Source: Candidatus Nomurabacteria bacterium | GTDB taxonomy: Bacteria > Patescibacteriota > Saccharimonadia > Saccharimonadales > Saccharimonadaceae | NCBI GenBank assembly: GCA_031266275.1 | Contig: JAISBI010000017.1 | Span: 1-33,473, forward strand | DNA: 33,473 nt | Reading direction: 5' to 3' | Part shown: piece by piece, positions 1-33,473 of the stretch | How the letters are laid out: every line of letters begins with the position of its first letter | Numbering within the stretch: position 1 is the stretch's first letter | Made by a program: the position numbers and the translations under genes | Notes under the pieces: model-generated | Databases searched by the model: none | What the model saw: only the letters and a program-made list of their open reading frames with translations | Told to the model about the DNA's origin: nothing

Positions 1-1004
1 AAGGCGTTGGTGTTGCTGACGCGGGTGGACGACCAGAGGTCGCCTGTGATGTGGATGCCGTTATAGGTGGTGTTCCAACTGCCCGACAGCGTGCCTTGGA
101 ATGGGCCGCCTTGCAGCCAGTTTTTGGCGTAGTCGCTGTTGGCTGGGTTGTCTTGATTGGGCGCGCCGTCACCGTGCATATAGCCGTTCAGGACAGCGAA
201 ATCGTTTCTGGTCGCGTCGGCGTTGTAGCCACGTGGCAAGCGCCAACCGGCTGGACAGATTGAACTGGGGGCGATATTGTCGGCGCTAACAGTGCCTGAG
301 TCTAAACTGCCAGCGGTGGCGGTGTACCAATTATAGAGATAGCCGCATTTGGTCAGGCTGTCGGGGTTATAGGTTTGGCCGTCGTTGCAATAGGCGTTGC
401 TGGTCGGGTCAACTTGCCGCCAAGCGTCTTGGTCGCTGGCCGAACTGAAAGTTGCGCCAGTTTTGGTGAGATAGCCGTTGGTGACGAAATTGCCGTTACG
501 TGTGACGCCAGAAGCGTTGTAGCCGAGCCAGTTGAACCTGACCGTCGGATTGCCGCTCCCTGTTATATTGCTGGTCTTGCCGTCCAAAACCATGCCTTCG
601 GTCAGTTGAAATCGCAGGTTATCCAGCATCCAACAGTTGCCGTCGGCCAATTTAGCCACCCGATAAGCCTGGACTTTGCTCGCGCCGTCGCCCCGAGCGT
701 CGTATAGAGTGAGAATTGCGTCCGCGTTACTGCCGTCGAACTCCGTCATACTGGCGCAATATTCCACCGTCATTTCCTGCATGGTTTTCGGCTGCGGGGG
801 TGAAAAATCGCCAGTGATAGTAATGGGTGTGCCGCCGGCCGTTGGGCCGCTGTCGGGCGTGACAGTTGTTGGCGTAGCGGCGTTACTATTGTGCGCGAAA
901 TGATTGACAATGATAAATCCGGCAGGAATCGCCAAAAGAAACAAACCGACAATCGACATGACGATTCTTTTTACAATCTTGCTCTTCCCGTAAATTTTCA
1001 GCAT
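1..1004 (-). CDS. FISUMP-domain cell-surface protein, C-terminus beyond window edge
   Basis: An open frame runs from an ATG at 1004 to the left edge, about 334 codons with no stop. Residues about 14-34 form one hydrophobic segment after a Lys-rich start, so the protein is probably anchored with its bulk outside the cell. Next comes an IPT/TIG-like stretch (TPDSGPTAGGTPITITG). The rest carries hallmarks of the Fibrobacter succinogenes major paralogous (FISUMP) domain: VAKLADGNCWMLDNLRF, CGYLYNWYTA and ICPAGWRLP. In this family the Cys and Trp residues stabilise an extracellular C-type-lectin-like fold; the ligand is unknown. An in-frame TAA just upstream fixes ATG 1004 as the first usable start, although the nearest AAGGAGG lies about 25 nt upstream, farther than normal. 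The gene is transcribed away from the replication cluster by its own consensus promoter. Confidence 0.8.
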   Translation of the reverse strand, partial: MLKIYGKSKIVKRIVMSIVGLFLLAIPAGFIIVNHFAHNSNAATPTTVTPDSGPTAGGTPITITGDFSPPQPKTMQEMTVEYCASMTEFDGSNADAILTLYDARGDGASKVQAYRVAKLADGNCWMLDNLRFQLTEGMVLDGKTSNITGSGNPTVRFNWLGYNASGVTRNGNFVTNGYLTKTGATFSSASDQDAWRQVDPTSNAYCNDGQTYNPDSLTKCGYLYNWYTATAGSLDSGTVSADNIAPSSICPAGWRLPRGYNADATRNDFAVLNGYMHGDGAPNQDNPANSDYAKNWLQGGPFQGTLSGSWNTTYNGIHITGDLWSSTRVSNTNA

Positions 1005-1057
1005 AATTTATCGCGCTACTCTACTGAGCCCTCCTTACAATCATTAAACATAAACCA

Positions 1058-1086
1058 ATTATATGCGTTATCTGCGATGATGTCAA
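1058..1086 (-). promoter_or_regulatory. Consensus sigma-70 promoter for the FISUMP gene
   Basis: On the minus strand TTGACA (1086-1081) and TATAAT (1063-1058) are both exact consensus and separated by 17 bp. Transcription would start near 1051, giving a leader of about 45 nt that contains AAGGAGG. This is the strongest promoter by sequence in the window and suggests high expression of the surface protein. Confidence 0.8.
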
Positions 1087-1124
1087 TGGTTTTCGATGAA
1101 GATATTTATGGCAGGTCATTTTAT

Positions 1125-1141
1125 GTTGTAAAAATTACAAC
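1125..1141. repeat. Dispersed palindrome, copy 1 (intergenic)
   Basis: GTTGTAAAAATTACAAC, extended here to a 9-bp arm (ATGTTGTAA / TTACAACAT) around AAA. It is the only exact copy outside a gene and lies between the divergent promoters of the FISUMP gene and the 1269 gene. Other exact copies are at 13580, 15092, 17695 and 28031. A degenerate 14/17 match at 1775-1791 spans the stop codon of the next gene. Confidence 0.75.
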
Positions 1142-1183
1142 ATTTTCGTTACTATCTCAGTTGGCCTTGTGGAAAAAGTAGTA

Positions 1184-1212
1184 TTGATTTGTTGCCTTAA
1201 TTGTGATATATT
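1184..1212 (+). promoter_or_regulatory. Probable promoter of the 1269 gene
   Basis: TTGATT (1184-1189), 17 bp, TATATT (1207-1212), preceded by TGTG as in the other extended -10 elements of this window. The predicted leader is about 50 nt and ends in a GAGAGGA ribosome-binding site. Confidence 0.55.
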
Positions 1213-1268
1213 GGGAGCGGATATTAGTAAAGAGTTTTTGAAAACATATACAAAAAGAGAGGACACTT

Positions 1269-1781
1269 ATGGCAATAGAATTGGAAGAGAAAGAAATCAA
1301 GAGGCTGAGTTCTTTGATTGCTGACGCCGAAATAAATTTGGCCGCAGCGAAAGAAGTTCTGAAATCAATCGCGGGCGGCGAGGCCTTGCCGTCGCGCACA
1401 CCGACCGAAGAGGTGGCTGGTAAAGTTATCGAAGGAATTTTCGACGGTCAAGTCATGGTCGGGCCGGATGGCAAGACTTATCCGGTGCCAGCCAATTATG
1501 CCTCGAAGTCGAAATTGGTCGAAGGCGATATTTTGAAATTGACCATCGACGAAGACGGCTCGTTTATTTATAAACAAATCGGACCGGTGGCGCGCCGTCA
1601 ATTAATCGGCACTTTGACCCAGCACGACGGCGCCTATTTCGTCGAATCGAGCGAACGCGAATATCGCGTCTTGCTGGCCAGCGTGACGTTTTTCAAAGTC
1701 AAATTGGGCGACTCAGTCTCCATCGTAGTCCCAGAAGACAATCGCGAAGCCGAATGGGCAGCGGTCGAGGCAGCGTTGTAA
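1269..1781 (+). CDS. Conserved-looking protein of unknown function upstream of dnaX
   Basis: A 170-aa soluble protein that I do not recognise. The first about 40 residues are charged and heptad-like (ELEEKEIKRLSSLIADAEIN), suggesting a helical or coiled-coil N-terminus. The remainder looks beta-rich, with repeated short strands broken by Gly/Asp turns (MVGPDGKTYPVPANYASKSK, LVEGDILKLTIDEDGSF). No signal peptide, membrane segment or cysteine is present. It has its own promoter, a GAGAGGA site 5 nt before ATG, and lies 45 bp ahead of dnaX on the same strand, so a DNA- or RNA-related housekeeping role is possible but only by context. Coding is convincing from length, start signals and codon use like its neighbours. 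Confidence 0.75.
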   Translation: MAIELEEKEIKRLSSLIADAEINLAAAKEVLKSIAGGEALPSRTPTEEVAGKVIEGIFDGQVMVGPDGKTYPVPANYASKSKLVEGDILKLTIDEDGSFIYKQIGPVARRQLIGTLTQHDGAYFVESSEREYRVLLASVTFFKVKLGDSVSIVVPEDNREAEWAAVEAAL

Positions 1782-1809
1782 ATAATACACGCTTTGTCGT
1801 CGCGCGTCG

Positions 1810-1818
1810 TGGTATAAT
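1810..1818 (+). promoter_or_regulatory. Extended -10 promoter giving a leaderless dnaX mRNA
   Basis: TGGTATAAT is an extended -10 element (TGnTATAAT). Only 8 nt separate it from the dnaX ATG at 1827, so transcription should start at or next to the initiation codon. No ribosome-binding site is present and no good -35 hexamer is seen. Confidence 0.65.
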
Positions 1819-1826
1819 TGGAATAA

Positions 1827-3236
1827 ATGAGTAGACAAGCATTGTATCGCAAATACCGTTCTTCGTCGCTAGACGAAATTATTGGGCAGGATCACATCGT
1901 CGAGGTTTTGAGCGCTGGTTTGAAAGCTGGCAAGACAGCGCAGGTTTATCTGTTGACTGGGCCGCGTGGCGTGGGCAAGACTTCGGTGGCGCGGATTTTG
2001 GCTTATGAGCTGAATGGTTTGTCGTACGGCGGGACGGAACTGGATATTATTGAGATTGATGCGGCCAGCAACGGTAGCGTCGATGATGCGCGGGAATTGC
2101 GCGACAGGGCCAGTATCGCGCCGAGTTCGCTGAAATACAAAGTTTATATTATTGACGAAGTGCACATGTTGTCGCGTCAAGCTTTTGACGCGCTGTTGAA
2201 ATTGACCGAAGAGCCGCCAGAGCATGCCATTTTCATCATGGCGACGACGGAAGTCGACAAAGTTCCGGCGACTATCAAATCGCGGGCCGAGCAATATCAT
2301 TTTCATTTGGTGCCGACGGATGTCATCGCGGCGCATTTGACGGGGATTGCTGAGTCGGAAAAAATGAGTTTTGAGCCGGCCGCTATCGAATTATTGGCGG
2401 AGCTGGGGCGTGGCAGCTTGCGCGATGCGATTTCGCTGCTCGATCAAATGTCGAGCGGCGAGGTGACTTTGGGCGCAGTTGAGCGAACTTTTGGCCTGCC
2501 GCCGAGTCAGCAATTGGAGGCGATTTTGACGGCGATGGGCGTGGGCGATGCGGGGACAGTGGTGTCGATATTGAACGAATTGAGGGACAACGGCATGCGG
2601 GCTGGCGGATTTGTCGGCGCTTTGATTCGAAAATTAGAGAAAGAGGCTGCGACCGAGCCGCGTTATTTTGATTTAATCGACAGACTTTTGGATGTCGCGA
2701 AAGCCGGCGATCCGGATTTGAAATTGATGGCGGTGCTAGGCACTTGGTCAGCGCCGGTGCGCCCAGAAACACCTGAAAAATCCGCGCCTAAATCGGAAAT
2801 AACTGCCCCGTCGCCCGCGCCAAAAACAGAGAAAAAAGTAGTCAAAAAACCGGAAACAACTGCCAAAAGTGATGACGAGAAACCGCAATCGAGCAAAAAG
2901 CCCGAACCACCCCAAAAATCCGATTACAAAATCGTCTGGACTGACGTAGTGCGCGAAATCAGAAGCGACGGCAATCCAGTTTTCGCTTCGCAACTAGCGC
3001 GGGCCAAATATACGCTGGATGGCGATGGCTTGACGCTGCAGTTTTCATCTAAAATTGCTCGCGACACCGCGGCTGACGCCAAGCACAAAAAAATCATCGC
3101 TGACGCCGTCAAAAAATTATACGATTTCAAACCGGTTATCGATGTGTCGAGCGACGTCATACAAGCGGCCAAGCCGACCAGCGCGAGCGAATATTCGACC
3201 ATTTCTGCTATAATGGGTGGAGGAGAAAGGGTTTAA
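1827..3236 (+). CDS. dnaX: DNA polymerase III subunit gamma/tau, lacking the zinc module
   Basis: Clamp-loader ATPase that opens the sliding clamp at the replication fork. Seen in sequence: N-terminal QALYRKYR, Walker A GPRGVGKT (residues 45-52), Walker B IIDEVHML (108-115), sensor 1 ATTEVDKVP and the SRA arginine-finger segment (SRC in most homologues). Residues about 325-370 are a Pro/Lys/Ser-rich linker, followed by a tau-like C-terminal domain. The total of 469 aa is short for tau. Unusually, the stretch between Walker A and the IDAAS strand contains no cysteines: the usual four-Cys zinc module is replaced by a short loop (NGLSYGGTEL). An A6 run near 2831 lies where the linker begins, so slippage to a gamma-like form is conceivable. 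Abuts dnaB with no gap. Confidence 0.95.
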   Translation: MSRQALYRKYRSSSLDEIIGQDHIVEVLSAGLKAGKTAQVYLLTGPRGVGKTSVARILAYELNGLSYGGTELDIIEIDAASNGSVDDARELRDRASIAPSSLKYKVYIIDEVHMLSRQAFDALLKLTEEPPEHAIFIMATTEVDKVPATIKSRAEQYHFHLVPTDVIAAHLTGIAESEKMSFEPAAIELLAELGRGSLRDAISLLDQMSSGEVTLGAVERTFGLPPSQQLEAILTAMGVGDAGTVVSILNELRDNGMRAGGFVGALIRKLEKEAATEPRYFDLIDRLLDVAKAGDPDLKLMAVLGTWSAPVRPETPEKSAPKSEITAPSPAPKTEKKVVKKPETTAKSDDEKPQSSKKPEPPQKSDYKIVWTDVVREIRSDGNPVFASQLARAKYTLDGDGLTLQFSSKIARDTAADAKHKKIIADAVKKLYDFKPVIDVSSDVIQAAKPTSASEYSTISAIMGGGERV

Positions 3237-4607
3237 ATGGCGAACGAAGAAAACAAAGGCAAGTTGCCACCGCAAAATATTGACGCCGAGATGTCAGTAC
3301 TGGGCGCGGTTTTAATCGAGCCGAATGCTATTTCGGAAATTACTGACAAATTAGTGCCGGAAGATTTTTATGAAAAAAAGCACGAATTGATTTATGCCGC
3401 AATGTTGAGGCTGTACGGGCAGTCGTCGCCGATTGATTTGCTCACAATCACCGAAGAATTGGAGCGGAAAAAAGAATTGGAACTGGTCGGCGGGCGCGAA
3501 TATATTGTCGAGTTGACTGACTATGTGCCGAGCGCCGCCAACATTGATTCATATGCCGACATCGTGCGCAACGCTTCGACCCGCCGCCGATTAATCACGA
3601 TTTCCGGCGACATGCAGCGCATGGCTTATGACGGCGCCGAAGAGGCCAAAGACATCATCGAAAAGGCCGAATCGGCGTTATTCGCGGCCTCGCAAAGCGT
3701 CCAAAAAGGCGATTTGACGCCGATTTCATCGCTGTTAACGCGTTCAATCGAGCGTTTGGAAGAACTGCAGAATAACAAAGGTGCTTTGCGCGGCGTCGCG
3801 ACCGGCTTCGCTGACCTAGATAGATTGTTGAACGGTTTGCAGCGGTCGGAATTAATCATCGTCGGGGCGCGCCCAAGCATGGGCAAGTCGACATTGGCCC
3901 AAAACATCGCTCACTACGTAGCGACGCATTCTGATAAACACGTGTTGTTTTTCTCGCTGGAAATGAGCAGCGACAGCTTGGTCGACCGCTTGATTGCAGA
4001 AGCTTCTGGCGTCGATCACACACGCATTCGCAGCGGTTATTTGAAATCTGATGATTATGAAAAAATTACTGAGGCGATGGCCGAGATGGAAAATGCCCAT
4101 ATCGCCTTTGACGAAACTTCGATTTTGACCGTCAACGATATGCGCTCGAAAGCGCGGCGTTACGCCATGAAAAATCCGCTCGGGCTGATTGTGGTCGACT
4201 ATTTGTCGCTAATGGACACGGTGACGAATTATCAGGGAAATCAAGTGCAAAAAGTAGCGGAAATTTCGCGTGGGCTGAAAGCTCTGGCGCGCGAGCTCGA
4301 CGTGCCAGTGTTAGCGTTGTCGCAGTTGTCGCGTGCGTCGGTACAGGGTCAAGATGACAAGCGGCCGCAACTGCAACACCTGCGCGATTCGGGTGCGGTC
4401 GAGCAAGACGCCGACGTCGTGATTTTCATCCACCGCGAAGATTATTATCATAAATCGGAAAAATCGCGCGGTGAATACGAAGATACCAATATCGCAGAAA
4501 TTATTATCGAAAAAAATCGCAACGGCCGAACTGGTGCGTTGAATTTATATTTCCACCCAGAATTGTTGAAGTTTCAATCATTAGAACGGGAGAAATCAAA
4601 TGGTTAG
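3237..4607 (+). CDS. dnaB: Replicative DNA helicase DnaB
   Basis: Hexameric 5'-3' helicase that unwinds DNA ahead of the replisome. The N-terminal primase-interacting domain begins at PPQNIDAEMSVLGAVL. The RecA-like domain follows with LNGLQRSELIIVGARPSMGK (Walker A near residue 215), FSLEMSSDSLVDRL, IVVDYLSLM (Walker B) and the C-terminal LRDSGAVEQDADVVIFIHRE block. Length 456 aa is normal. The ATG directly follows the dnaX stop, with GGAGGAGAAAGG upstream inside dnaX, so the two replisome genes are co-transcribed and probably translationally coupled. The 3' end overlaps the next gene by 8 bp. Confidence 0.96.
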   Translation: MANEENKGKLPPQNIDAEMSVLGAVLIEPNAISEITDKLVPEDFYEKKHELIYAAMLRLYGQSSPIDLLTITEELERKKELELVGGREYIVELTDYVPSAANIDSYADIVRNASTRRRLITISGDMQRMAYDGAEEAKDIIEKAESALFAASQSVQKGDLTPISSLLTRSIERLEELQNNKGALRGVATGFADLDRLLNGLQRSELIIVGARPSMGKSTLAQNIAHYVATHSDKHVLFFSLEMSSDSLVDRLIAEASGVDHTRIRSGYLKSDDYEKITEAMAEMENAHIAFDETSILTVNDMRSKARRYAMKNPLGLIVVDYLSLMDTVTNYQGNQVQKVAEISRGLKALARELDVPVLALSQLSRASVQGQDDKRPQLQHLRDSGAVEQDADVVIFIHREDYYHKSEKSRGEYEDTNIAEIIIEKNRNGRTGALNLYFHPELLKFQSLEREKSNG

Positions 4608-6084
4608 AGCGAAAAAAACCGCCATTAAACCCAGCGAAAGAGTTAGCCTGTTCAGCCAGTTGACGCTGTATCGCTATCGCTACATAATCGGCTACGCGGT
4701 CTTCGCGGCGGCGCTGTTATTTTTGGTGTTATTCAATTTTCCTAATTTGCCCAGCGGGTTGAGTCAGGGCGAAATAGACAGCGCGGCCAGCGCCAGCATG
4801 CTCGACTGGAGCTCATTTCGCGACGGCACGGTGGCGGCGACCGATTTGCCGTTCCATTTGATGCAAAAGATTTCGCTGAAATTGTTCGGCCCGACCATGT
4901 TTGCACTACGTTTGCCGACGGTGATTTTGGCGCTGTTGGCGGGTGTCGTGCTGGAGCGCTTGCTGAAAAGATTGTTCCACGAAAACGTCGCCATTGTCTC
5001 GACTATCATCGCGATTTCAACCATATTGTTTTTGACGGTGGCACATTCCGGATCGCCTATGGTTATGAATATCTTTTTGACTACCACGATATTATACCTG
5101 TTGGTGCGGATTTTGCACGGCGACAAGGCTCAGCCGGTGTGGGTGATATTGTTGGCCATTGCAGTGGTTTTGGGGCTGTATTCGCCGATGTTCAGCGTGT
5201 TGATATTTTTGGCGCTCCTGTTGTTGTTCCACCCCAAAGCGCGCGCTCGCATCAGGAAAATGCCCAAAGCGCATCTCATCGTCACGGCCGCTGTCGTAGT
5301 GCCGTTTTTGGTGCCGTTGGTGCTGGGGCTGTCGCTGAACGGATTGGAGACGCTGAAGTCGCTGATTGGCTTCGGCACTTGGCGCGGGTTGACTGACAAT
5401 GTCGGCGCGATGGCCGGTATATTGTTCGGCATCAACGCTGGCGGCACGGTTTCCGAATTCGTCCCGCCGGTAATCAATATGGCGTCGCTGGCTGTGGCGC
5501 TAATCGGACTGATTCGTTTGTTTATGAGTCTGAAATCAGCGCGGTCGTATCTGTTGTTGCTGTGGCTGATAGTATTGGTGCCGATATTATTGTTCAATAC
5601 CAGCGCCATACCGCTGACTTTCGTGCCGTTTACGATTTTGACGGCGATGGGCGTGGACGGTTTGATTACGGGGTGGAACCGCTACTTCCCGATTAATCCA
5701 TATGCGCGCATCGCTGGATTGATTCCGATTTTTGTGCTGATGTTTGGCATCGCTTACACGACGGCGCAGCGCTATATGTTGGCGAATGTCTATGAAGCGA
5801 ACGTGGTGACAGCTCACAATCTCACCCTGCCGGCGATTATGAATGAAGTGCAGGCGGGCGCGGACGTGAAAGTTTTGATTGGCGAGAGCGAATCGCAAAT
5901 TGCGGATATTTTCAAAAATCGAGCGGAAGTCAAAACTAGCGGCTTCTCAAACGATGGTCGTCTGATTGTGACGCCGGAAGCTTACCACGAGCATGAATCG
6001 GAATTAAATTCGTGGCGCCTGCGTCGCATTGAGACCTCGCAGTTGCAAAACGATAGCGTGATATTGCGGATTTACGAAAAATAG
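4600..6084 (+). CDS. Polytopic membrane protein, probable GT-C-type glycosyltransferase
   Basis: A 494-aa protein with about ten hydrophobic segments, the first at residues about 28-47 after a basic N-terminus. A polar stretch follows the first segment (LPSGLSQGEIDSAASASML) with Glu and Asp residues where ArnT/PMT-type GT-C enzymes carry their catalytic loop 1; the next loop contains FALRLPTVILALLAGVV, typical of that family. A soluble C-terminal tail of about 80 residues ends the protein. These enzymes move sugars from lipid carriers to extracytoplasmic acceptors; the substrate cannot be told here. It overlaps dnaB by 8 bp (ATGGTTAG) and is part of the dnaX-dnaB operon despite the unrelated role. 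Family assignment is by architecture and should be confirmed by profile search. Confidence 0.65.
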   Translation: MVRAKKTAIKPSERVSLFSQLTLYRYRYIIGYAVFAAALLFLVLFNFPNLPSGLSQGEIDSAASASMLDWSSFRDGTVAATDLPFHLMQKISLKLFGPTMFALRLPTVILALLAGVVLERLLKRLFHENVAIVSTIIAISTILFLTVAHSGSPMVMNIFLTTTILYLLVRILHGDKAQPVWVILLAIAVVLGLYSPMFSVLIFLALLLLFHPKARARIRKMPKAHLIVTAAVVVPFLVPLVLGLSLNGLETLKSLIGFGTWRGLTDNVGAMAGILFGINAGGTVSEFVPPVINMASLAVALIGLIRLFMSLKSARSYLLLLWLIVLVPILLFNTSAIPLTFVPFTILTAMGVDGLITGWNRYFPINPYARIAGLIPIFVLMFGIAYTTAQRYMLANVYEANVVTAHNLTLPAIMNEVQAGADVKVLIGESESQIADIFKNRAEVKTSGFSNDGRLIVTPEAYHEHESELNSWRLRRIETSQLQNDSVILRIYEK

Positions 6085-6092
6085 CGTATAAT
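6064..6092 (+). promoter_or_regulatory. Promoter of ybaB
   Basis: TTGCGG (6064-6069), 17 bp, TATAAT (6087-6092), overlapping the end of the preceding membrane-protein gene. A leader of about 30 nt ends in a strong GAGGAGG ribosome-binding site before ATG 6129. Confidence 0.6.
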
Positions 6093-6128
6093 TCATAAAT
6101 AAACTATTAAGAATCAAGAGGAGGAGCA

Positions 6129-6416
6129 ATGGCATTAGACCAGATGAAAATGTTGGCGCAGTTGAAAAAAGCGCAGAACGAATTAAAAAAAGAATTAGTC
6201 GAAGTGGAAGCCGGCGACGGTGCCGTCGTGGTGCAAATCAACGGCGAATTGAAAGTCAAATCAATTAAATTTGACAAAGAACTCGTCGGCGACGATTTCG
6301 CGAAATTGGAAAAATGGACGATTGCCGCGCTGTCGGACGGCATGGAAGAAGCGCAAAAAATGGCGGCCGAAAAAATGAAGCCGTTGATGGGCGGGCTGGG
6401 CAGTCTCGGTTTATAA
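6129..6416 (+). CDS. ybaB: YbaB/EbfC nucleoid-associated protein
   Basis: A 95-aa DNA-binding protein of the YbaB/EbfC family, which forms tweezer-shaped dimers and commonly lies between dnaX and recR. The family pattern is visible: an N-terminal helix rich in Met/Lys/Gln (ALDQMKMLAQLKKAQNELKK), a central beta sheet (GAVVVQINGELKVKSIKFD), then a helix and a flexible Gly/Met tail (MKPLMGGLGSLGL). GAGGAGG lies 5 nt before ATG. Even with other genes in between, the order dnaX...ybaB...recR keeps the classic bacterial cluster, supporting a role alongside RecR in recombination or nucleoid organisation. Confidence 0.92.
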   Translation: MALDQMKMLAQLKKAQNELKKELVEVEAGDGAVVVQINGELKVKSIKFDKELVGDDFAKLEKWTIAALSDGMEEAQKMAAEKMKPLMGGLGSLGL

Positions 6417-6425
6417 GGCAAAGCG

Positions 6426-7118
6426 ATGCGCGGGCCCGATTCAAGCGACAGATTATATGTGTTAAAAGCGGTTATTTTAATCTCTTGCTTCGTATTGAGT
6501 GGATTGGCGCTCGGAGCGGATCATAAAGCGCACAGCGGTGCCGTTCCAGAGGAAGAATATCATAAAACAGTCCAAAAAGTCGAAGAAGATGAGGGCGGCG
6601 AACCGGAGCCAGCGCCCGAGCCGGAAGCGGTGCCGGCCGAACTGGTCGCGCCCGTCATTCAACGCGCCGCCGCGCCGCCGGTAGCTCAGGCGCTACACAA
6701 CCATCTAGAGATTTCGGCTATCGGTCTCAATGCCAACGTGTCGCCAGTCGCGATTAATGGCAAAGGCGAAATCGACGTGCCGGCGGCTGGCGTCGGGCTG
6801 TGGAACGGTGGCGCTCAGCCGGGAGGTCTGGGCAATGTGTTTCTGGACGGGCATGTTTACGGCGTCTTTCGCAACCTGCACGGACTTGGCGCGGGCCAGA
6901 CCATTCAGCTGACGTGGAACGAGCGTAATTATAATTATCGCGTGGTGTCGAACAGCACTTATTCGCTGGACGAATTGTTGGCCAATGGCGGCGCTTTGTG
7001 GTCGAATATTTTGTATAATGCGCCAAGCGGCAAGGGTTTGACGATTATGACGTGCGCCGGTTCGCCGATGGGCGCGACTTATTCGCACCGCACAGTTGTC
7101 AAAGCAGTGGAAATATAA
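6426..7118 (+). CDS. Sortase (class E/F-like transpeptidase)
   Basis: Membrane-anchored cysteine transpeptidase that links surface proteins to the envelope. Residues about 11-30 form a hydrophobic anchor, then comes an acidic/Pro/Ala-rich linker (EPEPAPEPEAVPAE), then the sortase barrel. The catalytic triad is visible: His in FLDGHVYGVF, Cys in LTIMTCAGSPMG and Arg in SHRTVV. The compact domain of about 130 residues and the GLWNGGAQPG region resemble class F enzymes. Length 230 aa is typical. The start ATG at 6426 lies 10 bp after ybaB with a poor ribosome-binding site, so it probably depends on coupling to ybaB. No LPxTG-type substrate was seen in the window, but the truncated FISUMP protein could carry one beyond the edge. 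Confidence 0.85.
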   Translation: MRGPDSSDRLYVLKAVILISCFVLSGLALGADHKAHSGAVPEEEYHKTVQKVEEDEGGEPEPAPEPEAVPAELVAPVIQRAAAPPVAQALHNHLEISAIGLNANVSPVAINGKGEIDVPAAGVGLWNGGAQPGGLGNVFLDGHVYGVFRNLHGLGAGQTIQLTWNERNYNYRVVSNSTYSLDELLANGGALWSNILYNAPSGKGLTIMTCAGSPMGATYSHRTVVKAVEI

Positions 7119-7126
7119 GGAGGAGT

Positions 7127-7540
7127 ATGGAGAATGAAAACCTAGAAAAAGCAACAGTCAACCACGCCGAGCGAAAAGTCGATATGGGCGGGGCGGCGGC
7201 TAAAAAAGCAGTTTTGGTGGACGATGAAACGGTGACTAAGTTGCGGCGCTATGAAATTCCTGATGACAAGAAAGTGCCATACGAAGAAATTGCGAATACC
7301 TTGAAACATATTCGCAAAGACATCAACGACATGCCGGAAGATATCAAAGATATTTTTGTCAAAAACGGTTTGGGTGTGATTGAGGACGGCAAGATTATTT
7401 ATACTGACGCAGGCGAGCAAAAATTAGTGCAATACATGTTCGACGATAAAAATGATGAATTAAGCTTGGCAGGATTTTTGCAAGACGCCGGCGTGATAAG
7501 GATTAGCGATAACAATTATGTTACCGAGAGCATTGACTAA
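7127..7540 (+). CDS. Unknown acidic protein between sortase and recR
   Basis: A 137-aa soluble, acidic protein that I do not recognise. The start at 7127 is chosen because AAGGAGGAG stands just before it; a longer in-frame reading from 7052 would overlap the sortase gene. The N-terminus is Ala/Lys-rich and looks disordered. The C-terminal two thirds look alpha-helical with a short winged-helix-like pattern (KDIFVKNGLGVIEDGKIIYT, then AGFLQDAGVIRISD). No cysteines or membrane segments. It overlaps recR by 23 bp, so the two are translated together and it may function with RecR or YbaB, but that is only context. Confidence 0.75.
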   Translation: MENENLEKATVNHAERKVDMGGAAAKKAVLVDDETVTKLRRYEIPDDKKVPYEEIANTLKHIRKDINDMPEDIKDIFVKNGLGVIEDGKIIYTDAGEQKLVQYMFDDKNDELSLAGFLQDAGVIRISDNNYVTESID

Positions 7541-8126
7541 TCTCATCGAAAGCTTCGAGCTTTTGCCCGGCGTCGGCGCACGCAGTGCCGAGCGCTATGC
7601 TTACTATGTTTTGAAAAATTCGCCGGCTGACGCCGCGAAATTGGCGCGCAGTTTGGAAGAAATCCACACTGGCGTGAAACTGTGTCCAGTGACATTCGCA
7701 TTCATCGATTCGAACGAGTCGGTTTCGTCGCTCTACGCCGATGAAGATCGTAATAAAAAATTAGTCGCGGTGGTCGAAGACCCATTCGACGTCATCGCGC
7801 TAGAAAAAACTGGACATTTCAAGGGCACATATCATGTTCTAGGCGGCGCGATTTCGCCCATTGACGGCGTCAGTCCGGAGCAGCTGCACATCCCAGAATT
7901 GATTAAACGGCTCAAAAACGACGCGGTGGAAGAAGTGGTCTTAGCGACCAACGCCAGCGTCGAGGGCGAGTCAACCGCGCTATACATCCAAAAGCAATTA
8001 GAGGGCGCGAAACTGGACGACATCAAAATCACGCGACTGGCGCGCGGCCTGCCCATTGGCGTGGATTTGGAATACGCCGACCAAATAACTTTGTCACACG
8101 CTTTGCAGGGCCGGCAGAGATTGTAG
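7518..8126 (+). CDS. recR: Recombination protein RecR with a degenerate zinc finger
   Basis: RecR works with RecO (and RecF) to load RecA on SSB-coated gaps. Present: N-terminal helix-hairpin-helix (LLPGVGARSAERYAYYVL), Toprim domain beginning VVEDPFDVIALE with YHVLGGAISPIDG, and the C-terminal TRLARGLPIGVDLEYADQIT motif. Length 202 aa is standard. The region that normally holds a C4 zinc finger (residues about 50-82) keeps only one cysteine (KLCPVTFAF) and substitutes other residues for the rest, so metal binding is unlikely. This parallels the zinc-less DnaX in the same window. The ATG lies inside the previous gene (23-bp overlap). Confidence 0.93.
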   Translation: MLPRALTNLIESFELLPGVGARSAERYAYYVLKNSPADAAKLARSLEEIHTGVKLCPVTFAFIDSNESVSSLYADEDRNKKLVAVVEDPFDVIALEKTGHFKGTYHVLGGAISPIDGVSPEQLHIPELIKRLKNDAVEEVVLATNASVEGESTALYIQKQLEGAKLDDIKITRLARGLPIGVDLEYADQITLSHALQGRQRL

Positions 8127-8129
8127 ATT

Positions 8130-8157
8130 TTGCTAACTCGCTTCGTCGTGATACAAT
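8130..8157 (+). promoter_or_regulatory. Promoter giving a leaderless pheS (and DGR RT) transcript
   Basis: TTGCTA (8130-8135), 16 bp, TACAAT (8152-8157), then 7 nt to the pheS ATG at 8165, which has no ribosome-binding site. The start of transcription therefore falls at the start codon. The same transcript should read into the overlapping reverse transcriptase gene. Confidence 0.6.
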
Positions 8158-8164
8158 TATAGTT

Positions 8165-9166
8165 ATGGAAATTAAGAAGACTCGAGAATTATTGTTGACA
8201 CGGGCTCGGGAACTAGAAGCGCCGCGCGATATTTTGAAAGCGCCGGAGTTGAAGAAACTTTATCAAGTTTTGTCTGGGCTGCCAGAGGCGGAGCGGCCAG
8301 AATTTGGCCGGAAAATCAATGCTTTACGGGGGGAGTTAGAGAAACTTGTCCAAGTTTTAGAGTCGCAAGTTGAAGAAGCGGCGGTTGAGCCGATTGACGT
8401 GACCGCGCCGATGGGCGTGAACCAACCGAAGCCGACGCTGATGACTTCTGATAATGGCTCGCGGCATCCGTTGATGACGGAGTTGGAAAACGTAGTGCGG
8501 ATTTTTAACCTAATGGGCTTCGACGCGCTGGAATCGCGCCAGCTGGACGATGATTATCATATGTTTACAGCGCTGAATTTTCCGCCCAATCATCCGGCGC
8601 GCGACATGTACGATGCTTTCCATACGGAAGAGGGCTTCATCCCGCCCGGACACACTTCGACCATGCAAAATCGCATTTTGAAAGCTGGCAAGCAGAAATT
8701 AGAATCTGGCGGTCAAATTGCCACGATTAGCTATGGCCGAGTTTTTCGCAACGAAGACCAAGACGCCACGCACGAGCACACGTTTTATCAATGCGAAGGC
8801 GTATTCGTGTCAAAAAACGCCAATTTTGCCCAGTTGACTGGAGTGTTGCTGGAGTTTTTGCAAACTTATTACGACCAAGAATTGAAATACAAAATCCAAC
8901 CCGGCTATTTCCCATTCACCGAACCGAGCATTGAATTCGCCATCGAAAAGCCAGCTTCCATCAACGGCAAAAAAGGCGAGTGGTTGGAGCTAGTGCCAGG
9001 CGGCATGATCCACCCGAACGTCTTGCGCGAAGCTGGAATCGACCCGACCAAATATCGCGGTTTCGCGTGGGGTTTGGGCATTGAGCGCCTTGTGATGCTG
9101 AAATATGGCATCGACGATATTCGGCATTTTGAATCTGGTAGATTGCGGTTCCTGAAGGAATTTTGA
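8165..9166 (+). CDS. pheS: Phenylalanine--tRNA ligase alpha subunit
   Basis: Catalytic subunit that activates phenylalanine and charges tRNA-Phe as part of an (alpha-beta)2 enzyme. The N-terminal about 85 residues form the tRNA-binding coiled coil. The class II core follows: motif 1 around HPLMTELENVVRIFNLMGFD, motif 2 RVFRNEDQDATHEHTFYQCE, and motif 3 GFAWGLGIERLVMLKYGIDD. Length 333 aa is normal and the C-terminus (RLRFLKEF) looks complete. The expected partner pheT does not follow directly: a retroelement starts inside the stop codon and pheT begins 3.8 kb downstream in two pieces. Confidence 0.96.
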   Translation: MEIKKTRELLLTRARELEAPRDILKAPELKKLYQVLSGLPEAERPEFGRKINALRGELEKLVQVLESQVEEAAVEPIDVTAPMGVNQPKPTLMTSDNGSRHPLMTELENVVRIFNLMGFDALESRQLDDDYHMFTALNFPPNHPARDMYDAFHTEEGFIPPGHTSTMQNRILKAGKQKLESGGQIATISYGRVFRNEDQDATHEHTFYQCEGVFVSKNANFAQLTGVLLEFLQTYYDQELKYKIQPGYFPFTEPSIEFAIEKPASINGKKGEWLELVPGGMIHPNVLREAGIDPTKYRGFAWGLGIERLVMLKYGIDDIRHFESGRLRFLKEF

Positions 9167-10122
9167 ATTTAACTTATCAGAGGATTCATGCGGCTTGGCG
9201 GGCCTTTCGAAGTGGCAAACAACTTAGCCCAGCGATTGACGATTTTAGTTATCATTTGACGGCGAATTTGCTGGATTTGACACACCAATTGAACATTGGG
9301 ACTTATCGGCATTCGGCTTATCGTCAAATTAGTGTGCAAGAGAAAAAGCGCCGCGATATTAGTGTGGCGGCAGTGCGAGATCGGGTGGTTCATCGACTGA
9401 TTTATGACGAATTGGTGCGGATTTTCGACGATTCGTTTGACTATGATGTTTGGTCGTGTCGAATTGATAAAGGGTTGCACAAATGCCTCGATCGCACCAA
9501 GAACTTGTTGGGGCGATATCAACGAGCGTATGTTTGGCGGATGGATATCGCCAAATTCTACGATCACGTCGATCACGCAGTGCTGATGAAATGTTCGCGT
9601 CGCCGACTGGATGACCAGCAGCTTTTATGGTTGTGTGAAGAGATTATTAACAGTTTCAGTTTGGCCGATGACCGCCCGCGCGGCATTCCGATTGGTAATT
9701 TGACCAGCCAAGTTTTCTCTAATATTTATCTGAACGAGTTCGATCGTTGGGCCAGGCATCAATCCGGAGCTTTGGCCTATGTGCGCTATGGCGATGATTG
9801 TGTGATTTTTGCGCCTACTCGCCAGGTGGCTCGAGAATTGAGACGTGACGCGACTCTGTTTTTGCACGAAAATCTGCGCTTGGACGTCAATCCGAAAAAC
9901 GACGTCATCGTCCGGTCTGGCGACGGCCTCGATTTTCTTGGTCACCACATAACGTCGGCCGAAATAATCGTCGACCGCCACACTACCGTGGCGGCGCTGA
10001 GCAGCGTTAATTATCGAAACTTAGCTAGCTATAAATCGCTAAAGTTCGATAATCGTATAAAAAGGCGATTTGACCACCAAGTCCTAGACGAAATAACAGA
10101 GGTGATAGGCCCAAAGTATTGA
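9163..10122 (+). CDS. DGR-type reverse transcriptase
   Basis: Reverse transcriptase of a diversity-generating retroelement: it copies the template repeat into mutagenised cDNA that replaces the variable repeat of the target gene. Seen: first catalytic Asp in WRMDIAKFYDHVDH (D128), motif 4 GIPIGNLTSQVFSNIYLNEF (residues 174-193), whose I-G-N-x-x-S-Q signature marks DGR enzymes instead of the QG of group II introns and retrons, and the catalytic box YVRYGDD (206-212). Tyr-Gly-Asp-Asp is less usual than YVDD/YMDD. At 319 aa with no maturase or endonuclease domain it fits the family. The likely start is TTG at 9163, which overlaps the pheS stop as TTGA, with GAAGGA upstream. Expression is thus coupled to an essential synthetase gene. 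Confidence 0.92.
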   Translation: MNLTYQRIHAAWRAFRSGKQLSPAIDDFSYHLTANLLDLTHQLNIGTYRHSAYRQISVQEKKRRDISVAAVRDRVVHRLIYDELVRIFDDSFDYDVWSCRIDKGLHKCLDRTKNLLGRYQRAYVWRMDIAKFYDHVDHAVLMKCSRRRLDDQQLLWLCEEIINSFSLADDRPRGIPIGNLTSQVFSNIYLNEFDRWARHQSGALAYVRYGDDCVIFAPTRQVARELRRDATLFLHENLRLDVNPKNDVIVRSGDGLDFLGHHITSAEIIVDRHTTVAALSSVNYRNLASYKSLKFDNRIKRRFDHQVLDEITEVIGPKY

Positions 10123-10147
10123 CTTTTTTGACAAAGTGTGATACAAT
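10119..10147 (+). promoter_or_regulatory. Promoter of the DGR target gene
   Basis: TTGACT (10119-10124), 17 bp, TACAAT (10142-10147), with AAGTGTG just before the -10. The arrangement (TATTGACTTTTTT...AAGTGTGnTAyAATG) is almost the same as the promoters at 25910 and 28300 that drive the two small-membrane-protein cassettes. The -35 overlaps the last codons of the RT gene. Confidence 0.7.
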
Positions 10148-10154
10148 GATAGTT

Positions 10155-10187
10155 GTGGCAGTAATAAAAACTGCGACGGACCTTTAG
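10155..10187 (+). CDS. Possible leaderless leader peptide before the DGR target
   Basis: A GTG 7 nt after the -10, where transcription should begin, opens an 11-codon frame MAVIKTATDL ending in TAG. If leaderless initiation is used, this peptide would be made at the 5' end of the target-gene mRNA. Similar tiny ORFs start at equivalent places at 11885 and 19214. Function unknown; it may be coincidental. Confidence 0.25.
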   Translation: MAVIKTATDL

Positions 10188-10201
10188 AATTTGGTAAATT
10201 G

Positions 10202-11125
10202 ATGAGTTTGTCTCGTCTTTTTGGCCTGCTTAGAGGGTTCGTATCTGTTTTTGGTGTCAACAAGGTGCTGAATAGGTTGGTAGCCCGAAATGGGCTGGGA
10301 AGGGACGAAGAGATGAAGAAGTTAACAGGAGTTAAAGTCACAGAATGTTCGAATACAAAATCGGATGAATTCCATTTTTCGACCAATGAAAAGATGGCAG
10401 TGAAAACCGGCCAGCTTCCCAATCGAGGAGTGAAAAAAATCGTTCAGGAATTGGTCGACCATACATATTTTATCATTGAAAACAGCGATAAAAATGTGGT
10501 TTTGCCGAGCGACCTGGAAGAGCAGATTCGGTCAAAGGTCGAAGACCAAAATGCCAAAGGCTATAAAGTTCAGTATTTCATGAAGTTTGGCGAGAATATC
10601 ATTTCAACGGCACGCATGATCGAGTTGGCGAACCCTGACTATGTCTATGATCCGCTGTGGACGCCTGGCACTGAGACGGAGAGTTATACTGTCAAGGAAT
10701 TGAACGGCTCGGAAACTGATATTTCGGTGATGGGAATGTTCCTCAATACTGAGGATACCGACTATGATCCGACTCTGTTTTTACTGGACCACCCGTTTGA
10801 CGATAAATATCCGAACGGAAAAATCAGTCAGGTTGACGCTGCCAAGGAGTTTTTGGCGAAATCGATCGATGGACTGGAAATCAAGCAAACCGATCATCGC
10901 GACGTTTTGTCCAGATATATCATGGACAAAAATAACGGGTTGTCACCCAACGATGTGATCCTTGCTCAAGGATGGACGCGAATCCCCCTTGGGCGAAGAT
11001 CTGTTGTTGGCGGCTCGTGCGTTGGTTGCGTGAACTCGGGCGGCGGTCGGCGTGGGCTGGGCGGGTCGGTCGGGCGCGCGGACGACGGCGTTGGCGTCGG
11101 CTTCTCGGCGGGGCTGGCAGATTGA
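10202..11125 (+). CDS. DGR target (variable) protein
   Basis: A 307-aa protein (from ATG 10202; an alternative ATG 10313 would give 270 aa) whose last about 39 codons are the DGR variable repeat. The N-terminal part is unlike anything I recognise: residues about 1-25 are mildly hydrophobic and basic, then a mixed alpha/beta region (VKKIVQELVDHTYFIIENSD, VQYFMKFGENIISTARMI) and acidic segments. No clear signal peptide. The C-terminus reads VGCVNSGGGRRGLGGSVGRA and ends in DDGVGVGFSAGL, the position and spacing expected for the ligand-binding face of a C-type-lectin-like fold. The template version would carry Asn at seven positions of this stretch. Variable residues are now dominated by Gly because 16 of 21 adenine changes are A-to-G. 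The displayed function and ligand are unknown. Confidence 0.8.
   Translation: MSLSRLFGLLRGFVSVFGVNKVLNRLVARNGLGRDEEMKKLTGVKVTECSNTKSDEFHFSTNEKMAVKTGQLPNRGVKKIVQELVDHTYFIIENSDKNVVLPSDLEEQIRSKVEDQNAKGYKVQYFMKFGENIISTARMIELANPDYVYDPLWTPGTETESYTVKELNGSETDISVMGMFLNTEDTDYDPTLFLLDHPFDDKYPNGKISQVDAAKEFLAKSIDGLEIKQTDHRDVLSRYIMDKNNGLSPNDVILAQGWTRIPLGRRSVVGGSCVGCVNSGGGRRGLGGSVGRADDGVGVGFSAGLAD
11000..11116 (+). repeat. DGR variable repeat (VR)
   Basis: Aligns without gaps to 11337-11453 (offset 337). The template copy has 25 adenines here, of which 21 differ in VR (16 to G, 4 to T, 1 to C). Of 92 non-adenine positions only 3 differ, all T-to-G. The 3' end shares 22 identical bases beginning CGTTGGCG and ending CTCGGC, which fits the initiation-of-mutagenic-homing segment. 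VR lies at the very end of the target ORF, 7 bp before the stop codon. Confidence 0.93.
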
Positions 11126-11154
11126 GCTTTAGTCTTTTGATTTTCTTTTCTTTT

Positions 11155-11179
11155 AACCTTTTGCTACAATAAAAAGGTT
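11155..11179 (+). other. Stem-loop just downstream of the variable repeat
   Basis: AACCTTTT (11155-11162) and AAAAGGTT (11172-11179) form an 8-bp stem with a 9-nt loop. DGRs often carry a hairpin or cruciform immediately after VR that helps target recognition. The loop also contains TACAAT (11165-11170), a possible -10 element for the template RNA, but no convincing -35 is present. Confidence 0.45.
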
Positions 11180-11291
11180 CGATTACTGCATAGATTGATG
11201 CTTGTGTTTGACATTGAAACATCACATCCGGTAATCAAACTAAAAGAAAATTATTGCCCCGCGTGTGCTTGCATTAAGGTGACCGAAACAG

Positions 11292-11313
11292 CGATGTGTT
11301 CGTGAACACATCG
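11292..11313 (+). other. Perfect hairpin 24 bp upstream of the template repeat
   Basis: CGATGTGTTC (11292-11301) and GAACACATCG (11304-11313) are exact reverse complements separated by GT. The stem is long for an unplanned palindrome and lies inside the DGR template RNA, so it may be a protein-binding or RNA-stability element. Confidence 0.6.
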
Positions 11314-11336
11314 ACTCTGGACGATGCAAGATACGA

Positions 11337-11453
11337 ACTGTTGATGGCGACTCGTACGTTGGTTGCGTGAACTCGAACGACGGTCAGCTTAGGCTGAACA
11401 GGTCGAACGGTAACGCGAACGACAACGTTGGCGTCGGCTTCTCGGCTAGGCAG
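11337..11453 (+). repeat. DGR template repeat (TR)
   Basis: Non-coding twin of the variable repeat. Read in the VR frame it contains seven AAC codons and several AGG, GAC and CAG codons, so adenine mutagenesis changes mostly ligand-contact positions without creating stops. It would read LNRSNGNANDNVGVGFSA where VR encodes Gly-rich sequence. Similarity to VR fades upstream of about 11337 and downstream of about 11453. Confidence 0.92.
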
Positions 11454-11475
11454 TTAATTTACCAAAAATGTTAGT

Positions 11476-11505
11476 CCCCACTGGTTTTTAACTGGTGGGG
11501 ATTCT
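11476..11505. terminator. Hairpin between TR and avd, probably a bidirectional terminator
   Basis: CCCCACTGGTT (11476-11486) pairs with AACTGGTGGGG (11490-11500), 11 bp including two G-U pairs, with a TTT loop. It separates the plus-strand template RNA from the convergent avd gene. The T-tract on either side is weak (ATTCTCT on plus, a later TTTTT on minus). Confidence 0.6.
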
Positions 11506-11508
11506 CTA

Positions 11509-11847
11509 TTATTGTGCACTTTTCAGCCAGCCACCGATCTGACGAGAAACCTCATGATTTTTGGCTAATAATTGATTTACGGTCGTAGCGTTGGCCAGTT
11601 TTTGTTCCAGCAAAGTCTGCAGATGAAAATCGATAATCTCCGCCGTGGCGACGGCCTTTATTAAATAGATCGCCTTGTGGGCTTTGGGCGCGTTCTTAGA
11701 CATAATCAGCCACTCCAACAGTTGTAAAACTGCATCCTCAAGTCGCCGACCAATAGTCTGACGCTTGACCCCAGCCAGCTTTTCGGTGACGATACAAATC
11801 GCACCATACAATTCGTGCACTCGTAGAATAACAGGTAAATCAGTCAT
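11509..11847 (-). CDS. avd: Avd-like DGR accessory protein (four-helix bundle)
   Basis: A 112-aa all-helical protein. It resembles the accessory variability determinant of DGRs and the related 23S rRNA intervening-sequence family: basic patch KRQTIGRRLEDAVLQLLEWL, helix-rich middle, and the characteristic end VSRQIGGWLKSAQ. Avd forms a basic pentameric barrel that binds the RT and the template RNA and is required for mutagenic homing in known systems. Here it lies convergent to the RT and target gene with its own promoter, while in the Bordetella phage DGR it lies between target and TR on the same strand. Opposite orientation would let its level be set separately. Confidence 0.85.
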   Translation of the reverse strand: MTDLPVILRVHELYGAICIVTEKLAGVKRQTIGRRLEDAVLQLLEWLIMSKNAPKAHKAIYLIKAVATAEIIDFHLQTLLEQKLANATTVNQLLAKNHEVSRQIGGWLKSAQ

Positions 11848-11853
11848 GCAAGC

Positions 11854-11859
11854 ATTTTA
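11854..11859 (-). promoter_or_regulatory. Extended -10 of avd, leaderless
   Basis: On the minus strand TGCTAAAAT ends 6 nt before the avd ATG (11847), so the mRNA probably begins at the start codon. It is divergent from, and almost overlaps, the promoter at 11867. Confidence 0.5.
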
Positions 11860-11866
11860 GCAGATT

Positions 11867-11877
11867 TGTGTTACAAT
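11867..11877 (+). promoter_or_regulatory. Extended -10 promoter of the NIF3-like / pheT transcript
   Basis: TGTGTTACAAT matches the recurrent extended -10 of this window. Seven nt downstream an ATG (11885) opens a 13-aa ORF, MKVMRRGVKNEPS, ending in the first codons of the 11913 gene; the ribosome-binding site GAGGAG of that gene lies inside the small ORF. pheT-N lies about 1 kb into this transcript. Confidence 0.5.
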
Positions 11878-11884
11878 GACTAGT

Positions 11885-11926
11885 ATGAAAGTTATGCGAC
11901 GAGGAGTAAAAAATGAGCCGAGTTAA
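11885..11926 (+). CDS. Possible leaderless 13-aa upstream ORF
   Basis: Starts 7 nt after the TACAAT at 11872, so it may be initiated as a leaderless message. It encodes MKVMRRGVKNEPS and overlaps the start of the next gene in another frame, spanning its GAGGAG site. It could couple translation or be incidental. Confidence 0.25.
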   Translation: MKVMRRGVKNEPS

Positions 11927-12239
11927 AATCGTTGTGACGGCGCCGATTAAGGACGCTAGTAAAATTCGTCAAGCTCTAGGCGATGCTGGCGCAGGGCGAC
12001 AAGGCGAGTATTCGCATTGCAGTTTTTCGGGCATGGGACAAGGACGGTTTTTGCCGTCCGAGAATGCCAGCCCGCATATCGGCGAGCCCGAGAAGCTTGA
12101 AATCGTGGACGAAGAGCGTATCGAGGTGGTCTGCGACCGCGCCATTGCTCGCGAGGTGATTGCTAAGCTCCGCGCTGCGCATCCTTATGAGGAACCGGCG
12201 ATTGATATTTACCCGTTGATTGATGAGGAGGATTTATAA
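11913..12239 (+). CDS. Stand-alone NIF3/YqfO CutA-like domain protein
   Basis: A 108-aa protein matching the PII/CutA-like insert domain of the NIF3/YqfO (YqfO03) family. It has the typical G-x-Y-S-H-C-S-F segment (GEYSHCSFSGMGQGRFLPS), the GEPEKLEIVDEERIEVVC stretch and the closing AHPYEEPAIDIYPL motif. The dinuclear-metal NIF3 core is absent, so this is the small domain alone, a form also known elsewhere. Biochemical role unsettled; metal or nucleotide sensing is a guess from the fold. GAGGAG lies upstream of the ATG. One base separates its stop from the next ATG. Confidence 0.8.
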   Translation: MSRVKIVVTAPIKDASKIRQALGDAGAGRQGEYSHCSFSGMGQGRFLPSENASPHIGEPEKLEIVDEERIEVVCDRAIAREVIAKLRAAHPYEEPAIDIYPLIDEEDL

Positions 12240-12240
12240 A

Positions 12241-12972
12241 ATGACTCGCGAAATTCATAAGAAATTGTCGAAAAAGTATTTTGATTTGATTGCCAGCGGG
12301 CAGAAGACTTTTGAGCTGCGGGTGGCGGATTTTGAATGCGAGACGGGTGATGTTTTGGTTTTGGATGAGTACGAGTATGAAAATGACGAGGACACTTTGG
12401 CGCGACGGCCAACGGGGCGAAGTTTGCGAAAGAAAGTTGGTTATGTCGGTCGGACGGAGGAGTTTGCTTGGCTGAAACGACCAGATGTGGCAGCGGATGT
12501 GGAGAAATATGGGTTTCAAGTGATTTCTCTGCTGGATGATAAACAGGGTTCATACGATACATTTGAAGTTTCATGTAAAGTTTTGTTAATAAATAAAGCG
12601 AAAGACAAAGTCGTGTTGTTGGAGCATGTTGATGGGCATGTCGGCATACCAGGCGGGCATGTTGAGTATGGCGAGGATCTTGAGCAAACAGCTAGACGCG
12701 AGATAAAAGAAGAGTTGGGGATTGACTATAAAGGTAAATTGACACAAGTAGGGTTTTATACTTATATGAGTCGTCGCGATACGCAGAAGTTCGGATTAGT
12801 GTTCACTGGCGAGCTGGATGAACGAACGAAGTTCACTGTGTTGTCTGGCGATAATCCTGACCAAATAGTAGACCGTAAGTGGGTCGATATGGCAGATATT
12901 ACGAGCGGGAAAAGCACTGTGTACGAACGAGAATTGATTATGAAAGCAGCGGGGAGGAAAAATGATAATTAG
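12241..12972 (+). CDS. DUF3850/ASCH-like domain fused to a Nudix hydrolase
   Basis: A 243-aa two-domain protein. Residues 1-95 look like a DUF3850 or ASCH-type domain (HKKLSKKYFDLIASGQKTFE, LRVADFECETGDVLVLDEY), folds linked to RNA or modified-nucleoside recognition. Residues about 105-240 form a Nudix domain with a complete box: GHVEYG-E-DLEQTAR-REIKEELGI (G-x5-E-x7-REUxEExGU). Nudix enzymes cleave nucleoside diphosphates linked to another group. The fusion suggests recognition plus hydrolysis of a modified nucleotide or RNA end, which is inference. Start at 12241 chosen because GAGGAGG stands 6 nt upstream; an ATG at 12220 would sit before the site. Overlaps pheT-N by 11 bp. Confidence 0.8.
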   Translation: MTREIHKKLSKKYFDLIASGQKTFELRVADFECETGDVLVLDEYEYENDEDTLARRPTGRSLRKKVGYVGRTEEFAWLKRPDVAADVEKYGFQVISLLDDKQGSYDTFEVSCKVLLINKAKDKVVLLEHVDGHVGIPGGHVEYGEDLEQTARREIKEELGIDYKGKLTQVGFYTYMSRRDTQKFGLVFTGELDERTKFTVLSGDNPDQIVDRKWVDMADITSGKSTVYERELIMKAAGRKNDN

Positions 12973-13615
12973 TTTAAATTGGCTAAAAAAATACGTCAAC
13001 ATTGACATTCCGACTGATGAGTTGGTGAAGTTGATTGGGGCTCGGTTGGTGGAGGTGGAGGCTACGAATGATATTAGCGAGAAATATAAGGGGATTACGG
13101 TGGTCGAGGTGCGCGAGTGCGGCAGGATTGAGGGGTCGGATCATTTGAATCGGTGTATGATTTGGGACGGTAAGAATGAGGTCCAGGTGGTTTGCGGCGC
13201 GAATAATGTGAGGGCTGGGATGTTGGCGGCTTGGCTGCCGCCTGGCGCGGTGCCGCCGGAAACTTTTGATAGTGAGCCGTTGGTTCTGGAAAAACGTAAG
13301 CTAATGGGCGTGGAGAGCAATGGGATGTTGGCGTCGATGCGTGAACTTTGTTTGGGTGACGACCATAGTGGGATTGTCGAGATTAATCCGGACGACGCTA
13401 AGGCCGGCGATGATTTCGCGGCGGTTTTTGGTTTGAAGGACGTTTTGCTGGATATTGAAAATAAGTCTTTAACACATCGGCCGGATTGTTTTGGGATTGT
13501 TGGCTTTGCTCGTGAGGTGGCTGGGATTTTGGGGCAGGAATTTGTCGAGCCAAAGTGGCTTAAGAGACCAACTAGAAGTGTTGTAAAAATTACAACAGTG
13601 AAGGTTGGAAAATGA
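12962..13615 (+). CDS. pheT: Phenylalanine--tRNA ligase beta, N-terminal half (split gene)
   Basis: A 217-aa piece covering domains B1 and B2 of PheRS beta: start MIISLNWLKKYVNIDIPTDE, the tRNA-binding OB fold (GITVVEVRECGRIEGSDHLN, VQVVCGANNVRAGMLAAWLP, KLMGVESNGMLASMREL), and the return into B1 (LTHRPDCFGIVGFAREVAGI). The frame then ends with 14 residues (TRSVVKITTVKVGK) that include the palindrome copy at 13580 and do not look like PheT. The natural continuation starts at 17053. Because the break is at a domain junction and both pieces keep good starts, a functional two-piece beta subunit is plausible. GGGAGGA lies before the ATG; the stop overlaps the next gene as ATGA. Confidence 0.88.
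   Translation: MIISLNWLKKYVNIDIPTDELVKLIGARLVEVEATNDISEKYKGITVVEVRECGRIEGSDHLNRCMIWDGKNEVQVVCGANNVRAGMLAAWLPPGAVPPETFDSEPLVLEKRKLMGVESNGMLASMRELCLGDDHSGIVEINPDDAKAGDDFAAVFGLKDVLLDIENKSLTHRPDCFGIVGFAREVAGILGQEFVEPKWLKRPTRSVVKITTVKVGK
13580..13596. repeat. Dispersed palindrome, copy 2 (end of pheT-N)
   Basis: GTTGTAAAAATTACAAC, read in frame as VVKITT. It marks the broken 3' end of the pheT N-terminal piece. With the preceding AGT it shares 20 identical bases with copy 4 at 17695 inside pheT-C. Confidence 0.8.
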
Positions 13616-14118
13616 GTAATTGCCTAGTTATCATTGACGTTCAAAATGGCTTTTTGTATCGCAATACAAAGCACGTTATCAAGCGAATTCAGAAACTTGT
13701 TCAAAATGAGAAATTTGACCATATTGTCGCCACGCGTTTTATCAACCACGACGGTTCGCCGCACGACAAGTTGATTGGTTGGCGAAAAATGATGGACAAA
13801 AAATCGCAGGCTATTCCCGCCGAAATTGCGGAGTTGGCTGAGAAAGTTTTTGATAAAGATGTGTATAGTTGCTTCACGCCTGAGTTTCGCGACTTTGTAA
13901 AAAAAGAAAAAGTTGACACGCTGTATTTTGTCGGAATTGATACTGACTGTTGTGTTTTAAAAAGTGCTGCGGATGCGTTTGAACGCGGGATTACGCCGAT
14001 TGTGGTGAAAAAATGTTGCGCTAGTCACGGTGGTAGGTTGAGCCACTATGCTGCGTTGAAAGTTCTGTCTCGGCTGACTGGGCAGGGTATAATCAAGAAA
14101 CGGAATAGTTATGAGTGA
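13612..14118 (+). CDS. Isochorismatase-family cysteine hydrolase
   Basis: A 168-aa alpha/beta hydrolase of the isochorismatase/nicotinamidase superfamily. The triad positions are visible: Asp in LVIIDVQNGF, Lys near KVFDKDVYSCF, and Cys in VGIDTDCCVLKSAADAFERG. Substrates in the family range from isochorismate to nicotinamide, so the substrate is not assignable; it lacks the His/Asp metal set obvious in nicotinamidases. First cargo gene inserted between the two pheT pieces. It starts in the pheT-N stop (ATGA) and overlaps the RhuM gene by 8 bp, so translation is coupled. Confidence 0.82.
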   Translation: MSNCLVIIDVQNGFLYRNTKHVIKRIQKLVQNEKFDHIVATRFINHDGSPHDKLIGWRKMMDKKSQAIPAEIAELAEKVFDKDVYSCFTPEFRDFVKKEKVDTLYFVGIDTDCCVLKSAADAFERGITPIVVKKCCASHGGRLSHYAALKVLSRLTGQGIIKKRNSYE

Positions 14119-15127
14119 GATTGTAATTTATCAATCATCAGATGGCGTGACTAAGATTGATACAAAGTTGGAGGACGAGACGGTTTGGCTGACACAGCAG
14201 CAGATGGCGGAACTGCTTCAATCTTCGCGGACTAATGTGGTTGAGCATATCGGGCATATTTATGATGAAGGCGAGCTAGATGAGACGGCAACTTGTCGGA
14301 ATTTCCGACAGGTTCGGACAGAGGGGAAGCGTGATGTGGCGCGGGAAATACCTCATTACAACCTCGATATGATTATTTCGCTGGGCTATCGCATCAACTC
14401 GGCGCTGGCGACGCAGTTTCGGCGTTGGGCGACCGAGCGGTTGCGCGAGTATATTACGCAAGGTTTTTCGATGAATGACGAGTTTTTGAAAAATAACGGC
14501 GGCGGGGCTTATTGGAAAAAGTTGCTGGCGCGGATTCGTGATGTGCGTTCTAGCGAGAAGATTATGTATCGTCAGGTGTTGGATTTGTATGCGACGGCGG
14601 TGGATTATAATTCGAAAGCTTTGGAGTCTGTCAAATTTTTCAAGATTGTGCAGAATAAGTTTCATTATGCAATTAACAAACAGACGGCGGCAGAGGTAAT
14701 TTTTGACCGCGCCGATGCCAATAAGGATTTTATGGGTTTGACGGTTTTTGCGGGCGATTTGCCAGTTTTAGAGGAGGTGTGGATTGCTAAAAATTATCTG
14801 TCGGTGGATGAGTTGGAAAAGCTCAATCGGTTGGTGTCGGTGTATTTTGATTTGGCTGAGCTTAGGGCAATTCAGCATGTGCCGATGAAAATGAGTGACT
14901 ATATTGCGGAGCTGGACAAGTTAATGACTGGCTACGGCGAAGGTGTTTTGACTGGCGCAGGTAAAATCAGCCACCAGCGAGCGATGGCGAAAGCTGAGCG
15001 GGAATATCGCAAGTACCAGACGGCGACTTTGAGTGCGCCCGAGCGGGATTATTTGGAGAGTTTGAAATCGATTGAAAAAAAGAATAAGAGTGTTGTAAAA
15101 AATACAACGAAAGGAAGTAAAAAATGA
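14111..15127 (+). CDS. RhuM-family protein
   Basis: A 338-aa protein with the RhuM/virulence-protein pattern: N-terminal IVIYQSSDGVTKIDTKLEDE, TVWLTQQQMAELLQSSRTNV (an HTH/KilA-N-like segment), and YNLDMIISLGYRINSALATQ followed by FRRWATERLREYITQGFSM. RhuM proteins are frequent on genomic islands and near toxin or Fic genes; molecular function is not established. The C-terminal half is helical and ends in a Lys-rich tail that contains the palindrome copy at 15092 (SVVKNTTKGSKK). Presence of this island-type gene inside pheT supports horizontal acquisition. The end overlaps the next gene by ATGA. Confidence 0.85.
   Translation: MSEIVIYQSSDGVTKIDTKLEDETVWLTQQQMAELLQSSRTNVVEHIGHIYDEGELDETATCRNFRQVRTEGKRDVAREIPHYNLDMIISLGYRINSALATQFRRWATERLREYITQGFSMNDEFLKNNGGGAYWKKLLARIRDVRSSEKIMYRQVLDLYATAVDYNSKALESVKFFKIVQNKFHYAINKQTAAEVIFDRADANKDFMGLTVFAGDLPVLEEVWIAKNYLSVDELEKLNRLVSVYFDLAELRAIQHVPMKMSDYIAELDKLMTGYGEGVLTGAGKISHQRAMAKAEREYRKYQTATLSAPERDYLESLKSIEKKNKSVVKNTTKGSKK
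15092..15108. repeat. Dispersed palindrome, copy 3 (end of RhuM gene)
   Basis: GTTGTAAAAAATACAAC, in frame as VVKNTT in the C-terminal tail of the RhuM protein, again preceded by AGT. One core base differs from copies 1, 2 and 4 (A for T). Confidence 0.8.
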
Positions 15128-15588
15128 ACGACGCATTAAAACAGTTTTTATATAAAGCCAACACGCGCGGTTATGGCAGTACCGGTGTGGATGAGGAAAA
15201 ATTGCCAAATGGCGAGCACGTGATTCATTTTTCCGACGATGATTATGAGTTCAAGGACGTTTATTACGGCGGCGAGCCGTATGCTGGGCAGGAGGTGATT
15301 TTTGCGCAGGGCGGCCGAGCGATTTGGGCGATGCAGTATCGCGGTTTTGTCGTGGATGGCGAAGAGCTTGGGCCGATTTATGAATTTTTAGGCAAAGTTT
15401 TGACCGGCACGGAAGTTGGACTGCCGCGCGGCGTGGACGGCTTTGCGGACGGCGACTTTTCCTACGAATTCAAAATGAACGGCGACCTTGACGAGTTTTC
15501 GGCGAATGAGAAAATCCTGCGTGGTGGTAAGGTGGTGTATGCAGCGGACTTTTTGGGCGGATTGGTTGATACGAGGAGAGAGGATTAA
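15124..15588 (+). CDS. DUF5680-like protein
   Basis: A 154-aa soluble protein resembling the DUF5680 domain that is often attached to XRE-type regulators. Recognisable features: N-terminal FLYKANTRGYGSTG, the YEFKDVYYGGEPYAGQEVIF core, IWAMQYRGFVVDGEEL, and a C-terminal YEFKMNGDLDEFSANEKILR with VYAADFLGGLVD. No HTH is present here, so the domain stands alone. Function unknown; ligand sensing is a guess. Starts within the RhuM stop and ends directly at the next ATG with no gap. Confidence 0.65.
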   Translation: MNDALKQFLYKANTRGYGSTGVDEEKLPNGEHVIHFSDDDYEFKDVYYGGEPYAGQEVIFAQGGRAIWAMQYRGFVVDGEELGPIYEFLGKVLTGTEVGLPRGVDGFADGDFSYEFKMNGDLDEFSANEKILRGGKVVYAADFLGGLVDTRRED

Positions 15589-16194
15589 ATGAACAGAAAT
15601 AATACGGCACTCGTTGTCATTGATATCGTCAATAGCACTTGCCACGAAAAATGCGAAACGCCTGAATATGGCATCACGTTTAATAAAATTCGCGAGATGG
15701 TGCCGCGGCTGGCGAAGTTTGTTGATGATTATCGCGATGGTTTTAACAAGAATATTTATTTCGTGAATCTTACGCCTTGGACGAAAGAATATCTGCCCCA
15801 GAATATTCAGAATTTATACGAAAATCCGGATGTGGAATATTATGGCGGCGACAGTTTTGAGGAGGAATTTTATGTGGTTCAGCCGCAAGAGACTGACACT
15901 ATAATTACAAAAAATACTTACGATGCGTTCAGTGTTCCGGAATTTGAAAAAAGTTTGCGCGCCAAGGGGATTCAAAACTTGGTGATTTGCGGCGTGTTCA
16001 CTGACGGTTGCGTGTTGTCAACGATAATTAATGGGTTTAGCCGAGGGTTTGATTTTATTATTTTGAAAGACATAGTGGAGACGACGGATTCGCCGGTGCG
16101 GCAAGAACTACAGACGGCTTTGCTGGAATATACTTTGCCAATGCAATATGGAAAGGTAATGACAGGCGATGAACTATTGGAGGGGCAAAAATGA
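15589..16194 (+). CDS. Second isochorismatase-family hydrolase
   Basis: A 201-aa member of the same superfamily as the 13612 product but clearly a different subfamily. Triad candidates: Asp in ALVVIDIVNSTCH, Lys in IITKNTYDAFSVPEFEKSLR, Cys in VICGVFTDGCVLSTIINGFS. Longer inserts and an acidic segment (VEYYGGDSFEEEF) distinguish it. Substrate unknown. Two such hydrolases in one insertion suggest a small catabolic or detoxifying unit together with the SDR. Its stop overlaps a 30-codon ORF by ATGA. Confidence 0.82.
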   Translation: MNRNNTALVVIDIVNSTCHEKCETPEYGITFNKIREMVPRLAKFVDDYRDGFNKNIYFVNLTPWTKEYLPQNIQNLYENPDVEYYGGDSFEEEFYVVQPQETDTIITKNTYDAFSVPEFEKSLRAKGIQNLVICGVFTDGCVLSTIINGFSRGFDFIILKDIVETTDSPVRQELQTALLEYTLPMQYGKVMTGDELLEGQK

Positions 16195-16283
16195 AAGACG
16201 TTTTAGTAAAAGTCGAGAAGTTGATTGCTGGCGCGCGCGGTCGGTATTATTTTAATTTCGCTTCGGAGGACCTTAAGGTATGA
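16191..16283 (+). CDS. Tiny coupled ORF, possibly a gene remnant
   Basis: Thirty codons, starting MKDVLVKVEKLIAGARG and ending FASEDLKV, with GGAGG 8 nt upstream and an ATGA overlap with the previous gene. The start signals are as good as those of its neighbours, so translation is likely, but the peptide is too short to classify. It may be the N-terminus of a deleted cargo gene. Confidence 0.4.
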   Translation: MKDVLVKVEKLIAGARGRYYFNFASEDLKV

Positions 16284-16304
16284 TAGTAAATGGAAAGGAG
16301 AAAT

Positions 16305-17051
16305 ATGAAATTTCAAGATAAAGTCGCGTTGGTTACTGGGGCGAGTCGCGGCATTGGTCGGGCGACAGCGGAAGAATTCGCAAAAAATGGCGCAAATGTG
16401 GTGATAAATTATCAAAATAGCAAGGAAGTCGCCGAAAAATTTGCTGCTGAATTACAGCAAAAATATGGTGTTCAAGCCGTGGCTATTCAGGCCGATATTT
16501 CTAGCGAAAATGACGTTATGAAAATGCGCGATGAAATTATGGACACGTTCGGAAAGTTGAATATGTTGGTCAATAATGCTGGCGTTGTGGTTGATAAAGA
16601 TTTTTCTGAGCACACAAAAGAAGATTTTCAAAAACTGTTTATGACGAATGTTTACGGCACGTTTTTTGTTAGCAAGGTTTTTGGCGAAATGATAAAAAAC
16701 ACAGTCGGAACTGGAGCGATTGTTAATATATCGTCAACTTCTGGGCTGTTAGATTTTTGGCCTGATAATATAGATTATGCTGCGACCAAAGCGGCAGTCG
16801 CGTCAATGACGCACGATTTGGCAATTCAATTTGCGCCAGATATTCGCGTCAACGCAGTTGCGCCTGGTTGGGCTGATACTGATATGAATAAAGATTTGCC
16901 GGAAGATTTTGTTAATAAAGAGAACGAAAAATACTTACTCAGGCGTATGGGCAAGCCAGAGGAATTGGCTAGGCCGATTGTGTTTTTGGCGAGCGATGAC
17001 GCAAGTTTTGTGAATAGCGCGCTTTTGGTGGTAGATGGGGGACGTTATTAA
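16305..17051 (+). CDS. Short-chain dehydrogenase/reductase, FabG-like
   Basis: A 248-aa Rossmann-fold oxidoreductase. Seen: TGASRGIG cofactor loop, LVNNAGVVVD, IVNISSTSGLLDFW with the active-site Ser, and Y-x3-K in NIDYAATKAAV; the end LLVVDGGRY is typical of FabG-type enzymes. Preference for NADP(H) or NAD(H) is not clear. Because CPR bacteria generally lack fatty-acid synthesis it may act on another carbonyl substrate. Start 16305 is chosen because AAAGGAG precedes it; an in-frame ATG at 16290 would include that site and lies just after a possible TATGAT -10. Last cargo gene before pheT-C. Confidence 0.88.
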   Translation: MKFQDKVALVTGASRGIGRATAEEFAKNGANVVINYQNSKEVAEKFAAELQQKYGVQAVAIQADISSENDVMKMRDEIMDTFGKLNMLVNNAGVVVDKDFSEHTKEDFQKLFMTNVYGTFFVSKVFGEMIKNTVGTGAIVNISSTSGLLDFWPDNIDYAATKAAVASMTHDLAIQFAPDIRVNAVAPGWADTDMNKDLPEDFVNKENEKYLLRRMGKPEELARPIVFLASDDASFVNSALLVVDGGRY

Positions 17052-17052
17052 A

Positions 17053-18903
17053 ATGAATGAAGTGAAATTACAGGTTACGATTAAGGACGCTGGGCTTTGT
17101 CCGCGGTATCAGGCGGTGGTTATGGGGTTGCCTGCGAAGTTGGGGCAGCGGTATTTGGATCCGATGATGGTGGAGATTGCTAAGGCTGGGATGCGGGCGA
17201 TTGATCCGATTGTGGATGTTACGAATTATTTGATGCTGGTGAGCGGTCAGCCGCTTCATGCTTTTGACTATGATAAGTTGGTGAAGGTTGGTGGGCAGGA
17301 CACGGCGCATATTATTGTGCGGGCGGCTAGGGACGGCGAGACGATGACTTTGTTGGACGGCAAGGAAATTGCTATGGGCGAGGGCGATATTGTGATTACT
17401 AGCAATGATGTGCCGGTGGCTTTGGCTGGGGCTATGGGCGGCGCGAATACGGCGATTGACGAGAATACTCGGCGGATTGTTGTCGAGAGCGCGACTTTTA
17501 ACCTTTATAATTTGCGGGGGACGCAGTTTCGGCATGGGATTTTTAGCGAGGCGATTACGCGGTTTACTAAGGGGCAGCCTGTGGGTTTGACGGATTTTGT
17601 GATTCGTGAGTTTATGGCTATGACGGCGGAGAAATATGGGTTGAAGGTGATTTCTGAGGTGGTGGATGCTTATCCGAAGGCTGTTCGGGCTAGTGTTGTA
17701 AAAATTACAACGGAGCAGGTTAATGGATTGTTGGGGACTGGGTTTGGGTTTGATGAGATTGCCACAACGTTGGAAAATGTTGGGTTTAAGGTGAAGTTAG
17801 TGGGCGAAACCCTGAACGTTACTGCTCCTTGGTGGCGGACGGATATTCATATTGCCGAGGATGTGATTGAGGAAGTTGGGCGGTTGAACGGTTATGACGA
17901 AATTCCGACTCAGTTGCCAGAACGTAATTACCGTTCTGTAACGCCAGACGCAATGGGCAATCTGAAGTCGAAAATTCGGCAGATTTTGGCGGCGGCAGGC
18001 GCGAATGAGGTCTTGACTTATTCTTTTGTTAGCGGCGGTCTAATCGAGAAAGCTAACCAAGACCCGAAAGGCGCCTACAAGATTATCAACTCTATTAGTC
18101 CGGAGTTGCAATATGTGCGGCCGAGCTTGACGCCGAGTTTATTGGAGAAAATCTATGAAAACTATCGGGCAGGCGAACGGGATTTTGCTCTATTTGAATT
18201 GAATTCGGTCTATAACAAAGGCGCGATGAGTGAGGACGAGCCGGACTTACCAGCCGATTTTCATCAGCTTGGGCTGGTCGTGAATAGTAAAAATGATAAG
18301 GAAGACGCTTTTTACTTGGCCAAGAGGTATCTAACTGAGTTGCTAGAGCGGCTCGGATATAAGTCGACCATGCGTCCATTTCGCATAGGCGAAACAGAGA
18401 AAGATAAGCGACGCCTAGAACGTGCGATTTATCGGCCATTTGAACCGAAGCGCAGCGCCGAAGTCTACGTAGGCGAGCAATGGGTGGCTAATGTTGGCGA
18501 GTATAAGGCGGATGTGCTCAAAAACTTTAAACTGGCGACGCCGGTTGCTGGGTTTGAGTTAAACCTTGACCACTTACTATTTGATACCGAAAAGCCCGAG
18601 ATTGCGCGGCGGCAGTTGCCGAAGTATCAAGATGTCGAGCGCGATATAACGTTTCGGGTTAGTGGTGAATTAGTGTTTGCGAAGCTCGAGGAGTTGGTCC
18701 GAAAGACGTTAGTCGCGGGAGGGCTTTGGTTTGAGATTGAGCCAGTTTCGATTTATCAAGGTAAAAATCCACAGGCCAAAAACATCAGTTTCCGCCTGAC
18801 GTTCGCGAATTATGAAAAAACCATGACGGGTGCGGAAATCGCCAGTATTATGGACGAAATCGCGGCCGTCGCGAAGAAAGAGCTGAAAGCTGAGGTCATA
18901 TGA
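17053..18903 (+). CDS. pheT: Phenylalanine--tRNA ligase beta, C-terminal part (split gene)
   Basis: A 616-aa piece that begins exactly at the B3 domain: CPRYQAVVMGL, then AIDPIVDVTNYLMLVSGQPL with HAFD. It continues with the B5 domain (ITTEQVNGLLGTGFGFDEIA, VTAPWWRTDIHIAEDVIEEV), the catalytic-like B6/B7 core (VLTYSFVSGGLIEKANQDPK, LRPSLTPSLL-type block) and the C-terminal anticodon-binding B8 domain (LPKYQDVERDITFRV). Together with pheT-N it accounts for a complete beta subunit of normal size. Start 17053 follows GGGGGA; ATG 17035 would overlap the SDR gene. Its own start, correct frame over 616 codons and tight coupling to the cargo argue against a decaying pseudogene. Confidence 0.9.
   Translation: MNEVKLQVTIKDAGLCPRYQAVVMGLPAKLGQRYLDPMMVEIAKAGMRAIDPIVDVTNYLMLVSGQPLHAFDYDKLVKVGGQDTAHIIVRAARDGETMTLLDGKEIAMGEGDIVITSNDVPVALAGAMGGANTAIDENTRRIVVESATFNLYNLRGTQFRHGIFSEAITRFTKGQPVGLTDFVIREFMAMTAEKYGLKVISEVVDAYPKAVRASVVKITTEQVNGLLGTGFGFDEIATTLENVGFKVKLVGETLNVTAPWWRTDIHIAEDVIEEVGRLNGYDEIPTQLPERNYRSVTPDAMGNLKSKIRQILAAAGANEVLTYSFVSGGLIEKANQDPKGAYKIINSISPELQYVRPSLTPSLLEKIYENYRAGERDFALFELNSVYNKGAMSEDEPDLPADFHQLGLVVNSKNDKEDAFYLAKRYLTELLERLGYKSTMRPFRIGETEKDKRRLERAIYRPFEPKRSAEVYVGEQWVANVGEYKADVLKNFKLATPVAGFELNLDHLLFDTEKPEIARRQLPKYQDVERDITFRVSGELVFAKLEELVRKTLVAGGLWFEIEPVSIYQGKNPQAKNISFRLTFANYEKTMTGAEIASIMDEIAAVAKKELKAEVI
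17695..17711. repeat. Dispersed palindrome, copy 4 (inside pheT-C)
   Basis: GTTGTAAAAATTACAAC, in frame as VVKITT at the start of the B5 domain and preceded by AGT. Here the encoded residues fit the PheT alignment, so this copy is tolerated inside an essential protein. Confidence 0.8.
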
Positions 18904-19172
18904 TGAATAATTTGGCAGTGCGGATTATCGTTGGCATCGTGATGGAGCTGATTTTAGCACTGGCGGATGCGCCGGTTTATCTGCAGATTTTCCCCGTGGC
19001 GCTGTTGGCTTGGACAGCGGTCGATATGATGATGAATGTGAAAATCGTCAAAATAGAAACTCAGATAAAAATACCGAAAAAGATGCGCAAAGATATTGAA
19101 AAATTGGCCAAAAAGCAGGCTAGTGACCTACTGAAAGACATCGAAAAGCCGCCGAAGCCGGAAGACAAATAG
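18900..19172 (+). CDS. Small membrane protein with basic cytoplasmic tail
   Basis: A 90-aa protein: two hydrophobic segments (residues about 5-23 and 28-45) followed by a highly charged Lys-rich helix (KIPKKMRKDIEKLAKKQASD) and a PPKPEDK end. Not recognised. It overlaps the pheT stop (ATGATG/TGA), so it is the last gene of the phe operon. A small envelope protein is all that can be supported. Confidence 0.65.
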   Translation: MMNNLAVRIIVGIVMELILALADAPVYLQIFPVALLAWTAVDMMMNVKIVKIETQIKIPKKMRKDIEKLAKKQASDLLKDIEKPPKPEDK

Positions 19173-19178
19173 CGCCGT

Positions 19179-19207
19179 TTTACATTTTGTCCAGAGTGTG
19201 ATATGAT
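19179..19207 (+). promoter_or_regulatory. Promoter of the 19276 gene
   Basis: TTTACA (19179-19184), 17 bp, TATGAT (19202-19207), with AGTGTG before the -10. Six nt downstream an ATG (19214) opens a 9-aa leaderless-type ORF, MVISAIRWF. The gene itself starts at 19276 behind GGAGGAGG. Confidence 0.6.
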
Positions 19208-19275
19208 TAGCGAATGGTTATTTCTGCAATTAGGTGGTTTTAGCTTGCACAAAACACGTGGAGGAGGATTGTCAT

Positions 19276-19827
19276 ATGTCGAAAAATAATAGCCACAGGA
19301 ATCAGAAGACCATCACTAATCGCGCCATCAAGGCTGAGTACGGCTCAAAAGAAGCGGAATTTTTGGGACACTGTCTGGAATATCTACCAAAGCGGGTCAT
19401 TGTGGAATACATTGATTCGAGTCAGCCTCTGGGAGTAGTCAAGGAGCTTTGCGATAAATATAGTCATCTTCCGTATGATGTATTAGACAAAGTCGTTAGT
19501 TTCCATCATGGGCGTACAAATGCACATGAGGCATGTCTACAAGACCTGAGCTACATTGCTCGTTATATGAGTGAGGGCGTACCGGTCGGATTGGTTCGGA
19601 CGCTACCCCATAAACATTCTCTCAACCTAAATGTTCTGAGAGTTTTCAAAAATTGTTTGGACATGGGGGTTCCGCCAAAAATGTTGAGAGCAGTCAGTGA
19701 GTACTCGCCATATTTCGTAGTGCATGTGATGACGTTGTGGGAAAATTTTCGAAGCGAAATTGAGGAGCTCGTAGAAAAGAAAGACTACGATATGCTCGGA
19801 GAGCTCTCGGCGCAAAACGCCAGGTAG
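19276..19827 (+). CDS. Unknown helical protein
   Basis: A 183-aa protein not recognised. It is mostly alpha-helical with short repeated blocks of the type LPKRVIVEYIDSSQPLGVVK and LPYDVLDKVVSF, and later VLRVFKNCLDMGVPPKMLRA and VSEYSPYFVVHVMTL, giving an impression of helical repeats of about 35 residues. Basic N-terminus (SKNNSHRNQKTITNRAIKAE), no membrane segment. Start 19276 follows GGAGGAGG; an upstream reading from 19234 is unlikely. Monocistronic: own promoter, and a perfect terminator 10 bp after the stop. Expression as a single gene with strong signals suggests a real regulated product. Confidence 0.75.
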   Translation: MSKNNSHRNQKTITNRAIKAEYGSKEAEFLGHCLEYLPKRVIVEYIDSSQPLGVVKELCDKYSHLPYDVLDKVVSFHHGRTNAHEACLQDLSYIARYMSEGVPVGLVRTLPHKHSLNLNVLRVFKNCLDMGVPPKMLRAVSEYSPYFVVHVMTLWENFRSEIEELVEKKDYDMLGELSAQNAR

Positions 19828-19836
19828 CTGCATTAA

Positions 19837-19867
19837 CCCCGTTGACACTTGTCAACGGGGAATCTTT
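19837..19867 (+). terminator. Strong intrinsic terminator
   Basis: CCCCGTTGAC (19837-19846) and GTCAACGGGG (19851-19860) form a perfect 10-bp stem with ACTT loop, followed by TCTTTTT. It ends the 19276 transcript. The 3' arm contains the -35 of the next promoter. Confidence 0.9.
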
Positions 19868-19877
19868 TTGTTATAAT
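19849..19877 (+). promoter_or_regulatory. Promoter of the FKBP gene, nested in the terminator
   Basis: TTGTCA (19849-19854), 17 bp, TATAAT (19872-19877). The -35 lies in the loop and 3' arm of the preceding terminator hairpin. The leader of about 20 nt ends with AGGAGGAG. Confidence 0.7.
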
Positions 19878-19903
19878 TGCCGAGAATAAAAATTAGGAGG
19901 AGA

Positions 19904-20488
19904 ATGGAAAGTAAGACTAAAACAAGAACTCGCATCGCGATTTGGATTATCGCGCTGGCGATGGCGATTGGCACGATTATGACGTATGTGATTATCATCG
20001 TGGCGCAAAATAATCCGGACAGCGACCCGACGCAGATTGCTTATCAGAAATATCTGGAAAATCAGCAACAGAAACAGCAAGAACAGCAGGAATTGCTCGA
20101 CAGTTACTGCCCTCAATCTGAGCGCGACAATCCGCTCGCCAACATCGATAAATACAAATCAGAGCCGTTTGCCCAAGCCAGCGAGCTGAAAGTGGAAACA
20201 CTGCAAGACGGCACCGGCGAGTTGACTACAGCGGAACAGTGCATCGATGTCAATTATAAGGGCTGGAATACTAAGGGCGAAGTGTTTGATTCGGGCGCCT
20301 ATGCCGTGATTCCGAACATGGGCATGGTCATACAGGGTTGGATTAGCGGTTTGGTCGGCATGAAACAAGGCGGGATTTATAAACTAACTATTCCGGCCGA
20401 GCAAGCTTATGGTGAGCAGGGTAGTGGCGACAAGATTCCGGCCAACGAATCGCTGACTTTCGTTATTGAAGTTGTTAGTGTGCAGTGA
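19904..20488 (+). CDS. Membrane-anchored FKBP-type peptidyl-prolyl isomerase
   Basis: A 194-aa protein. Residues about 9-34 are a signal anchor, then a Gln-rich linker (ENQQQKQQEQQE), then an FKBP domain. The FKBP pattern is clear: VNYKGWNTKGEVFDSG, VIQGWISGLVGMKQGGIYKL, TIPAEQAYGEQGSGDKIPAN, ESLTFVIEVVSV. Such proteins catalyse cis-trans isomerisation of prolyl bonds and help fold secreted proteins outside the cytoplasmic membrane. With the sortase and the surface FISUMP protein, it supports an active secretion pathway. ATG 19904 follows AGGAGGAGA. Confidence 0.9.
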   Translation: MESKTKTRTRIAIWIIALAMAIGTIMTYVIIIVAQNNPDSDPTQIAYQKYLENQQQKQQEQQELLDSYCPQSERDNPLANIDKYKSEPFAQASELKVETLQDGTGELTTAEQCIDVNYKGWNTKGEVFDSGAYAVIPNMGMVIQGWISGLVGMKQGGIYKLTIPAEQAYGEQGSGDKIPANESLTFVIEVVSVQ

Positions 20489-20500
20489 ATATGATATAGT
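20472..20500 (+). promoter_or_regulatory. Possible promoter of the 20711 gene
   Basis: TTGTTA (20472-20477), 17 bp, TATAGT (20495-20500), located over the end of the FKBP gene. It would give a leader of about 200 nt. Confidence 0.45.
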
Positions 20501-20506
20501 ATTGGC

Positions 20507-20710
20507 AAGTTGCAATTTTTAGATAGGGCGGGCCGATTGCGGCTCGTCCTTTGCAGTTTGGGAAAAATGGAGGAGGTGATGACTTATTATCGGTGACCGT
20601 GGATATGGATGGTCACAAAACATTAAAGTAGGAGAGATCTAATGATGTTTGATGGGTTATTTTGCTAATTCGCGTTGGCAGCCAGCCAGAAAGCCACAGG
20701 AGGTGGAAAA
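20507..20710 (+). other. Structured leader with three micro-ORFs
   Basis: No gene of normal size lies here. A 10-bp hairpin (GGGCGGGCCG 20526-20535 / CGGCTCGTCC 20540-20549) followed by TTT could act as an attenuator. Then come three micro-ORFs: 20579-20596 (MTYYR, behind GGAGGAGGTG), 20604-20630 (MDGHKTLK), and 20642-20668 (MMFDGLFC, behind TAGGAGAG). The spacing of start signals suggests translation-dependent control of the next gene, but no family is recognised. Confidence 0.4.
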
Positions 20711-20953
20711 ATGAATCAACGTTACAGCCAGCATTACAAAATTGAAGTATTTGACGGCGATAAACTTGTGTTGAGTTTCCTAACGATTACCGGACCTTAT
20801 GAAGAAGTTGTCAGAGATGACAGCAAGGATGGAGTGATAAGCGTGTCGTTTGAGATTCCACTGGCCGGTGTCGACGGCGGTGGAATTGAAACCAAAAATG
20901 TTAAATCTACAGGTACAGTCGTAATTACACCCGTACCTCATTCTCATTCCTAG
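20711..20953 (+). CDS. Small unknown beta-rich protein
   Basis: An 80-aa protein with strong ribosome-binding site (CAGGAGGTGG). Alternating hydrophobic pattern (YKIEVFDGDKLVLSFLTITG, VISVSFEIPLAGVDGGGIET) suggests an all-beta fold. Ends in His/Ser-rich VPHSHS. No cysteines, signal or membrane segment. Not recognised. The long structured leader and following terminator make it a monocistronic, probably regulated gene. Confidence 0.65.
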   Translation: MNQRYSQHYKIEVFDGDKLVLSFLTITGPYEEVVRDDSKDGVISVSFEIPLAGVDGGGIETKNVKSTGTVVITPVPHSHS

Positions 20954-20960
20954 ACAAGAA

Positions 20961-20985
20961 AAAGGGGCCTCGAAGACCCCTTTAA
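20961..20985. terminator. Bidirectional terminator between the 20711 gene and hppA
   Basis: AAAGGGG (20961-20967) pairs with CCCCTTT (20977-20983). On the minus strand the stem is followed by TTTTTC, making it a good terminator for hppA; on the plus strand the T-tract is weaker. Confidence 0.8.
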
Positions 20986-21004
20986 ATTTGGTTTTAAGGA
21001 TTTT

Positions 21005-23044
21005 TTACAGCCCCAAAACTCCGCCAACTGTAAAGATTGATATAAACAGAATGGCAACCATATTGACGACCTTGATTAAGGCGTTGAGGCCCGGACCAGA
21101 AGTGTCTTTGGTCGGGTCGCCGACAGTGTCGCCGACTACGGCAGCTTTGTGGGCTTCCGAGCCTTTGCCGCCGTACAGGCCGTCCGATTCAATTAATTTT
21201 TTAGCGTTGTCCCATGCGCCACCGGCGTTGTTCAGCGTCATGGCGAGCATTAAGCCAACCACGATAATGCCAATCAACACGCCAGCCAGCGCAGCTGTTC
21301 CCAACAGCCAGCCGACCAGAATCGGCACGACGATGGCCATTGCGCCCGGTAATATCATTTCTTTCAGCGCGGCGCTGGTCACGATATCGACGCATCTGGC
21401 ATAGTCCGGCTTGGCTTTGCCTTTCAGGATGCCCGGAATTTCTTTGAACTGGCGGCGCACTTCGTTAACCACACCCATCGCCGCTTTGGAGACGGCGCGC
21501 ATGGTGACAGAGGTAAAGGCGAACGGCAACAGCCCGCCGATGAGCAAGCCAACCAAGATGACTGGATTGTTAATGGCGAGGTCGATTTCGACGCCGGAAG
21601 TGTTGCCGGCAATCATTTTCTCATAGTAATCTGCGAATAGCGCGAGAGCGCCCAGCGCGGCTGAACCGATGGCGTAGCCTTTGGTAACGGCTTTGGTGGT
21701 GTTGCCGACGGCGTCCAGTTCGTCGGTGATTTCACGCACTTTTTTGGGCTGTTCGCTCATTTCGGCGATGCCACCAGCGTTGTCGGTAATCGGGCCGTAG
21801 CTGTCCAATGCCACAATCATGCCGGCCATTGACAACATAGATACAGCGGCCACTGCAATGCCATATAACCCGTTACCATCGAATCCGCCGGCCACGAAAA
21901 AGGCTACCAAGATGCCGGCGATGATAGTGATGACTGGCAAAATCGTCGACTCCATGCCGAAGCTCAAACCGGAAATCACATTGGTGCCGGCGCCAGTTTC
22001 AGAGGCGGCGGCGATAGCTTTGACCGGACGGTGCTTGGTCGAAGTGTAATATTCGGTGAAAATGAACATTAACACCGTGATGGCGATGCCAATGAGCGCC
22101 ACCCAGAAATAAGTCATATTACCGAAAATCCAATTGGTGATGAATAGAAACGCGACGCCCGAGAATATAGCCGCCGCCGCGACGCCTTTATACAGCGCGT
22201 TCATGATTTTTTTCGATCGACCGAGCCGAACGAAGAAAATCGCGATGATTGAGGCGATGATGGCGACTGAACCCAGTGCCAATGGATAAACGACTTCTCT
22301 AGCTTCGAACGTGCCGCCGCTGATGGTCGATCCGATTAACATCGAAGCCAGCAATGTCACGGCATAAGTCTCGAACAGGTCCGCACCCATGCCGGCGCAG
22401 TCACCGACATTGTCACCGACATTGTCCGCGATGGTGGCTGGATTGCGCGGGTCGTCTTCGGGGATTCCCGCTTCGACTTTGCCGACGATGTCCGCACCGA
22501 CATCAGCCGCTTTGGTATAAATACCGCCGCCGACGCGCGCGAATAGTGAAATCAACGACGCCCCGAAGCCGAAACCGACCACAAGATTGACATCGCGGAA
22601 AATAATATACATCAGGCTGACGCCCAACATGCTGAGCCCGACCACTGCCAGACCGGTCACCGAGCCACCACGAAAAGCCACCCGCAGAGCCTGCTTCAGC
22701 GAATTTCGCGCCGCCGCCGCTGTCCGAACGTTCGACCGCACCGACACGTTCATGCCGATAAATCCAGCCACGCCAGAAGCAATCGCACCAATGGCGAAAG
22801 ATGCGGCCAAATTCCAGCCCAAAGCGAAACCAATCACCAAAGCCAAAACCACCGCTACAACAGCGATAGTCATATACTGACGTTTGAGATAAGCCATCGC
22901 GCCCTCTTGAATGGCCCTAGCAATTTCTTGCATTTTTTTGTCGCCTGACTTCTCTTTGAGCACGCGCCACGCCAGCAGCCCAGCTGCAATCAGCGAAATC
23001 GCGCCCGCAATCGGAGCCAAGTAAATGAAAATAGAGTAATCCAT
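21005..23044 (-). CDS. hppA: Membrane-bound proton-pumping pyrophosphatase, K+-independent type
   Basis: A 679-aa integral membrane enzyme that couples hydrolysis of pyrophosphate to ion export, with about 16 membrane spans. Catalytic loops are intact: [40 protein letters not shown], and the C-terminal [20 protein letters not shown]. The subtype-defining position reads [19 protein letters not shown]: Lys after TT is typical of K+-independent H+-pumping enzymes, where K+-dependent ones have Ala. In a CPR cell with little respiration it would be a main source of proton motive force from the pyrophosphate released by biosynthesis such as the synthetases nearby. AAGGAGGAAG lies before the ATG; single gene with promoter and terminator. 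Confidence 0.96.
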
Positions 23045-23087
23045 AACTCTTTCTTCCTCCTTTTAAAGTTAATGTTTTTACTCATGA

Positions 23088-23115
23088 ATAATAACACAGA
23101 ACGCGAAAATTTCAA
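23088..23115 (-). promoter_or_regulatory. Promoter of hppA
   Basis: Minus strand: TTGAAA (23115-23110), 16 bp, TATTAT (23093-23088) preceded by TGTG. It gives a leader of about 35 nt ending in AAGGAGG. Confidence 0.6.
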
Positions 23116-23129
23116 AATCGGCGGTGGAT

Positions 23130-24662
23130 TTAAGTTTTCTTAGCCGGCTTTTGCTGGCTTTCATTGGCTGGCACGTGGACGCCCTCTTTGCGCAGTTGGG
23201 CGCGGATTTTGGTGCGGGCGCGGGGCGTGATGACTTTTTTAATCCAATCTAGCTTCGGCAAAATGCCGCTGCGGGTGATGACTTCGATGACGTCGCCGGT
23301 GTGGAGCGGTTCGTCGAAACCGACGATTTGGCCGTTGACTTTGACGCTGTGAGTGGTTTTGCCGATGTCGGTGTGGAGGCGAAAAGCGAAATCGAGCGGC
23401 AGCGCGCCCTCTGGCAGATCGAAAATGTCGCCACTTGGCGTATAAACGAAAATACGGTCGGAAAACAGTTTCATCTGGAGCTTTTTGATGTCGACTTCTT
23501 CGCCGGCCTGCAATCTCTCGGCGGTTTTGTGCAGATCGGCCACCCAATTCATGCCCTCTGGCAAGCCGGAAATTTGGCCGCCGCTTTTATAAATGTCGGT
23601 CAACTTTTGTTCATTATAATGAAAGCCAGCCGCCAATCCGCGCTCGGCGAATTCGTGCATTTCGTGAGTGCGAATTTGGAACTCGACGAACAGCTCTTCG
23701 TCGTTTTCGTCATAGCTCTGGACAGTGGTGTGGAGCGAGCGGTAACCATTAGCTTTGGGGCGCGAAATGTAATCTTTGACGCGTCCCTCCATCGGAATGA
23801 AGAGGTGGTGCAAGATCCCCAGTACTTTGTAACAATCGTCTTCGCTGCCGACAACGATACGCAGGGCAATCAGATCATAAATGCGGTCGAAGTCTTGCTC
23901 GTATTTGTCAAGCTTCTTATGCAGAGAATAGACGGATTTGGTGCGGCCGTCCATTTCATATTTGATTTTCTGCTTTTTCAATTCAGCCTCAACTTCTTGC
24001 TTGACGCTGTCAAGTCGGTGCGAGGCGCTGCCGACCCGTTTTTTCAGCTGTTTTTTGAGGAAATTAAATCGTTCATTGTTGAGATATTGAAAGCTAATTT
24101 CTTCTAAACGCACGCGAACTTGGCCCATGTTGAGCCGGTCGGCGAGGGGTGCAAAAACCCGCAGTGATTCCATGGCAATTTTCTGCTGTTTAGATTTGGA
24201 TAAGGAATTCAACGTCTCAAGATTATGCAATCGGTCGGCGATTTTAATGATGACGACGCGAATGTCTTGGCCGGTTGCAATCAACAGTTTGGCGAGATTG
24301 TCTTTGGTCTGAGGCAGATAAGTATCGATTTCGCGCATGCCTTTGCGAATTTGCCCAAGCTTAGTCACGCCGTTGACGAGGAATGCTACGTTGCGACCGA
24401 ACTGCGCTTCAATATCCTCTATAGTCGAATCAGTGTCTTCGACCGTATCATGTAAGATACCGGCGACGATGGAGTCAATGTCCATCTCCCATTCGATCAA
24501 AGTGTCGGCTACCGCCAAAGGATGTCGAATAAACGGCTCGCCGGTCAAGCGCTTTTGACCTTTGTGAGCGCGGCTGGCGAAATCAATCGCCGCCGCCAAT
24601 TTGTCGACCTGTCTGCGCTCGAATTTTCCGCGCGCTCTTTCCAAAACTTTGTCGTGCTTCAT
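23130..24662 (-). CDS. Short RelA/SpoT-type (p)ppGpp synthetase/hydrolase
   Basis: A 510-aa enzyme that makes and degrades the alarmone (p)ppGpp. Domains: HD hydrolase (RHPLAVADTLIEW, GILHDTVEDTDSTIEDIE), synthetase (KSVYSLHKKLDKYEQDFDRI, YDLIALRIVVG, RVKDYISRPKANGYRSLHTT, VEFQIRTHEMHEFAERG) and a TGS domain (RIFVYTPSGDIFDLPEGALP). The usual C-terminal helical, zinc-finger/RRM and ACT domains (about 200 residues) are missing. The motif after AERG, usually AAHW, reads AAGFHYNEQ here. The hydrolase signature is intact, so it is probably bifunctional. Without the ribosome-sensing C-terminus, regulation must differ from classic RelA. Leaderless start. Confidence 0.92.
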   Translation of the reverse strand: MKHDKVLERARGKFERRQVDKLAAAIDFASRAHKGQKRLTGEPFIRHPLAVADTLIEWEMDIDSIVAGILHDTVEDTDSTIEDIEAQFGRNVAFLVNGVTKLGQIRKGMREIDTYLPQTKDNLAKLLIATGQDIRVVIIKIADRLHNLETLNSLSKSKQQKIAMESLRVFAPLADRLNMGQVRVRLEEISFQYLNNERFNFLKKQLKKRVGSASHRLDSVKQEVEAELKKQKIKYEMDGRTKSVYSLHKKLDKYEQDFDRIYDLIALRIVVGSEDDCYKVLGILHHLFIPMEGRVKDYISRPKANGYRSLHTTVQSYDENDEELFVEFQIRTHEMHEFAERGLAAGFHYNEQKLTDIYKSGGQISGLPEGMNWVADLHKTAERLQAGEEVDIKKLQMKLFSDRIFVYTPSGDIFDLPEGALPLDFAFRLHTDIGKTTHSVKVNGQIVGFDEPLHTGDVIEVITRSGILPKLDWIKKVITPRARTKIRAQLRKEGVHVPANESQQKPAKKT

Positions 24663-24669
24663 GTCATCT

Positions 24670-24680
24670 ATTGTAGCACA
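24670..24680 (-). promoter_or_regulatory. Extended -10 giving leaderless relA/spoT mRNA
   Basis: Minus strand TGTGCTACAAT ends 7 nt before the ATG at 24662. No ribosome-binding site and no clear -35 are visible. Divergent from the promoter at 24703. Confidence 0.6.
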
Positions 24681-24702
24681 GCTGGTTTGGTTATCGCTAG
24701 TG

Positions 24703-24731
24703 TTTACTTTTCCGATTAATTATGATATAAC
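24703..24731 (+). promoter_or_regulatory. Promoter of the 24819 gene
   Basis: TTTACT (24703-24708), 17 bp, TATAAC (24726-24731), divergent from relA/spoT. The leader is about 80 nt. Confidence 0.55.
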
Positions 24732-24818
24732 TTCGATATTAGCTAGATTATTTGACTAATGCACATAATATCCAAAGAACAAAATCACAGAGGACGTCAT
24801 AGAAAGGAAGTGGTAATT

Positions 24819-25820
24819 GTGACAGAATGGAAAGAAAAGAGCCTGCAAAGCGGCATCTCGCCAGACGATTTGGCAGTAATCAAACAGTTGATAATGGGGC
24901 TTCCGCCGCCGCGAGTGCGCGAGGCAATCGCCAAACGGGATATCGGCTTATTGTTGCCGGACGGAATTCAATCAGGGTCCAGAAACGAAGTACTGGCGAA
25001 GTGCGGCTATGCTTGCTTCGATGAATATTTACCATCGCTCGCTGAGCAGTGGGAATCGTTCAAAACGACTTACACTACATGCATAATTAGACATGATCCG
25101 GTTTTGAATGCCAAATTCGACACGATAGTCGGGCATGATAGAAAACTGCCATTTTGGCTGAAGCCCGAGTCTGATGAAGCGATTAATCACTTGATCGACA
25201 CGGCCGGCTCGTACGTATTGGATTTCGGCGGTCGTCATGCCCAGACCATGAGAAACAGCCAGCTAGTCATATTCTGGCTGGGCGACCCGAACGAGACAAT
25301 CTTCTTTTACTACAAGTTGCTACAGGCACGGATGGCGGCGCTAAAGACCGTTCAAACAAAGCGCTCAGATGACGTCGACGTCAGTTGTCAGATGGGTGAC
25401 GAAGACTTTTATAAAAGGGTTAAGACGTTGAACGAGTCGGCCTATGATTACGGCCGTAAACCCGGCGTATTTATAATTGATGGCTTCAATATGGTCGACA
25501 ACACGGATTGTTGGAGCTGTGATGAGGCTCGTAAAAAAGCTGTTGGCAAAACAAATTACTGGCTGGCTTCATTTGAGGCTTTAGCAATGTATGCTTATGC
25601 TGACCCAGAGCTTTTTCGAGCGCAGGACCAGAGGAAGTTGCCAACAGTTGATTTGGCTGGTACTGAAGTGAGAGACGGGAAATGTGAATTTGATAGTTTT
25701 TCGTTTACTCTCTCTACGCGCGGGCATCGGAACTATGAGATTGGGCTATGTGACTCCAGTTTCGTCTGTTCGCCGCCGGTCGCCAGGCCATCGTTCACCG
25801 GTGTCCAGAGGATTTTGTGA
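24819..25820 (+). CDS. Unknown 333-aa protein
   Basis: Not recognised. The start is probably GTG 24819, 8 nt after AAAGGAAG; an ATG at 24759 has no such site. The protein is soluble with a mixed alpha/beta pattern, early helix (DDLAVIKQLIMGLPPPRVRE) then a central region rich in aromatic residues (VIFWLGDPNETIFFYYKLLQ) and several Cys (CWSCDEA, CEFDSF, LCDSSFVC) near the C-terminus. The sequence CWSCDEARKKAVGKTNYWLA and the later TVDLAGTEVRDGKCEF stand out as candidate active or structural sites. The C-terminal VCSPPVARPSFTGVQRIL is reminiscent of surface-exposed proteins but no signal is seen. Flanked by its own promoter and terminator, so it is a single-gene unit. Confidence 0.7.
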   Translation: MTEWKEKSLQSGISPDDLAVIKQLIMGLPPPRVREAIAKRDIGLLLPDGIQSGSRNEVLAKCGYACFDEYLPSLAEQWESFKTTYTTCIIRHDPVLNAKFDTIVGHDRKLPFWLKPESDEAINHLIDTAGSYVLDFGGRHAQTMRNSQLVIFWLGDPNETIFFYYKLLQARMAALKTVQTKRSDDVDVSCQMGDEDFYKRVKTLNESAYDYGRKPGVFIIDGFNMVDNTDCWSCDEARKKAVGKTNYWLASFEALAMYAYADPELFRAQDQRKLPTVDLAGTEVRDGKCEFDSFSFTLSTRGHRNYEIGLCDSSFVCSPPVARPSFTGVQRIL

Positions 25821-25828
25821 GCTTTGAG

Positions 25829-25864
25829 AAAACCGCTCTTCATTGGGGTGGTTTTTCTTTTTTT
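25829..25864 (+). terminator. Intrinsic terminator
   Basis: AAAACCGC (25829-25836) pairs with GTGGTTTT (25848-25855), including one G-T wobble, followed by a long T-rich run. Ends the 24819 transcript. Confidence 0.85.
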
Positions 25865-25909
25865 GAGGGATTAATTTGTATTGGACTTCGCAGTTACTAC
25901 CGACTGGTA

Positions 25910-26043
25910 TTGACTTTTTACATGAAGTGTGCTATAATGGAGATGTAAGGTTGTTAATTTAGCCTAGTACCTAGACAAATTGCTAAACTTTGTCGGGTTT
26001 TGGGTGCCGTTATTTTTATTTCATCAGAAAGGACAGAAGGATT
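25910..26043 (+). promoter_or_regulatory. Promoter and leader of cassette A
   Basis: TTGACT (25910-25915), 17 bp, TATAAT (25933-25938) with AAGTGTGC before the -10, then a leader of about 100 nt. The segment matches 28300-28422 over most of its length, including the blocks GGTATTGACTTTTT, AAGTGTGCTATAATGG, ATTGCTAAA and GTTTTGGGTG. A hairpin GACAAA/TTTGTC flanks ATTGCTAAA. An ATG-TAA minimal ORF occurs right after the -10. This is a duplicated expression module with a possible regulatory leader. Confidence 0.7.
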
Positions 26044-26298
26044 ATGACAAAAAGACTGAAAGCGTGGCAGATTTTGATTGCGATAAGCGCGGCGTTTTTC
26101 GCAGTGGCCGCTGTAACCGCTGGCTTGGTAGTGATCGGTCGTGTAATATCGACCGATACGACGAGCTATGTTATCTCAGCCACAGGAATTGTCGGGTTCG
26201 TACTAGCATGCATTGCTTACATTGCTCATTTGAGCGATGCGCAGGGTCGCTACGAGACTCGCTTTATGGGCAGCGACGAAAATTATCGCAAGTATTGA
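26044..26298 (+). CDS. Small two-helix membrane protein (cassette A, first gene)
   Basis: An 84-aa protein: basic start (MTKRLKAWQ), transmembrane helices at about 9-30 and 44-65, then a soluble polar tail (LSDAQGRYETRFMGSDENYR). It is preceded by AGAAGGA. Not recognised. It forms a two-gene unit with the 26323 gene behind a leader that is duplicated in front of another small membrane protein at 28423. Size and topology recall toxin- or regulator-type peptides, but this is only an impression. Confidence 0.65.
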   Translation: MTKRLKAWQILIAISAAFFAVAAVTAGLVVIGRVISTDTTSYVISATGIVGFVLACIAYIAHLSDAQGRYETRFMGSDENYRKY

Positions 26299-26322
26299 CG
26301 CCTGAGAAGAAAGGACGAAAAA

Positions 26323-26538
26323 ATGAAACTCATAGTAATATTTTTAATCGCGGCTGCAGCATTCTTCGCTGCCTTCGGGATAATCGCCGGCTTAGTACAT
26401 TTCGATTGCGTGGAATCAACAAAAAATCTGTCCCAGTTGGAAGTGGGACTGATGATTTGCGGGTTTTTGTCAGCGGGTTGTGCGTTTGCGGGATGGGCCG
26501 CCGAAACGGTAAACCACGAGCGTGACCGCAATTACTGA
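26323..26538 (+). CDS. Small two-helix membrane protein (cassette A, second gene)
   Basis: A 71-aa protein with two hydrophobic helices (residues about 3-25 and 43-60) joined by a polar loop (HFDCVESTKNLSQLE) and a charged end (NHERDRNY). AGAAAGGACG lies upstream. Resembles the 26044 product in layout (two helices, Asn/Arg/Tyr-rich tail ending NYRKY vs RDRNY), so the two may be paralogues. Followed by the conserved hairpin element at 26550. Confidence 0.65.
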   Translation: MKLIVIFLIAAAAFFAAFGIIAGLVHFDCVESTKNLSQLEVGLMICGFLSAGCAFAGWAAETVNHERDRNY

Positions 26539-26549
26539 CCAGTATACAA

Positions 26550-26617
26550 GAAAGTTTGGCAATCGCACCCAGCGAAAATCGCCTGTCAGCGATTCATCGC
26601 TGGGCTTTCTTTTTTTC
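26550..26617 (+). terminator. Structured terminator element, copy A
   Basis: Nested pairing: GAAAG/CTTTC outside, CCCAGCG/CGCTGGG, and an inner AATCGC/GCGATT hairpin, then a T-run. The bulge between the first two stems contains a second AATCGC able to compete for GCGATT, so two folds are possible. Nearly the same element occurs at 28705. The unusual complexity suggests more than a simple terminator. Confidence 0.75.
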
Positions 26618-26620
26618 AAA

Positions 26621-26633
26621 CTTGTGCTAAAAT
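26621..26633 (+). promoter_or_regulatory. Extended -10 promoter of gap
   Basis: TTGTGCTAAAAT (the TAAAAT at 26628-26633) matches the recurrent extended -10. A tiny ORF (26645, MKKGGEI) whose codons contain the GGGAGG site of gap ends by overlapping its ATG. Confidence 0.5.
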
Positions 26634-26664
26634 GGATATAGCTAATGAAAAAGGGAGGCGAAAT

Positions 26665-27669
26665 ATGAAAAAAATTGCGATAAATGGCTTTGGGCGGATT
26701 GGACGTCAGGCTTTTAAGGTGGCTTTTGAGCGGGGCGATATAGAGATTGTAGCAATTAATGATTTGGACAAAAATGAGATTTTGGCGCACCTTTTGAAGC
26801 ACGATTCGACTTATGGTGAATATGATAAATCGGTGGACTTTAATGATAACGAATTGATTGTCGACGGGGTTAAAATCAAGACTTTCGCCGAAAATGACGC
26901 GGCCGCGCTTCTCTGGAAAGATTTGGGCGTCGACGTGGTGGTCGAATGCACCGGACATTATGTGGAGCCGGAAAAAGCTCGCGCGCACATCAAGGCGGGC
27001 GCGAAAAAAGTCATCATTTCCGCACCGGCCAAAGGCGAGGGCGCCGATACGATTGTGCTCGGGGTGAATGACGAGAAGATTGACTCGGCGGGCGAGATTA
27101 TTTCCTGCGCTTCCTGCACGACGAATTGCATCGCGCCGGTGATGTCCGTACTAGAGAAGAAATTTGGCGTGGCGAAGGCTTTTATGACGACGGCGCACAG
27201 TTACACTTCCGACCAAAGATTATTAGACAACGCTCATGACGACCCGCGCCGCGCTCGTTCGGCCGCCATTAACATCGTGCCGACTTCGACCGGTGCTTCG
27301 ATTGCTGCGACAGAGGCCATTCCGGAGCTAAAAGGCGTTTTCGGCGGGTTGTCGTTGCGCGTGCCGACGCCGGACGTATCGATTGCCGATTTCGCGGTGC
27401 TTTTGAAGAAGAAGACCACTATTGATGAAGTTAAAAAAGTCTTTAAAGAGGTCGCGAAAGAGCCGTTTTATCAGGGGATTTTGACGGTTACGGAAGATGA
27501 ATTAGTTTCGACCGACTTTTCCGGCAATCCGCATAGTGCCATTGTCGACTTGCCCCTGACCGACTTGATTGACGGCGACTTTTTGAAAGTGGTGGCTTGG
27601 TATGATAATGAGTGGGCCTATGCTAATCGGTTGGTCGAATTGACGGCCGATATAGCAAAAACCGTATAA
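26665..27669 (+). CDS. gap: Glyceraldehyde-3-phosphate dehydrogenase (NAD-type)
   Basis: A 334-aa glycolytic enzyme converting glyceraldehyde-3-phosphate to 1,3-bisphosphoglycerate. Seen: Rossmann start KKIAINGFGRIGRQAFKVAF, catalytic Cys in SCASCTTNCIAPVM, catalytic His in TTAHSYTSDQRLLDNAHDDP, RRARSAAINIVPTSTGA, and C-terminal VVAWYDNEWAYANRLVEL. The Asp after the second strand (INDL) indicates NAD preference. Start 26665 is taken because GGGAGG precedes it; a longer reading from 26632 would run through this site. Single gene between cassette A and khpA. Confidence 0.96.
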   Translation: MKKIAINGFGRIGRQAFKVAFERGDIEIVAINDLDKNEILAHLLKHDSTYGEYDKSVDFNDNELIVDGVKIKTFAENDAAALLWKDLGVDVVVECTGHYVEPEKARAHIKAGAKKVIISAPAKGEGADTIVLGVNDEKIDSAGEIISCASCTTNCIAPVMSVLEKKFGVAKAFMTTAHSYTSDQRLLDNAHDDPRRARSAAINIVPTSTGASIAATEAIPELKGVFGGLSLRVPTPDVSIADFAVLLKKKTTIDEVKKVFKEVAKEPFYQGILTVTEDELVSTDFSGNPHSAIVDLPLTDLIDGDFLKVVAWYDNEWAYANRLVELTADIAKTV

Positions 27670-27702
27670 TTAAATTAAAATTATTAGCATAATGGCGCGA
27701 AG

Positions 27703-27713
27703 TGTGCTATAAT
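27703..27713 (+). promoter_or_regulatory. Extended -10 promoter of khpA
   Basis: TGTGCTATAAT (27703-27713) is the best in-window match to the recurrent extended -10. A possible -35 is TTAGCA 18 bp upstream. A 4-codon ORF ATG AAA GGA GAA TAA contains the AAAGGAG site just before the khpA ATG. Confidence 0.6.
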
Positions 27714-27745
27714 AGAGGTGTTCATTAGTATGAAAGGAGAATAAA

Positions 27746-28162
27746 ATGGCTACTATTGACGAGCAATTCGTAGAGTATATTATTAAGAGTGTGGTGGATT
27801 GTCCCGATGATGTGAAAATCGACCGTACAGAAGACGACAGGGGAATCTTGCTGTCTTTGACCGTGCACCCCGATGATTTGGGGCGCGTAATCGGCAAAGG
27901 TGGTGCGACAGCGCAGAGCTTGCGTAATCTTCTGCGGGCGTTGGGCATGAAAAATGATGCTCGATATAACCTGAAAATCGTTGATGTCGATCGGCCGGAA
28001 GGCAGTAGGAGGGGCGACGACGACAGTGGCGTTGTAAAAAATACAACACCAAAAAAGTCCGACGATGTGGAAAAATCTACTGATGCGGATGTGGAAAAAG
28101 ACGACGATTTAGCGTCGAAAACTCGCGCTGAGCTTGCAGAACTAGATGACCTTGATATATAA
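27746..28162 (+). CDS. khpA: KH-domain RNA-binding protein KhpA with acidic tail
   Basis: RNA chaperone-like protein; KhpA works with KhpB in RNA binding and cell-wall or division control in Firmicutes. Residues 1-75 form the KH fold with the conserved loop VIGKGGATAQSLRNLLRALG. Residues about 85-138 are an added acidic, Asp/Lys-rich tail not usual in the about 80-aa family. The tail includes the palindrome copy at 28031 (VVKNTTPKK), which may mark insertion of extra sequence. AAAGGAG precedes ATG. Confidence 0.88.
   Translation: MATIDEQFVEYIIKSVVDCPDDVKIDRTEDDRGILLSLTVHPDDLGRVIGKGGATAQSLRNLLRALGMKNDARYNLKIVDVDRPEGSRRGDDDSGVVKNTTPKKSDDVEKSTDADVEKDDDLASKTRAELAELDDLDI
28031..28047. repeat. Dispersed palindrome, copy 5 (khpA tail)
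   Basis: GTTGTAAAAAATACAAC, in frame as VVKNTT. It is preceded by GGC where the other coding copies have AGT. It lies in the non-conserved C-terminal extension of KhpA, consistent with the idea that the palindrome settles in permissive coding DNA. Confidence 0.8.
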
Positions 28163-28169
28163 TCAGCGT

Positions 28170-28254
28170 TAGGTTATCCTATTGGAAAGAGGAGACCATA
28201 TAAGAGTGAGAGTCTTATATGTTCAAGAAAACTGCTCCACGGGGCAGTTTTTTT
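28170..28254 (+). ncRNA. Candidate small RNA downstream of khpA
   Basis: TTGCAG (28134-28139), 18 bp, TATAAT (28158-28163) lies over the khpA stop. It is followed by two hairpins: CATATAAGA/TCTTATATG (28197-28221), and the terminator AAAACTGC/GCAGTTTT (28228-28251) with T-run. No ORF fits. It could instead be the khpA 3' untranslated region with a processing hairpin. Confidence 0.35.
28228..28254 (+). terminator. Intrinsic terminator after khpA
   Basis: AAAACTGC (28228-28235) pairs with GCAGTTTT (28244-28251), followed by T residues to 28254. Confidence 0.85.
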
Positions 28255-28299
28255 GGTGAAGAAAATCCGTGCTAAATTTCATAAATATGCCGGTTGGTA

Positions 28300-28422
28300 T
28301 TGACTTTTTATATAAAGTGTGCTATAATGGGAGTGTAGGGCTATTGATTTAACCCAGCACCTTGTCAGATTGCTAAATTTTGCCTTGGTTTTGGGTGTTT
28401 ATTACAGAAAGTACAGAAGAAA
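28300..28422 (+). promoter_or_regulatory. Promoter and leader of cassette B
   Basis: TTGACT (28300-28305), 17 bp, TATAAT (28323-28328) with AAGTGTGC before the -10. The promoter and leader align with those of cassette A at 25910. A GTG-TAG minimal frame follows the -10, where cassette A has ATG-TAA. The conserved leader suggests a shared regulator or RNA element. Confidence 0.7.
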
Positions 28423-28695
28423 ATGGATACGAATCCAAATGAGGATAAATTGAATGCAGAAGAACACAGGAAAGCCGATACGTATCGATGGTTTGAGAAA
28501 TTGCCCGTGGTCATATTTCCGATATGGATTTTGGCGATGGTGCAGTTCTCATTCTGCACGTTTATCGGGGTTATAGACTCGGCCAGAGAGACAGCCATGA
28601 TGATAACGAGCAATACCATCATGATTACGCTGACAATCGCACTTCTCGTTTCATTTGGAATCAGTTATATTTATGCTGAGTTTTTCAAAGAGTGA
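28423..28695 (+). CDS. Small two-helix membrane protein (cassette B)
   Basis: A 90-aa protein. The first 25 residues are charged and soluble (MDTNPNEDKLNAEEHRKADT); helices lie at about 28-52 and 63-84, ending AEFFKE. Sequence is not obviously homologous to the cassette A proteins although promoter, leader and 3' hairpin are. The start site has only a weak GAAAG upstream. Not recognised. Confidence 0.6.
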   Translation: MDTNPNEDKLNAEEHRKADTYRWFEKLPVVIFPIWILAMVQFSFCTFIGVIDSARETAMMITSNTIMITLTIALLVSFGISYIYAEFFKE

Positions 28696-28704
28696 GTTAT
28701 TTTA

Positions 28705-28773
28705 GAAAGTTTGGCAATCGCGCCCAGCGAAAAAATCGCCCTCCAGCGATTCATCGCTGGGCTTTCTTTTTAT
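28705..28773 (+). terminator. Structured terminator element, copy B
   Basis: Same nested fold as at 26550: GAAAG/CTTTC, CCCAGCG/CGCTGGG and AATCGC/GCGATT, ending in TTTTT. The conserved bulge TTTGGCAATCGCG again holds a second AATCGC. The match to copy A is high although the genes before them differ. Confidence 0.75.
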
Positions 28774-28802
28774 TTGCTTTTCTCAAAAAACTCTGCTATA
28801 AT
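28774..28802 (+). promoter_or_regulatory. Promoter of nusA-argS
   Basis: TTGCTT (28774-28779), 17 bp, TATAAT (28797-28802). It is placed immediately after the cassette B terminator. The leader is about 55 nt and ends with AAGGAGAGAAAGG. Confidence 0.7.
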
Positions 28803-28863
28803 ACATGGCATCTTGACGCGGCCGAATGGTCGCTGATTTTCATTAAGGAGAGAAAGGAAGAAA

Positions 28864-30102
28864 ATGGAAGGATTGGATCTCAAGGGTTTGGTGCAGAATA
28901 TTGGTATTATTGCAGAGGAAAAGAATTTGTCGGATGACGCCGTCATTGGCGTGGTCGAGGAGGCTATTGCGGCGGCTTGGCGGCGGGACAATGGTAAGAA
29001 TACTTGGAAAGTGCGGGCTGTCATCAATATTAACAAAGGCACGGCGAAAGTTTTTCGGATGTTTGACGTGGTGGCGGAGCCAGAGGACAGCGACACGCAG
29101 TTGACGGTCGAGGATGCTAAGAAAATTAATAAGAAAGCCAAAGAGGGCGAGACGGTCGAGCAAGGCTTCGACGTCAAATCTTTCGGGCGAGTGGCAGCTC
29201 AGACGGCCAAGCAAGTTTTGATGCAGAAATTGCGCGAGGCGGAGCGGGCGGTGGTGATGGCGCAGTACGTCGACCGCGTGGGCGAGGTTTTGACGGGGTC
29301 GGTCCAGCGCATTACGCCGCGCGTGGTCATCATTGAAATTGGCAAAACGACTGGCATCATGCCGCGTGATGAGCAAATCGACGGCGAGCGCTATATGGCT
29401 GGCCAGCGCATCAAAGCGCTGTTCAAAGGCATCGAAACTGACGATCGCGGTTCGCAGATGATTTTGAGCCGTTCGGATGGAGAATTCGTGCGGGCGCTGT
29501 TTGAGCAAGAAGTGCCGGAGTTGGAAACCGGCGCAGTAGAAATCAAAGGCATCGCGCGCGAAGCGGGGCGCCGCACTAAGATGGCGGTTTATAGCGGCAT
29601 CGCCGGAGTCGATCCGGTCGGCACTTTCGTCGGCGGGCACGGCGCGCGCGTCAATGCGGTCGCGGACGAAATTAACGGTGAGCGCATCGACATCGTCATT
29701 TGGGATAAAGATATCAAAAATTACATCATGAACGCCATCGCGCCGGCCGAAGTTTCGAAAATCGAGCTGGACGAAAAGAATGAAAAAGCCAAGATTTTCG
29801 TGACCGAAGACCAACAGTCGATTGCGATTGGCAAATCGGGCCAGAACGTGCGCTTGGCTTCGGTTTTGACCGGATATGGTTTGGAAATCGAAGCAGCAGC
29901 GGCGGCCAAGCCGAAGAAAATCGCTTCGTCGCGGTCGGCCGAGAGCTCTTTGGTCGACACGGCCAACGCTGAGGGGGTTGAAGATGCTGAAAACTCTGAA
30001 AATGTTGAAAAACCCGAAGATTTGGAGACTCCTGATGGCGCCGGTGACGCCGCAGTGTCTGAGGATGCTGAAACCCCTGATAATCCTGACAAAGAGGAGT
30101 AA
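28864..30102 (+). CDS. nusA: Transcription termination/antitermination factor NusA
   Basis: RNA polymerase-associated factor controlling pausing, termination and antitermination. N-terminal domain (DDAVIGVVEEAIAAAWRRDN; FDVKSFGRVAAQTAKQVLMQ), S1 domain (GEVLTGSVQRITPRVVIIEI), KH1 (VDPVGTFVGGHGARVNAVAD, ERIDIVIWDKD) and KH2 (IAIGKSGQNVRLASVLTGYG) are present in order. The C-terminal about 65 residues form a strongly acidic repeat-rich tail (EDAENSENVEKPEDLETPD). Length 412 aa; no C-terminal AR repeats as in E. coli. It lies 2 bp before argS. Confidence 0.95.
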   Translation: MEGLDLKGLVQNIGIIAEEKNLSDDAVIGVVEEAIAAAWRRDNGKNTWKVRAVININKGTAKVFRMFDVVAEPEDSDTQLTVEDAKKINKKAKEGETVEQGFDVKSFGRVAAQTAKQVLMQKLREAERAVVMAQYVDRVGEVLTGSVQRITPRVVIIEIGKTTGIMPRDEQIDGERYMAGQRIKALFKGIETDDRGSQMILSRSDGEFVRALFEQEVPELETGAVEIKGIAREAGRRTKMAVYSGIAGVDPVGTFVGGHGARVNAVADEINGERIDIVIWDKDIKNYIMNAIAPAEVSKIELDEKNEKAKIFVTEDQQSIAIGKSGQNVRLASVLTGYGLEIEAAAAAKPKKIASSRSAESSLVDTANAEGVEDAENSENVEKPEDLETPDGAGDAAVSEDAETPDNPDKEE

Positions 30103-30104
30103 TC

Positions 30105-31790
30105 ATGCAGGCGATTGTCGACCTCGTCGAAAAAGCCGTCAAAAAACTCGGGTGGAAAGCCGCTGCTGTCGAAGTGTCGCGCACAGAGGCGCAGTTTGGC
30201 GATTATTCGACTAATGTGGCGATGCTACTAGCGAGCTCGGTCGGCGAAAATCCGCGCGCGATTGCTGAAAAATTGGCGGCAGAGTTATCGGGTAATGAAT
30301 TTTTCAACAGTGTCGAAGTGGCTGGGGCGGGATTTATCAATTTTCGCTTGTCGGATGCGGCTTTGGCGCGCGAAGTGAAAAGTATCAACGCGGAGCCGGA
30401 CCGATACGGCGCCTCGAAATTATACGCTGGCAAAGTCGTGGTCAGCGAGTTTTCCGACCCCAATCCATTCAAAGTTTTGCACGTCGGTCACCTCTATACC
30501 AGCGTCATCGGTGATGCGATTTCGAATATCGTCGCGGCGGCTGGCGGACAAGTTCACCGCGTCAATTTCGGCGGCGACGTCGGGTTGCACGTGGCAAAGA
30601 CGATGTGGGCGATTATTCAAGATTTAGGCGGCGAGCTGCCAGAGAAATTAGCCGACATTCCGGTTGAGGAGCGTTCGGAATGGATGGGGCGCTGCTATGT
30701 CACTGGTACGCGGACCTACGAAGACGATGCGGTGGCCAAAGAGACCATTACTGAGAATAATAGAAAAATTTACAACCTGCACCGCGAGGACGATCATGAT
30801 TCGCCATTCGCCCAGATTTATTGGACCTGTCGGGGGTGGAGTTATGAATATTTCGACGCTTTCTATGCCCGCATCGGTGTGAAATTCGAGAAGTATTATC
30901 CAGAGAGCGAGATAGCGGAGGTAGGGCTGAAGACCGTTTTGGCGCAGCGCGACAAAGGCGTTTATGAAGACAGCGACGGCGCGGTGATTTTCAATGGCGA
31001 AAAGTATGGCCTGCATACGCGGGTCTTCATCAACAGCAATGGAATTCCGATTTATGAGGCCAAAGACGTCGGTCTGGCCATCAAAAAATGGGACGATTAT
31101 CACTTCGACAAGTCCATCATTTTGACTGACGCCGAGCAGACGGATTACATGAAAGTCGTCATGAAAAGCATGGAACAATACATGCCGGAGTCGGTGGCGC
31201 GGACGCTGCATTTGACGCACGGCACGGTGAAATTGCCGGGCGCCGAGAAAATGAGCAGTCGCAAAGGCAATTTTCTGCGGGCGGTCGACGTCATCGACAT
31301 GGTGGCGGGCGAATATAAAAAAGCGCAGGGTCGGACCAGCGATGAATTAGTCTTGGGCGCCATCAAATACGCTTTTTTGAAAAATCGGCTGGGGCCGAAT
31401 TTGAGCTTCGATCCGGAAACGTCCGTCAGCATGCATGGTAACAGCGGTCCGTATCTACAATATGCGGCGGTTCGAGCGAATGCCATCCTGCAAAAAATTG
31501 GCGAGTTTGAAGCGGTCGAAATTAACGACCTCGACGAACAAGAACGCAGTTTGGTCGTCAAATTGACGGAATTTTCCAGTGTGGTTGACGGTGCTACGAC
31601 GGAATTAGCCCCACAAGTGCTCTGCACTTATCTCTATGAACTTGCCCAAGTTTTCAATCGTTTCTATGAAAATTCGCCGGTCGCGAATAGTCCGCGCAGT
31701 GCGATTCGCGCGCAGTTGGTGCAGGCTTACGGCTATATTTTGCGACGCGGTTTGAACCTGCTCGGCATCACAGTGCCAAAGAAAATGTAA
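30105..31790 (+). CDS. argS: Arginine--tRNA ligase
   Basis: Class I synthetase of 561 aa. N-terminal Add-1-like domain (residues 1-100), HIGH-type motif as HVGH in KVLHVGHLYTSVIGDAI, catalytic core with INSNGIPIYEAKDVGLAIKK, KMSKS-equivalent EKMSSRKGNFLRAVDV, and the C-terminal DALR anticodon-binding domain ending GLNLLGITVPKKM. All key blocks are present. It shares the nusA transcript and starts 2 bp after its stop. The -35 of the following RNA element begins 4 bp after the argS stop. Confidence 0.95.
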   Translation: MQAIVDLVEKAVKKLGWKAAAVEVSRTEAQFGDYSTNVAMLLASSVGENPRAIAEKLAAELSGNEFFNSVEVAGAGFINFRLSDAALAREVKSINAEPDRYGASKLYAGKVVVSEFSDPNPFKVLHVGHLYTSVIGDAISNIVAAAGGQVHRVNFGGDVGLHVAKTMWAIIQDLGGELPEKLADIPVEERSEWMGRCYVTGTRTYEDDAVAKETITENNRKIYNLHREDDHDSPFAQIYWTCRGWSYEYFDAFYARIGVKFEKYYPESEIAEVGLKTVLAQRDKGVYEDSDGAVIFNGEKYGLHTRVFINSNGIPIYEAKDVGLAIKKWDDYHFDKSIILTDAEQTDYMKVVMKSMEQYMPESVARTLHLTHGTVKLPGAEKMSSRKGNFLRAVDVIDMVAGEYKKAQGRTSDELVLGAIKYAFLKNRLGPNLSFDPETSVSMHGNSGPYLQYAAVRANAILQKIGEFEAVEINDLDEQERSLVVKLTEFSSVVDGATTELAPQVLCTYLYELAQVFNRFYENSPVANSPRSAIRAQLVQAYGYILRRGLNLLGITVPKKM

Positions 31791-31794
31791 ATGC

Positions 31795-31823
31795 TTGCGC
31801 GAGCGAAATTTGTGTGCTAACAT
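31795..31823 (+). promoter_or_regulatory. Probable promoter of the structured RNA before the second RT
   Basis: TTGCGC (31795-31800), 17 bp, TAACAT (31818-31823), with TGTGC before the -10 as in the other window promoters. Transcription would begin at about 31830, exactly where the long inverted repeat at 31829-31839 begins. Confidence 0.5.
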
Positions 31824-31828
31824 AGCGA

Positions 31829-32327
31829 TGGTGGGCAGGTACATAAATTGATCTAGGGCCAAATGAGTATCAATAACAAGCGGTACGCGAGTAGAATTTG
31901 TCGTGGCATGTCGATTAAGTCGGTGCCATTTGCGCGTAGTAAAATAAATCAGAGGCGTGCCATTAAACTTGTTATGCTCTCGGCGACGAGAGGCGGCTTG
32001 ATGCGCTGAGGCCAAAAAAGGCGCAGAGAGCCATTATACGTTACCTATTTCGTTCTTTCCCTCGATAGCGGCAATTTCCCCCACTACTGTGTCGGGGATT
32101 TAAACGGACGTTCGAGAGGAAAAGCGGGCGCGGGCGCGACGCTACGTCAAACGTAGAAAAATCGTTGATATTCCAACGGTTTCGACCCTGTCATTATCTG
32201 TCAGAGTCACGGACGGCGCAAAGGCGCCGACGCGCTACGGCGGAGAAAAAGGAACGTATGTTCGAAAACGATTACGGGGGCGCGATCGTTTATCCTGCCC
32301 ATCACCACAGCGCCCCCAATCGTTTTT
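31829..32327 (+). ncRNA. Long structured RNA preceding a retron-like RT
   Basis: About 500 nt without a convincing gene but dense in hairpins: TTGAT/ATCAA (31848/31869), ATAACAAG/CTTGTTAT (31873/31968), GGTACGC/GCGTGCC (31882/31955), GTGGCA/TGCCAT (31903/31924), CTCTCG-GCGA-CGAGAG with a GNRA loop (31977-31992), CTTTCCCTCGA with TCGAGAGGAAAAG (32055/32112), CTACGT/ACGTAG (32142/32151), AAATCGTTG/CAACGGTTT (32159/32174) and CGGCGC-AAAG-GCGCCG (32214-32229). The 5' end TGGTGGGCAGG (31829-31839) pairs with CCTGCCCATCA (32294-32304), like the a1/a2 repeats of retron RNAs, although retron RNAs are usually shorter (about 150-250 nt). It could be a template for the downstream RT. Confidence 0.65.
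32265..32327 (+). terminator. Terminator-like hairpin immediately before the second RT
   Basis: AAAACGATT (32265-32273) and GGGGGCGC (32276-32283) pair with GCGCCCCC (32310-32317) and AATCGTTTT (32318-32326), 17 bp with a 2-nt bulge, ending in TTTTT. The 26-nt loop holds the segment complementary to the RNA 5' end. The RT start codon follows 3 nt after the T-run, so this hairpin probably limits or gates RT expression. Confidence 0.75.
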
Positions 32328-32330
32328 GTT

Positions 32331-33341
32331 ATGGGATATATTAATTATAAAGAGAAGAAAAAACTAGAATACAATCCAGACGGTTCTTTTCGTAAAGAGC
32401 GCGTACTGCACGTGCCAAACGAAAAGGCGCGCGAAGCTGGGGCGCATATCGTCAGAATGTTGGTCGAGCTCAGGGACAAAGATATGAGCGACTTGTTTTC
32501 CCGCTCGGCTGTTGGCGGTATCAAGGGGCGGGGCTTGCGTGACAATGTCATGCCGCACCGCAAGAACAAACACTTCGTGATGTATGATTTGAAAGATGCT
32601 TATCCGAACACACGAATTGGCCAGTTGGCCAGTGTGATTTTGCGCCCTGACTTGATTTATTCGGAGCATGAGTTGGTCGCTAATCGTGAAGAGTTGTCCG
32701 ACAACACTTATCGCATGTTGCACGATTGTATGTTGGTCGATGAAGAGACAAAGGAAATACATGGGCTGCCGCAGGGCGGTACGGCTTCGCCGTTTTTGCT
32801 CAATTTGTCATGCATTCCGCTGGACGAGAAGCTGGATAAGTATTGCCGCGAACAAAACCTCACCTATACCAGATTTATCGATGATTTCACTATTTCATCG
32901 CTGGAGCCTATCGGTAAAAAGCGTCAGCGAGAGATAAAAGAAATAATTACCAGCCGGCCCAATACGATTATTAATGACAAAAAGACGCGCAAACACAGCC
33001 TCGACAACAAGCCGGTGATAATCACTGGCGTATCGCTGTATCCAGACGGCCGCATAGAGATGAGTCCGCCGCTGGCGCGGAAGATTGAGAGTTTCTATGA
33101 CTACGTGCTGGAAGCGGCTTCCAGCGGCGACATCGACCAGCTGGATGAGTTGTGGGAAGATGAAAATAGCATGAGGGGCAAAATAAACGGTTATCACAGC
33201 ATGATTAAATCATTTGGTTATACTAATACGCCGCTGCATCGCCGGTTGGAACGGAAGTATCGTGCTGCTCTCGGGAGATGGGAAGATTCTTTTGAGGTTG
33301 CGTATAAAATGAGGCGGGCGGAAACGAAGAATTTAAAATAA
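32331..33341 (+). CDS. Second reverse transcriptase, retron-like or unknown-group
   Basis: A 336-aa reverse transcriptase distinct from the DGR enzyme. Seen: RVLHVPNEKAREAGAHIVRM (RT0/1-like), N-V-M-P-H at 72-76 (compare retron NAxxH), first catalytic Asp in FVMYDLKDAYPNTR (D86), motif 4 GLPQGGTASPFLLNLSCIPL (145-164) with the QG of retron and group II enzymes, catalytic YTRFIDDFTISS (FIDD 182-185), and KPVIITGVSLYPDGRIEM (ITG at 231-233; retron VTG). The thumb block SMRGKINGYHSMIKSFG is like other retron RTs. No maturase, endonuclease or integrase domain. No ribosome-binding site precedes the ATG. The long structured RNA just upstream favours a retron or DRT-type defence or recombination system. 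Confidence 0.85.
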   Translation: MGYINYKEKKKLEYNPDGSFRKERVLHVPNEKAREAGAHIVRMLVELRDKDMSDLFSRSAVGGIKGRGLRDNVMPHRKNKHFVMYDLKDAYPNTRIGQLASVILRPDLIYSEHELVANREELSDNTYRMLHDCMLVDEETKEIHGLPQGGTASPFLLNLSCIPLDEKLDKYCREQNLTYTRFIDDFTISSLEPIGKKRQREIKEIITSRPNTIINDKKTRKHSLDNKPVIITGVSLYPDGRIEMSPPLARKIESFYDYVLEAASSGDIDQLDELWEDENSMRGKINGYHSMIKSFGYTNTPLHRRLERKYRAALGRWEDSFEVAYKMRRAETKNLK

Positions 33342-33382
33342 AATAAAAAAGTCGCTCAAAACTCTGCCCCACCCACACTTCC

Positions 33383-33472
33383 TCACCCCGCCCCCATAGA
33401 CCCTAACCTCACCAACTCGTACATCACTCGTACCCAAGACAAAGCTTTCTTAGGATTAGCTAGACAGTAGCG
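33383..33472 (-). CDS. Possible 3' end of a minus-strand gene at the window edge
   Basis: On the minus strand an open frame enters from the right edge and stops at 33385-33383. Its 29 visible residues, containing NPKKALSWVRVMYELVRLGS and ending MGAG, look coding but are too few to classify. The region between 33342 and 33382 is otherwise AT-rich with no clear signal. It is convergent with the second RT and could be its effector, or unrelated. Confidence 0.3.
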   Translation of the reverse strand, partial: RYCLANPKKALSWVRVMYELVRLGSMGAG

Positions 33473-33473
33473 T

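Follow-up and report, generated by a model that had tools for sequence, protein, structure and literature searches.

A diversity-generating retroelement behind pheS in a Saccharibacterium, and frame-shifting simple repeats in the reverse transcriptase or avd genes of its relatives

The diversity-generating retroelement (DGR) of Bordetella phage BPP-1, represented by the bRT-Avd structures (PDB 8ub7 series), is among the closest known counterparts of the element described here. According to the available parts of PMC12875486, inactivating bRT, Avd or the template repeat (TR) drops repair to about 1e-9, and DGR regulation in the wild is an exciting frontier. Closest in host are the Patescibacteria (CPR) DGRs, which Roux et al. 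2021 (PMC8144416), in the portions available, place in clade 2. The same portions leave undecided whether control of reverse transcriptase (RT) activity or selection slows the change of cellular DGR targets.

The present locus resembles the BPP-1 DGR in the relationship and fold of its RT, in the family of its Avd, in adenine-specific changes between TR and variable repeat (VR), and in a VR located at the target's 3' end. Unlike BPP-1, its RT comes first, its avd is convergent and its host is cellular. A conserved structured RNA lies before the TR here, whereas in BPP-1 the structured RNA is the spacer after the TR (PMC12875486, in the part available). With the Patescibacteria DGRs the locus shares host group, cellular setting and adenine bias, and its RT groups with theirs; its layout is cyclically permuted, and its membership in clade 2 is putative. 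New in the window are a gene order specific to one clade, an RNA element ahead of the TR, and a cassette flush behind host genes.

The window, meaning the whole stretch of DNA analysed, corresponds to contig C41 over its full 33,473 bases; the genome measures 792 kb. The window contains a complete DGR between pheS and pheT. As the original prediction had it, RT, target with VR, non-coding TR and avd all follow directly after pheS:

8165 to 9166, plus strand: pheS (333 aa), host gene (tRNA-synt_2d 1.3e-72, TIGR00468 1.2e-69); its stop codon and the first codon of the RT overlap
9163 to 10122, plus strand: DGR reverse transcriptase (319 aa; RVT_1 8.4e-15, phrog_1423 2.5e-79, PDB 8ub7 2.3e-43 by profile)
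10119 to 10147, plus strand: weak promoter-like site ahead of the target, TTGACT-17-TACAAT, with TG before the second hexamer
10202 to 11125, plus strand: target gene (307 aa from ATG 10202; the ORF is open from TTG 10199), its N-terminal part without known family
10998 to 11114, plus strand: VR, 3' end of the target, from repeat comparison with the TR
11089 to 11109, plus strand: adenine-free 21-nt VR stretch identical to the TR, a putative IMH by its place
11245 to 11340, plus strand: conserved RNA hairpin element directly before the TR (covariation and covariance-model matches)
11335 to 11451, plus strand: TR, non-coding, between genes, from repeat comparison with the VR
11473 to 11503, plus strand: terminator-like hairpin of 14 pairs after the TR (hairpin search; counts near those of shuffles)
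11509 to 11847, minus strand: avd (112 aa), convergent with the TR (bAvd 3.2e-5; phrog_3206 and NF033474 models at 1e-5 to 3e-5)
12962 to 13615, plus strand: N-terminal piece of pheT (217 aa), past the insert (TIGR00472 5.1e-47, profile positions 1-199 of 798)

The RT begins at a TTG codon and overlaps the pheS stop codon by 4 nt. Both expected motifs, IGNxxSQ and YGDD, are present in the ORF, the former within RGIPIGNLTSQ. A profile of 11 RT relatives finds the solved RT 8ub7 first (2.3e-43) and a group II intron RT next (2.6e-33). An AlphaFold2 model of the enzyme (pLDDT 89.3) has the same entry, titled as a DGR RT, as its top Foldseek match, with a TM-score of 0.78. In the tree, the window RT falls among RTs of Patescibacteria whose loci also contain TR/VR and avd. 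Profile, fold and tree thus place it among the DGR RTs, a placement on which the original prediction depended.

The two repeats span 117 nt, are 80% identical and lie at an offset of 337. Mismatches coincide with TR adenines in 20 of 23 positions (hypergeometric P 5e-15), and the remaining three are T>G changes at non-adenine positions. Twenty of the 25 TR adenines are altered in the VR (16 to G, three to T and one to C), while none of the five adenines of the upstream copy is at a mismatch and none of the 67 TR positions with C or G differs. Because adenines are changed in the downstream copy only, the downstream copy is the TR and the upstream copy the VR. This bears out the predicted pairing of a 3' variable repeat in the target with a non-coding template. 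In the target frame, 24 of the 25 TR adenines occupy codon positions 1 or 2, and there are seven AAC codons. The adenine-free stretch at 11089 to 11109 sits at the place where an IMH would be expected. A search of the 792-kb genome for a second VR of this TR found none. Profile searches with the target returned no family at E<=0.001, so its N-terminus is indeed as unfamiliar as had been suggested; its fold model (pLDDT 43.9) was too poor for a fold search, and no PDB match was found, which leaves a C-type lectin fold of the target domain a conjecture.

The reading of the convergent ORF as an Avd-like protein also held. It matches bAvd and Avd models (E 3.2e-5, 1e-5 and 2.4e-5) with scores that fall short of the curated cut-offs, and in the avd alignment 12 of 12 members match bAvd, the best at 7.4e-13. 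The family matched is bAvd/Avd and not a different one. Between target and avd, a stretch of about 95 nt ending at the TR recurs in all eight loci of the window layout described below. The outer helix of this RNA has eight pairs and is formed in 64 of 64 cells across the eight loci, with changes on both sides in seven of the eight pairs; as a control, the helix slid by up to three columns was formed in only 38-48% of cells. A covariance model built from the eight RNAs was run on 77 chosen sources. Beyond the eight, it matched L100 (8e-13) and L099 (1e-6), neither of which had gone into the model and both of which have a closely related avd, and more weakly L175 (1.5e-5) and L098 (5.5e-4). The promoter-like and terminator-like sites are about as frequent in shuffled sequence.

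By every feature visible in its sequence the DGR is complete, and we hold with high confidence that the element is a chromosomal DGR of a Saccharibacterium. In the proposed mechanism, the RT would be read from the pheS message, its translation coupled through the 4-nt overlap, and the target would be transcribed from its own promoter-like site. The TR RNA, carrying the conserved 5' hairpin, would be copied by RT and Avd into cDNA mutated at template adenines. This cDNA would then replace the target VR, as in the BPP-1 DGR; of these steps, the adenine-specific outcome is directly visible in the repeats.

Two other accounts of the window were weighed. The 117-nt copies might have arisen by simple duplication, next to an RT that belongs to a group II intron or a defence system; models of group II intron RTs and of DRTs do match the enzyme. 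This is as good as out of the question: the mismatches sit on A of one copy only, a pattern that refutes ordinary duplication; 8ub7, a DGR RT, is the best match by profile and by fold, which rejects a group II intron or defence RT; an avd is present; and the same set of parts recurs in eight loci. The element could instead be a relic, once active and now silent, with its VR drifting. The three T>G mismatches and the retention of only five adenines in the VR would suit such a history, which we nevertheless judge very unlikely, as RT and avd are open, the hairpin before the TR is conserved, and no C or G position of the TR differs. Present mutagenic activity of the DGR is predicted from its sequence.

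The position of the element was compared with relatives. In the window pheT is in two pieces, at 12962-13615 and 17035-18903, so that "between pheS and pheT" denotes a position ahead of the first piece. Among 18 loci of relatives showing both genes, the two are spaced by 2-12 nt in 13, indicating that the DGR and two further genes came between them here. The site proposed as a new element therefore stands for the window; as a fixed address it does not, since none of 25 loci around pheT of relatives contains an RT or avd, and a fixed pheS-pheT insertion site is rejected.

To place the gene order, 164 distinct, deduplicated RT loci (111 cellular and 53 viral) were compared, drawn from family and order searches, from a set of 84,980 species with a single genome per species, and from viral contigs. 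The species sample consists of the best 80 of at least 530 matches and favours unbroken RTs. The repeat finder takes direct TR/VR pairs only, and only those in which A accounts for at least 75% of the mismatches; layout counts and the pooled mismatch spectrum therefore lean to clear cases, and inverted pairs are missed. One such pair was found by hand. With direct pairs, VR-TR-<avd-RT is found in 49 cellular loci and one viral locus, VR-avd-TR-RT in nine cellular and 44 viral loci, and the window layout, RT-VR-TR-<avd, in eight cellular loci and no viral one; in the other 53 of the 164 the layout is incomplete or mixed. Pooled over loci, 343 of 357 TR/VR mismatches are at A (A>G 237, A>T 59, A>C 47).

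The classic order target-avd-TR-RT, with all parts on one strand, is not that of the window, as the original prediction had recognized. The novelty claimed for this layout needs qualification: it does differ from the classic order, but it is shared by eight loci of one Saccharibacteria RT clade and is not the window's alone. In a quick tree these eight fall in one 11-row Saccharibacteria group (support 87, not starred), and the layout probably arose once. The commonest Patescibacteria layout is target-TR-<avd-RT, and RT-target-TR-<avd is a cyclic permutation of it. As the two are the same circle cut at different points, a tandem copy followed by partial loss would be a simple route from one to the other. 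In seven of the eight loci a gene on the same strand stops close ahead of the RT, at a distance of -4 to +11 nt from its start; the upstream genes are pheS, recO, obgE, clpP, uvrB, a 38-aa ORF and a 91-aa ORF, the last without family match. The eighth locus (L038) has only a doubtful 44-aa ORF ahead of the RT. Since neighbouring genes in compact genomes often nearly touch, the closeness of the RT to the gene before it argues only weakly for coupling.

Some relatives carry seemingly split RTs, with the two halves in different frames. The breaks lie just before motif 4, in a loop corresponding to residues 165-179 of the window RT model, and at most of them stands a simple repeat, for which reason a division into two genes is rejected. 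The tracts in this loop are G9, G9, G13 and G13; AGCC x12 and x14; CAAG x8.5; AGAC x16.5 and x17.5; and TCAG x17.75, with one more TCAG tract reaching a contig end. Tract-bearing contigs include PFOA01000081 (CAGT over 71 nt), WQXA01000017 (G13) and JAJDCL010000004 (AGCC x12). L041 has only G7 at its RT break, and L091 has no tract. Because the wide species sample favours unbroken RTs, frames were counted in loci from the family and order searches only. Ten assembled RT tracts come from these searches: those of L032, L087 and L095 keep the reading frame, and the other seven, in L034, L039, L040, L092, L093, L094 and L096, break it.

The out-of-frame genes show few further signs of breakdown. 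Their downstream halves are open in six of the seven, L096 having a stop 59 codons on; L091, which has no tract, has lost the second half of its RT. When the downstream half of the in-frame L032 is compared with that of L040, an out-of-frame gene from the same genus, dN comes to 0.12 and dS to about 2, a rough ratio of 0.06; dS was estimable in four of 45 pairs of downstream halves and there exceeds 2, so the ratios are rough. Five of the seven (L034, L040, L092, L093, L096) have a TR/VR pair in reach, and in these 71 of 72 mismatches are at A. The adenine-only VRs beside broken RTs look as if the RT had worked recently.

A frame-shifting simple repeat is present in 31 of the 111 cellular RT loci (a sample that includes the best 80 of at least 530 matches, and mostly Patescibacteria where named) and in none of the 53 viral loci. 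In 15 of the 31 the tract lies in the RT itself, and in 16 it falls in the 150 nt that precede the RT match. When only loci that have avd or TR/VR are counted, the figures are 28 of 97 cellular against 0 of 51 viral (Fisher P 3e-6, to be read as a guide since the loci are related). Density is 0.290 per kb in the RT plus 150 nt versus 0.023 per kb in flanks of up to 3 kb, and loci around relatives' pheS and pheT have two tracts in 217 kb. Units are 1, 2, 4 and 5 nt, and tracts with units of 4 or 5 nt extend over 34-71 nt; units of 3 or 6 occurred neither in the RT plus 150 nt nor in the flanks. The first tracts were already known when the thresholds were chosen, and strict and loose versions agree. 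The tracts before the RT sit at the start of a divergent avd. An avd is listed for 15 of these loci, and in 14 of them its frame runs across the tract without a stop. An in-frame start codon ahead of the avd tract is present in only three loci, as expected if many loci were caught out of frame.

These tracts most likely make DGR mutagenesis phase-variable in many Patescibacteria. Slippage in the repeats would change the frame of RT or avd, and, as inactivation of bRT, Avd or TR each drops repair (PMC12875486, in the part available), it would be enough to shift the frame of one of the two genes. Patescibacteria DGRs would then possess a random on/off switch built from 1-, 2-, 4- or 5-nt repeats at the RT loop or the avd start, which might benefit the population by confining hypermutation to a fraction of cells; taken as a whole, with the window DGR as a clade member lacking the switch, we consider this account probable. 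The available descriptions of contingency loci in Haemophilus, Neisseria and Campylobacter are similar in unit lengths of 1, 2, 4 and 5 nt within coding sequence and in the occurrence of states in and out of frame. They differ in that the relatives' tracts sit in mutator parts and not in surface genes, and in that the window has none. Among the papers listed by literature searches, none announces in its title or abstract opening that DGR genes carry simple repeats or vary in phase, and large DGR surveys may contain an earlier description of the layout or the tracts. The available text of PMC8144416 mentions no tracts, that of PMC6851277 (Gracilibacteria) describes a 9-mer repeat in another gene, and two of the papers listed, in the passages available, use "phase variation" for the phage host. 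If the tracts in RT or avd are a switch, its state could be scored from existing reads.

Two competing interpretations of the repeats share some of this evidence. They might reflect decay, as tolerated low-complexity loops, assembly errors or pseudogenes; the further stop in L096, the lost half of L091 and the location of the repeats in a loop of lower model confidence would agree with this. We regard it as unlikely, given the enrichment over flanks, the absence of units of 3 or 6, other lesions in only one of seven out-of-frame genes, two separate favoured places, and adenine-only VRs beside broken RTs. The last observation is also what recommends the other interpretation, in which ribosomal or transcriptional slippage at the tracts gives a low, constant level of RT or Avd from unchanged DNA, for those VRs need some RT activity. 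G tracts are known slippage sites. Tetra- and pentanucleotide tracts, however, are classic examples of repeats that slip at the DNA level and are untypical as slippery sites, and those found here span 34-71 nt; both in-frame and out-of-frame alleles also occur. Slippage during expression is accordingly rated as quite unlikely, and a switch at the DNA level is preferred.

From 8801 to 12000, which covers the window RT and its surroundings, no tract appears even at loose thresholds. As judged by tracts, the window RT would not be switched and its mutagenesis would always be permitted; perhaps the RT level is set by the pheS message.

The location of tracts differs between groups. In Saccharibacteria they occupy the RT loop before motif 4, and in other Patescibacteria mostly the avd start next to the RT. 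On a quick tree of 129 RTs (all 111 cellular ones, with 18 taken from the 53 viral loci), the minimum number of changes is eight for RT loop tracts and ten for avd-side tracts, and well-supported branches alone force three and four changes, respectively. This repetition suggests that the tracts were probably gained or lost repeatedly. Close relatives have differing repeat units at the same place in the RT, and one genome (G208) contains two RTs whose repeat units differ.

The genome from which the window derives encodes another DGR, unrelated to that of the window, on contig C20 (locus L042). This element spans 6520-8388 and 8590-15801 and comprises:

6520-6698, template repeat (TR)
avd position, 115-aa ORF
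7279-8388, reverse transcriptase (RT)
8590-15801, convergent 2403-aa ORF

The variable repeat (VR) is the 3' end of the 2403-aa ORF, in inverted orientation relative to the TR, and all 16 of the 16 TR/VR mismatches fall at TR adenines. This ORF also contains repeated segments, which appear IPT/TIG-like by eye. The 115-aa ORF at the avd position has no Pfam match.

Homologues of this VR are found on four contigs of the same genome: C16, C33, C34, and C25 (L319, L320, L322, and L323). Mismatches to the L042 TR occur at adenines in 17/39, 12/24, 5/10, and 5/10 cases, respectively. As these mismatches are not adenine-specific, the four sequences look like ordinary paralogues.

When VRs are pooled from 20 loci, including the window (10998-11109), 237 of the 343 changes at TR adenines are to G, with 59 to T and 47 to C. 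This excess of A>G may reflect a bias of the RT; alternatively, it may arise from selection.

In the window, pheT (12962-18903) is broken into two pieces of 217 and 622 aa, separated by two isochorismatase-like genes, RhuM, a DUF5680 protein, and a dehydrogenase. The pheT of relatives is mostly a single frame of about 780-890 aa, and the two-piece arrangement may be a misassembly.

Some relatives have targets of 655-723 aa (L089; L090:3662-5626; L096:3245-5416), which have a long N-terminal part in common. The L090 target, the one scanned, matched no Pfam family. In another relative, whose RT carries a tract, the start of the target gene (L032:7033-7812) bears one as well, of G10 (MVMIRGGG...), such that the target itself may be switched. 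Finally, (AC)n tracts occur about 355 nt into two RTs (L168 and L173), making this a third tract place within the RT.

Follow-up and report, generated by a model that had tools for sequence, protein, structure and literature searches.

The window, that is, the whole stretch of 33,473 nt analysed here, is an entire contig (C41) of a 792-kb genome in 42 contigs, assigned to Candidatus Nomurabacteria bacterium (Saccharimonadaceae in the GTDB lineage). Towards its right end, argS (30105-31790) is followed by an intergenic region of 540 nt (31791-32330), in which neither a credible ORF nor an Rfam match (at the gathering or at a relaxed threshold) was found, and then by an ORF encoding a reverse transcriptase (RT). 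The contig stops 132 nt after this RT, inside a repeat common to the end of another contig of the genome, which hides the gene downstream. The features of the locus are as follows:

31795-31823, forward strand: putative sigma-70-type promoter, TTGCGC (31795-31800), 17 nt, TAACAT (31818-31823)
31829-32304, forward strand: structured, msr-msd-like non-coding RNA of 476 nt, from arm a1 to arm a2 (folding z-score -4.3; same layout in relatives)
31829-31839, forward strand: arm a1 of the end-to-end stem, TGGTGGGCAGG, inner end CAGG (31836-31839)
31840-32034, forward strand: presumed msr with several hairpins, from the predicted fold only, one hairpin lying at 31977-31992 (CTCTCGGCGACGAGAG)
32035-32293, forward strand: presumed msd, a 3' branched domain and putative cDNA template, from the predicted fold only, with outer pairing at about 32036-32042/32253-32259
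32294-32304, forward strand: arm a2 of the end-to-end stem, CCTGCCCATCA, 26 nt before the RT start
32265-32327, forward strand: terminator-like hairpin, arms 32265-32283 and 32310-32326, running into TTTTT (fold of 31825-32330)
32331-33341, forward strand: retron-type reverse transcriptase, 336 aa, with motif X NVMPH, catalytic FIDD and motif Y ITG
33355-33473, no strand: contig-end repeat, a 119-nt suffix that recurs without mismatch at the end of contig C24, next to a transposase-like ORF

This RT is indeed the second of the window, as a preliminary description of the DNA had stated. The first (9163-10122), found directly after pheS, belongs to a diversity-generating retroelement with a variable repeat (10998-11114) in ORF 10199-11125 and a template repeat at 11335-11451, template adenines being the site of 20 of the 23 mismatches. 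A further RT of the same genome lies in what resembles a second diversity-generating retroelement (6515-8388 of locus L026, contig C20), with a four-helix-like ORF of 115 aa upstream and an Asn/Ser-rich ORF that ends like a variable protein.

Retron RTs are recognised by NAXXH as their region X, located between motifs 2 and 3, and by a region Y starting with VTG. The window RT, which matches the Pfam family RVT_1 (E 4e-13), displays NVMPH (A to V) and ITG at these places, so that the resemblance to retron RTs first noticed in its NxxxH and ITG blocks is real; the V to I change in region Y is known from Vc81 (PMC6868368). Its closest solved relatives point the same way. In a profile search of solved structures, the RT of Ec83 came first (5e-33), followed by those of Ec86 and Ec78 (Eco7), the best non-retron matches being group II introns (4e-14 and weaker), DRT2 (4e-11), DRT1 (1e-7) and DRT3a (3e-6). 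A fold search with the predicted RT model (mean pLDDT 80) returned retron RTs at all of ranks 1 to 12, with modest TM-scores (0.46-0.56). Nearly all types of PADLOC retron models matched the window RT, similarly weakly and often nearly tied, the best scores being 90 bits for RT_II-A and 84 bits for RT_VI, versus 235-411 bits for typed RTs searched with the same library (L039 VI, L020 VII-A2, L076 III-A, L105 XI). With a maximum of 90 bits, it reaches the level of no numbered retron type in the Mestre classification as implemented in PADLOC. Judged from its sequence and modelled fold, the window RT is thus a retron RT that fits no modelled retron type.

The region upstream had been described as about 500 nt of dense structure with at least ten hairpins, which the folding analysis supports: the predicted fold of 31827-32306 contains more than ten hairpins and reaches -178.7 kcal/mol, versus -150.8 +/- 6.5 for shuffled sequences, none of which (0/100) folded as well. 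The 11-bp inverted repeat reported at its ends exists exactly where it had been placed, and includes one G-U pair. Among inverted repeats allowed at any position in the region it does not reach significance (matched in 12/60 shuffles). Its significance is positional, appearing when one arm must fall within 60 nt downstream of the -10 box and the other within 60 nt upstream of the ATG (14/3000 and 7/2000 shuffles); it is the comparison with the RNAs of related loci, given below, that makes this stem convincing. In retron RNAs, the ends are complementary over about 8-30 nt (a1/a2), and the priming guanosine lies in a TAGC, CAGC, CAGA or GAGC motif at the inner end of a1. Here this inner end reads CAGG instead of the usual TAGC, and G 31838 or G 31839 would be the candidate priming nucleotide. 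The msr of retrons normally carries one to three short hairpins and the msd forms a single long hairpin, whereas the presumed msd of the window is branched in the predicted fold.

The signals that would delimit this RNA, in the window as in its relatives, are pattern matches. The putative promoter had been proposed at the exact 5' end of the RNA: its place holds, 5 nt before the first arm and comparable to the position seen in relatives, but the element itself matches the consensus at only 7 of 12 positions and a promoter scan at default threshold reported none for the window RNA, so that it is weak by itself. At the other end, a2 falls inside the 26-nt loop of the terminator-like hairpin, and both helices together would form an H-type pseudoknot. 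DNA searches against phages, 60 relatives and the genome itself (the only one of its genus) detected no homologue or second copy of the window RNA, whose own structure therefore remains a prediction.

A single-sequence search with the RT against genome and viral contigs gave no match, and its relatives were found with a profile built from the first seven RTs. They come from Saccharibacteria, Parcubacteria, Harrisonbacteria, Berkelbacteria and others, and share 24-36% identity. The preliminary description had suggested placing the RT in a tree: among 60 RTs, it groups with 15 other Patescibacteria RTs in one clade (support 100/99) that lies apart from the RTs assigned to types by PADLOC, its nearest neighbours being other Patescibacteria RTs and Myxococcota fusions. 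Unrelated long-branch RTs that a quick tree had placed inside the clade were left out of the final tree. The asparagine of motif X is kept in 13 of the 15 aligned members, five of which have the exact NAXXH, and region Y of the other members reads VTG, ITG, ING or IAG. We thus regard the clade as a retron branch which appears, so far, to be restricted to Patescibacteria and is caught by no PADLOC retron model; the absence of an Rfam match likewise agrees with the initial impression that the RNA fits no known family. In the literature covered, no paper dealt with retrons of Patescibacteria, CPR or Saccharibacteria, and an earlier mention elsewhere is possible, for instance in the main classification papers or the experimental census. 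Among relatives of the clade, the RT domain of a Myxococcales protein (489-4316 of L049, cut by the contig end) is preceded by a protein kinase domain of the Ser/Thr type (PF00069, E 5e-39), and a protein from Myxococcota (L054) has an N-terminal extension of ~650 aa with no Pfam match.

Nearly every member of the clade has a stem-bounded segment beside its RT, closed by 9-17 bp and spanning 206-478 nt; L018, which begins at a contig edge, was left unjudged, and L032 offers a weak candidate only, downstream of the RT. For 12 RNA genes (L022, L028, L030, two each in L033 and L034, L036, L037, L040, L122 and L127) at most one of 60 shuffles produced as good an end stem, as was also the case for L123 from the sister group. 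The stem alone is not significant in the window, L016, L017, L021, L023 and L032, that of L017 passing the positional test (28/3000). Promoter-like sites precede a1 and terminator-like hairpins follow a2 in several relatives; a2 lies inside the loop of such a hairpin in L017 also, and adjoins or overlaps one in L033 and L034. A priming-like motif occurs at the inner end of a1 or directly behind it in L122 (TAGC), L022 (CAGC), L040 (GAGC), L028 and the first RNA of L033 (both CAGA), and is absent there from L037 and the second RNA of L033. Rfam searches of these loci returned tRNAs only, and the RNAs of L021 and L022 gave no usable alignment with each other. tRNA genes found near the retron loci L028, L033, L034 and L037 may mark insertion sites. 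The window RNA was said to be about twice the usual retron size, which is correct when its 476 nt are compared with the 241-nt primary transcript of Mx162 (PMC6868368), but given the range normal in the clade its length is no oddity of this locus.

The arrangement of these segments indicates what kind of element they are. Retron cassettes normally hold the msr-msd 5' of the RT in one polycistronic unit. The window RNA is likewise 5' of the RT, with a terminator-like hairpin in between; in L036 the RNA lies clearly downstream (3') of the RT and comes with promoter-like and terminator-like sites of its own, and in two related Parcubacteria (L033, 3285-3875; L034, 3360-3890) two tandem paralogous RNA genes precede one RT. 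This downstream position and this duplication indicate that the RNA constitutes a separate gene. They do not fit a cis-acting leader that would regulate an RT serving some other role, such as repair or a domesticated function, a reading that could draw on the RT start codon following directly after the terminator-like hairpin in the Saccharibacteria members and on the location of the loci among housekeeping genes. Rapid sequence change with conserved pairing, for its part, fits a template or partner RNA, and we consider such a leader very improbable.

That the pairing is conserved can be seen in the four related RNAs, two paralogue pairs, of L033 and L034, the relatives in which base-pair covariation, proposed earlier as a check, was examined; they covary strongly, an outcome that favours the earlier proposal. 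Their structure of 43 pairs consists of the end stem, three hairpins and a further stem that encloses these. In this structure, 97% of the cells are paired, and 19 of the 43 pairs have changed on both sides; none of 500 shuffles equalled the RNAs in covariation score, in the percentage paired or in changes on both sides. When the partners are slid along the alignment, pairing falls to 35-51%, a control that leans in favour of the structure as this was derived from the same alignment. Four sequences are few, but numerous changes affect both sides of a pair. A covariance model built on the L033/L034 core matched its own sequences and none in other members, from which we conclude that these RNAs change sequence fast.

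No effector gene shared among the clade's loci was found linked to the RT. The next gene downstream is convergent in 10 of the 16 loci scored (L017, L018, L028, L030, L032, L033, L034, L040, L122 and L128, the split locus L127/L128 being included in the 16); in L028 and L030, these opposite-strand neighbours are tRNAs and a ribosomal-protein gene. The remaining loci have unrelated genes on the same strand (ABC-F twice, an ABC transporter, a sigma-factor-like gene and a photolyase-related protein). ABC-F occurs near the RT in four Saccharibacteria loci; a partner role was considered for it but rejected, its position being up- or downstream and its distance variable. In L016 (5216-7135, Saccharibacteria UBA6175), the RT and a complete YaaA (PF03883, E 5e-63) form an in-frame fusion, with the photolyase-related gene directly 3' of it; we know of no case of YaaA as a retron partner. 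The window locus might be a retron of the ordinary kind, with its effector encoded past the contig end, where the repeat hides the downstream gene, and most retrons do have a linked effector. Yet the other 15 members have no linked gene in common, the next gene is so often convergent, and one RT is fused to YaaA while four others are followed by unrelated same-strand genes, which makes this explanation rather unlikely in our view.

The missing effector gene would be explained at once if the locus were a DRT-like system, consisting of RT and non-coding RNA alone, in which the RT copies part of the RNA (in a rolling or repeated manner, or primed by a protein) with no 2'-5' branch, the effector being the cDNA or what is made from it. 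The large RNA, nearer to DRT size, and the possible 3' pseudoknot would be compatible with it. But the RT matches retron RTs far better than those of DRT2, DRT1 and DRT3a, and an RNA with complementary ends and an inner-end guanosine bears the retron signature; we therefore hold a DRT-like system to be improbable, if somewhat less so than the leader. Coding by concatemers as in DRT2 was looked for and rejected, for the window RNA contains no unusually long open frame, 137/200 linear and 160/200 circularised shuffles having one as long.

Membership of the retrons is thus supported by the RT motifs, the structural relatives and the RNA ends. The suggestion that the locus is an undescribed RT-RNA system finds no support in the sense of a new kind of system, since retron motifs, nearest solved relatives that are all retron RTs, and complementary ends with a candidate priming G place it among the retrons. 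Counting against a retron are CAGG in place of TAGC, NVMPH in place of NAXXH, and the moderate significance of the window stem. Further points on this side are the negative homologue searches for the window RNA, the stems of L016, L021, L023 and L032 that lack significance by themselves, the L033/L034 covariance model with no match in other members, the promoters and terminators being pattern matches, and the loss of the downstream region at the contig end. On balance, we propose that the locus is a retron of two components that belongs to a Patescibacteria-specific clade, has its RNA transcribed separately and makes branched msDNA; we would give this a probability of roughly 0.7.

In such a retron, the promoter just before 31829 would drive an RNA of ~500 nt ending at the terminator-like hairpin before the RT, itself translated from its own or a read-through mRNA. 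The complementary a1 and a2 would close the RNA, and the RT would prime cDNA with the 2'-OH of a guanosine in the inner CAGG of a1 (31836-31839), synthesis starting opposite about 32293, on the template just 5' of a2, and running leftwards. The product would be a branched RNA-DNA molecule (msDNA) staying bound to the RT, and this complex may, by analogy with the retrons studied, sense phage infection. With no linked effector, the response would be executed by the RT-msDNA complex itself or by a host protein encoded elsewhere. More tentatively, and with the odds somewhat against it, one may imagine a retron lineage, confined so far to Patescibacteria, that has dispensed with a dedicated effector protein, and in which the active part is the RNA itself, large, transcribed separately and in some loci duplicated, or its long msDNA, possibly with two different msDNAs per RT.

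The retron literature covered describes a cassette of RNA, RT and linked toxic effector, from ordinary bacteria. Here, a clade from the bacteria with the most reduced genomes combines RT and RNA with no linked effector that could be recognised, so that whether RT and msDNA suffice to give a phenotype can be tested directly. A single RT acting on RNA genes that stand apart from it or in tandem would offer a natural example of an RNA provided in trans, and long templates have practical appeal for DNA production in cells.

Several known systems can be compared with the window element. Retrons of types II-A and VI share with it the RT core, motifs X and Y and an RNA with complementary ends beside the RT; they differ in their type-defining partners, as no HTH, NDT or other such partner accompanies the window element (its own downstream gene being hidden), and its RNA appears as a separate gene of up to twice the size. 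The RNA of Retron-Mxa1 (Mx162) has the same complementary ends enclosing msr hairpins and msd, while that of the window measures 476 nt from a1 to a2, is heavily branched in the predicted fold and is separated from the RT by a terminator-like hairpin. Retron-Eco1, Eco4 and Eco7 (Ec86, Ec83, Ec78) provide the best sequence and fold matches of the RT, but their solved complexes contain dedicated effectors (NDT, PtuA/PtuB, HNH), none of which was found here. DRT2 and DRT9 likewise combine an RT with an adjoining structured non-coding RNA, but the RT match is much weaker, and the window has retron motifs and an end-to-end stem with no concatenated open frame. Retrons have been described as a single polycistronic cassette, with paired complementary RNA ends and with reverse transcription of the msd primed, via a 2'-5' bond, by an a1 guanosine at the arm's inner end (PMC6868368); some have no clear effector association (PMC8867640), and lone retron RTs exist (PMC12548924). 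Compared with these published systems, what appears to be new from the loci analysed is a Patescibacteria-only clade, in which the RNA seems to be a separate, sometimes duplicated or downstream gene, with sizes of up to 478 nt.
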